Below are positions 1 to 30,695 of a DNA stretch of 30,695 nucleotides, in pieces. Numbering within the stretch: the stretch's first letter is position 1; each line of letters starts with the position of its first letter. Below the pieces are notes generated by a model. The model was given only the letters and a program-made list of their open reading frames with translations, made no database searches and was not told where the DNA came from. The DNA is from a virus. The DNA lies in the IMG/VR virus record IMGVR_UViG_3300011114_000294, positions 1 to 30,695 of that record; one strand, 5' to 3'. A program made the position numbers and the translations under genes.

Positions 1-127
1 AGAATTGGCCGCATCAGTACAGCAGAGCTTCAGTCGTTCACTCAGCGCTGAAGAGAAAGCTATAGCTGCATGCATTAGCTCACCTAAGTTAAGTAGTTTA
101 TCTGAGCAGGAGTTCAGAGAGCTTATA
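1..127. repeat. Terminal redundancy, left copy (127 bp)
   Basis: Bases 1-127 are identical to 30569-30695. This shows that the contig closes on itself. A length of exactly 127 is a common maximum k-mer of short-read assemblers, so this is more likely the overlap of a circular assembly graph than a biological terminal repeat. The genome unit would then be 30,568 bp. Confidence 0.95.
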
Positions 128-736
128 GCTCAAGCTGCTGTAGTTAATGGCATTAAATCTCTGCCATCAGATATAGAAGTAACACTACTTAAGCAAGTGG
201 TAGAGACTACCTACATGCAGCTCTCTATAAAAGATTGGCAGAATGCCTTCCTTTACAACGCTATAGGTAAAGACTTTGAGCGAGTAGATGCATTTAACTT
301 ATTTAGCGTGGCGTTTATGAGTGATGTATTCAAACGCTATCAGGAGTATAAGAGCAAAGTATGGCGAGAGCTAAATAAGGTGCTTATACTACCTGAAGCT
401 GAGCCACAACATGTAGAAGCTACTGATCCACTAACTGCGCTTAACCAAGATGTTCAAAGGTGGCAAGAGGGAAAGGAGACCTGGGTAGAAATATCTGCAC
501 CTTACAACTGCCAAAGATTATTCAGGCAGGGCATCTATAAGAAATCGGAATGGGATGCAGAAGTATGGGCTCGCTTTGATGACTTAGCAAAGCAAAAGAC
601 TGAGTCTAAATTTAAAGCTTCTAATAGAGTAGTGTTAGGCCCATCTGCACAAGAGGAATTTGATAACTACCAAAAGATAGAGCTGAGCAGATTAATTTAC
701 ATAGACATCATTAAAAAAATAATTAAAGAATCATGA
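2..736 (+). CDS. Hypothetical phage protein (5' end lies across the junction)
   Basis: This is the main body of a gene whose true ATG is at 30561 at the other end of the window. Joined, the protein starts MSKELAASVQQS and has about 246 residues. A TTG at position 5 could be taken for a start but is not needed. The protein is soluble, helical and charged, with no recognisable catalytic motif. Its last codons overlap the next ATG (733) by 4 bp (ATGA), so the two are probably translationally coupled. It follows a DnaT-like gene and precedes a GP88-like gene, so a role in replication or early takeover is plausible. No function is assigned. Confidence 0.85.
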   Translation, partial: ELAASVQQSFSRSLSAEEKAIAACISSPKLSSLSEQEFRELIAQAAVVNGIKSLPSDIEVTLLKQVVETTYMQLSIKDWQNAFLYNAIGKDFERVDAFNLFSVAFMSDVFKRYQEYKSKVWRELNKVLILPEAEPQHVEATDPLTALNQDVQRWQEGKETWVEISAPYNCQRLFRQGIYKKSEWDAEVWARFDDLAKQKTESKFKASNRVVLGPSAQEEFDNYQKIELSRLIYIDIIKKIIKES

Positions 737-1170
737 AATCACTAACATTGCAGGAAGATGGTACATACCTTTTTGAAGATTTAAAATTAACTCGTGAGAA
801 ATATGAGAAATTTCAAAAGAGCATGCTTAAAGAACTGTCTAAAAAGAAGTATGACGGCAAGGTAATTAGAATCCATTTAGATGGAGACTTTGCAAGCACA
901 GATAATCTTTATGTGTGGCAACATATTGCAAGCTGTCATGAGTATAATCCAGCTTATCAGCCTTTAATTACTTTTTATACATTTACAAAAAGAGTAGAAA
1001 GCCATCAGATATTAAGAAATATATTTGGATGGCCAAGTAATTTTTATGTAGTCTATAATCTTGGAGGTACACAAGACAATTTAATTGATTTAGATACTGA
1101 TGCTCATACTGGTAAATTTAACAGCTATGATGATTTAGTAAAAGCTAACTATAAAGTAAAAACAAGATGA
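733..1170 (+). CDS. GP88-like protein lacking the Cys-rich N-terminal half
   Basis: The 145-residue protein contains a stretch at about residues 45-115 (RIHLDGDF, then VWQHI, then FYTFTKR, then NLGGT). This resembles the C-terminal half of the phage gene-88 family, which shows R-H-x-x-GDF, a YTKS/YTR segment and a later GG. Known members are longer and carry an N-terminal CPxxTxxC...CYA cluster, which is absent here. It may therefore be a minimal or truncated member. It starts on the ATGA overlap with the upstream gene and overlaps the downstream HTH gene by 4 bp. The assignment rests on remembered motifs and is tentative; the reading frame itself is secure. Confidence 0.7.
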   Translation: MKSLTLQEDGTYLFEDLKLTREKYEKFQKSMLKELSKKKYDGKVIRIHLDGDFASTDNLYVWQHIASCHEYNPAYQPLITFYTFTKRVESHQILRNIFGWPSNFYVVYNLGGTQDNLIDLDTDAHTGKFNSYDDLVKANYKVKTR

Positions 1171-1361
1171 TACCATTCCACAAATCAATAAAGTGCTATA
1201 GACTTTTCTACGGATATAAGCAAGATTACTTAGCCTATAAGCTGGGCATTGAGCAGAGTAACTACTGCCTTCGCGAGCAGGGCATCAGCAATTTCAAAGA
1301 CCATGAGATTGAGATACTCAAAGAGCTATTTAAGATAGAGATTCGGGAGGAGAAATTATGA
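1167..1361 (+). CDS. Small XRE/Cro-like helix-turn-helix protein
   Basis: This 64-residue protein has a helix-turn-helix pattern at about residues 17-40: YKQDYLAYKLGIEQSNYCLRE, written here with its Q-x-x-LA...LGI-x-QS-x-Y spacing, as in Cro/CI-type domains (a typical form is TQ-x-x-LA-x-x-LGIS-x-S-x-YS-x-x-E). A Leu/Ile-rich helix follows. It overlaps both neighbours by 4 bp, so it is expressed within the early operon. It could be a DNA-binding regulator of early transcription. No cognate operator is evident next to it. Confidence 0.75.
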   Translation: MIPFHKSIKCYRLFYGYKQDYLAYKLGIEQSNYCLREQGISNFKDHEIEILKELFKIEIREEKL

Positions 1362-2266
1362 ATCATGGCTCACTATTCAGCGGAATAGGTGGCTTTGATT
1401 TAGCCGCTGAATGGATGGGATGGCATAACGAATTCCATTGCGAATGGATGCCATTTCCTCGAAAAGTTTTACATCATTATTGGCCTAATTCTAAAAGTTA
1501 TGAAGATATTACAAAGACAGATTTCACTATTCACCGAGGATCAATTGACATCCTCACAGGAGGTTTCCCATGCCAACCATACTCAAGCGCAGGTAAGCGA
1601 CTTGGGAAAGAGGACGAGCGACACCTCTGGCCGCATATGCTCAGAGTCATTTCAGAAGTTAAACCAACCTACGTTGTGGGCGAAAACGTTCGTGGACTTA
1701 CTAATTGGAATGGGGGAGTGGTCTTCGAAGAAGTGTGCGTTGACTTGGAAAGTGAAGGGTACACCGTACAACCGGTACTTCTGCCAGCTTGTGCCGTTGG
1801 CGCACCGCACAGGCGAGATAGAATTTGGTTCGTTGCTTCCAACTCCAACAGTATTCGACAGCACGAACGCGAGTGTAGAAATGAAGAGCTCTCAAATAAG
1901 CGAGGGGTCAATGCATTCAATGACATTGCCGAGAATGTTGAACAAGGGAATGTTACCAACTCCAACAGCTGGGGAATACAGACACGCTCACAGCGAGAAA
2001 TATTGGAACAATCGAATAGGAAAACGTCAGCGAGATTTAGGGATGTGGAATGCGGAAACAAATGGCAAAACTTCCCAACTCAATCCCCGATTTGTGGCGG
2101 AGATGATGGGCTTCCCACCAAACTGGACGGAATTACCTTTTCAAAGTGGCGAAATGAATCAATAAAAGGTTATGGAAATGCTATTGTTCCACAGGTAGCC
2201 TATCAGATTTTTAAGGTAATTGCTGAAATGGATGCAATAGAAAAGGCTCAACTGAAATTATTTTAA
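1358..2266 (+). CDS. DNA (cytosine-5) methyltransferase
   Basis: The 302-residue protein transfers a methyl group from S-adenosylmethionine to C5 of cytosine. Motif I (SLFSGIGGFDLA, residues 5-16) binds the cofactor. Motif IV is GGFPCQPYS (68-76) with catalytic Cys72. Motif VI is GENV (108-111), motif VIII is RRDR (152-155), and motif X is GYGNAIVPQ (271-279). The region between motifs VIII and X (about 160-240), where target recognition sits, is polar and low in complexity. A second reading frame of 221 codons is nested in this gene (1500-2165). It starts on the ATGA overlap with the HTH gene and is followed by a terminator. No cognate restriction enzyme is visible, so it probably protects phage DNA against host restriction. 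Confidence 0.96.
   Translation: MNHGSLFSGIGGFDLAAEWMGWHNEFHCEWMPFPRKVLHHYWPNSKSYEDITKTDFTIHRGSIDILTGGFPCQPYSSAGKRLGKEDERHLWPHMLRVISEVKPTYVVGENVRGLTNWNGGVVFEEVCVDLESEGYTVQPVLLPACAVGAPHRRDRIWFVASNSNSIRQHERECRNEELSNKRGVNAFNDIAENVEQGNVTNSNSWGIQTRSQREILEQSNRKTSARFRDVECGNKWQNFPTQSPICGGDDGLPTKLDGITFSKWRNESIKGYGNAIVPQVAYQIFKVIAEMDAIEKAQLKLF
1500..2165 (+). CDS. Nested overprinted ORF inside the methyltransferase gene
   Basis: A 221-codon frame lies wholly inside the methyltransferase gene on the same strand, in the +1 frame relative to it. The product has protein-like features rather than shadow-like ones. It has LPTPT twice (residues 113-117 and 152-156), an earlier WSSKKCALTWKVKGT segment (74-88), and LNPRFVAEMMGFPPNW at 194-209. 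The last resembles the N-P-x-F-V-x-x-x-MGFP-x-x-W motif near the C-terminus of some phage Dcm-like proteins. Over the same bases the methyltransferase frame reads as low-complexity polar sequence. The ATG at 1500 has no clear ribosome site. I infer real dual coding, but codon-level selection has not been tested. Confidence 0.55.
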   Translation: MKILQRQISLFTEDQLTSSQEVSHANHTQAQVSDLGKRTSDTSGRICSESFQKLNQPTLWAKTFVDLLIGMGEWSSKKCALTWKVKGTPYNRYFCQLVPLAHRTGEIEFGSLLPTPTVFDSTNASVEMKSSQISEGSMHSMTLPRMLNKGMLPTPTAGEYRHAHSEKYWNNRIGKRQRDLGMWNAETNGKTSQLNPRFVAEMMGFPPNWTELPFQSGEMNQ

Positions 2267-2269
2267 GAC

Positions 2270-2281
2270 TTTTTTCCACTA
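2270..2281 (+). repeat. TTTTTCCACTA motif, copy 1
   Basis: T6-CCACTA starts 4 bases after the methyltransferase stop and continues as TCTAATA. The same motif follows three other stop codons in this genome (9337, 19527, 20153). Its function is unknown. Confidence 0.5.
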
Positions 2282-2292
2282 TCTAATAGAAG

Positions 2293-2317
2293 GCTCAGCT
2301 ACATGCTGGGCTTTTTT
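2293..2317 (+). terminator. Rho-independent terminator after the methyltransferase
   Basis: The stem GCTCAGC (2293-2299) pairs with GCTGGGC (2305-2311) with one G-U pair. The loop is TACAT, and six T residues follow (2312-2317). It closes the early operon that begins at the 26.8-kb promoter and crosses the junction. Confidence 0.8.
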
Positions 2318-2332
2318 ATTAACCTTTATACA

Positions 2333-2683
2333 ATGAATCTATTTAGAAAGAAGAAGGAGCAAGTAGATTTAAATGCCAAGCTACTGCCTGAGCTATGCAG
2401 CTGCACTATTATACAATGGAATTATACCGATGAGATAGGCATGGAGGCTACTTATGCTGAGGATATTCCTTTCATGTTTGATGCTCGCAAATGTGTGGGC
2501 ATTCAAGCTGAGGTAGAGTTTAGAAAGGATGGCACATACTACGTAGGTGAGCGCACTCTAGCGCTGATGCAAGGCATTGATAATGCTATAGTTATAGACG
2601 TGCCTTATAACCAATTCAAAAAGAATTTTCAGGAGCTTAAATCTAACATAATCACAAATGATTACATCATACAGAGAGGGTAG
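2333..2683 (+). CDS. Hypothetical protein upstream of the metallophosphoesterase
   Basis: I choose the ATG at 2333 (MNLFRKKKEQ), giving 116 residues. The upstream in-frame ATG at 2303 lies inside the terminator hairpin. The protein is soluble with a basic N-terminus and a mixed alpha/beta composition. It has two sets of charged and aromatic residues (GMEATYAED, RKDGTYYVGER) but no motif I recognise. Its end overlaps the next ATG (2658) by 26 bp. It is first in the transcription unit carrying the phosphoesterase and terminase, so it may be involved in DNA processing or packaging, but nothing in the sequence proves this. Confidence 0.8.
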   Translation: MNLFRKKKEQVDLNAKLLPELCSCTIIQWNYTDEIGMEATYAEDIPFMFDARKCVGIQAEVEFRKDGTYYVGERTLALMQGIDNAIVIDVPYNQFKKNFQELKSNIITNDYIIQRG

Positions 2684-3536
2684 AAATGTCATAGTCACAA
2701 CGTGTAAAAGCGGTGATAAATTCTTAATGATGTCCGATGTGCATTGGGATAATCCTCATTGCGACAGGAAGCTATTAAAGGCTCACTTAGATAAGTGCCT
2801 AGCTGAAAATATCTACTTCGCTGTTAACGGTGATTTGTTCTGCTGTATGCAGGGCAAGTACGATCCAAGGCGCAATAAGAATGATATTAGACCGGAGCAC
2901 AATGTAGCTAATTATTTAGATGCCTTAGTTAATACTGCAATAGATTGGTTTAAGCCATACGCTCACTTACTTGTATTCGTGGGTTATGGTAATCATGAGA
3001 CTGCTATAATTAAGAACTGTGAAACTGATTTAATAGAGCGCTTTGTAAGTGGATTAAACAGAGAGGCAGGTACTAATGTATTGGTGGGTGGCTATGGCGG
3101 TTGGTGGATTCACAGAGTAAGTAGAGGAAAGAGCAGCTGCTTTACTTTTAAAACTAAATACTACCATGGATCAGGAGGAGGAGGAGTAGTTACGAAGGGA
3201 GTAATTCAGAATAACCGAATGGGTGTAATGATAGATGGGGCAGATTGCATTTGGAGTGGCCACGTGCATGAGCTTTATCATCACGCTGATATGGTAGAGG
3301 AGTTAAGTTATAGTCCGGGTAATAGCTATAGAATTAATATGCGCTACGTGCATCATATTAGAACAGCAAGCTATAAAGAGGAATATGATGAAGGGTACAT
3401 GGGCTTTCACGTGGAAAGAATGCGACCTCCTAAGCCATTAGGTGCTTATCTATTAGAATTAAATTTAGAAAGAGTTAGAACACCTGTAGATTCTCACATC
3501 ATTGTACCTAATTTTGTACAATGGCGGGACAAATAG
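2658..3536 (+). CDS. Calcineurin-like metallophosphoesterase
   Basis: The 292-residue protein has the full set of di-metal phosphoesterase motifs in order: D-x-H-x-D as SDVHWD (Asp27, His29, Asp31), NGDLF (Asp59), GNHE (residues 111-114), a His at 170 (YYHGSG), and GHVH (201-204). Enzymes of this fold hydrolyse phosphomono- or diesters with Mn, Fe or Zn; the substrate here is unknown. A glycine-rich GSGGGG loop follows His170. Its 3' end overlaps the terminase start by 16 bp. Similar phosphoesterases often sit beside phage terminases, which suggests a role in DNA metabolism or packaging. The family call is strong; the substrate is open. Confidence 0.93.
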   Translation: MITSYREGRNVIVTTCKSGDKFLMMSDVHWDNPHCDRKLLKAHLDKCLAENIYFAVNGDLFCCMQGKYDPRRNKNDIRPEHNVANYLDALVNTAIDWFKPYAHLLVFVGYGNHETAIIKNCETDLIERFVSGLNREAGTNVLVGGYGGWWIHRVSRGKSSCFTFKTKYYHGSGGGGVVTKGVIQNNRMGVMIDGADCIWSGHVHELYHHADMVEELSYSPGNSYRINMRYVHHIRTASYKEEYDEGYMGFHVERMRPPKPLGAYLLELNLERVRTPVDSHIIVPNFVQWRDK

Positions 3537-4840
3537 ATTATAATTTTAAGCCACTAACGAGGCAATCAGAAGCACTTAAATTCTTATCGGTAGACTCAGA
3601 CGTTGAAACTATCCTTTATGGAGGAGCAGCAGGAGGAGGTAAGACTATGCTCGGCTGCATGTGGCAAATTCTTAGGCGCTTAAAGTATCCAGGTACGAGG
3701 TCTCTCATAGGCCGAGCCAAGTTAGATACGCTTAAAAAAACTACAATGGCTACTTTCTTTCAGGTGGCTCATGAGATAGGATTAAAGGCAGGCGAAGATT
3801 TTATTTATAATCAGCAGAGTCATATTATTAAGTTTAGTAATGGCTCAGAAATTATACTTGCCGATTTATTTTTGTACCCATCAGATCCGATGATGACGGA
3901 TTTAGGTGGCCTTGAAATTACAGATGCATTTATTGACGAAGCTACAGAGATAACTGAGAAAGCTTATTCTATTGTAAGCTCACGTATACGTTATAAGCTT
4001 AATGAGTTTGGGCTTAAGCCTAAGATTCTGCTCACGTGTAACCCATCGAAGGGATGGATATACAATCAATTCTACTTACCCTATAAGAATCAAAACTTGC
4101 CTGCTCACAGAGCATTCGTGCAGGCACTACCTGGAGACAATATACACTTACCCGATAGCTATGTAACAAGCTTAACCCGATTGCCCGAAGCGGATAGGAA
4201 GAGACTGTTAGAGGGAGATTGGGAATTTGATAATAGCTCAGATAGATTATACATGTATGACGAGCTGATGCGCTGCTTCAGAGAGCCAATGAATGTTGGA
4301 GAGGGATACATAACTGCAGATATAGCGCGATTAGGAAAAGATAGAACTGTGCTATGTGTATGGAAAGGTTTAAGCTGCATTGATATAGTAGTGCTTAAGC
4401 AAAAGAGACAGGATGAAGTAAAGGCAGAGATACAGCGCTTAATGAATGAGCACAGTGTTAGGCTATCTAACGTGCTTGCCGATGCTGATGGGGTAGGCGG
4501 TGGCCTTGTTGACAGCTTACGATGCAGAGAATTTATGAATGGTAGTAAAGCTGTAAGAGGTACTCAGTACATGAATCTAAAAGCAGATTGTTACTTTCGT
4601 TTGGGCGAGCTGATAGATAAGAATGAGATTACCTTCCCTGTTAGATATCAGGAAGATATTATTAAAGAGCTTGAGCTAGTGAGAAGAGTAGATCCTGATA
4701 AGGAGGGAAAGCTAAGAGTAACATCTAAGGATACCATTAGCCAGCGCACCGGAGGGATCTCTCCCGATATAGCAGATGCTATTATGATGCGAGCCTACTT
4801 TGAGCTGAATAGAAACTACACTAAATACGCTTTTATCTAA
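3521..4840 (+). CDS. terL: Terminase large subunit (TerL)
   Basis: This 439-residue packaging motor pumps DNA into the prohead and cuts it. The ATPase domain has Walker A GGAAGGGKT (34-42), Walker B AFIDEATE (Asp139, Glu140) and coupling motif LLTCNPS (170-176). The C-terminal RNase-H-like nuclease shows ITADIARLGKDRT (Asp267), ADADGVGG (Asp321/Asp323) and SPDIADA (Asp416/Asp419), the three expected acidic clusters. Length is normal for the family. It overlaps the phosphoesterase gene by 16 bp and is followed by about 500 bp of non-coding DNA. The likely small subunit is 3.3 kb downstream (8187) rather than adjacent. Confidence 0.96.
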   Translation: MAGQIDYNFKPLTRQSEALKFLSVDSDVETILYGGAAGGGKTMLGCMWQILRRLKYPGTRSLIGRAKLDTLKKTTMATFFQVAHEIGLKAGEDFIYNQQSHIIKFSNGSEIILADLFLYPSDPMMTDLGGLEITDAFIDEATEITEKAYSIVSSRIRYKLNEFGLKPKILLTCNPSKGWIYNQFYLPYKNQNLPAHRAFVQALPGDNIHLPDSYVTSLTRLPEADRKRLLEGDWEFDNSSDRLYMYDELMRCFREPMNVGEGYITADIARLGKDRTVLCVWKGLSCIDIVVLKQKRQDEVKAEIQRLMNEHSVRLSNVLADADGVGGGLVDSLRCREFMNGSKAVRGTQYMNLKADCYFRLGELIDKNEITFPVRYQEDIIKELELVRRVDPDKEGKLRVTSKDTISQRTGGISPDIADAIMMRAYFELNRNYTKYAFI

Positions 4841-4988
4841 AGAAAAGTGTAATCAATTACATTTATTCATACTTAAAAATGTAATAGAATCCCATTAAAG
4901 TATTATTTATCAGTCATTAGGGCGCTATAAGACACGTTATGTACAGTAAACCATACTTTAATATTAGTTAGATGCTATTAATAACATC

Positions 4989-5021
4989 TTTGTCGCAAGT
5001 AGAGTAGACTTTTGCGACAAA
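4989..5021. repeat. Perfect 10-bp inverted repeat
   Basis: TTTGTCGCAA (4989-4998) is perfectly complementary to TTGCGACAAA (5012-5021) across a 13-base loop. It lacks a clean T-tract on the + strand, so a protein-binding site or structural element is as likely as a terminator for terL. Confidence 0.7.
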
Positions 5022-5179
5022 CAAAAGACAGCACAGGCTGATTAGTGGCAAATGTTTGGCGTAGTAGAAAATAATCTACAGAATGAGGCTTATTGTGGAA
5101 AATAATCCCCAACGGGTGCAGCATATCCGTTTATATTCGAAAATATCCTTAATCTATCCTTATCGGGTATAAAACAAAA

Positions 5180-5203
5180 TAGGCCTACACGTTTGTAAGC
5201 CTA
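5180..5203. repeat. Hairpin, 9 bp with one mismatch, tetraloop CGTT
   Basis: TAGGC-C-TACA (5180-5189) pairs with TGTA-A-GCCTA (5194-5203), with one C/A mismatch and a 4-base loop. On the minus strand it is followed by a T-rich run (complement of ATAAAACAAAA, 5169-5179). It could therefore stop antisense transcription or act as a structural site in the candidate origin. Confidence 0.6.
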
Positions 5204-5277
5204 TCCTGCAATCAATAATCAATGTTAACCTAAACCAAAAGGCTAAATGGATAGCCAAATATACTATCTAAATACTA

Positions 5278-5286
5278 TGTGAATAA
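5278..5286 (-). promoter_or_regulatory. Perfect DnaA-box match
   Basis: TGTGAATAA on the + strand is TTATTCACA on the minus strand, an exact match to TTATNCACA. A single match in 30 kb is weak evidence. It gains weight from its non-coding context and from the DnaA-like protein at 29311. Confidence 0.4.
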
Positions 5287-5312
5287 GTATGTTAACAAGA
5301 TGTTCATAGCAC

Positions 5313-5329
5313 TTAAGTTAATTAGCTAA
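5313..5329 (+). repeat. 17-bp repeat, copy 1 (upstream of the nuclease/sigma operon)
   Basis: TTAAGTTAATTAGCTAA occurs exactly here and at 7328-7344. Allowing one indel, the match extends to about 22 bp (AGCAC/AGCA prefix). Here it ends 9 bp before the ATG of the VRR-NUC gene. It may be a shared promoter or operator. Confidence 0.55.
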
Positions 5330-5338
5330 TTTTGAATC

Positions 5339-5683
5339 ATGAAGAATGAAGAGGCACTTATACAAGAGGTTGTTATTAACTATTTAATGACTCAATATCC
5401 AAAAGCACTTTACTGTGCAAGTGCCGGAGGTGTTCGTACTTCTATGAAGCAGGCAGTCAAGATGAAGCGTACAGGATATGTTAAAGGCTTCCCTGACATT
5501 TTTATCTATGAGCCTCGCAAAGAATGGCATGGGTTAGCTATTGAAATGAAAACAGCTAAGGGTGTAGTAAGTCAAAGTCAAAAGGAATGGAGAAAGAATT
5601 TAGATCAAAGAAATTACATGGCCTTTATTTGTAGAAGTTTTGACGAGGCCAAAATAGTAATAGATGAATACCTGGCGCTCTGA
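5339..5683 (+). CDS. VRR-NUC domain nuclease
   Basis: The 114-residue protein matches the VRR-NUC fold of the PD-(D/E)xK superfamily. It has an N-terminal Glu-rich helix (EEALIQEVV), then GFPDIF (Asp53), IEMK (Glu69, Lys71), and a downstream SQSQKEW helix containing the conserved Gln. Stand-alone phage members of this size are thought to act on branched or flap DNA, as in Holliday-junction or replication-fork processing. It is the first gene after the long non-coding region and follows the 17-bp repeat by 9 bp. It overlaps the sigma-like gene by 20 bp. The fold is well supported; the DNA substrate is inferred from the family. Confidence 0.88.
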   Translation: MKNEEALIQEVVINYLMTQYPKALYCASAGGVRTSMKQAVKMKRTGYVKGFPDIFIYEPRKEWHGLAIEMKTAKGVVSQSQKEWRKNLDQRNYMAFICRSFDEAKIVIDEYLAL

Positions 5684-6164
5684 GTTCGATAAGTGTTATC
5701 CCGAATGGCGCAGAGTAGCGCATAGCATTGTGCGCTCAGATATAGCAGATGAGTTACTCCATGACACTCTATTAAAGATATTAGAATCAGATAAGGATAA
5801 GATGCAAGACATCCACAATAGAGGTAAGCTGAATAATTATGTGAGCAATGCTATTAGACTTTCTGCACGTAGCACCAACAGTTCTTTTAATTATACGCTA
5901 CGCAAATTTGAAAAGATACGTAATGATCTAAAAGATGATATCATAGATGACGTTAACAAGAGTGTAGGGATGCGCTTAGAAAATGAGCAGTTAGATATCT
6001 TTATCAGTAGATTACCATACTTTGAAAGAGAGCTATTCTTTCTTTATGCCTTAGATGATTTCAGCTATCAGGCATTAGCTAAAGAAACAGGAATACCTCT
6101 TGCTTATCTTTACCGAACTATTCAGAAAGCTAAAACAACACTAAGAAATTCACTACAGATATGA
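5664..6164 (+). CDS. Sigma-70-family (ECF-like) RNA polymerase sigma factor
   Basis: This 166-residue protein has a two-domain ECF-like layout. A region-2-like segment near residues 12-40 contains WRRVAHSIVRSDIADELLHD, the ADE-x-x-x-D-x-x pattern typical of sigma 2. A region-4-like HTH near 115-160 contains LPYFERELFFLY, then FSYQALAKETGIP, then YRTIQKAKTTLR. A charged linker joins them. It could redirect host RNA polymerase to phage middle or late promoters. The 17-bp repeat lies upstream of its own operon and upstream of the next transcription block, making these sequences candidate targets. It overlaps its neighbours by 20 bp and 4 bp. An anti-sigma or other HTH role remains possible. Confidence 0.75.
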   Translation: MNTWRSEFDKCYPEWRRVAHSIVRSDIADELLHDTLLKILESDKDKMQDIHNRGKLNNYVSNAIRLSARSTNSSFNYTLRKFEKIRNDLKDDIIDDVNKSVGMRLENEQLDIFISRLPYFERELFFLYALDDFSYQALAKETGIPLAYLYRTIQKAKTTLRNSLQI

Positions 6165-6712
6165 TGATTAATACATCAGATTATGAGCAGCGTATTAACA
6201 TCTGCAAAGAATGCCCTGTATTTAACGAGCGCTATAAAACATGTGGGCCTCCTGTTAATGCAATTAACCCATTTAAAAAGCCTCATACATTAGATGGAGT
6301 AGTCTTTAAACCTTGTGGCTGCCCGGTAGATCATTTAGCTAGCTATGCAGTTACTACTTGCCCAGCTAAGAGATGGCCAACAATCACTAAACAAGATTGG
6401 CAGATGCCAACGCTAGAACAAATTAGAGCCATTAGAAAGAGAGGCACTGTAGTCTCAGGAGAGATGGAGCATCTGTTTAAACTTAGAAGAGAGTATCTTG
6501 GAATTAAGGATAACAAAAGCTTCACTAGCTGCACTCCCTGTATGAATGAGCTACTAAATACATTAGAGAAGCATTTGATGGAGGATATTAAAAAAGCTGA
6601 ACAAGCTCAAGCATTGATAGAATTAACGCAAGTAGATCTTACTCCCGAAATAACAACAGAGGTAACTGCTACACCTATAAAAAAACGAAAAGCTAAACGT
6701 AAAAAAATATGA
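6161..6712 (+). CDS. Cysteine-rich, putative zinc-binding protein
   Basis: The 183-residue protein carries CKECP (residues 15-19), a Cys about 9 residues later (YKTCGPP), CGCP near 52, and TTCPAKRW near 66. This spacing suggests one or two structural zinc sites. A later CTPC pair lies near residue 124. The C-terminus is a basic tail (KKRKAKRKK). I do not recognise a named family. Zinc plus a basic tail suggests nucleic-acid binding. It starts on a 4-bp overlap with the sigma-like gene and overlaps the membrane-protein gene by 4 bp, so the four genes form one operon. Confidence 0.8.
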   Translation: MMINTSDYEQRINICKECPVFNERYKTCGPPVNAINPFKKPHTLDGVVFKPCGCPVDHLASYAVTTCPAKRWPTITKQDWQMPTLEQIRAIRKRGTVVSGEMEHLFKLRREYLGIKDNKSFTSCTPCMNELLNTLEKHLMEDIKKAEQAQALIELTQVDLTPEITTEVTATPIKKRKAKRKKI

Positions 6713-6900
6713 CACTATTAATTATCTACTTAGTAGGCTTCCTACTTCATACAGGAATACTTAGCCTAAACATTTACAGGCATCAGAGACACTTATCTAA
6801 CTACCATTGGTATGCTTATGTGGGTGTGGCATTTACAGGCCTTGTATGGCTTCCTTTTTGGGTATACATTACAGTGCTACGTTTTCAACAGCCGAAATAG
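6709..6900 (+). CDS. Small two-span membrane protein
   Basis: The 63-residue protein has two hydrophobic segments, at about residues 1-20 (LLIIYLVGFLLHTGILSL) and 36-57 (YVGVAFTGLVWLPFWVYI). They are separated by a polar loop rich in His and Arg. It overlaps the preceding gene by 4 bp. It could be an inner-membrane accessory such as a superinfection-exclusion or host-takeover factor, but nothing specific is recognisable. It is the last gene before the structured non-coding region. Confidence 0.7.
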   Translation: MTLLIIYLVGFLLHTGILSLNIYRHQRHLSNYHWYAYVGVAFTGLVWLPFWVYITVLRFQQPK

Positions 6901-6990
6901 TTTTGCACAAATTAACTGAGTGACATTTTTATTTATAGATTTGTCATAGGGTGGTATTACTGTTAGTACTTTGAATAAGGTTTTTTATAC

Positions 6991-7035
6991 GCCCTTTGGA
7001 TGTTCTCACCCTGCATCCTTAGGGCTATATTTTTT
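6991..7035 (+). terminator. Hairpin plus T-rich tract after the sigma operon
   Basis: GCCCTTTGGATG (6991-7002) pairs with CATCCTTAGGGC (7014-7025), interrupted by a TT/TT internal loop, and TATATTTTTT follows. It looks like a Rho-independent terminator for the 5339-6900 operon. It could also be an attenuator in front of the structured region. Confidence 0.65.
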
Positions 7036-7073
7036 ACAGAGGGAAGCGTTTAACAGCAGTGTAAAGAATGAAT

Positions 7074-7309
7074 TGAGCTACTGCGGGATAGTAACACAGC
7101 TCAGGGGTATGGCTAAGGTATAAGCCCCAGGTTACTTAGGGATGGCAATATCTCTAAAAGGTAGATACCATGTTAGTGCACATTGCTGATGACACTAATT
7201 CATGATGGCGAAGCACTCAAGCGACAAGCATGAGAACAGTCATTTAAATGAGAGCCTAACACATTGAGTAATCTTTGTGCTAGGATACTTCTATCTCTCA
7301 TTTAGCTCA
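7074..7309 (+). ncRNA. Candidate structured RNA (unrecognised class)
   Basis: This gene-free stretch contains several consecutive helices. TGAGCT (7074-7079) pairs locally with AGCTCA (7098-7103). GGGGTAT (7104-7110) pairs with ATA..CCCC (7120-7128). TTAGGGAT (7136-7143) pairs with ATCTCTAA (7150-7157). TTAGTG (7173-7178) pairs with CACTAA (7193-7198), with extra pairing outside. AAATGAGAG (7246-7254) pairs with CTCTCATTT (7295-7303) around an inner CCTAACACA/TGTGCTAGG stem (7255-7263/7276-7284). In addition, TGAGCTA (7074-7080) is perfectly complementary to TAGCTCA (7303-7309), giving a possible closing helix that competes with the first hairpin. No tRNA, tmRNA or intron core was recognised. 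It could be a trans-acting RNA, a packaging RNA or a long leader of the downstream genes. Confidence 0.5.
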
Positions 7310-7327
7310 GCATCTAAGCTCTAAGCA

Positions 7328-7344
7328 TTAAGTTAATTAGCTAA
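7328..7344 (+). repeat. 17-bp repeat, copy 2
   Basis: TTAAGTTAATTAGCTAA is identical to 5313-5329. It lies about 70 bp before the first gene of the next block and partly overlaps the inverted repeat at 7334-7361. Confidence 0.55.
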
Positions 7345-7361
7345 AAGCTTATAGCTAATTA
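7334..7361. repeat. Perfect 10-bp AT-rich inverted repeat
   Basis: TAATTAGCTA (7334-7343) is the reverse complement of TAGCTAATTA (7352-7361), with an 8-base loop. It lies between the structured region and the ATG at 7414. It is followed by a short tandem repeat, TTACTAATC twice (near 7386-7403). It may be an operator. Confidence 0.6.
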
Positions 7362-7413
7362 CACTAAGCAATATGCATAAGCTAATTACTAATCTTACTA
7401 ATCTTAACTATAA

Positions 7414-7563
7414 ATGACTGATAATAAATATAACTTTTTAAAGGCTCAAGTAAAAGTGTTTTATCCTAACTGGACTGAAGAGCAAGTAAACAAAGAATGT
7501 GAGAAGATACTAAATGCAGGTGAGGGTGCTGAAGATGAGGACTGCCTTTATTGTGGATCGTAA
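7414..7563 (+). CDS. Small hypothetical protein with C-terminal CxxC
   Basis: A 49-residue frame runs from ATG 7414 to TAA 7561-7563 (MTDNKYNFLKAQVKVFYPNW...). It is acidic towards the end and finishes with CLYCGS, a possible half zinc site. It is preceded by an A-rich leader (TTAACTATAA). Its credibility comes from protein-like composition (FYPNWTEEQVNKECEKIL) and from filling an otherwise empty gap. It is the first gene after the structured region. Function unknown. Confidence 0.65.
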   Translation: MTDNKYNFLKAQVKVFYPNWTEEQVNKECEKILNAGEGAEDEDCLYCGS

Positions 7564-7603
7564 CTGTTAAATATCAATAATCAATTATACAAATTACCGA
7601 ATT

Positions 7604-7846
7604 ATGCAATGTAATATAACATTTGACTTAGACTCACCCGAAGATGCAGCTCACCATCTGAGATGCACTAAAGCTTTAGACTTAGCGCTGTGCCTAAATG
7701 AGTTCAATACTCAGTTATTATCTCAGCTTAAGTACGATGAGCTATCAGGTAAAGAAAAGATATTACTGTCTAGAGTGAATGAGTTACTTCAAGAGACTAT
7801 GGAAGAGTATGGCATTCACTTAGAAGAGCTTTGCAGATGCTATTAA
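7604..7846 (+). CDS. Small hypothetical protein
   Basis: The 80-residue acidic protein starts ITFDLDSPEDAAHHLRC and is otherwise helical. The start is supported by an A-rich leader containing ATCAATAATCAAT (7573-7585). I recall this N-terminal pattern (a D-P/S-x-D segment followed by M/H-x-R-C) in other Bacteroidota phage proteins but know no function. It overlaps the next gene by 16 bp. It lies ahead of the TerS-like and tail chaperone genes. Confidence 0.8.
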   Translation: MQCNITFDLDSPEDAAHHLRCTKALDLALCLNEFNTQLLSQLKYDELSGKEKILLSRVNELLQETMEEYGIHLEELCRCY

Positions 7847-8190
7847 TACCAGCACAGCTTGAATCAGTAGGCACGCGGAAAGATAAGACTCTTAAACTTA
7901 CCTTTGGTACTAACGAGCTCACACCAGCACAAGCTGCTGAACTGTTCGGTACAGCCAATCAGTTCGGTTACTTAGCTTTTAAAGATGAGAGCTTCAGGAA
8001 AGAAGAGTTAGATGCTGTAGAATCGCTTAAATCAGAGTTAGAAGATACTCTCAAAAAGCCATCGCAGAGATTGAGGGGTATTTTATTCAGATGCTATGAG
8101 GCTGATAGTGAAGGATTTGTTACATTTGCTAAATACTATGATAGCAAGATGGAGCAGTTAATAACACACTTTAAGAATAAGTTAGCATGA
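7831..8190 (+). CDS. Hypothetical protein upstream of TerS
   Basis: The 119-residue protein opens with a beta-rich part (KTLKLTFGTNELTPAQAAEL) and continues as helices with a PSQRLRGILFRCYE segment near residues 77-90. It has no signal peptide or membrane span and no motif known to me. The frame overlaps the upstream gene by 16 bp and the TerS-like gene by 4 bp. A start at ATG 7837 (MLLIPAQL) is equally possible. Position suggests a DNA-packaging or morphogenesis accessory. Confidence 0.8.
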   Translation: MQMLLIPAQLESVGTRKDKTLKLTFGTNELTPAQAAELFGTANQFGYLAFKDESFRKEELDAVESLKSELEDTLKKPSQRLRGILFRCYEADSEGFVTFAKYYDSKMEQLITHFKNKLA

Positions 8191-8594
8191 GCGAGGAGCC
8201 TTCACAAAATCTAACGATTAAAAAAGATGCTATGCTTCAGGCACTTACAGCAAGTCTTGGTAACGTAACTGAGGCAGCTGAGAAGATAGGCATCAGAAGA
8301 GAAACGCATTACGCTTGGCTCAAAGATGATCCTGAATATTCAGCTGCTGTGGCTTCATTAAAGAATGTAGCTTTAGACTTTGCAGAGTCGCAGCTTAAGA
8401 AGCTAATGGAAGGAGCGGAGAGGCAGGCGCTCACCCATGATGGGGAGATAGTAACTATTAAAGATGCACCTAACACAAGTGCTATAATCTTTTACTTAAA
8501 GACTCAAGGCAAGCAGCGAGGATATATCGAAAGGCAAGAGCTGAGCACAGAGATAAAGAGCATTAACATAACCATAGACGGTACAAATATTTAA
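8187..8594 (+). CDS. Terminase small subunit-like HTH protein
   Basis: The 135-residue protein has an N-terminal HTH at about residues 16-50: ALTASLGNVTEAAEKIGI, then RRETHYAWLKDDPEY. This resembles phBC6A51-type HTH domains of small terminases. A helix follows (FAESQLKKLMEGAE), then a conserved-looking TSAIIFYLKTQGKQRGY segment and ERQEL. In the terminase small subunit family, such proteins recognise the packaging site and recruit TerL. It is 3.3 kb away from terL, with the nuclease/sigma operon and the structured region between. It overlaps the previous gene by 4 bp. Role inferred from domain and size; another DNA-binding role is possible. Confidence 0.75.
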   Translation: MSEEPSQNLTIKKDAMLQALTASLGNVTEAAEKIGIRRETHYAWLKDDPEYSAAVASLKNVALDFAESQLKKLMEGAERQALTHDGEIVTIKDAPNTSAIIFYLKTQGKQRGYIERQELSTEIKSINITIDGTNI

Positions 8595-8596
8595 GT

Positions 8597-9181
8597 ATGA
8601 GCGAGAAGATAATAAGCACTAAGTATTCAGATCAAACGCTGGGTACGTACGTAGACTTTATAGCGGCAGGCACAGATAGCATATCTCAGATTCAAGCTAT
8701 CACAGGTTTAAAGCGTGATGATATTAGAAAGATAGACATGCCTACTATTGACAAGATAGTTAATGCCTATGCTGAGGGCTTGCGTAATGATGAAAAGATA
8801 TTTGCTAAGTTTATTGAGATAGATGGAGTTAAGTTTGGCTTTCATCCTGATCTTAAGAGCATGACCTTTGGAGAGTGGCTAGACCTATCTGAGTTTAGTA
8901 AGAACTTTCCCCATCAGATGCCTGAGCTCATGTGTATTCTTTACAGACCTGTTACAGCTGAGATTAATTTGCAGTACAAAATAGAGGAGTATGATAGCAC
9001 AGTACACATGAAGTACGTGCCTCAGATGAGGAAGATGAATCTTGCTAATGTGAATGCTGCACTGCTTTTTTTTTCGACACTCAGAAACGATTTAGTGAAC
9101 AGTACACCCGAATATTTAGAAGCGGAGCTGGAGAAGCTGAGGACTCAGATAAGTCAACTAGCCGAAGAGGTGAAACATTAG
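8597..9181 (+). CDS. Tail assembly chaperone-like protein, short (zero-frame) form
   Basis: The 194-residue protein starts just after the TerS-like gene. Its central part (residues about 85-125: MTFGEWLDLSEF, then LPELMCILYRP-like PELMCILYRPVT, then YKIEEYD) resembles Bacteroidota-phage proteins in the tail-chaperone position. The C-terminus is a charged coiled coil (EAELEKLRTQISQLAEEV). A run of nine T residues at 9066-9074, in the codons for LLFFS, can shift ribosomes into the -1 frame, which is open for 87 codons past the slip site. Such paired products (gpG/gpGT style) chaperone the tape measure. Function is inferred from this arrangement. Confidence 0.75.
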   Translation: MSEKIISTKYSDQTLGTYVDFIAAGTDSISQIQAITGLKRDDIRKIDMPTIDKIVNAYAEGLRNDEKIFAKFIEIDGVKFGFHPDLKSMTFGEWLDLSEFSKNFPHQMPELMCILYRPVTAEINLQYKIEEYDSTVHMKYVPQMRKMNLANVNAALLFFSTLRNDLVNSTPEYLEAELEKLRTQISQLAEEVKH

Positions 9182-9336
9182 CAAGTGTCTATCAGTGGTG
9201 GCACGTTATCGAAGAAATGGCAGAGAGAGATGTAACTAAGTTCGATGCCATAACCAACACAAGAGCTTCAACTATATTCACCCATTTGACCTATGCGATG
9301 GACTACGCTAATAGCTTACAACAAAAGCTTACTTAA
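8597..9336 (+). CDS. Tail assembly chaperone, predicted -1 frameshift form
   Basis: This is the joined product: zero frame to the U9 run (9066-9074), then the -1 frame to TAA at 9334-9336, about 246 residues. The -1 frame past 9181 encodes VYQWWHVIEEMAERDVTKFD and then THLTYAMDYANSLQQKL, which is clearly protein-like and has no good start of its own. The first in-frame ATG (9217) would remove the WWHVIEE part. Without the extension, 155 bp before the fibre gene would be empty. Frameshifted chaperones upstream of tail genes are a hallmark of long-tailed phages. The exact slip position within the run is inferred. Confidence 0.65.
9066..9074 (+). promoter_or_regulatory. U9 slippery site for -1 frameshifting
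   Basis: In the zero frame the codons read CTT TTT TTT TCG, which contains the heptamer T-TTT-TTT that allows re-pairing of both tRNAs after a -1 slip. No clear pseudoknot was identified downstream by eye. Confidence 0.6.
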
Positions 9337-9347
9337 ATTCCACTAAT
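9337..9347 (+). repeat. TTCCACTA motif, copy 2
   Basis: ATTCCACTAATA follows directly on the stop of the chaperone extension and ends 3 bases before the fibre ATG (9352). It is the shortest of four related copies. Confidence 0.4.
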
Positions 9348-9351
9348 AGAT

Positions 9352-11766
9352 ATGAGCACAATTAACTACACATACAACGTAATAGTAGATAGGTTTAGAC
9401 AATTCGCTGAGGGACACTTTCAGCTGCGTAGGTTTACGCATGGTGAGATTAGCCAAGCCGATTTAGAGAAAGAGGCAGAGTGGCCATGGCTACACGTTAA
9501 GCCACGTGCTATTAACTATGCACCAGGTACGAGAGCATTCAGCTTTGAGATATTCATCTCAGACCTACCTCGCGATAAAGAAGATAAGACAGGATACCAA
9601 GCGGAGAGTATTACCGACTGCTCACTAATCTTCCAAGACTTAATCAACGAGATTTACTTGGGCAATATGTTTGGAGATCAGGTAGTGCTTAGCAGGCCTG
9701 TAAACTCTGAGCCATTTGTTGAGCAGTATACTCATACGTTAACGGGAGTTACCGGAACTATTGAGCTTAACTTAGATTACGATTGGAGCGCATGCTCTAT
9801 CCCTGCAAGCTGGAATTATAACACGCCTACTGATTCGCCATCGGATGGATGGGGAGCACTTCAGTTTATTGAGAGCTTAGATCAAAATGGAGTATTTGTT
9901 AGCTTGCTTAATGACTTAGAAGCACCGGGTAACTCTTACTACTATGGTACTGATGCGGAAGGTATAAAGGGATGGTATGCTATAGTAGATAATATCGGCC
10001 TCACTTGTGAGACTCTACCTGATTGCGCTACCATTATTTCTATAGTAGATGACATAGCAGCGCTGCAAACTGATGTAGCTTTAAAAGCTAACATAGCTGA
10101 TTTAGGAGCTGTAGCTTTTAGCAACGATTATAATGATTTAGATAACAAGCCTACTATTCCTCCTGCAATAACTAACACAAGTGAATTAGTTAATGATGGA
10201 GAGGATGGCATTAACCCATTTATCACAGCATTAGATGTACCTGCTCAGGTTAACGCAGATTGGAACGCAGTTAGTGGAGTAGCGGAGATACTTAACAAAC
10301 CTACGATACCAACATCATTACCACCAACAGGAACGGCAGGTGGTGACTTGAGCGGTACTTATCCTAATCCAAACGTATCTCGCATTCATGGCGTCGATAT
10401 GCAGAGCGGAACACCTTCAACTAACGATACTTGGGTATACGGTGGCTCACCTGCTAAATGGCAACACCAACACCTCAACGCTTCGCAAGTAGACAACGAT
10501 TCAAGTGTAACAGGTGCAACGGTTAAACTTGCACTGGAGCATTTAGATAGCAGTAAACAAGCGACACTTGGTTTCACTCCAGTAACCAACGCGAGAACTA
10601 TTACCATCAACGGTACAACGCAAGACTTATCAGCTAACAGAACATTCATGATAGCGACTAATGCAGGAACAGTTACAAGCGTAGCAGCGCTAACGTTAGG
10701 CACAACGGGAACAGATTTAAGCAGCACCGTTACAAATGGAACAACAACGCCTGTAATAACGCTCAACGTACCTACTGCAAGCGCAACGAATAGAGGGGTG
10801 TTGAGTTCAACAGATTGGTCTACGTTTAACGGAAAGTTTACACTACCTTCTTTGACAAGTGGAAGTGTTCTATTCAGCAATGGAACAACCATAGCGCAGA
10901 ACAACGCTAACTTCTTTTGGGATAATACTAATTCAAGGTTGGGTATTGGTAGTGCTGCTCCCGTTTCAAGACTTTCAGTAGTAGATTCATCAAACACAGT
11001 AGCGAGTCTTACGGCTAACGCTGCATCTCATTTTAATATTTCACGAGGAACATCAGGAGTTACTAATTTAGTCTTTACTATTTCAAGTGTTTCTCCTAAT
11101 ACAGCAGCAATACAGCACAGACATTCTAACATTGATGGCATCGGTTATCCTCTTGCTATCAATCCATTAGGGGGTAATGTTCAAATCGGCACAACAACAG
11201 ACGCAGGGTTCAAGCTCGATGTGAATGGGACTACTCGTCTAAATGGATTAAGTTCTATTAATGGAGTAGGAGTAGCGAATACTGCTTTAGCTGTGTATGG
11301 TAATGGTAATGGAGCAGGTAACTATCTATTCAGAATGTACGATGCAAGTTCGGTGCAAAGATTCTTTTTAACAGCAAGTGGTAACTTTCAAATGTCAAGC
11401 GCAACGGATACAGGAACCAGTGGAGACGATGAAAAATTTAGACTTGCTTTAGCATTTGCACCAACAAGCGGAACGCGTAACCACTACGGGTTATACATTA
11501 CACAAACAATCAACCAAACAGGTGGAGCGAATGGAATTACAAGAGGTCTTTACATCAATCCAACGCTAACGGCAGCAGCAGATTTCAGAGCAATTGAAGT
11601 AGCAAATGGAACAACTGTTTTAGCACCTTCAGTAACAGCGAGAGCATCTTTAAGAATACCAAGCGGAACAGCACCTACCTCACCCGTTAACGGTGACATT
11701 TGGTTTGACGGAACAAACATAAAAATGCAGATAGGCGGAGTAACAAAAACATTCACTTTAATATAA
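9352..11766 (+). CDS. Tail fibre-like protein with an unrelated structural N-terminal domain
   Basis: The 804-residue protein looks modular. Residues 1 to about 160 form a mixed alpha/beta domain (for example WPWLHVKPRAINYAPGTRAF, then LIFQDLINEIYLG) that resembles a free-standing tail or connector protein. From about 235 it becomes fibre-like: KANIADLGAVAFSNDYNDL, DNKPTIP repeats, and GGDLSGTYPNPNV near 327-342. Gly/Thr/Asn-rich beta repeats follow (WDNTNSRLGIG, GFKLDVNGTT). The end, GDIWFDGTNIKMQIGG, is typical of phage fibre tips. It should form a trimeric receptor-binding fibre joined to the tail. Codon choice seems to shift in the fibre part (more ACG, AAC, GGA), consistent with module exchange. 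Confidence 0.85.
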   Translation: MSTINYTYNVIVDRFRQFAEGHFQLRRFTHGEISQADLEKEAEWPWLHVKPRAINYAPGTRAFSFEIFISDLPRDKEDKTGYQAESITDCSLIFQDLINEIYLGNMFGDQVVLSRPVNSEPFVEQYTHTLTGVTGTIELNLDYDWSACSIPASWNYNTPTDSPSDGWGALQFIESLDQNGVFVSLLNDLEAPGNSYYYGTDAEGIKGWYAIVDNIGLTCETLPDCATIISIVDDIAALQTDVALKANIADLGAVAFSNDYNDLDNKPTIPPAITNTSELVNDGEDGINPFITALDVPAQVNADWNAVSGVAEILNKPTIPTSLPPTGTAGGDLSGTYPNPNVSRIHGVDMQSGTPSTNDTWVYGGSPAKWQHQHLNASQVDNDSSVTGATVKLALEHLDSSKQATLGFTPVTNARTITINGTTQDLSANRTFMIATNAGTVTSVAALTLGTTGTDLSSTVTNGTTTPVITLNVPTASATNRGVLSSTDWSTFNGKFTLPSLTSGSVLFSNGTTIAQNNANFFWDNTNSRLGIGSAAPVSRLSVVDSSNTVASLTANAASHFNISRGTSGVTNLVFTISSVSPNTAAIQHRHSNIDGIGYPLAINPLGGNVQIGTTTDAGFKLDVNGTTRLNGLSSINGVGVANTALAVYGNGNGAGNYLFRMYDASSVQRFFLTASGNFQMSSATDTGTSGDDEKFRLALAFAPTSGTRNHYGLYITQTINQTGGANGITRGLYINPTLTAAADFRAIEVANGTTVLAPSVTARASLRIPSGTAPTSPVNGDIWFDGTNIKMQIGGVTKTFTLI

Positions 11767-11771
11767 TTACA

Positions 11772-12026
11772 ATGGCTAAAATAAAACCAATAGTTTTTCC
11801 TCTTAACGCAGGAACAGCAACAGAGATGAGTGTACTCATCCATAATTTTACAACAGATGCAACTGTCTGTAGAACCTACTACGAATTAAAGACTGAAGAT
11901 GGTAAGATGTTATCAAACGGAGAATACGCACTTACCGAAGAGGAGTTCGCAGCATGGGGAACAAACAACGAATACGTTGCTGAGTGCGTAGCAAAGGCGA
12001 TAGGAGTAACAATTTTATCTTTCTAA
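11772..12026 (+). CDS. Small protein following the tail fibre
   Basis: The 84-residue protein begins AKIKPIVFPLNAGTATEM and has a TYYELKTEDGKMLSNGEY segment and an EEEFAAWGTNN segment. I recall similar small proteins directly after fibre genes in Bacteroidota phages and prophages; function is unknown to me. A fibre chaperone or a decoration protein is plausible. It starts 5 bp after the fibre stop with a weak A-rich leader (ATATAATTACA). Confidence 0.75.
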   Translation: MAKIKPIVFPLNAGTATEMSVLIHNFTTDATVCRTYYELKTEDGKMLSNGEYALTEEEFAAWGTNNEYVAECVAKAIGVTILSF

Positions 12027-12028
12027 AT

Positions 12029-12151
12029 ATGAACTTAACAGAGGAACACTTAAAGCAACTTGACGCTTTCATTCAAGAGATGCCTGTGAAATTCGGCTTG
12101 CCATTAATTCAGTTTTTCAACAAGATAAAAGAGGAAGCTGAGAAAGAATGA
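12029..12151 (+). CDS. 40-residue hypothetical protein
   Basis: A short frame (MNLTEEHLKQLDAFIQEMPV...) occupies the gap between the 84-residue protein and the tail-completion gene, overlapping the latter by 4 bp (ATGA at 12148). It is amphipathic and helical with a basic/acidic C-terminus (NKIKEEAEKE). It has the coupling and composition of a real gene. Function unknown; a small tail or fibre accessory is possible. Confidence 0.65.
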   Translation: MNLTEEHLKQLDAFIQEMPVKFGLPLIQFFNKIKEEAEKE

Positions 12152-12771
12152 GCATACTTGCTGAGCTGTTTGAACAGGGAGCACTGTATGATGTGCTGCT
12201 AGATTTCGGAGAATCCGTTACTGAAAGCGCACGCTCTAACATTCGCATCCAGCAAACGAGGTACGGCAAGAAAAGAAAAGCTAATACTACAGGCACGCTC
12301 GCAGCTTCGCTCTACTATGACCTAGATGTTAGTGGCACTACTCCATCTATTGCATTCAGCTCTACTGCTGATTACGCTAAATGGGTAGAGTATGGTAGAC
12401 AGGGTAAGGAGAGTAACTATAAAGGGATAGATACACGCTTTGCAGCAGGCGCAGCTAAGCCTCCGGTAGAAGCTATCCTTAATTGGATGAATCTTAAGAA
12501 GATTAAGCTACGTGCCATGGGTGAAACGGGTAAGATGACAAAGTTCGCTAAGTCATCAGTAAACAAAGATGAAGATCAGCGCAGAAGAGTAGCTAACGCA
12601 ATGGCTAAGAGTATTGAAAAGAAGGGTATTGCTCCGCTCTATTATTGGAGAGATGCCTATTTAGAAACGCTACCTGATTACGCTCCGCAGCTTAACGCTG
12701 CAATGGCCGAAGCTGTGAACATCTACATCTTAAATCAAACGAGAAAACTAACTAATATTAAACCATCATAA
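12148..12771 (+). CDS. HK97 gp10-like tail completion/neck protein
   Basis: The 207-residue protein has the pattern of head-tail joining proteins of the HK97 gp10 type. An N-terminal helix is followed by TTGTLAASLYYD, then ADYAKWVEYGRQGKESNYKG at about 79-98, KPPVEAILNWM near 110, and KSIEKKGIAPLYYW near 170. The family closes the tail tube end that docks to the head. It overlaps the 40-residue gene by 4 bp and the next gene by 1 bp. It lies on the tail side of the genome, far from the portal (22.7 kb). The fold call is by pattern and fairly convincing. Confidence 0.75.
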   Translation: MSILAELFEQGALYDVLLDFGESVTESARSNIRIQQTRYGKKRKANTTGTLAASLYYDLDVSGTTPSIAFSSTADYAKWVEYGRQGKESNYKGIDTRFAAGAAKPPVEAILNWMNLKKIKLRAMGETGKMTKFAKSSVNKDEDQRRRVANAMAKSIEKKGIAPLYYWRDAYLETLPDYAPQLNAAMAEAVNIYILNQTRKLTNIKPS

Positions 12772-14051
12772 TGGCTATTACAATACAGCAGCAGCCCTAC
12801 ATATTTACAGCACTTAAGCAAAAGCTAATAGTAGTGGCTACATCTACAAACATCGGGCAGCCTGGCTTTCGCTATGTGATAACGGTAAGCAATGGCACTA
12901 CTACTAATGTCTTTTACGTGCAGCCTAATCTCAATGGCGCTCTAGTATTTGACCTTTATCCTGTAGTCTATTCGAAGATGGATTTAGGAGTAAACAGCTC
13001 AGATGCTGTGCCTTCTCTATTTGCATCCATAACGGTGCAAGATGCTGCTACATCACGTAATATTTTGGGCATTAGCACAACTATACAAGAGGGTTATGAA
13101 GTACTTGGCTTATTCGAAGTACAGGCTACTGAATACCCATTAGATGGCAGCGCACTTATTAATGCAGCGTTTCAGATTAGTGATGGCTTTAATCCTGATC
13201 CATCTGATTACTTTGCATTAGATGGCAGCAGTAGTCAAATCATGAGTGATTTATATCGAAGCACCTATGCTATGGATGATGTATTAAGCCAATACTCATT
13301 AGGCGCTAAGACGATAGGCATAACAGCTTTTTCTGATGACTACGGAGTGCTTACTATTCCTGCTGATGATGGCTCAACTTTAACGGGTAACGCAATAGAT
13401 GACGTGCAGATAATTCAATTTAATGCAGCAGGCATACCTATTCAGACCGACACGCTAGCCTGCGTAATTGCAGCGGGAACTATTAACCATCTTCCTCTCT
13501 TACCGGCTAATATTAATGATGTTTTTGGATTAGATGCAGATTGGCATCACTACTTACTTAACTTTAGAACTTCAGGCGGTGCGCCATGCGCTCGCTCAAT
13601 AGCTGTATTCAAAGCAGAAGATGAATGCAGATTCGATAAGGTAAGATTAGGCTGGACTAATAGCCGAGGTGGATGGGACTATTTCAATTTTACTAAACGC
13701 AGTGAGGAATCTTACTCAGTGGAGCGCAAGCGCTACAGAAAGGTAGTAGGTAACTACGGCACAGCAGATGAAACTACAGCATTTGGGTTTAACACTTACG
13801 ATAGAGGGTTAACTGAGCGTACTCCATTTGTAGAGAAGATGCTTAGAGTTAGAACTGATTTCTTAACTGAGGGACAGTTTGAATACCTTAAGAATCTTAT
13901 CTACTCCGAATCAGTATACATCATTAATCCTGATGGCTCAGCTACTCCCGTAGTAATAGATAGTAATAACTATACAGCTATTAAAACGCGTAGCTACGTT
14001 AAGAATGATTTAGAATTGATGTTAAAATTCAGTAACGACTATACAGCATGA
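12771..14051 (+). CDS. Tail/baseplate structural protein
   Basis: The 426-residue protein is rich in beta strands, Gly, Ser, Thr and Asp. Its C-terminal half has LGWTNSRGGWDYFNFTKRSE near residues 297-316. This is like a recurring segment in distal-tail or baseplate proteins of Bacteroidota phages that I recall, with an N-x-x-G-G-x-D-x-F core. The end has a SESVYIINPDG turn. It overlaps the previous gene by 1 bp and the next by 4 bp, so it is cotranslated with the large baseplate protein. It has no signal peptide or membrane span. Probably a baseplate hub component; the exact role is not established. Confidence 0.7.
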   Translation: MAITIQQQPYIFTALKQKLIVVATSTNIGQPGFRYVITVSNGTTTNVFYVQPNLNGALVFDLYPVVYSKMDLGVNSSDAVPSLFASITVQDAATSRNILGISTTIQEGYEVLGLFEVQATEYPLDGSALINAAFQISDGFNPDPSDYFALDGSSSQIMSDLYRSTYAMDDVLSQYSLGAKTIGITAFSDDYGVLTIPADDGSTLTGNAIDDVQIIQFNAAGIPIQTDTLACVIAAGTINHLPLLPANINDVFGLDADWHHYLLNFRTSGGAPCARSIAVFKAEDECRFDKVRLGWTNSRGGWDYFNFTKRSEESYSVERKRYRKVVGNYGTADETTAFGFNTYDRGLTERTPFVEKMLRVRTDFLTEGQFEYLKNLIYSESVYIINPDGSATPVVIDSNNYTAIKTRSYVKNDLELMLKFSNDYTA

Positions 14052-17000
14052 GAGCAGAAGTATTGTTAACAGTAACGGCTTCTAATGGAGCTGCTACCTT
14101 AGTAGACCTATACGAGAATGAGAGCATCAGTTACTCTTCTAACTTTAACAGCGTTTCTGAGTTCACAACTAGGGGAGCTTTCTCGCGTGAATTTAGAATC
14201 CCTGCTACAGATAATAACGTGGCTTTCTTTGGGCAGCAATACAGCCCAAGCTTACTGAATAATGACACTACTCAGATTAATGTATTACGTAAAATAGATG
14301 CAACGCTATCAGTTAACACTTTACCCATTGCTGAAGGACACATCCAATTTAAGCAGACAGTAACGCATCAGGATAAAGTACATGAATTCGTTATAGCATT
14401 CTTTGGTGAAACAGTAGACTTAGCGAGAAGTATTGGAGATAAGCTGATAAGTGAATTAGACTATACTGATTTAGCCCATGAGAATAGCTATGAGAATGTA
14501 AACTTAATTAATGATGGTAGCTTATTTGATAATGCTATCTGCTATACGCTCACAGATAAGGGGCAGAATTGGAGTGAGGATACAACAGTAACAAGCCGAA
14601 GAGTATTTAGCTCAGTTAATCCTATCTATACCGGAGAGCTTACGCTAGCTGTTCAGGCTAAGTGGCTATTGAATAAGATTATCACAGAGGCAGGCTTTAC
14701 CTACAGCGGAGATACGCTGAATGCAGAGCTTGAGAGAATGTATATTCCTTACGTTACTAATCCTTTAACGCTCGGCCCATTAGCTCAAGATGAAGCTAAA
14801 TTTTTAGCAGCATTTGCAGGAGGCTCTACATCAGTTACTATAAATACTGCTGCTCCAAATGGGCAAACTAAAAAACAACTTACAGGATGGACTGAAGCAA
14901 CTGATCCGAGCGGTAGTTTTGCTTCTGATGTTTATACATCACAAGGTAACTTTAATGCAACTTTTTATATTAATGCTAATTTTACAGTACCTGGTGCTGT
15001 AGCATTTGCACAGAATGCTTATGACTTTGTATTAGGAGTTACAAGAGCAGGAGCAGAAACACTTTACCCAATGGGGCAAGGTCAAGGTATTTCAGATACG
15101 GTATTAGAATATGACTTTACAACAGGGCAATATATTCAATCTCCTGTAGATCCTGTAGTATACGCTACCTACACTTTAGATATGCAAGTAGGTGACGAGA
15201 TACGTTACTATGTTTATGCTCATGCAGGTAGCACGCAAACTATTGTATTTGGATTTAACTGTACTATAGGCGTTTCATTTGTAACAGGAGAGCTACAGGC
15301 GCAGCCTGTGAGCTTTATTAAGAACGCTCCCGAACTTAAGCAAGTAGATTACTTGCGAGATATTCTTAAGATGTTTAATGCTGTATTAGTTCCTAATCCA
15401 AACATGCCTAACGCTGTTGAGATTATACCAATGGTGGAGTATTTGGGTAGCGGTGCTGATTACGATTGGACAGGTAAACTAGACTTATCTAAGGACATCA
15501 CACTTACTCCAGCATCAGACGTAAGAAAGCGCCTACTTAAATGGAGCTATAAAGAGCAGGGAGATGTATTTAATGCTAAGTATAAAAGTGGAGCTCAGAG
15601 AGTTTATGGAGAGCTGAGGTTAACCGATGCAGGAAATGATTTTAGTACAAGTGATTTTACAGTAGAGTTAAACTTCGGAGCTTCTCCATGCGACCTTATC
15701 CCTAATACTAATTACATCATCCCGAAATACTTTAATGAGACCGGTGAATTTATGGCACCTGGGCCACGCATACTTTATATAAGAGCTTACTCCGAAAGTG
15801 CTGTAGTTATGGTATACGATGAGGTAGCTGAAGATGCGAGCTTTACAGTTATTCCTTTGCTATGCCACTACCAATCTGTACCAACTGAGATAGGTACCAA
15901 TGATTTAAACTTTGGCCAAGAGATACCTCCGCATCCAATAGAGGCCATGCCTCTTCACACACTTTTTGATAGATATTGGAGGCAGTACATAGCCGAGCTG
16001 TATGATGACGAGCAGAAAATAATGGAGGCTTACTTTCAATTAGGAGTAACTGATGTATTCGGCCTTAAGTTTAATGATAAGATTTGGGTAAAGGATTCAT
16101 GGTGGAGAGTAATAGAACTAACAGATTACATTGTAGCAGATGAGCAAGTAACTAAGTGCAAGCTTATGCGCTTACTTGACATCGGAGCGCTATGTCAATA
16201 CACTCCATCTACCATTAACGCAACTACAGGAGCTGTAAACTTCTTAGATTACGATGGAGATACAAGCAATGGATCACAAGAGTGCTGCGAGTTTTATGGT
16301 TATACTTGGAATTCAGGGAAGGGCCAATGCTTTGCATCTACAGGAACAAATGGCACAGGCGGGATAATTACCTCACCTAACAACATAGGCGGTAGCAATA
16401 TCACTAACACTAGTGGTAATCAGAAGAGCGCTACAGGTATGGGCAATGTAAATAGAGCCTCTATTGAAAACAATAACGAGCGCATTTTAGTTAGTGGTTT
16501 AGGTCATGGCATTAGCCCTAACAACAACTACAGCCAAGCGCTAGGCTATCGCAACTTCATTAGACCTAACTTAGAAGGCACTACAGTTATGGGCAGATGG
16601 GCAGAAGCTGATGTGAGAGGGGTGCACTTTGGTGGGGGTACGTGGTACGATGGAACATCAGACTTTGGAATAACTCTACCCGGTAGAAGCCAGCATGGAT
16701 TTATTCAGCTCATGGGCTTGGGTGAGCTTACTGCTAATCCAACTAACATAGATTTGTTGTTAGATGGCATTGATAACGGCACTATAGCTATGCCTACAGA
16801 AACGGTATGGATGGTTAAGGTATACATTTCAATCTTAGAATATCTTTATGGTAGCACTGACTTTACAGGCCGAGTAGCAAGCTTAGAATACAGCTCTATG
16901 ATTTGGAAAGATAAGACTACTCAATACAGCTCTACTCCAATTTTAGTTAATCAATTTAATAGTGGGTTTGGCGCGAGCTTATTTGATTTGTATTTGCCTA

Positions 17001-17116
17001 TTGTGAGTAACAAAATTGCTCCATACATAACAGCTAAAGTAGTAGGAAAAACAGCAGTAATAAGCGCAACGATTCAGTACACTCAATCTAAATTTCAACG
17101 CACCCCGATAATATGA
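14048..17116 (+). CDS. Large baseplate/tail protein with fibre-like C-terminus
   Basis: This 1022-residue protein is the largest in the genome. Residues 1 to about 250 look like a baseplate hub (FTTRGAFSREFRIPATDNN near 38-56). A segment at about 265-420 is a beta-rich Gly/Thr/Asn/Ala block that looks like an inserted domain. The hub-like part then resumes (ELKQVDYLRDILKMFNAVL) to about 720. After a Cys-containing stretch (SQECCEFYGYTW) and a Gly/Asn linker, the C-terminus reads like a fibre or peptidase-G2-type tip (ERILVSGLGHGISPNN, GYRNFIRPN). It starts on a 4-bp overlap. It probably forms the central baseplate and contacts the host surface. Confidence 0.8.
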   Translation: MRAEVLLTVTASNGAATLVDLYENESISYSSNFNSVSEFTTRGAFSREFRIPATDNNVAFFGQQYSPSLLNNDTTQINVLRKIDATLSVNTLPIAEGHIQFKQTVTHQDKVHEFVIAFFGETVDLARSIGDKLISELDYTDLAHENSYENVNLINDGSLFDNAICYTLTDKGQNWSEDTTVTSRRVFSSVNPIYTGELTLAVQAKWLLNKIITEAGFTYSGDTLNAELERMYIPYVTNPLTLGPLAQDEAKFLAAFAGGSTSVTINTAAPNGQTKKQLTGWTEATDPSGSFASDVYTSQGNFNATFYINANFTVPGAVAFAQNAYDFVLGVTRAGAETLYPMGQGQGISDTVLEYDFTTGQYIQSPVDPVVYATYTLDMQVGDEIRYYVYAHAGSTQTIVFGFNCTIGVSFVTGELQAQPVSFIKNAPELKQVDYLRDILKMFNAVLVPNPNMPNAVEIIPMVEYLGSGADYDWTGKLDLSKDITLTPASDVRKRLLKWSYKEQGDVFNAKYKSGAQRVYGELRLTDAGNDFSTSDFTVELNFGASPCDLIPNTNYIIPKYFNETGEFMAPGPRILYIRAYSESAVVMVYDEVAEDASFTVIPLLCHYQSVPTEIGTNDLNFGQEIPPHPIEAMPLHTLFDRYWRQYIAELYDDEQKIMEAYFQLGVTDVFGLKFNDKIWVKDSWWRVIELTDYIVADEQVTKCKLMRLLDIGALCQYTPSTINATTGAVNFLDYDGDTSNGSQECCEFYGYTWNSGKGQCFASTGTNGTGGIITSPNNIGGSNITNTSGNQKSATGMGNVNRASIENNNERILVSGLGHGISPNNNYSQALGYRNFIRPNLEGTTVMGRWAEADVRGVHFGGGTWYDGTSDFGITLPGRSQHGFIQLMGLGELTANPTNIDLLLDGIDNGTIAMPTETVWMVKVYISILEYLYGSTDFTGRVASLEYSSMIWKDKTTQYSSTPILVNQFNSGFGASLFDLYLPIVSNKIAPYITAKVVGKTAVISATIQYTQSKFQRTPII

Positions 17117-17310
17117 CAAATCCACAAAATGACATTATACTTAGTATGACTTTATTAAGGTCTAACGTGCAGGGCAAGAGCAAAGAGTTTAAGCAGGCTG
17201 TAGGCACTTACCATGCAAGGCGCAAGGTGTGGCAAATAAGAGCTATTAATTACACTATACTTATAGGAGTAATGGCATTAGTAGGATTAACAATTTACAG
17301 CGTAATATAA
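17113..17310 (+). CDS. Small single-span membrane protein
   Basis: The 65-residue protein has a basic helical N-terminal part (QGKSKEFKQAVGTYHARRK) and a C-terminal hydrophobic span at about 46-64 (NYTILIGVMALVGLTIYSVI). It overlaps the baseplate gene by 4 bp and touches the tape measure gene (1-bp overlap). A tail-associated protein that helps DNA cross the inner membrane is possible from its place beside the tape measure, but this is inference. Confidence 0.7.
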   Translation: MTNPQNDIILSMTLLRSNVQGKSKEFKQAVGTYHARRKVWQIRAINYTILIGVMALVGLTIYSVI

Positions 17311-19526
17311 TGGCTACACAAGAGATGATATTGAAGCTCTCGTTTGATGACGAGGGTACGTTCACAGGATTAGAAGATATTAATCAGGAGATAAAGAAAG
17401 TAGATGAATCTACGGTACACTTAGAGAAATCTACTAAGACACTTAAGGCACAATATGCTGAATTAAAGAAACAGCAAGATCAGACTGAGCTAGGCACTGA
17501 GAAATTTAATCAGCTATCCATTAAGATGGGTGAGCTGAAGGATAGAATGAATGATGCAGCGGAAGCTGTTAAAGGAAATACAGGTCCTGCTATCGAAGGT
17601 ATGAGCAATACTTTCGGCATCATGGGTGACCAGCTGAGTAACTTAGACTTTGAAGGATTAACTCAATCCATTCAGACCTTTAGCGGTAACTTATCTCGCA
17701 TAGATACTAAGGCGCTAGCGGGTGGAATGAAAGCAGCTTTTCAAGCGGGTATAGCAGGAGCAAAAGCTTTAGCTGTTACGCTTTATAAGAATCCTATCTT
17801 CATTTTAGTGGGTGTGCTTATAGCTGTTATTGCATATTGGGAAGAGCTCAGCGACTTTGTTACCGGAAAGAGCAGAATGCTTGAGAATCTGAATAAGCAA
17901 GTAGAGGCTTTAAAAGCACAAGAGCAAGCGTTAACACGTGAGCTAGCTTTACAAAAAGCTTTAGGTGCTGGAGGAGGGCAAATACTCAAGACTGAGTTAG
18001 ACATCTTAAAGAACAAACAATATCAGGCAGAGGCTGCCATGAAAATAGCATATCTTGAAAAGGATAAAGCAAAGTTTTTAGAGGCACAGCAAGCGCAGCT
18101 AACAGCTATTAACGACCTTGAGCTAAGAAAAATTAAAGTTTATACAGATACTAAAGCTTTATTAGATAAGATTCGTGCGGGTAAGAATGATGAGTATAAT
18201 AAACAGCTTTTGCAGAATGAAGCTTTCAGTGTATTTAAGAATCAAACTGAGCAAATAGCTTTACAACAAAAAGACCTTAACGCGCAGTCTACTGATTTGG
18301 CTTTGCAAATGCAAAGAGCTCAGCAGGCAGGAAATAAAGCTTTAGAAGAAAAGTTAAGATTGCAAAGAGAAGGCTTGCTTAATCATGTTAAAGACCTTCA
18401 GGGGCAAAAGGATGAGATTTGGAATGCAGGAATGCAGGCTCAAGCTGAGGTAAAGACTGAGAAAGAATTAGAAGCTATTGCTGCACGTAAAGCAAAGCAA
18501 GCAGAGCGCAAAAGCGCAGCAGATGCAGCAGCTAAAAAATTAGCAGATGAAATTATATCTATAGAGCAAAGAATGGTAGACATTCAACGCTCTACCATGC
18601 CTGATAAAGAGCGTGAAATCGTTATCTTACAGGAGAAGCAAGCAGAGGAATTAAAGACATTTCAAAAAGCTAAGAAAAGCGAATCTGAATTAGCTGCATT
18701 AAAAACAGCACATGCTACCGAGTTAAAAGTATTAACGGATAAATACGATAAAGAGGAAGCTGATAAAGCAGCTGAGAAATTGCTTAAGGAGAAAGAAGCA
18801 GCGCAAGAGAGATTACATAATAAACAGCAGGAGATAATAGATTTACAGGCTATTATAGATGCAGCGGATGAAGGTAATTTTCAAGCTACTTTAAGTAAGC
18901 AAGAGCAGGAGCTTATGGCTTCTCAAGACTATTACTTTCAACTTAAGACTGAAGCTGAAGCAGCAGGATTAGATGCTACTGCATTAACTGAAGAGCAAGC
19001 TCGTAAAGAGAATGAGATTAAAGAGAAATATAGAAAAGAAGATAGAGAAAAAAGAATGGCTAACATTCAATCTAATTTTGAAATGGCAGATCTTGCGCTT
19101 AGCGCTTTAATGGATTTAAACCAGGCAGCTGCTAAAGGAGATGAGGCAAGCCAGCGTAAGACATTTGAGAGAAACAAGTTAATGCAGAAAGCTCAAGCTA
19201 CTATAGCTATGGCTAGTGGAATTGTTCAACAGTTAGCTGTACCACAAGATCAGTTAAAAGGAACAAACTTTATTAAAGCAGCAGCTATAGCAGCAGCAGG
19301 GATAGCTAACATAGTTAAAATTAATCAAACTCAATTTGGCGGTGGTAGCACTCCGAGTTCAACTAATCTGAATGAGCCAACGGCTACCAATGCACCAGCT
19401 GTAGATTTCAGCGGAGCTAATATGCAAGTTAACGCACCAGGTAGCACAGAGACTTATGTATTAGCCGGCAACGTAGCTAACGCATTAGAGGCACGTCAAA
19501 AAATAATAGACCAATCACATTTATAA
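17310..19526 (+). CDS. Tape measure protein
   Basis: The 738-residue protein sets tail length. It has long heptad-rich, Lys/Glu/Gln/Ala coiled coil over residues 20-95 and about 185-640. A hydrophobic segment sits at 161-178 (NPIFILVGVLIAVIAYW), of the kind thought to enter the host membrane. The C-terminal tail is Gly/Asn/Thr-rich (GGGSTPSSTNLN). At about 1.5 angstrom per residue a tail of roughly 110 nm is expected, fitting a siphovirus. It sits downstream of the baseplate genes and upstream of the capsid block. The usual order places capsid first, so this arrangement is atypical. Confidence 0.9.
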   Translation: MATQEMILKLSFDDEGTFTGLEDINQEIKKVDESTVHLEKSTKTLKAQYAELKKQQDQTELGTEKFNQLSIKMGELKDRMNDAAEAVKGNTGPAIEGMSNTFGIMGDQLSNLDFEGLTQSIQTFSGNLSRIDTKALAGGMKAAFQAGIAGAKALAVTLYKNPIFILVGVLIAVIAYWEELSDFVTGKSRMLENLNKQVEALKAQEQALTRELALQKALGAGGGQILKTELDILKNKQYQAEAAMKIAYLEKDKAKFLEAQQAQLTAINDLELRKIKVYTDTKALLDKIRAGKNDEYNKQLLQNEAFSVFKNQTEQIALQQKDLNAQSTDLALQMQRAQQAGNKALEEKLRLQREGLLNHVKDLQGQKDEIWNAGMQAQAEVKTEKELEAIAARKAKQAERKSAADAAAKKLADEIISIEQRMVDIQRSTMPDKEREIVILQEKQAEELKTFQKAKKSESELAALKTAHATELKVLTDKYDKEEADKAAEKLLKEKEAAQERLHNKQQEIIDLQAIIDAADEGNFQATLSKQEQELMASQDYYFQLKTEAEAAGLDATALTEEQARKENEIKEKYRKEDREKRMANIQSNFEMADLALSALMDLNQAAAKGDEASQRKTFERNKLMQKAQATIAMASGIVQQLAVPQDQLKGTNFIKAAAIAAAGIANIVKINQTQFGGGSTPSSTNLNEPTATNAPAVDFSGANMQVNAPGSTETYVLAGNVANALEARQKIIDQSHL

Positions 19527-19538
19527 TTTTTTCCACTA
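19527..19538 (+). repeat. TTTTTCCACTA motif, copy 3
   Basis: T6-CCACTA begins immediately after the tape measure stop codon, 17 bp before the protease ATG. It is identical over 12 bases to copy 1 at 2270-2281. Confidence 0.5.
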
Positions 19539-19554
19539 CTAAAAAAGCAATGAT

Positions 19555-20151
19555 ATGAATGATAAATTGAAGTTAATTGAATACGGCCTCGGCGAGGAAG
19601 AGGATAATATGGGCGTGTACGCAGTAAGTTTAGTCTCTGAGCCTGCCATAATGGTAGACTTTGTAGCGCTATCTAAAGCTCATCTGATGTTAGCTCAAGT
19701 AGAAGATGGGGAAAAGCGCATGCTGTATGGTCCTGCACTTATTCCTAATCAGCCTATAGTACGTTACGATGGTAATGGCAAAAAGTATTACATCACTTAT
19801 TCTACAGATACTATTGAGCAGACAGCTCAGGAGTTCCTAAAGAGAAACATGCATCATAACCATACTATCCAGCATGAGATGCCTGTAAACAACTTAACTG
19901 TTGTTGAGTCATGGGTTACTATGGGTGCTCATGATAAGAGCATGAACTTAGGATTTGAGCTTCCTGAAGGCACTTGGATGATAGGTGTAAAAGTAGATGA
20001 TGAAGCTACTTGGCAAGCTGTAAAGAACGGTGAGGTTAAAGGCTTTTCAATAGAGGGATGGTTTACTCCACTAGCTGAAACGCAAGTGCAAGAGAAGGAC
20101 CTAGAGAAGCTATTAGCTGAATTAGCTAAAGCGCTTGAAATGAATTTGTAA
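19555..20151 (+). CDS. XkdF-like prohead serine protease
   Basis: The 198-residue protein matches the XkdF/S78_2-type putative phage protease pattern. It has VSLVSEPAI near 24-32, LYGPALIPNQPIVRYDG near 58-74, HHNHTIQHE at 100-108 (candidate catalytic His107), VVESW at 116-120, and VKGFSIEGWF at 161-170 with candidate nucleophile Ser165. Such proteases cleave scaffold and capsid during head maturation. The gene is directly upstream of the scaffold-like and capsid genes. Catalytic residues are inferred by analogy with S78 proteases. The C-terminal helix (EKDLEKLLAELAKALEM) may bind a head partner. Confidence 0.85.
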   Translation: MNDKLKLIEYGLGEEEDNMGVYAVSLVSEPAIMVDFVALSKAHLMLAQVEDGEKRMLYGPALIPNQPIVRYDGNGKKYYITYSTDTIEQTAQEFLKRNMHHNHTIQHEMPVNNLTVVESWVTMGAHDKSMNLGFELPEGTWMIGVKVDDEATWQAVKNGEVKGFSIEGWFTPLAETQVQEKDLEKLLAELAKALEMNL

Positions 20152-20152
20152 A

Positions 20153-20163
20153 TTTTTCCACTA
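20153..20163 (+). repeat. TTTTTCCACTA motif, copy 4
   Basis: T5-CCACTA lies one base after the protease stop and continues ACTAATA, resembling the 3' extension of copy 1 (TCTAATA). It is 14 bp before the scaffold ATG. Confidence 0.5.
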
Positions 20164-20177
20164 ACTAATATAACACG

Positions 20178-20756
20178 ATGAACATGATTCAAGAAATTTT
20201 AAACAAGTTCGCTCCGCAGCTTTCAAAGCATGGAGTAAAGCTATCAGTAGAAGAGACTGCTGCACCGGAAGCTACACCTGTAGCAATGGCTGTAGAAGGC
20301 GCTCTCTCTGATGGTACTATGATCTACTCAAATGCTGATGCATTCGCAGAGGGAGTAGATGTATTCGTAATGGATGCCGATGGCAATCCAACACCTCTAG
20401 CAGATGGAGAGTATACATTGGATAACGGTATGACTATCGTAGTATCTAATGGTATAATCGAGTCAATGGCAGAGGCAATTACTGAAGAGCCATCTGTAGA
20501 AGTAACAGTAGAACAAGAGGTAGCCGAGACTTATTCTAAGGAGCAAGTAGAGGGATTGTTAAACAACATTATCTCTGAGTTCGAAGCTAAGTTAAGCGCT
20601 GCTAACTCTAAGATTACTGAGCTTTCACAAGCACCAGCTGCGACTACTGTAAAGCAGTCTCGCCAAACTTCTAACGAAGCACCTTTAAACATCAAAGCAA
20701 TGAGTAACATCGAAGATAGAACTCGTGCAATCGTAGCTAAATACAAAAACAAATAA
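20178..20756 (+). CDS. Scaffolding protein-like
   Basis: This 192-residue acidic protein lies between the protease and the major capsid gene, the usual place of the scaffold. A Gly/Asp-rich segment at about 40-100 (DADGNPTPLADGEYTLDNGM) looks like a small beta domain. The C-terminal half is a coiled coil (EQVEGLLNNIISEFEAKLSA) with a final basic tail (RAIVAKYKNK) that could contact the capsid. Scaffolds direct prohead assembly and are removed by the protease. The role rests on position, charge and coiled coil, not on homology I can name. Codon use looks strongly biased, as expected for abundant protein. Confidence 0.7.
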   Translation: MNMIQEILNKFAPQLSKHGVKLSVEETAAPEATPVAMAVEGALSDGTMIYSNADAFAEGVDVFVMDADGNPTPLADGEYTLDNGMTIVVSNGIIESMAEAITEEPSVEVTVEQEVAETYSKEQVEGLLNNIISEFEAKLSAANSKITELSQAPAATTVKQSRQTSNEAPLNIKAMSNIEDRTRAIVAKYKNK

Positions 20757-20771
20757 TAAAACAAAAACAAA

Positions 20772-21668
20772 ATGGCTGATAACTTGACCATCACCTCATC
20801 TTACGCTGGCGAATTAGCGCTACCGTACATTGCAGCTGCTGTCCTTTCAGGGGATACTATTGCAAACAACTACATTACCGTAAAGGAAAATGTAAAATAC
20901 AAAGCAGTACTTAAAGTACTTGCTAGTTCGGGATTAGTTAAGAGCGCTACTTGCGACTTTAACAACTCTACTTCTGAACTTACTCTTACTGAGAAAGTTT
21001 TAACGGTTACTGACCTTATGGTTAATATCCAACTTTGTAAGGCAGAATTTACTAAAGATTGGGAAGCGGCTCAAACAGGAAGAGGATTCATCAACGATGT
21101 TGTTCCTGCTAACTTCTCTGATTTCTTAATCTCTCACTTGGCTGCTAAGGTTGCTCAAGAGATTGAAGTTACAATTTGGCAAGGTGGTTCATTCGATGGT
21201 TTCCAAGAGCTTTTGTTAGCTGATGGTGGATTCGATGTAGACTTTACTACTGCTCTTACTGCAGGTAACGTAATCGAGAAATTGCAAGAATGTACAGACG
21301 CTTTGCCTGCTACATTGGTAGGTAGCCCTGATTTGAAGATTTACGTTAACCGTAAGACTGCACAACTTTACCGCCAAGCTTTAGCTGCTTCAGGTTACTT
21401 GATGACTTACCAAGGTACTACTCAATTTCCACTTACATTTAATGGTTATGATGTTTATGTTTGCCCAGGTATCTCTGATAACACTGCTATCTTAGCTACT
21501 GTAGCTAACTTAGTATTCGGTACAGATCTTAACTCTGACTTCAACGAAGTTAAAGTAGTAGATATGAGCTTCACAGATGCTTCTGATAACGTGCGTATGG
21601 CTATGAGATTCCGCGCTGGTGTTCAGTTCGCAGTACGCGGAGACATTGTTATCGGAATTGTAGACTAA
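20772..21668 (+). CDS. Major capsid protein (probable HK97 fold)
   Basis: The 298-residue protein is called capsid from size, position after protease and scaffold, and codon bias towards C-ending codons (TAC, AAC, TTC), which suggests very high expression. The leader AATAAAACAAAAACAAA is an exemplary A-rich Bacteroidota ribosome site. Helical SDFLISHLAAKVAQEIEVTI near 115-134 and a strand-rich C-terminus (VRMAMRFRAGVQFAVRGD) fit an E-loop/P-domain/A-domain plan. No N-terminal delta domain is visible, in line with a separate scaffold. A hairpin follows the stop. No specific capsid subfamily is recognised. Confidence 0.8.
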   Translation: MADNLTITSSYAGELALPYIAAAVLSGDTIANNYITVKENVKYKAVLKVLASSGLVKSATCDFNNSTSELTLTEKVLTVTDLMVNIQLCKAEFTKDWEAAQTGRGFINDVVPANFSDFLISHLAAKVAQEIEVTIWQGGSFDGFQELLLADGGFDVDFTTALTAGNVIEKLQECTDALPATLVGSPDLKIYVNRKTAQLYRQALAASGYLMTYQGTTQFPLTFNGYDVYVCPGISDNTAILATVANLVFGTDLNSDFNEVKVVDMSFTDASDNVRMAMRFRAGVQFAVRGDIVIGIVD

Positions 21669-21686
21669 ATAATACTCCTTTGTTAA

Positions 21687-21718
21687 AAGAGTGGGTTAGC
21701 TAATAGCTGCCCATTCTT
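21687..21718 (+). terminator. Hairpin between the capsid and tail-tube genes
   Basis: AAGAGTGGG (21687-21695) pairs with CCCATTCTT (21710-21718) with one G-U pair. Inner AGCT/AGCT pairing makes it longer, and GTTAAAA (21682-21688) can pair with TTTTAAC further out. No long T-tract follows, so partial termination, mRNA stabilisation or processing after the capsid message are all possible. Confidence 0.55.
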
Positions 21719-21753
21719 TGCAAAGATATTTTAACACTTTAATATAAAAAAAT

Positions 21754-22302
21754 ATGAGCTGTCTAACTACAAGCGGATTTCTTATCGGATGTAAAGAGGC
21801 GATTGGTGGCATTAAAGCTATCTACCTTGGTGCTTATGATACATTTGCAAATACCGCTACAATAGATGGAACAAGTAACTTAGTTACTGCTTTAGCAGCT
21901 GGCGATGTATACGAATTCCAATTACCAAAACACACAGGATCATTTACAGAAGAGGCTGCTATCAGCATCGAGAATGGTACTGTATATTATACACAAACAG
22001 TAGTAGCTATGTTCCATGGCATGAGTGCTGCACGTGCATTACAACTTCAAAACATTGCTAAAGGTAGAAATGTACTTTTTGTACAAGATAATAATAGCAA
22101 CTTTTGGATGTGTGGCTATAAAGATGGAGTAGAAGTTACTGCATTTACTACAGCCTCAGGTACTGCAAAGGGAGACCTTTCAGGATACACCGTTACATTT
22201 ACTGGCGAAGAGAAAGATAAAGCTTATTTGCTTGACGCAGATGGTGGAGATTTTGCTTTTGATAACTTCCCTTCAGTAGACGTTATCACAGGAACACTAT
22301 AA
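21754..22302 (+). CDS. Major tail (tube) protein, probable
   Basis: The 182-residue protein starts SCLTTSGFLIGCKEAIGGIK, with a paired C-x(10)-C pattern, followed by AIYLGAYD. Its end has the strands DLSGYTVTFTGEEKDKAYLL typical of tube subunits. I recall similar proteins annotated as tail tube in Bacteroidota phages. The leader AATATAAAAAAAT is A-rich and suggests strong translation. Its place directly after the capsid gene, with its own hairpin-separated unit, fits an abundant virion component. A head decoration protein is the alternative. Confidence 0.65.
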   Translation: MSCLTTSGFLIGCKEAIGGIKAIYLGAYDTFANTATIDGTSNLVTALAAGDVYEFQLPKHTGSFTEEAAISIENGTVYYTQTVVAMFHGMSAARALQLQNIAKGRNVLFVQDNNSNFWMCGYKDGVEVTAFTTASGTAKGDLSGYTVTFTGEEKDKAYLLDADGGDFAFDNFPSVDVITGTL

Positions 22303-22326
22303 GTAAATTTAAGCTATCTTTAGCTA

Positions 22327-22737
22327 ATGATTTACTTACTTAAAAATACAGCAGCACAGCTCCTCTACCTTACACTAAAGGAAGGGGAGCTTTTGCTTGC
22401 TAATACATACACTCATTATCTGCTTGAATTGACTAACGAGCAGACACTTGAAAAGCTTTATGCTATCCCAACTCAGATAGCACAGAATGATAGGTACACT
22501 ACCATTCAAATCGGCACAAATGCCAACACACCTTTAGCTGCAAGCCTACTAATTAACTATCCAGCACGATTCAGCTACATAGTTTATGGCCAAAATAGCA
22601 GCACTAATTTGAATCCTACCAATGCAGTAGTAGAGGGAGTAATTGAGAAGGGATATTTGATTGTTGAAGATATTACTACTCCGCGCTTTACTGAGCCAAA
22701 CCTAACGATAGATAACGATATAGCCTACAATGGATAA
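22327..22737 (+). CDS. Hypothetical virion-associated protein
   Basis: The 136-residue protein is beta-rich with an N-terminal hydrophobic strand (MIYLLKNTAAQLLYLTL) too interrupted to be a clear membrane span. A segment near 80-115 (FSYIVYGQNSSTNL, then GVIEKGYLIVED) is familiar from proteins located upstream of Bacteroidota-phage portals. No function is known to me. It overlaps the portal gene by 8 bp. It is likely a head or connector accessory by position. Confidence 0.7.
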   Translation: MIYLLKNTAAQLLYLTLKEGELLLANTYTHYLLELTNEQTLEKLYAIPTQIAQNDRYTTIQIGTNANTPLAASLLINYPARFSYIVYGQNSSTNLNPTNAVVEGVIEKGYLIVEDITTPRFTEPNLTIDNDIAYNG

Positions 22738-24502
22738 GATACAACACTCAGCACCCATGTTAGTTAATCTTGGCGCAGCAATGCCGCAAGAGGCTAACGA
22801 AAAAGAGACTCCTAAAGGATGGGTGACGCTAGGCGAGGCTAACTCCTTCCCGAATTATTTGATAGATTTATACTACAGCTCACCGGTGCACTCTGCACTT
22901 ACGATGAGCATAGCTTTCATGATAGCAGGGAAGGAATTTAAGAGCACTAATCCTGCAGCACAACGTGAGATAGATAGATTGAAATTAAATGCAATTAGAA
23001 GGCCAATAACCCTAGATGCAAAGATGCAGGGGGGTTACTACTTAGAAGTAATTTGGAGCGTAGATAGAACAACTGTAGCTAAGATAAACCATCTACCTTA
23101 TGAGAATGTTCGTTTGGCTGTGGCTAATGATGAAGATGTTATACCTGGCGTTTATTATTCTAAAGATTGGAGTGATATGCGCAAAAAGAAGAATGCGCCT
23201 ATATTTATTCCAATGTATAACCCAACTACAAAAGCAGATGAGCCTTCTCAAGTGCTATTTGTGGGCATCATGACTCCAGGTAGCGCATACTATCCTAAGC
23301 CCGATTACTATAGCGCTATCAATTACATAGAAATTACAAGAGAAATAAGCGAATTTTACCGAGCTTTTTTAAGCAATGGTATGGCACCTAGCTACTTCCT
23401 TCACATGAACAATGGCATCCCTGATCCTGAAGAGCAAATGGCTATTAGAAGGAATTGGGAGACTATGGTAGGTGCTAAGAAGGCGGGTAAAGTAGTATTT
23501 ACTTTTAATGAATCTTCTGATAGAGCACCTCGTTTAGACCTTGTGCCTATGAGTGATGCAGATAAGCAATGGATGGAGCTAAGCACTCAGTCACGTGAGA
23601 ACATCTTAGGAGCACATCGCGTTACTTCACCCCTACTTTTTGGCATTAGAGATGCAGGAGGATTAGGTAGCAATGCTGATGAGATGAAATCAGCTTACAG
23701 AATTTTTAATAAGAACATTATTGAGCCATATCAACAAATCGTTACAGATTCACTTGAGGAGATATTTAAAGGTATGGGTATTATGGCTGATATTTATATT
23801 GAGGCTAATGATATTTTCGGGGATGAAATTGCTGCTCCAACTGTTGCACAATCTGCAACAACTCAATTAAGCGCTGAAAAAAAAAAGACTAATTTAAGTG
23901 ATCCACAAGAGAAGCCTCCAATTTTTACAGATGAGGATGAGGCATGGTGGTGTGAATTCTTAGAAGATAAGGGAGAAATAGTAGATGAGGAAGAGTGGGA
24001 ATTAATCGAAGCTGAGCCTGTTAATCTTGCATCAGTTAGAAGTTATTCTAATCCTGATAAGCCATCTGAAATGGATAGCGGACTATACAAAATACGCTAT
24101 GCCTACTCTAAAAATACAAGCTCTAACAGTAGAAGATTCTGCAGACAAATGGCTAACGCTGCACGTAATGGATATGTATACCGTTACGAAGATTTGCAAG
24201 CCATGGAGCCTGACACTAACGAGCTAAATCCAAACATGGGCCACAATGGCAGCACGTTCAGCGTGTGGTTATGGAAGGGCGGAGTCAACTGCAAACATGT
24301 TTTTGAGCGAAGAGTATATTTTAGAAAGCGTGAGAAGGGAAAGTTTGTAAAAGATAATGGCTTAGAATCATCTGATCCTATCTCAGTAGCTAAAGCTATA
24401 CGTGCAGGTATGCCTTTAAAAGATATAGCTAAAGACTTTGCTAAAGCTAATACTCGCCCATTTGATATGCCCGACCAAGGCAGATACCCAGGAACAAATT
24501 AA
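22730..24502 (+). CDS. Portal protein with long C-terminal extension
   Basis: The 590-residue protein forms the dodecameric portal. The N-terminal 385 residues show a portal plan: LYYSSPVHSALTMSIAFMI near 47-65, then GGYYLEVIW, then a long helical stretch (INYIEITREISEFYRAFLSN). The SPLLFGIRDAGGLGSNADEM segment near 302-321 matches the wing/stem loop seen in such portals. A lysine-coding A10 run (23877-23886) follows. The C-terminal region from about residue 449 (YKIRYAYSKNTSSNSRRFCR, NAARNGYVYRYEDLQAM, WLWKGGVNCKHVFERRVYFR) is a separate Cys/His-containing domain. I recall that arrangement from related phages. It overlaps the upstream gene by 8 bp. Confidence 0.85.
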   Translation: MDKIQHSAPMLVNLGAAMPQEANEKETPKGWVTLGEANSFPNYLIDLYYSSPVHSALTMSIAFMIAGKEFKSTNPAAQREIDRLKLNAIRRPITLDAKMQGGYYLEVIWSVDRTTVAKINHLPYENVRLAVANDEDVIPGVYYSKDWSDMRKKKNAPIFIPMYNPTTKADEPSQVLFVGIMTPGSAYYPKPDYYSAINYIEITREISEFYRAFLSNGMAPSYFLHMNNGIPDPEEQMAIRRNWETMVGAKKAGKVVFTFNESSDRAPRLDLVPMSDADKQWMELSTQSRENILGAHRVTSPLLFGIRDAGGLGSNADEMKSAYRIFNKNIIEPYQQIVTDSLEEIFKGMGIMADIYIEANDIFGDEIAAPTVAQSATTQLSAEKKKTNLSDPQEKPPIFTDEDEAWWCEFLEDKGEIVDEEEWELIEAEPVNLASVRSYSNPDKPSEMDSGLYKIRYAYSKNTSSNSRRFCRQMANAARNGYVYRYEDLQAMEPDTNELNPNMGHNGSTFSVWLWKGGVNCKHVFERRVYFRKREKGKFVKDNGLESSDPISVAKAIRAGMPLKDIAKDFAKANTRPFDMPDQGRYPGTN

Positions 24503-24514
24503 TACTATAACACA

Positions 24515-25090
24515 ATGGCAATAGCACCCGAAATACTTTTCATTAACGAGGAATTCCTTAAGAAATATACTCAGCTGAATGAGGCTGTAGACACTAACCT
24601 TATTCGCCCTGCAATTTACTTAGCTCAAGATAAGTATATTACTTTGTGGTTAGGTACTAACTTAACTAATAAGATTAAAGATGAAATAAGCGCAGGTACT
24701 TTATCCGGTGTTTACGCAACTCTACTTAATGAGTATATCGTTAAGCCAACTGCATGGTGGACAATGGTAGAGCTTTATCCTATGCTTATGTATAAGCACG
24801 ATAACGGTAACTTAGTTACGCGCCAATCAGAAAACACTACAGCTATCTCTTCAAGTGAGTTAGCAAGCCTTAGAGATATGGCACGTGAGAACGCTAACTA
24901 TTATACGCAGCGCTTAGTAGATTACTTGTGCGCTAATAACTCAGACTATCCCGAATATAGCAATAATACTAGCCCTGATATTACACCCATTCGTGTAGTC
25001 AATAGACAAAGCCAAGTAGCTTTTAGCAGATCTGTTAATGATAATGCAAACCCATGGTATAGATTTAGCATCCGAAACTTTACTAACTAA
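24515..25090 (+). CDS. Head-tail connector (adaptor) protein
   Basis: The 191-residue helical protein follows the portal by 12 bp. It contains FINEEFLKKYTQLNEAVD near 9-26, RPAIYLAQDKYITLWLGTNL near 32-51, and WTMVELYPMLMYKHDNGNLV near 82-101. These segments recall Bacteroidota-phage connector proteins (DUF6712-like, by memory). Adaptors bind the portal base after packaging and provide the docking ring for the tail. The C-terminus is polar and disordered. Position after portal supports the call. Confidence 0.75.
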   Translation: MAIAPEILFINEEFLKKYTQLNEAVDTNLIRPAIYLAQDKYITLWLGTNLTNKIKDEISAGTLSGVYATLLNEYIVKPTAWWTMVELYPMLMYKHDNGNLVTRQSENTTAISSSELASLRDMARENANYYTQRLVDYLCANNSDYPEYSNNTSPDITPIRVVNRQSQVAFSRSVNDNANPWYRFSIRNFTN

Positions 25091-25210
25091 ATGAAGATAA
25101 CAAAGGAAGAGCAGACACGTAAAGACTATGAGCGTAAGCTAAAAGTCTACTTAACTAAACGCGATAAAGAATTAAGAAAGAATGAAAGCACCAACAGCAG
25201 AAGAGCTTAA
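25091..25210 (+). CDS. 39-residue basic peptide
   Basis: A short frame begins immediately after the connector stop (ATG 25091) and reads MKITKEEQTRKDYERKLKVY, then a Lys/Arg-rich helix. It overlaps the endolysin-like gene by 29 bp in another frame. Its composition (half charged, helical) and gap-filling position suggest a real small gene. Function unknown. Confidence 0.55.
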   Translation: MKITKEEQTRKDYERKLKVYLTKRDKELRKNESTNSRRA

Positions 25211-25727
25211 GGCTCAATTCACAGAGCTTGGTTACAAGTGGCCTACTATTCACGTGGTAGGAATACGTAGTAAAGCTAATGAGCCTAACAAATTTGACGA
25301 TCTAATAGGATTGGTGCAAGGAGATCAGGTGAATTGGTATACCGGTACAACTAATCCAGGTACATTTTGGCTTAATAGCCCTATGAATTCTTTAGGCACA
25401 GCAGTTTTAAAGTGTGGACAATATGTCGACACTTACACAATAGGCCTGCATCAGGGCAAATACACAGCATTAAAGCAATCTAAAAAGGTAACTGTATTTC
25501 GCGATGCTGATAAAGATTCAGTAGCTGAGGAGCAAGGGAAAGAAGATACAGGATTGTTCGGTATTAACATCCATCGTGCTAATGAATCTGCTGAATCTAA
25601 GAATGTAGATAAGTGGAGTGCGGGCTGCCAAGTGCTTAACAATCCTAAGCAGTTCAAAGAGCTTATTCAGGCCTGCATTAAATCGGGTAAGAAGTCATTT
25701 ACCTATACACTACTACACGAATTATGA
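25182..25727 (+). CDS. Putative endolysin with His...SAGCQ motif
   Basis: The 181-residue protein is first in the lysis cassette. It has YTGTTNPGTFWLNSP near 53-67, GLHQGKYTALKQSKKVTVFR near 88-107, GLFGINIHRA near 123-132, and WSAGCQVL at about 145-152. The His-x(n)-S-A-G-C arrangement recalls the catalytic core of YkuD-type L,D-transpeptidases (H...S-x-G-C). This raises the idea of a peptidoglycan cross-link-cleaving enzyme rather than a lysozyme. Position directly before two holin-like genes supports a lytic role. It has no signal peptide, so holin-dependent release is expected. The enzymatic class is unproven. Confidence 0.65.
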   Translation: MKAPTAEELKAQFTELGYKWPTIHVVGIRSKANEPNKFDDLIGLVQGDQVNWYTGTTNPGTFWLNSPMNSLGTAVLKCGQYVDTYTIGLHQGKYTALKQSKKVTVFRDADKDSVAEEQGKEDTGLFGINIHRANESAESKNVDKWSAGCQVLNNPKQFKELIQACIKSGKKSFTYTLLHEL

Positions 25728-25900
25728 GCAACCATCAGCAGCAAGTAGCGGAAGGAGTAACCGGTACAGTGAGCAGTATTCTTTTATCTGTGCCTGCATG
25801 GATGTTAGATGTAGAATTCGCTTTAAAAATTGTATGTTTAATCTTATCAGGGATAGCTTCAATTTTTACCATCTATAAGATGAACAAGCGCAAGAGATGA
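25724..25900 (+). CDS. Small holin-like membrane protein 1
   Basis: A 58-residue frame starts on the ATGA overlap with the endolysin-like gene. A hydrophobic stretch at about 31-51 (FALKIVCLILSGIASIFTIY) is followed by a strongly basic end (KMNKRKR). A weaker amphipathic segment at 15-27 (TVSSILLSVPAWM) could be a second span. Size, topology and position suggest a holin or antiholin. It overlaps the next membrane gene by 4 bp. Confidence 0.65.
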   Translation: MSNHQQQVAEGVTGTVSSILLSVPAWMLDVEFALKIVCLILSGIASIFTIYKMNKRKR

Positions 25901-26142
25901 AATGGTTAAGAAGTGTATTCAGTAATGAGGGAGATGCGAGCTCTAAGCGGGTAGCATCTATACTAGCATTACTTGTATGCATTAACTTATCTTACATCGG
26001 GACATTTACTGATTACAAAACTCCTGAATACATGTTCGATGGCTTACTAATTTTAGCAGGAGGAGGTTTGGGATTAACAGTTATTGAGTCTATCTTTGAT
26101 AAAAAGAATTCAAATGACACACCAAACGAAGGAACAAATTAA
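25897..26142 (+). CDS. Holin-like membrane protein 2
   Basis: The 81-residue protein has two membrane spans at about 20-38 (VASILALLVCINLSYIGTF) and 48-66 (FDGLLILAGGGLGLTVIESI), with short polar ends. The SSKRVASILALL-plus-GLGLT-x-IE pattern is one I recall from Bacteroidota-phage holins. It would form lesions allowing endolysin to reach the periplasm. It overlaps the upstream gene by 4 bp and the spanin-like gene by 29 bp. Confidence 0.75.
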   Translation: MKWLRSVFSNEGDASSKRVASILALLVCINLSYIGTFTDYKTPEYMFDGLLILAGGGLGLTVIESIFDKKNSNDTPNEGTN

Positions 26143-26470
26143 GTTAGCTGTAATATTCGGAGTAGCTGTATTTATCTGCATACTCATGCAGCTCATGTAC
26201 ATCAGAATTAAAGAAGATGAGAAAGCTTTAAAGGGCTATGAAAGAAGAGCAGATAGAGCTACGCATGTGATAGATTCATTAGAGGCTACCAATGCCCAGC
26301 GCATGCTCGAAATTGAACAACTGAATGTGCAATTACAACGTAATACAGAAAGATATGAAGCTAACATCAGTGCTATTGATTCTTTGGATAGGAATGGCCT
26401 TAAGCGTGCCATGCGTAACTTACTCACAGAACTTACCGGAGAGAGATACCCTGGTGAGTCTAACGACTAA
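26114..26470 (+). CDS. Inner-membrane spanin-like protein (Rz-like)
   Basis: I choose ATG 26114 (MTHQTKEQIKLAV), giving 118 residues; an earlier in-frame ATG (26084) lies deep in the holin gene. A single N-terminal span at about 9-29 (LAVIFGVAVFICILMQLMY) is followed by a long charged coiled coil (ERRADRATHVIDSLEATNAQ). This is the layout of an inner-membrane spanin subunit. The coding end overlaps the next gene by 116 bp in another frame, as in Rz/Rz1. Function is inferred from topology and cassette position. Confidence 0.7.
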   Translation: MTHQTKEQIKLAVIFGVAVFICILMQLMYIRIKEDEKALKGYERRADRATHVIDSLEATNAQRMLEIEQLNVQLQRNTERYEANISAIDSLDRNGLKRAMRNLLTELTGERYPGESND

Positions 26471-26753
26471 AGAAGTAAGAGCACTACTCAAGTTAAAGGC
26501 CGAGCGCGATTATCTGCTAGAGCAGAATACCTTATTGACAAAAAGTGATAAAATTTCAAGTTCTGTCATTAAGGATCAGGCTAAGACTATAGACGCGTGG
26601 GCTATCACTAATGAAAAGACTTCTCAGCAATTAGTTAAATCACAGGAGCAGCTATACAAAGAAACTGCACGTAAAGAATCTTGGCGCAGCGCTGCGCTAA
26701 TAGGTATCCCTATCTCATTTGTAGGAGGTATAATCTTCACTATCCTTTTCTAA
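26355..26753 (+). CDS. Secreted coiled-coil protein with C-terminal membrane span, spanin-like
   Basis: The likely start is ATG 26355 (MKLTSVLLILWIGMALSVPC), giving 132 residues. An N-terminal signal sequence (cleavage plausibly after TYS24, before Q25) is followed by a coiled coil (EVRALLKLKAERDYLLEQN) and a C-terminal membrane span (the last 20 or so residues, including LIGIPISFVGGII). A Cys at 20 is preceded by Pro, so a lipobox is doubtful. N-terminal export plus C-terminal span resembles a unimolecular spanin layout. It overlaps the Rz-like gene by 116 bp. It is the last gene before the early promoter. Confidence 0.65.
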   Translation: MKLTSVLLILWIGMALSVPCVTYSQNLPERDTLVSLTTKEVRALLKLKAERDYLLEQNTLLTKSDKISSSVIKDQAKTIDAWAITNEKTSQQLVKSQEQLYKETARKESWRSAALIGIPISFVGGIIFTILF

Positions 26754-26800
26754 ACTAACATTTCTTTGTTAATAACTTTGCTTAAATTAGTAAGGTTTTT

Positions 26801-26831
26801 TTTGCATATCTAAAAATTAGTAGTACATTTG
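26801..26831 (+). promoter_or_regulatory. Bacteroidota-type promoter of the early operon
   Basis: The -33 element TTTG (26801-26804) and the -7 element TACATTTG (26824-26831) are separated by 19 bp. This matches the Bacteroidota primary-sigma consensus TTTG-N19-TAnnTTTG. The leader then carries AATAATCAATAACAAT and reaches ATG 26868 after about 35 bases. It should drive transcription of the block through the junction to the terminator at 2293. Confidence 0.85.
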
Positions 26832-26867
26832 TCAAACAATAATCAATAACAATTAAAACCAAGTAAC

Positions 26868-27056
26868 ATGAACACTGTTTCAATCTACAACCAAAACATC
26901 TTAGTTAACAAATTTACATTCGCTACCGAGAAGGAAGCGGTAGACTGCATGCTTCGCCATGCATCTGAGAAAGGCTTAGAAATAAATAAGAATTACACCG
27001 AGGCATTTAGCGAAGGTAACAAGCCTGAAATTTTAATCATTGTAAACGAAGCGTAA
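26868..27056 (+). CDS. Early small hypothetical protein 1
   Basis: The 62-residue protein is first after the early promoter, with an A-rich leader (AATTAAAACCAAGTAAC) suggesting strong translation. It contains TFATEKEAVDCMLRHASEKG, a helical segment with a single Cys. It has no membrane span or motif I know. Immediate-early position suggests a host-takeover role, but there is no direct evidence. Confidence 0.75.
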   Translation: MNTVSIYNQNILVNKFTFATEKEAVDCMLRHASEKGLEINKNYTEAFSEGNKPEILIIVNEA

Positions 27057-27058
27057 TC

Positions 27059-27172
27059 ATGAAAAAAGTATTAATCTATCTAGCTATCCTCTTCACAGGA
27101 ATGTTAATTGCGGGCACATTTGATGCTCAGACAGCAGAATTAGAATCACAACCTAATCACATAAGCAAATGA
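27059..27172 (+). CDS. 37-residue secreted or membrane peptide
   Basis: A short frame (MKKVLIYLAILFTGMLIAGT...) starts 2 bp after the previous stop and overlaps the next ATG by 4 bp. It has a classical signal sequence: KK, a hydrophobic core, then FDAQ as a possible cleavage site. The mature part would be only about 14 residues. A superinfection-exclusion or membrane-modulating peptide is conceivable. Confidence 0.6.
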   Translation: MKKVLIYLAILFTGMLIAGTFDAQTAELESQPNHISK

Positions 27173-27399
27173 GCGAAGAAAAAAACTATTACAAGGAAAT
27201 CTTTTTATTCTCAGAAGATGTAGTGCAAATTATAGAGGCTATAACTTTAGCGCAATCTACTTGGCGCAAAGAATATGACGGCAGTTATGATTGGGATACT
27301 TACTGCGAAAAGAGAATTAATCAACTTCAAGCAGTGCTTAATAAGATTCATGATACACCTTACAAAGAATTACCAACCCCTAATACGTTAAACAAATGA
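27169..27399 (+). CDS. Early small hypothetical protein 2
   Basis: The 76-residue acidic helical protein has an aromatic-rich middle (STWRKEYDGSYDWDTYCEKR). It is coupled by 4-bp overlaps to both neighbours, showing it belongs to the early polycistronic unit. No recognisable domain. Confidence 0.75.
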   Translation: MSEEKNYYKEIFLFSEDVVQIIEAITLAQSTWRKEYDGSYDWDTYCEKRINQLQAVLNKIHDTPYKELPTPNTLNK

Positions 27400-27578
27400 A
27401 AAGACTTTTTGAAATTATTGAAATAGCCAAGTACGATGGCACTCACTACTACTTAAAAATTGATGGTAGTTATGTAAAGCAATTTAATACCTATGAAGAT
27501 GCATTCGCTGAATACACGATGGCTATTAACTTCAGAGAGACTACTACAGTCTTAGTAAGCAAGGAGGTAGAGCTATGA
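27396..27578 (+). CDS. Early small hypothetical protein 3
   Basis: The 60-residue protein has beta-alpha character (FEIIEIAKYDGTHYYLKIDG, then YEDAFAEYTMAI). It overlaps its neighbours by 4 bp on both sides and has an AAGGAGG-like stretch (27560-27567) near its end that could serve the next gene (27575). That Shine-Dalgarno-like site is rare in this genome. Function unknown. Confidence 0.7.
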   Translation: MKRLFEIIEIAKYDGTHYYLKIDGSYVKQFNTYEDAFAEYTMAINFRETTTVLVSKEVEL

Positions 27579-27811
27579 AGTACCATGTAACAGTTACACC
27601 CATTGACGAGGTAGCCATCTCAATAGCTGAGCGCTTAGGCACTGCTAACCTATTCATAGCAGATACGTGGGAAATAGCTCAGCAGATGCTACCACTACTG
27701 ATGAAGATCTACAAGTTTGACTATACGCCAGTGTGGATAAACGAGTATAACGAAGGTGCACTTTACGAGTGGGAAAATGACGATGTAGTAATTAGTATTA
27801 AAAGAATTTAG
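27575..27811 (+). CDS. Early small hypothetical protein 4
   Basis: The 78-residue acidic protein (MKYHVTVTPIDEVAISIAER...) has an alternating strand/helix pattern. Its ATG is preceded by AAGGAGGTAGAGCT, one of the few Shine-Dalgarno-like sites here. It overlaps the upstream gene by 4 bp. No known motif. Confidence 0.7.
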   Translation: MKYHVTVTPIDEVAISIAERLGTANLFIADTWEIAQQMLPLLMKIYKFDYTPVWINEYNEGALYEWENDDVVISIKRI

Positions 27812-27835
27812 TATATTAGCAAAATAATCAATATC

Positions 27836-28066
27836 ATGAATAAACCAAACAATGTTACCGGAAAGGTAATCGTATCTCGGTGGGATGCCGAAGGATACAA
27901 GTGGCAGCTGTACACGTCAGCGCATAGTTACTCACTAACTGATTTCACAAATGCCAAAAAGCATGGGGAAGTATTCCCTGATAATGGCACATTTCTATTT
28001 CAGTTTGAGAGCGAAGGCGAAGAGAATATACACGATTACTTTTTGTCCGATGTCTACGCTATCTGA
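27836..28066 (+). CDS. Early small hypothetical protein 5
   Basis: The 76-residue protein has an AATAATCAATATC leader directly before the ATG. It contains KVIVSRWDAEGYKWQLYTSA and an acidic, aromatic C-terminus (FQFESEGEENIHDYFLSD). Function unknown. It overlaps the next small frame by 17 bp. Confidence 0.7.
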   Translation: MNKPNNVTGKVIVSRWDAEGYKWQLYTSAHSYSLTDFTNAKKHGEVFPDNGTFLFQFESEGEENIHDYFLSDVYAI

Positions 28067-28211
28067 TCGCGCTCAAAGCAGATTCATCTGCGTGCAGAGC
28101 TCACTACCGGGAGAGGAGTTAGAGTTCAATGAAATGGCATCTAAAGTAGTCTATGAAAGCTGGCGTTCATACTTCCAAAATAACCCCCATGAATTACAGC
28201 AGAGAACCTAA
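28050..28211 (+). CDS. Small hypothetical protein before the SSB-like gene
   Basis: I choose ATG 28050 (MSTLSDRAQSRFICVQSSLP...), giving 53 residues; earlier in-frame ATGs lie inside the upstream gene. The end overlaps the SSB-like frame by 23 bp if that starts at 28189. The composition is balanced (FNEMASKVVYESWRSYFQNN). No domain recognised; moderate confidence that it is real. Confidence 0.55.
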   Translation: MSTLSDRAQSRFICVQSSLPGEELEFNEMASKVVYESWRSYFQNNPHELQQRT

Positions 28212-28824
28212 TTGGGCAAAGCTCAAGCCTGAAATAGATTGGGACGAGCAGGAAGAAAAGTTAGCAAGTAAGTTAGATAAGTATATTAATCAAAACAAAA
28301 TAAAACAAGTAGTTATGAATCAAGGAATCGTTAAAAGTCAGAAATTCGTTAGAAATTGGGATGGCCCATCAGGTACTATCTATTACTTCGATTTAATCGT
28401 AGAAAGTAATGGAGTAAATGAAGTAGGTCAAGTAGGTGTAAAGGACATGAACAGCCCTAAGATTGCAGTAGGTGCTACCATTCACTACACAAGTGAAGAG
28501 CGCACTGGCCCTACAGGTAGAAAGTCAACTAACTTTAAGCTTCAGAATCCTAACCCATTTAATGGCTCATCTTCTGCTCCAAGTGGTGCGGCGAATAGCA
28601 ACTCTAATTACCGCAAAGAATCACCTGAAGTGCAGAATTCAATCAGCAAATCAGTAGCACTTAACAACGCTGTGTTGTTTTGCAAAGAGCAGAAGGGCAG
28701 CAAGCCAGGTGATGTATTAGATACTGCTGAGATTTTCTTAGCATGGCTTAAAGGTGAGCATGTAGAGGCAGTACAAATTAAAGCAGTAACAAATGAAAGC
28801 AGCGAAGATGAAATGCCATTCTAA
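28189..28824 (+). CDS. Single-stranded DNA-binding-like protein
   Basis: The 211-residue frame begins at ATG 28189. An internal ATG at 28315 (MNQGIVKSQK) has a far better A-rich leader (AAACAAAATAAAACAAG) and would give 169 residues, so a dual or later start is possible. The core from there reads like an OB-fold (FVRNWDGPSGTIYYFDLIVE, then VGATIHYTSEERTG). A Ser/Asn linker follows. The C-terminus ends in SSEDEMPF, closely like the DDDIPF acidic tip by which SSB recruits replication partners. An 85-bp segment (28674-28758) encoding part of the C-terminal helical module is duplicated in the gene at 29035. Confidence 0.75.
   Translation: MNYSREPNWAKLKPEIDWDEQEEKLASKLDKYINQNKIKQVVMNQGIVKSQKFVRNWDGPSGTIYYFDLIVESNGVNEVGQVGVKDMNSPKIAVGATIHYTSEERTGPTGRKSTNFKLQNPNPFNGSSSAPSGAANSNSNYRKESPEVQNSISKSVALNNAVLFCKEQKGSKPGDVLDTAEIFLAWLKGEHVEAVQIKAVTNESSEDEMPF
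28674..28758 (+). repeat. 85-bp exact direct repeat, copy 1
   Basis: Identical to 29175-29259, offset 501 bp. It encodes LFCKEQKGSKPGDVLDTAEI and a few further residues in the SSB-like protein. Mismatches begin at both edges in both copies, so the bounds are sharp. Confidence 0.95.
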
Positions 28825-29029
28825 GCTTACTCCATTTCACGCATGGGTGCGCAGTCATTTTTTGACTGTTGCACACTTTGCGGAGGTGCTGGAGGTAAGT
28901 TACCCTACAGCACAGAAGTACATTAAGCAGCCTCGCTCTATGAAGGTAAGCGACATAGGTAAGCTATCTAATGTTACTGAGGAAGAGATACCATACATAT
29001 TAGAACTAATGAAGGATTCTAAAAATTAA
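28793..29029 (+). CDS. Small helix-turn-helix protein
   Basis: The 78-residue protein has an HTH pattern near residues 25-45 (VAHFAEVLEVSYPTAQKYIK) followed by a basic loop and a second helix (IGKLSNVTEEEIPYILELM). It starts inside the SSB-like frame, overlapping it by 32 bp; a start at ATG 28808 is also possible. It may bind DNA as a replication or early regulator. Confidence 0.7.
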   Translation: MKAAKMKCHSKLTPFHAWVRSHFLTVAHFAEVLEVSYPTAQKYIKQPRSMKVSDIGKLSNVTEEEIPYILELMKDSKN

Positions 29030-29034
29030 AAATT

Positions 29035-29307
29035 ATGAAAGAAGTAGTAAAAAGACAAATGAGCGTGATGTATTACATAAATGCTTATCACGAATTAGAA
29101 TTAAAATTTCAAGATAACAAAATATCCGCTTATCAATTTGGTATTGAGCTATCAGAAATAGTGAATAAATTTCAGTTGTTTTGCAAAGAGCAGAAGGGCA
29201 GCAAGCCAGGTGATGTATTAGATACTGCTGAGATTTTCTTAGCATGGCTTAAAGGTGAGGATATAACGCAAAAAATGTTAGATGATTATTACAATTTAAG
29301 ACATTGA
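29035..29307 (+). CDS. Chimeric small protein carrying the duplicated SSB C-terminal segment
   Basis: The 90-residue protein has a distinct N-terminus (residues 1-47: MKEVVKRQMSVMYYINAYHE...). It then has 28 residues identical to the SSB-like protein's C-terminal module, from an 85-bp exact DNA repeat, and a short different end (DITQKMLDDYYNLRH). The repeat is in the same phase in both genes, so the module was copied as a functional unit or patched by recombination. The leader is A-rich (TCTAAAAATTAAAATT). Perhaps it shares a binding partner with the SSB-like protein. Confidence 0.75.
   Translation: MKEVVKRQMSVMYYINAYHELELKFQDNKISAYQFGIELSEIVNKFQLFCKEQKGSKPGDVLDTAEIFLAWLKGEDITQKMLDDYYNLRH
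29175..29259 (+). repeat. 85-bp exact direct repeat, copy 2
   Basis: Identical to 28674-28758; encodes the same residues in the same phase within the small protein at 29035. Complete identity at silent positions implies recent duplication or ongoing gene conversion. Confidence 0.95.
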
Positions 29308-29310
29308 GCT

Positions 29311-29799
29311 ATGAGCAAAGTAATAGATAGAAAAATAGCAGATATATTGCTGCTAATCCCTGCAGATGGGCAGCAGTTCGCACGTCAAAGGTTAGATAAC
29401 TTGGTGCGAGCTGTTAATGAGAATGATATACCGGAACTTAAGTGGAAATCAATTAATGGTATAGCAGAATCACTTAACGAGGCTAAGGCTAAAGATATGC
29501 TCCAAGTAATATTTGAGCATGGCTACGCTACATGGGAAGTGCTTAAGGGCAGAAGCAGACATAGAGAGGTGAATGATATTAGGCAGATCTGCATGTGGAT
29601 AATTCGCAACGGCACCAGCATGAGCTTCCAAAATGTAGGGCTAATATTCCAAAGGCATCACGCTACTGTACTGCACGCTGTTAAGCACGTAGAGAATATG
29701 CTGCAGACTGATCCATTGTATAGAGCTTGTGTGCAGTCTATTTTAGATAAGCTACAGGATGCCAATTTAGAACGAGTGTATAATAAATTAACAAAGTAA
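29311..29799 (+). CDS. DnaA domain IV-like DNA-binding protein
   Basis: The 162-residue protein has, at about residues 81-125, RSRHREVNDIRQICMWIIRN followed by MSFQNVGLIFQRHHATVLHA. This is the R-x-R-x-x-V-x-x-x-R-Q-x-x-M / F-x-x-x-x-H-x-T-V-x-H-A signature of the DnaA DNA-binding domain. The ATPase domain is missing. The N-terminal half is a different helical region. It may bind DnaA boxes (see 5278-5286) to start phage replication or to compete with host DnaA. It belongs to the early operon. The domain call is strong; the role is inferred. Confidence 0.85.
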   Translation: MSKVIDRKIADILLLIPADGQQFARQRLDNLVRAVNENDIPELKWKSINGIAESLNEAKAKDMLQVIFEHGYATWEVLKGRSRHREVNDIRQICMWIIRNGTSMSFQNVGLIFQRHHATVLHAVKHVENMLQTDPLYRACVQSILDKLQDANLERVYNKLTK

Positions 29800-29815
29800 T
29801 TTTAAATCAATAATC

Positions 29816-30283
29816 ATGAAACAAACCACAATTCAATTCGAGAAAAGAAAGAGCGAGCCTGTAACTATTCAAAGATTACAGCGAGCTTTAGATTCTATTG
29901 CTAATGGAACACAACTAACTGAGGCTATTAGAGCTGAAGGATTAGGCCCATGTTTTGGAAAGTTTTTAGTAGGTGCTAGAGTCTTAGCGCGAATAGACCA
30001 TAAAACAGTAGTAGTATTAAAGCCGAAATTAGAGCGTAAAGATTTCTACCGGATAATGGATATTCAGACTAAGGATAATCTTAAGCGCAAAAAAAATAGG
30101 AATGCTATTTCTTTTTATGAGCAGAAAAAAGACAGCCCATTTATTGGTAGAGTGCCATTACCCAGCGAAGTAAATCTTCCTAAAGAGATTCAGTCAGTAA
30201 GAGTTAGAAGTAAGGGAAGAGTTAAAAATGCTGTAGCCTTGCCATGGTGGAAAAGATTTTTATTATATTTGGCAAATCACTAA
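29816..30283 (+). CDS. Hypothetical early protein, basic
   Basis: The 155-residue protein is strongly basic. A helical N-terminal part (TIQRLQRALDSIANGTQLTE) could be an HTH of the homing or excisionase type, but no clear match is seen. The end has WWKRFLLYLANH. The start is well supported by AATCAATAATC directly before ATG. It lies between the DnaA-like and DnaT-like genes, so DNA binding in replication is plausible. Confidence 0.75.
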   Translation: MKQTTIQFEKRKSEPVTIQRLQRALDSIANGTQLTEAIRAEGLGPCFGKFLVGARVLARIDHKTVVVLKPKLERKDFYRIMDIQTKDNLKRKKNRNAISFYEQKKDSPFIGRVPLPSEVNLPKEIQSVRVRSKGRVKNAVALPWWKRFLLYLANH

Positions 30284-30295
30284 TCAATAAACCAA

Positions 30296-30619
30296 ATGAT
30301 GACTATTCTTTTAAAGCGCATAGAAGCGCTAGAAGAGAGGGTAAAAGCGCTTGAATCTAAGCGCTCACCTTCTACTAAATTCACACCCCCATCACTCTCA
30401 GACATCATAGCCTACACTGATGATGTAGTACTATCTAAGAAATTCTATTGCCATTACGAGAGTAACGGTTGGAAAGTAGGCAAGAACAGTATGAAGAGCT
30501 GGAGAGCCGCTGCTGATCAATGGAAAGCAAGAAGTATTAACGAATCTAAATCTAAAGAAGATGAGCAAAGAATTGGCCGCATCAGTACAGCAGAGCTTCA
30601 GTCGTTCACTCAGCGCTGA
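30296..30619 (+). CDS. DnaT-like replication protein, small
   Basis: The 107-residue protein begins with a short coiled coil (RIEALEERVKALESK). At about 57-81 it has KKFYCHYESNGWKVGKNSMK followed by SWRAAADQW, the F-Y-x-x-Y-x-x-x-G-W-x-V-G-K-x-x-M-K-x-W motif of the DnaT-like/replisome-organiser C-terminal region. Such domains bind ssDNA and help load the replicative helicase. Either ATG 30296 or 30299 may be used. It overlaps the next gene (30561) by 59 bp. Confidence 0.75.
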   Translation: MMTILLKRIEALEERVKALESKRSPSTKFTPPSLSDIIAYTDDVVLSKKFYCHYESNGWKVGKNSMKSWRAAADQWKARSINESKSKEDEQRIGRISTAELQSFTQR

Positions 30620-30695
30620 AGAGAAAGCTATAGCTGCATGCATTAGCTCACCTAAGTTAAGTAGTTTATCTGAGCAGGAGTTCAGAGAGCTTATA
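30561..30695 (+). CDS. 5' end of the hypothetical protein at 2-736
   Basis: ATG 30561 opens the frame MSKELAASVQQS, which continues across the junction into base 2 of the window. The redundant part (30569-30695) duplicates bases 1-127. Upstream, AAAGAAG is a weak ribosome site. This is the start I choose for the joined gene of about 246 residues. Confidence 0.85.
   Translation, partial: MSKELAASVQQSFSRSLSAEEKAIAACISSPKLSSLSEQEFRELI
30569..30695. repeat. Terminal redundancy, right copy (127 bp)
   Basis: Identical to bases 1-127; joins the two window ends into a circle or a permuted unit of 30,568 bp. Confidence 0.95.

Follow-up and report, generated by a model that had tools for sequence, protein, structure and literature searches.

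The C5 methyltransferases M.EcoHK31I and M.AquI have the targets YGGCCR and CYCGRG, respectively, and the multispecific phage C5 methyltransferases of the SPR and phi3T type carry modular recognition domains within a single chain. Lee et al. are said to have reported in 1995 that the small gene of M.EcoHK31I is nested within the large gene in a different frame. M.EcoHK31I consists of two polypeptides, of which the small one contains motif IX alone and the large one contains motifs I–VIII and X and the predicted recognition domain (PMC3404938); judging from the title of a 1995 paper cited there, both proteins are needed in vitro. M.AquI is a split C5 methyltransferase, the small polypeptide of which holds the distal variable region and motif IX together with motif X (PMC3404938).

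The window analysed here, the whole 30,695-nucleotide stretch of IMG/VR record IMGVR_UViG_3300011114_000294, is a 30.7-kb phage contig carrying terminase, portal and head genes. An earlier note had described a 221-codon open reading frame at 1500–2165 inside a C5 methyltransferase gene; this frame is present at a +1 offset, and its length exceeds chance in synonymous shuffles. The methyltransferase frame is referred to as alpha and the nested frame as beta. With a probability of about 0.88, the product of the locus is a heteromeric C5-cytosine DNA methyltransferase composed of two overprinted subunits and resembling M.EcoHK31I. As in the published description of that enzyme, the large subunit has motifs I–VIII and X and lacks motif IX, the small subunit has motif IX and its gene is nested; unlike in M.EcoHK31I, selection points to beta for recognition and not to the large subunit, the window beta has tandem LPTP modules and the pair is phage-borne. 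Two polypeptides with motif IX in the small one are also found in M.AquI, but in the window alpha retains motif X and the overprinted beta gene lies entirely within that of alpha. Like the SPR and phi3T type, the pair has tandem interchangeable units, each about 40 residues long, that follow the catalytic part and precede motif IX; in the window, however, these units lie in the +1 frame, separate from the catalytic motifs, and their reading of DNA is putative. The layout has already been published for M.EcoHK31I, the one studied bacterial enzyme known to have it, and the inner gene is annotated in a few phage records; the spread of the arrangement, the selection evidence for recognition in beta and the LPTP modules shuffled among phages are new as far as searched. 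No description of the overlap in phages was found in the literature searched, and searches of plasmids and bacteria did not turn up M.EcoHK31I itself.

Materials and methods

Relatives were gathered by a search of IMG/VR with beta and by a separate search with the alpha N-terminus only; the latter is unbiased towards beta because of this choice of query. The pooled relatives were reduced to a non-redundant set of 106 genes, including 69 from the alpha search, eight from phage records and the window itself. Overlap-aware omega values were calculated with a simplified OLGenie-style implementation from 46 disjoint pairs, which were chosen and aligned on alpha and should not favour beta. The comparison sample consisted of 51 C5 methyltransferases from general Bacillota and Bacteroidota samples.

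Results and discussion

Table 1. Features of the alpha/beta locus in window coordinates; the designation of subunits follows the proposed two-subunit reading.
Feature	Positions	Strand	Basis
Alpha subunit gene, C5-cytosine DNA methyltransferase, 302 aa	1358..2266	+	Pfam, phrog_363, alignment, AF2
Beta subunit gene, ATG start, 221 aa, +1 frame, wholly inside alpha	1500..2165	+	
Beta start codon, alpha Tyr48 (TAT) plus the following G	1500..1502	+	TAT preference
Alpha motif IV, GGFPCQPYS, catalytic Cys72	1559..1585	+	Invariant in alignments
Beta conserved core WSSKKCALTWK, over alpha catalytic motifs	1719..1751	+	
Alpha motif VIII, PHRRDRIWFVA	1805..1837	+	Alignment
Beta LPTP module 1, type common to 58 betas	1836..1952	+	Module clustering
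Alpha variable polar segment, nearly unconstrained, predicted disordered	1844..2062	+	Omega about 0.7, low pLDDT
Beta LPTP module 2	1953..2078	+	Module clustering
Beta motif IX-like element LNPRFVAEMMGFPPNW	2079..2126	+	Near-invariant; aligned to M.HhaI 267–294
Alpha motif X, ESIKGYGNAIVPQVAYQIF, mostly past the beta stop	2156..2212	+	Alignment

The catalytic frame

Alpha matched Pfam DNA_methylase (2.7e-46; cut-off 22 bits) and, in PHROG, phrog_363. Motifs I–VIII and X are present, motifs I, IV (PCQ), VI (ENV), VIII and X being placed in the alignment. Motif IX was absent from the alpha chain both in the alpha alignment and in the bacterial loci and sits in the +1 frame instead, so that alpha alone is not a complete canonical enzyme. 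The AF2 model of alpha, with a pLDDT of about 90 or higher at residues 1–70, matched the large domain of M.HhaI only. The segment from about residue 163 to 240 is polar, as had been noticed for residues of about 160–240, and is predicted to be disordered (pLDDT 28–43 at residues 171–240 and low across 165–249). Alpha contains no constrained counterpart of motif IX or of the putative DNA-recognising part.

The nested frame

All of the sequence elements named in the earlier note were found in beta: LPTPT at residues 113–117 and again at 152–156, WSSKKCALTWK at 74–84 and LNPRFVAEMMGFPPNW at 194–209. Within the core, Trp74, Ser76, Cys79, Leu81, Trp83 and Lys84 are near-invariant in 97 betas. Beta matched phrog_1008, labelled 'DNA methyltransferase' (2.5e-22; PHROG), which was also matched by the betas of Lacticaseibacillus, Paenibacillus and Bacteroides phages and of phage C72C1; searches against Pfam, NCBIfam and PDB sequences gave no match, leaving the N-terminal part without a known domain. 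The AF2 model of beta alone was poor (mean pLDDT 51.8) and showed neither its fold nor the position of a recognition domain.

The C-terminal pattern of beta is close to LNPxFVExMMGFPxxWT. Profile comparison placed the beta element on residues 267–294 of M.HhaI, which include motif IX GKTRKLHPRECARVMGYPDSY, in a short alignment that is weak but specific (E 0.0018, 15% probability, 28 columns). A motif of the [LM]MGFP type was found in 79 of 80 betas and in none of 80 alphas from bacterial genomes; since these loci had been collected with a motif IX pattern, its presence in the betas is expected, but its absence from the alphas and the constant offset are not. In the comparison sample, beta was found at +1 in two of the 51 C5 methyltransferases, both of which lack an in-frame motif IX. 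The 49 others have no beta; a simple pattern detected an in-frame motif IX in 29 of them, and the four pattern misses that were inspected also have the motif (TVREYARIQTFPD and similar). In-frame motif IX and beta are mutually exclusive among the sampled C5 methyltransferases.

Conservation and distribution of the overlap

The beta search yielded 80 IMG/VR loci, all with the methyltransferase frame at the +1 offset, in which beta usually starts 142 nt downstream of the alpha start. Throughout the 106 non-redundant relatives the +1 frame is open, over 172–379 codons, and the +2 frame is of chance length. When the alpha codons were shuffled synonymously, the +1 length of the window was reached in 0 of 300 trials and that of any of the 106 relatives in at most two of 300. 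The frame is likewise intact in bacterial genomes, where beta lies over alpha at +1 in 80 of 80 loci; by record title, these belong to Pseudomonadota, Desulfobacterota, Bacillota, Acidobacteriota, Chloroflexota, Bacteroidota, Parcubacteria and others. The beta profile was found in four of 299 genomes of a Bacillota sample and eight of 274 of a gammaproteobacterial sample; both counts include a centre genome that had been picked because it was beta-positive. The distribution of beta is widespread but sparse.

Several variants of the arrangement were observed. In L062:1085-1985 both frames are disrupted close to the 3' end by an indel in the variable region, so that alpha is truncated, beta continues into the motif X of alpha and motif IX lies in the third frame; it is probably not a simple sequencing error because the sequence is identical across four contigs (the others being L063, L064 and L083). 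A second alpha subtype (L251, L252, L255, L256, L258 and L259), with an N-terminal YYNE...WLR extension and the motif CHFFAGIG, occurs in Escherichia, Rhodobacter, Pseudomonas, Vibrio and Klebsiella phages and pairs with a divergent beta that has a Ser-rich N-terminal part and is also at +1. Rhodobacter, Klebsiella, Vibrio and other phages gave matches limited to the C-terminal half of beta; a single-frame fusion was considered for these and rejected, all those read being +1 overlaps. The Roseovarius chromosome OX638333.1 carries five near-identical alpha/beta copies (L210–L214), which may reflect a prophage present in several copies or an artefact of assembly.

Selection on the two frames

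The omega of beta (dNN/dNS) was 1.10 (0.86–1.5) upstream of the overlap, 0.43 (0.36–0.51) over the catalytic overlap, 0.19 (0.16–0.23) over the variable part and motif IX, and 0.78 (0.54–1.12) downstream of the overlap; it is well below 1 inside the overlap only. The corresponding values for alpha (dNN/dSN) were 0.06 before the overlap, 0.11 over the catalytic part, 0.66 over the variable part and motif IX, and 0.06 after the overlap, and those for the +2 control frame ranged from 1.28 to 1.67. A larger, non-independent set of pairs gave concordant values, with alpha at about 0.7 in the variable part. From these regional values, selection between motifs VIII and X acts mainly on beta, which is under strong purifying selection there, alpha being close to filler; the low pLDDT of the variable part of alpha agrees with this reading.

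Outside the overlap the third codon position of alpha is the most variable (0.31 before and 0.34 after), and its rate of change falls to 0.17 over the catalytic overlap, so that the methyltransferase frame is constrained at its synonymous sites within the overlap. In the motif IX segment the most variable position is the first of alpha, which is the third of beta (0.31 versus 0.24 and 0.18). The nested open reading frame is confirmed as real and selected, and the proposal that a single DNA stretch encodes two proteins under selection is borne out by omega and by the conservation of the frame.

Beta start codon

In 68 of the 69 relatives in which a following G makes an ATG possible, Tyr48 of alpha is encoded by TAT. 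The other Tyr codons of the same genes comprise 376 TAT and 428 TAC, and with a base other than G after it, the Tyr48 codon is TAC in 17 cases and TAT in five. The start codon of beta is under selection. Among 27 loci of the Bacillota type, 23 have a Shine–Dalgarno-like sequence upstream of the beta start that was chosen, where synonymous resampling predicts 14.5, and 13 have a stronger match (5.1 expected), an excess that is somewhat inflated because the starts were picked by the best Shine–Dalgarno score.

LPTP modules

Each beta contains, after its conserved N-terminal part and before motif IX, one to five modules that open with 'LPTPxAxD' (274 modules across 106 betas, with a median of 39 residues). 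A [TSN][LIVM]xx-hydrophobic pattern closes 132 of the 274, compared with 63 expected. As many as 58 betas have one module type in common, which appears at three positions and with 18 kinds of upstream and 25 kinds of downstream neighbour. In 1313 pairs with the same module type and both neighbours different, identity was 0.78 in the beta frame versus 0.45 in the alpha frame of the same bases; this contrast is biased by the clustering on beta, a bias from which the omega values are free. In size and shuffling the LPTP modules resemble the recognition domains of the multispecific phage C5 methyltransferases, and by analogy they would be target-recognition domains that read DNA. Whether beta serves as a swappable target-recognition cassette is an evenly balanced question: phages may switch methylation specificity by shuffling these modules of about 39 residues, with the alpha frame kept as an open, disordered linker.

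Proposed mechanism and alternative explanations

In the proposed two-subunit enzyme, alpha would supply AdoMet binding and the chemistry through motifs I–VIII and X, and beta, translated from its own internal ATG, would contribute motif IX and the DNA-recognising LPTP modules. The two proteins would form a complex with enzymatic activity, together making up one orphan phage methyltransferase; no restriction enzyme was recognised among the neighbouring genes scanned in the window. Its role is probably to shield phage DNA from host restriction, or some other marking. Of the 'dual function' suggested in the earlier note, the two products hold, and they are better described as two subunits of one enzyme; the suggestion of a partner or specificity-like subunit is supported as a reading, partnership and specificity being what we infer from the sequences.

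That the open +1 frame is a by-product of chance or codon usage, with only 'shadow' conservation, has next to no probability. In the catalytic part, the strong conservation of alpha would be enough to give the +1 frame a conserved appearance, but the signal peaks where alpha is least conserved, and the synonymous-shuffle null, the +2 control and the region-specific omega values rule this explanation out. Programmed frameshifting within alpha, by which the +1 frame would be reached without a start of its own, is very unlikely. A single +1 shift would indeed restore the order of motifs I–VIII, variable region and motif IX; the fusion product would, however, be devoid of motif X, and the constraint on beta extends far upstream of motif VIII, over the catalytic overlap, where a shift after motif VIII has no need of it. 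The selected start codon and the Shine–Dalgarno-like sequences often found upstream of it in Bacillota also speak for separate initiation.

It is unlikely, though less so than frameshifting, that beta is a selected but separate protein, for instance antirestriction or regulatory, and not a methyltransferase subunit. Such a role would be compatible with an N-terminal part that has no known domain, and the interaction of alpha with beta is itself deduced. On the other hand, beta bears exactly the motif that is missing from alpha, it is always found in cis at a constant offset, and the sampled methyltransferases with a motif IX of their own have no beta; the precedent of M.EcoHK31I, as far as the title of the 1995 paper conveys it, requires both proteins in vitro. 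These points favour two subunits of one enzyme.

Annotation and implications

Long conserved overprinting on the same strand is seldom documented in prokaryotes. Gene finders usually omit the inner gene, and most of the phage records examined annotate one frame, in some cases as hypothetical. Gene product 63 of phage Lily ('g62 internal gene') lies at +1 inside a C5 methyltransferase and has the LPTP and motif IX elements; ORF30 of phage K1G ('Mte8-like') is also at +1 and belongs to a divergent alpha/beta subtype. Both inner genes are annotated in their records without a stated mechanism. In Cylindrospermopsis phage Cr-LKS3 and Pseudomonas phage PMG1 (L254 and L255) the beta frame is annotated as the methyltransferase and the catalytic alpha is omitted. 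Should methylation require both proteins, many C5 methyltransferases predicted in phages and prophages are half enzymes as annotated, and alpha cloned alone would be wrongly scored as inactive. The locus illustrates how two frames can share out selection along one gene and gives a testable prediction of where target specificity resides.

Two further observations concern the surroundings of the locus. A 64-residue open reading frame at 1167–1361 on the + strand, the stop codon of which overlaps the alpha start (ATGA), looks helix-turn-helix-like by eye and had no match in Pfam or PHROG; it is possibly a regulator of the methyltransferase. The gene for the large terminase subunit (3521–4840) precedes a small-subunit-like gene (8187–8594) by about 3.3 kb, the reverse of the usual gene order.

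Follow-up and report, generated by a model that had tools for sequence, protein, structure and literature searches.

The locus studied here raises the question of what a phage does with a long, elaborately folded RNA that encodes no protein. It lies in the IMG/VR virus record IMGVR_UViG_3300011114_000294, whose 30,695 bases are called the window in the following. An initial annotation had marked a highly folded, non-coding region of ~330 nt as a candidate phage RNA. The genes of the window include those for a DNA methyltransferase, TerL, a VRR-NUC nuclease, an ECF-type sigma factor, TerS, a portal protein and a DnaA-C-domain protein; a tRNA was not found in it. The host is likely a member of the Bacteroidota, since the TerL of the window is nearest to those of Flavobacterium phage 11b (48%) and Cellulophaga phage phi10:1 (45%). 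We collected ~450 related loci by scanning viral contigs for TerL, by a portal scan, by two more TerL scans starting from diverged relatives and by pattern scans, and all sequences used are metagenomic with the exception of Acidovorax phage AP1. We distinguish clade 1, which includes the window (TerL 92-98% identical, with an outlying branch at ~82%), from clade 2, in which TerL is ~45% identical to that of the window and which alone has 550 TerL relatives among viral contigs.

Folding of positions 6982-7361 gave a minimum free energy of -111.2 kcal/mol, compared with -94.1 kcal/mol for dinucleotide shuffles (z = -3.24; 0 of 100 shuffles were as good). The RNA region holds no ORF of 60 aa or more, the longest overlapping one having 50 aa and a TTG start. 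The minus strand of the same interval folded equally well (z = -3.26), so that energy alone cannot assign the strand. Many of the changes observed in helices are G-U pairs when read on the plus strand and would be A-C mismatches on the minus strand, which identifies the plus strand as the correct one.

Covariation was found at two levels of divergence. Among 29 close relatives, 13 compensatory pairs were counted. In a core alignment of 32 distinct sequences from both clades, all 1169 cells of the 37 pairs were paired (100%), and 13 pairs had changed on both sides, in a total of 173 cells as compared with 68 in shuffles. When the partner was slid by 1-3 columns as a control, pairing was 38-51% with 0-1 both-side pairs. 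An unguided stem search on 57 sequences (identical rows removed; pairing in at least 90% of rows; ranking by both-side changes) recovered every helix described below for this RNA. Much of the change divides the two clades, so independent events are fewer than the cells counted; P2, P5 and P6 vary within clades too. Judged from these comparisons, ~6946-7335 is a conserved, structured and multiply pseudoknotted plus-strand RNA of ~390 nt, which we call type A to tell it from a second RNA, type B, introduced below. It forms a conserved block in 29 and in 57 distinct relatives and is present in at least 70 viral contigs across the two diverged clades, between which it is ~69% identical. The initial annotation was thus right about a folded, non-coding candidate RNA with many helices, at least five consecutive ones in its count: the fold is better than that of shuffled sequence and the helices covary. 

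The boundaries had to be moved. The RNA region is real, but conservation starts further upstream, at a promoter-like box, TAGATTTG (TAnnTTTG, 6936-6943, plus strand), which stands immediately 5' of the RNA and which we take to be of the Bacteroidota -7 promoter type. The start of the RNA was placed from this box and the adjoining pseudoknot, its end from the loss of conservation at about 7330-7340. As a bare motif the box is not more frequent in the window than expected by chance; in an alignment that was not selected for it, TA.ATTTGT is invariant in 29 type A and 31 type B relatives.

The loop of hairpin 1 pairs with the bases that immediately follow the box, an interaction that had been overlooked and that we call PK1. 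In the window AGGGUG (6948-6953) pairs with CACCCU (7007-7012), both on the plus strand. Across 124 sequences of types A and B, comprising 73 haplotypes, PK1 was formed by 39 distinct complementary helices, such as AGGGUG/CACCCU, AUGUGUGA/UCACACAU, AUGCGC/GCGCAU and GUCAAAC/GUUUGAC. The complementarity score was 20.0 for strands of the same sequence, 12.5 for cross-combined and 11.5 for shuffled ones. Hairpin 1 itself (6991-7025, plus strand; 6991-6995/7021-7025 and 6998-7002/7014-7018) has compensatory pairs and is kept in both clades. It had been described as a terminator-like hairpin (6990-7025), and a consensus scan does score it as such, yet it is one half of PK1. It belongs to the RNA because its loop pairs with 6948-6953, and the T run behind it supplies the 5' strand of P2.

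The remaining helices of type A are all on the plus strand. The P2 hairpin (7030-7068; 7030-7038/7060-7068) carries a loop motif in common with the Rfam family RF02932. P3 (7075-7102; 7075-7078/7099-7102), GAGC/GCUC in the window, was paired in 32 of 32 sequences, with A-U replaced by G-C in 14. It is crossed by P4 (7090-7136; 7090-7095/7131-7136; 100% paired, 3 both-side pairs), giving PK2. Within the P5 hairpin (7104-7128; 7104-7108/7124-7128; 3 both-side pairs), the loop bases GGUAU (7117-7121) pair with AUACC (7165-7169) to form PK3 (7117-7169). The type A core therefore contains two pseudoknots, the P3-P4 crossing and PK3. The latter, 100% paired with one both-side change (UA to AU), is the least supported among the three pseudoknots of type A. 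The P6 (7137-7156; 7137-7144/7149-7156) and P7 hairpins (7173-7198; 7173-7178/7193-7198) each have 4 both-side pairs. P8 (7246-7303; 7246-7252/7297-7303), which competes locally with a long-range stem discussed below, shows one both-side change (A-U to G-C) and otherwise little variation. Beyond the RNA follow a variable, AT-rich linker with AGCTAAT hairpins (7336-7413, plus strand), whose length differs among phages, and a 49-aa ORF (MTDNKYNFLKAQ..., 7414-7563, plus strand), the usual first gene 3' of the RNA. Counted in copies, its family was found downstream of the RNA in 31/33 type A and 32/33 type B cases of clade 1, and in 19/24 and 22/35, respectively, of clade 2.

In about half of the relatives this locus is occupied by another RNA, type B, which has the same box and the same PK1. 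Type B has an H-type pseudoknot of its own, in which CUGAGU/GCUCAG (with CCGCG, CUGCG and CUUCG variants) crosses AGUC/GACU or AGGC/GCCU; 96% of the cells were paired and 7 pairs had changed on both sides, compared with 23-38% pairing in slid controls. Its 3' end is formed by 57 U-rich bases, a tract that does not vary within the main branch of clade 1. Part of the type B sequences were fetched with this tract as pattern, which biases the count, and loci fetched by TerL carry the tract as well. In clade 2 the run-length layout of the tract is kept, G or A stands in place of the separator C, and one group has an additional GUG-CUUA-CAC tip. The tract (CTTTTTCTTTTCTTTCTTTTTCTTTTTACCTTTTTTCTTTTTCTTTCTTTTCTTTTG; L016, about 10610-10670, and all type B loci) is nearly mirror-symmetric (p ~0.012 in the commonest form, not significant in the clade 2 forms). 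We suggest that its strands might face each other or enter a triple helix. In likeness to the ENE/MALAT1 triple helices (e.g. PMC12501189), two U-rich strands could lie on either side of an A-rich one; in type B, however, this third strand was not identified, and the symmetry does no more than hint at such an arrangement. H-DNA is argued against by the C to G changes in the tract, albeit weakly, since a G that replaces C opposite another C will pair in any case. We also rejected two coding interpretations of type B: a lysine-rich product of the reverse strand, given that no start codon is conserved, indels break the frame and the tract is conserved at every position, and a forward frame, which stops interrupt in most relatives. 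A comparison of type B with Rfam gave no relative worth naming.

The two RNAs occupy the locus one at a time. Exactly one was found in 36 of 36 closed clade 1 intervals (19 type A, 17 type B), exactly one type in 20 of 20 longer records, and one RNA in 8 of the 9 clade 2 loci that have both flanking genes, the ninth (L312) having neither. For both types and in both clades, VRR-NUC, sigma factor and Zn-ribbon genes lie upstream, and the 49-aa ORF, g7831 and TerS downstream. A TerL tree of 46 phages requires at least 10 switches of the A/B label, 6 of them forced by well supported branches, and the type showed no correlation with the alleles of window genes, those for portal, TerL and TerS included. 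Transfer across clades was seen as well, since the type B body of the clade 2 locus L210 is nearly identical to that of clade 1. Because there is one RNA per locus, with repeated switches and no link to gene alleles, the two types seem to be two solutions of one task, and each phage seems to require one of them; PK1 would be their common part. It may well be, although we would not yet call it probable, that two unrelated classes of pseudoknotted RNA are functional equivalents which Bacteroidota phages exchange as cassettes behind a common PK1 and promoter. This would amount to a new RNA-based function with allelic RNA types, in which the RNA modifies the RNA polymerase or counters defences. 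Phage non-coding RNAs of comparable complexity are rare, and among those known to us there is no case of two unrelated RNAs alternating at one locus in genomes that otherwise resemble each other closely.

A few loci depart from this pattern. L312 (~265-1025, minus strand, from the Zn-ribbon gene to g7831) could form a pseudoknot of 7+9 bp, with UUGCCCC/GGGGCAA crossing ACUCGUUAA/UUAACGAGU, and is perhaps a third RNA type. IMGVR_UViG_3300034168_000141 (G004, 61,462 bases) is, on comparison of the type A and type B contig lists, the sole contig with both types; it has twice the usual length and two sigma factors (94% and 40%), and by these features it is two joined phages, either a chimera or a true hybrid. 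In L183 (796-932) a type B body and tract stand behind another gene, without box and PK1. L420 (7394-7744) has mismatched PK1 strands and is an apparent recombinant. Some phages have genes inserted right after the RNA, which we named from a reading of their sequences by eye: HNH (L025, L044, L054 and L210), HAD-like (L011, L039, L064 and L070) and ParB-like (clade 2, L334 and L355). The start codon of the HNH gene is a few bases past the type B tract, as though a homing gene had used the site, and the same pair of HNH gene and RNA occurs in L210.

The statement that no known class could be recognised holds at the curated cut-offs of Rfam: no Rfam 15 family reached its gathering cut-off in the window, tRNA and tmRNA included, and GOLLD, ROOL and pRNA gave no match. 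A distant relation to RF02932 (Betaproteobacteria-1) is detectable nonetheless, at 7029-7132 on the plus strand, with 29.9 bits against a gathering cut-off of 49.4 that it does not reach. The corresponding score in L313 was 31.7 bits. Over 20 records, the match at the RNA had 26-38 bits in 13 of 13 type A genomes (E 7e-5 to 2e-7 per genome), and the best score in a type B genome was 9.9 bits. The model covers just 120 positions, and positions 1-120 were matched in both the window and L313, P2 and P3 included, the last third of the alignment being interrupted by large internal gaps. RF02932 and type A have in common a P2 hairpin with the loop GUCGG..UUUAACGACAG, followed by P3 with the loop motif ACUGYGGGAU. 

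The RF02932 consensus alone led to Acidovorax phage AP1 (OM049504, 11856-11979), a true member with 93.4 bits, whose RNA sits in a gap behind a primase gene. Compared by eye, AP1 has P3 as GCUG/CAGC, a P4 pseudoknot GGGGC/GCCCC directly after CUGUGGGAUU, and P5 as AAGGG/CCCUU. Its GUCGGCAAUGGUUUAACGACAG ... ACUGUGGGAUU is nearly the GUCGGAAGCAAUUUAACGACAG ... ACUGUGGGAUU of clade 2 type A; downstream of GGGAU, the AP1 sequence permits the crossing helix. Hosts, GC content and place in the genome differ from those of type A. In the reverse search with a type A model, the AP1 site ranked first but was not significant (9.2 bits, E 0.64, filters off), and we therefore call type A a distant relative of RF02932 only and do not claim membership. 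Plasmids and E. coli genomes yielded nothing convincing for RF02932, and among the papers searched we found none discussing this RNA. Exact patterns of its core and of the type B tract gave 0 matches in 84,980 species genomes, so that the host is assigned no further than the phylum. Through the locus studied here, an orphan Rfam family gains a second, phage-borne context and well over 100 sequences for structure work. Given that the phages carrying it are common, the RNA is widespread, though BLAST finds no relative in a cultured phage: blastn searches of 50,697 phage records with types A and B returned none.

As to function, we lean, tentatively, towards type A as a cis-acting 5' leader of the packaging operon, with a put-like action on the polymerase or a protection of the message. 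Transcription would start at ~6946, possibly by the phage's own sigma factor, and the transcript would continue into the packaging operon, the RNA being its 5' leader. We infer both the start and this read-through. The latter is suggested because no second TAnnTTTGT box lies on the plus strand between the RNA and TerS, no terminator-like site lies right behind the RNA, and varied genes lie close downstream. The first of these genes is not always the 49-aa ORF but may be an HNH, HAD-like or ParB-like gene; in some type B phages it starts only a few bases past the RNA. This suits a leader acting independently of the gene that follows. Most simply, such a leader would modify the elongating polymerase, like the put RNA of phage HK022, or shield the 5' end of the message. 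The put RNA acts in cis on the polymerase from near the transcript start, whichever genes follow (PMC9378689). Its comparability to type A is one of position alone. The put RNA is short and simple, and an RNA of ~390 nt with three pseudoknots is far more elaborate, which is evidence against a leader. We also count against it that the RF02932 RNA of AP1 follows a primase gene, away from packaging genes. The same gene order would also arise from a discrete RNA that is cut from the leader or ends at a Rho-type site.

Close behind the leader, and possible in our view, comes such a discrete RNA acting in trans, an ornate RNA in the manner proposed for GOLLD, ROOL or OLE. It would be cut or terminated, owe its stability to its knotted ends, and act on components of the host or of a rival phage, types A and B being swapped through defence or competition. 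The very elaborate pseudoknotted fold speaks for it, as do the clean drop of conservation at ~7335 with a freely varying linker behind it, the repeated A/B exchange together with the cross-clade transfer of L210, and the relative at a different place in the unrelated phage AP1. Against it stands that the packaging operon always follows and that a terminator or processing site was not recognised. GOLLD and ROOL are large, elaborately folded RNAs of phages and prophages whose function is unknown (PMC12286853). GOLLD is often longer than 800 nt, and the two are usually found close to tRNA islands, whereas the window is without tRNA and without an Rfam match to them. The initial annotation had named a packaging RNA, a regulatory RNA and a switch-like leader as possibilities; these data are better explained by a leader or by a trans-acting RNA than by a packaging RNA.

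A riboswitch-like leader that controls the packaging genes through two states appears improbable. The perfect 7-bp pairing of 7074-7080 (UGAGCUA) with 7303-7309 (UAGCUCA) on which it was founded is present in the window, the local and the long-range fold are nearly equal in energy (-108.2 and -107.3 kcal/mol, a difference of ~1 kcal/mol), and none of the four strands varies in clade 1. In clade 2, however, UGAGCUA becomes AGGGCAA and the 3' strand stays UAGCUC, which costs the long-range stem 2 of its 7 pairs without compensation. The local partner changes in step, P3 passing from GAGC/GCUC to GGGC/GCCC, and P8 covaries too. The competition between the folds thus stands as far as energy is concerned, but covariation supports the local fold only, and the two exclusive folds of a switch do not both covary. 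Moreover, the arrangement has no counterpart in type B, and the genes downstream vary.

We consider a packaging RNA of the DNA motor very unlikely. Like the pRNA of phi29, type A is a structured phage RNA beside packaging genes, situated between TerL and TerS and a few genes upstream of the latter. Unlike that system, it has no match to the Rfam pRNA, the phage possesses a TerS, and two unrelated RNAs would have to serve one motor, their type being independent of the portal, TerL and TerS alleles. That the region is a stable fold by chance without any RNA function, for which one could cite that energy does not separate the strands, can be dismissed as already refuted by covariation, given 100% pairing and 13 both-side changes as compared with 38-51% in slid controls, and 39 different PK1 helices.

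The surroundings of the RNA offered some further observations. In L034, L045, L057 and L021 another conserved, structured-looking non-coding stretch lies past the 49-aa ORF, CTCCTACTCAGAAATGAGCGCC...CGAGCTAAAGTCGGGTATTAAATC followed by repeated TATTATAGTTTTTTTCGATTGTAATCC; this stretch, for example at 13830-14000 in L057, had no Rfam match. The protein g7831 (117 aa, window 7837-8190) is ~80% identical between the clades despite a TerL identity of only ~45%, and has a 39% homologue in Cellulophaga phage phi19:1. Considered as a possible partner protein, it gave an uninformative AlphaFold model (pLDDT 47). Three large proteins of the window had no PHROG or Pfam match (9352-11766, 804 aa; 14048-17116, 1022 aa; 17310-19526, 738 aa), and the last of them varies strongly among relatives (8-82%), as receptor-binding proteins do.
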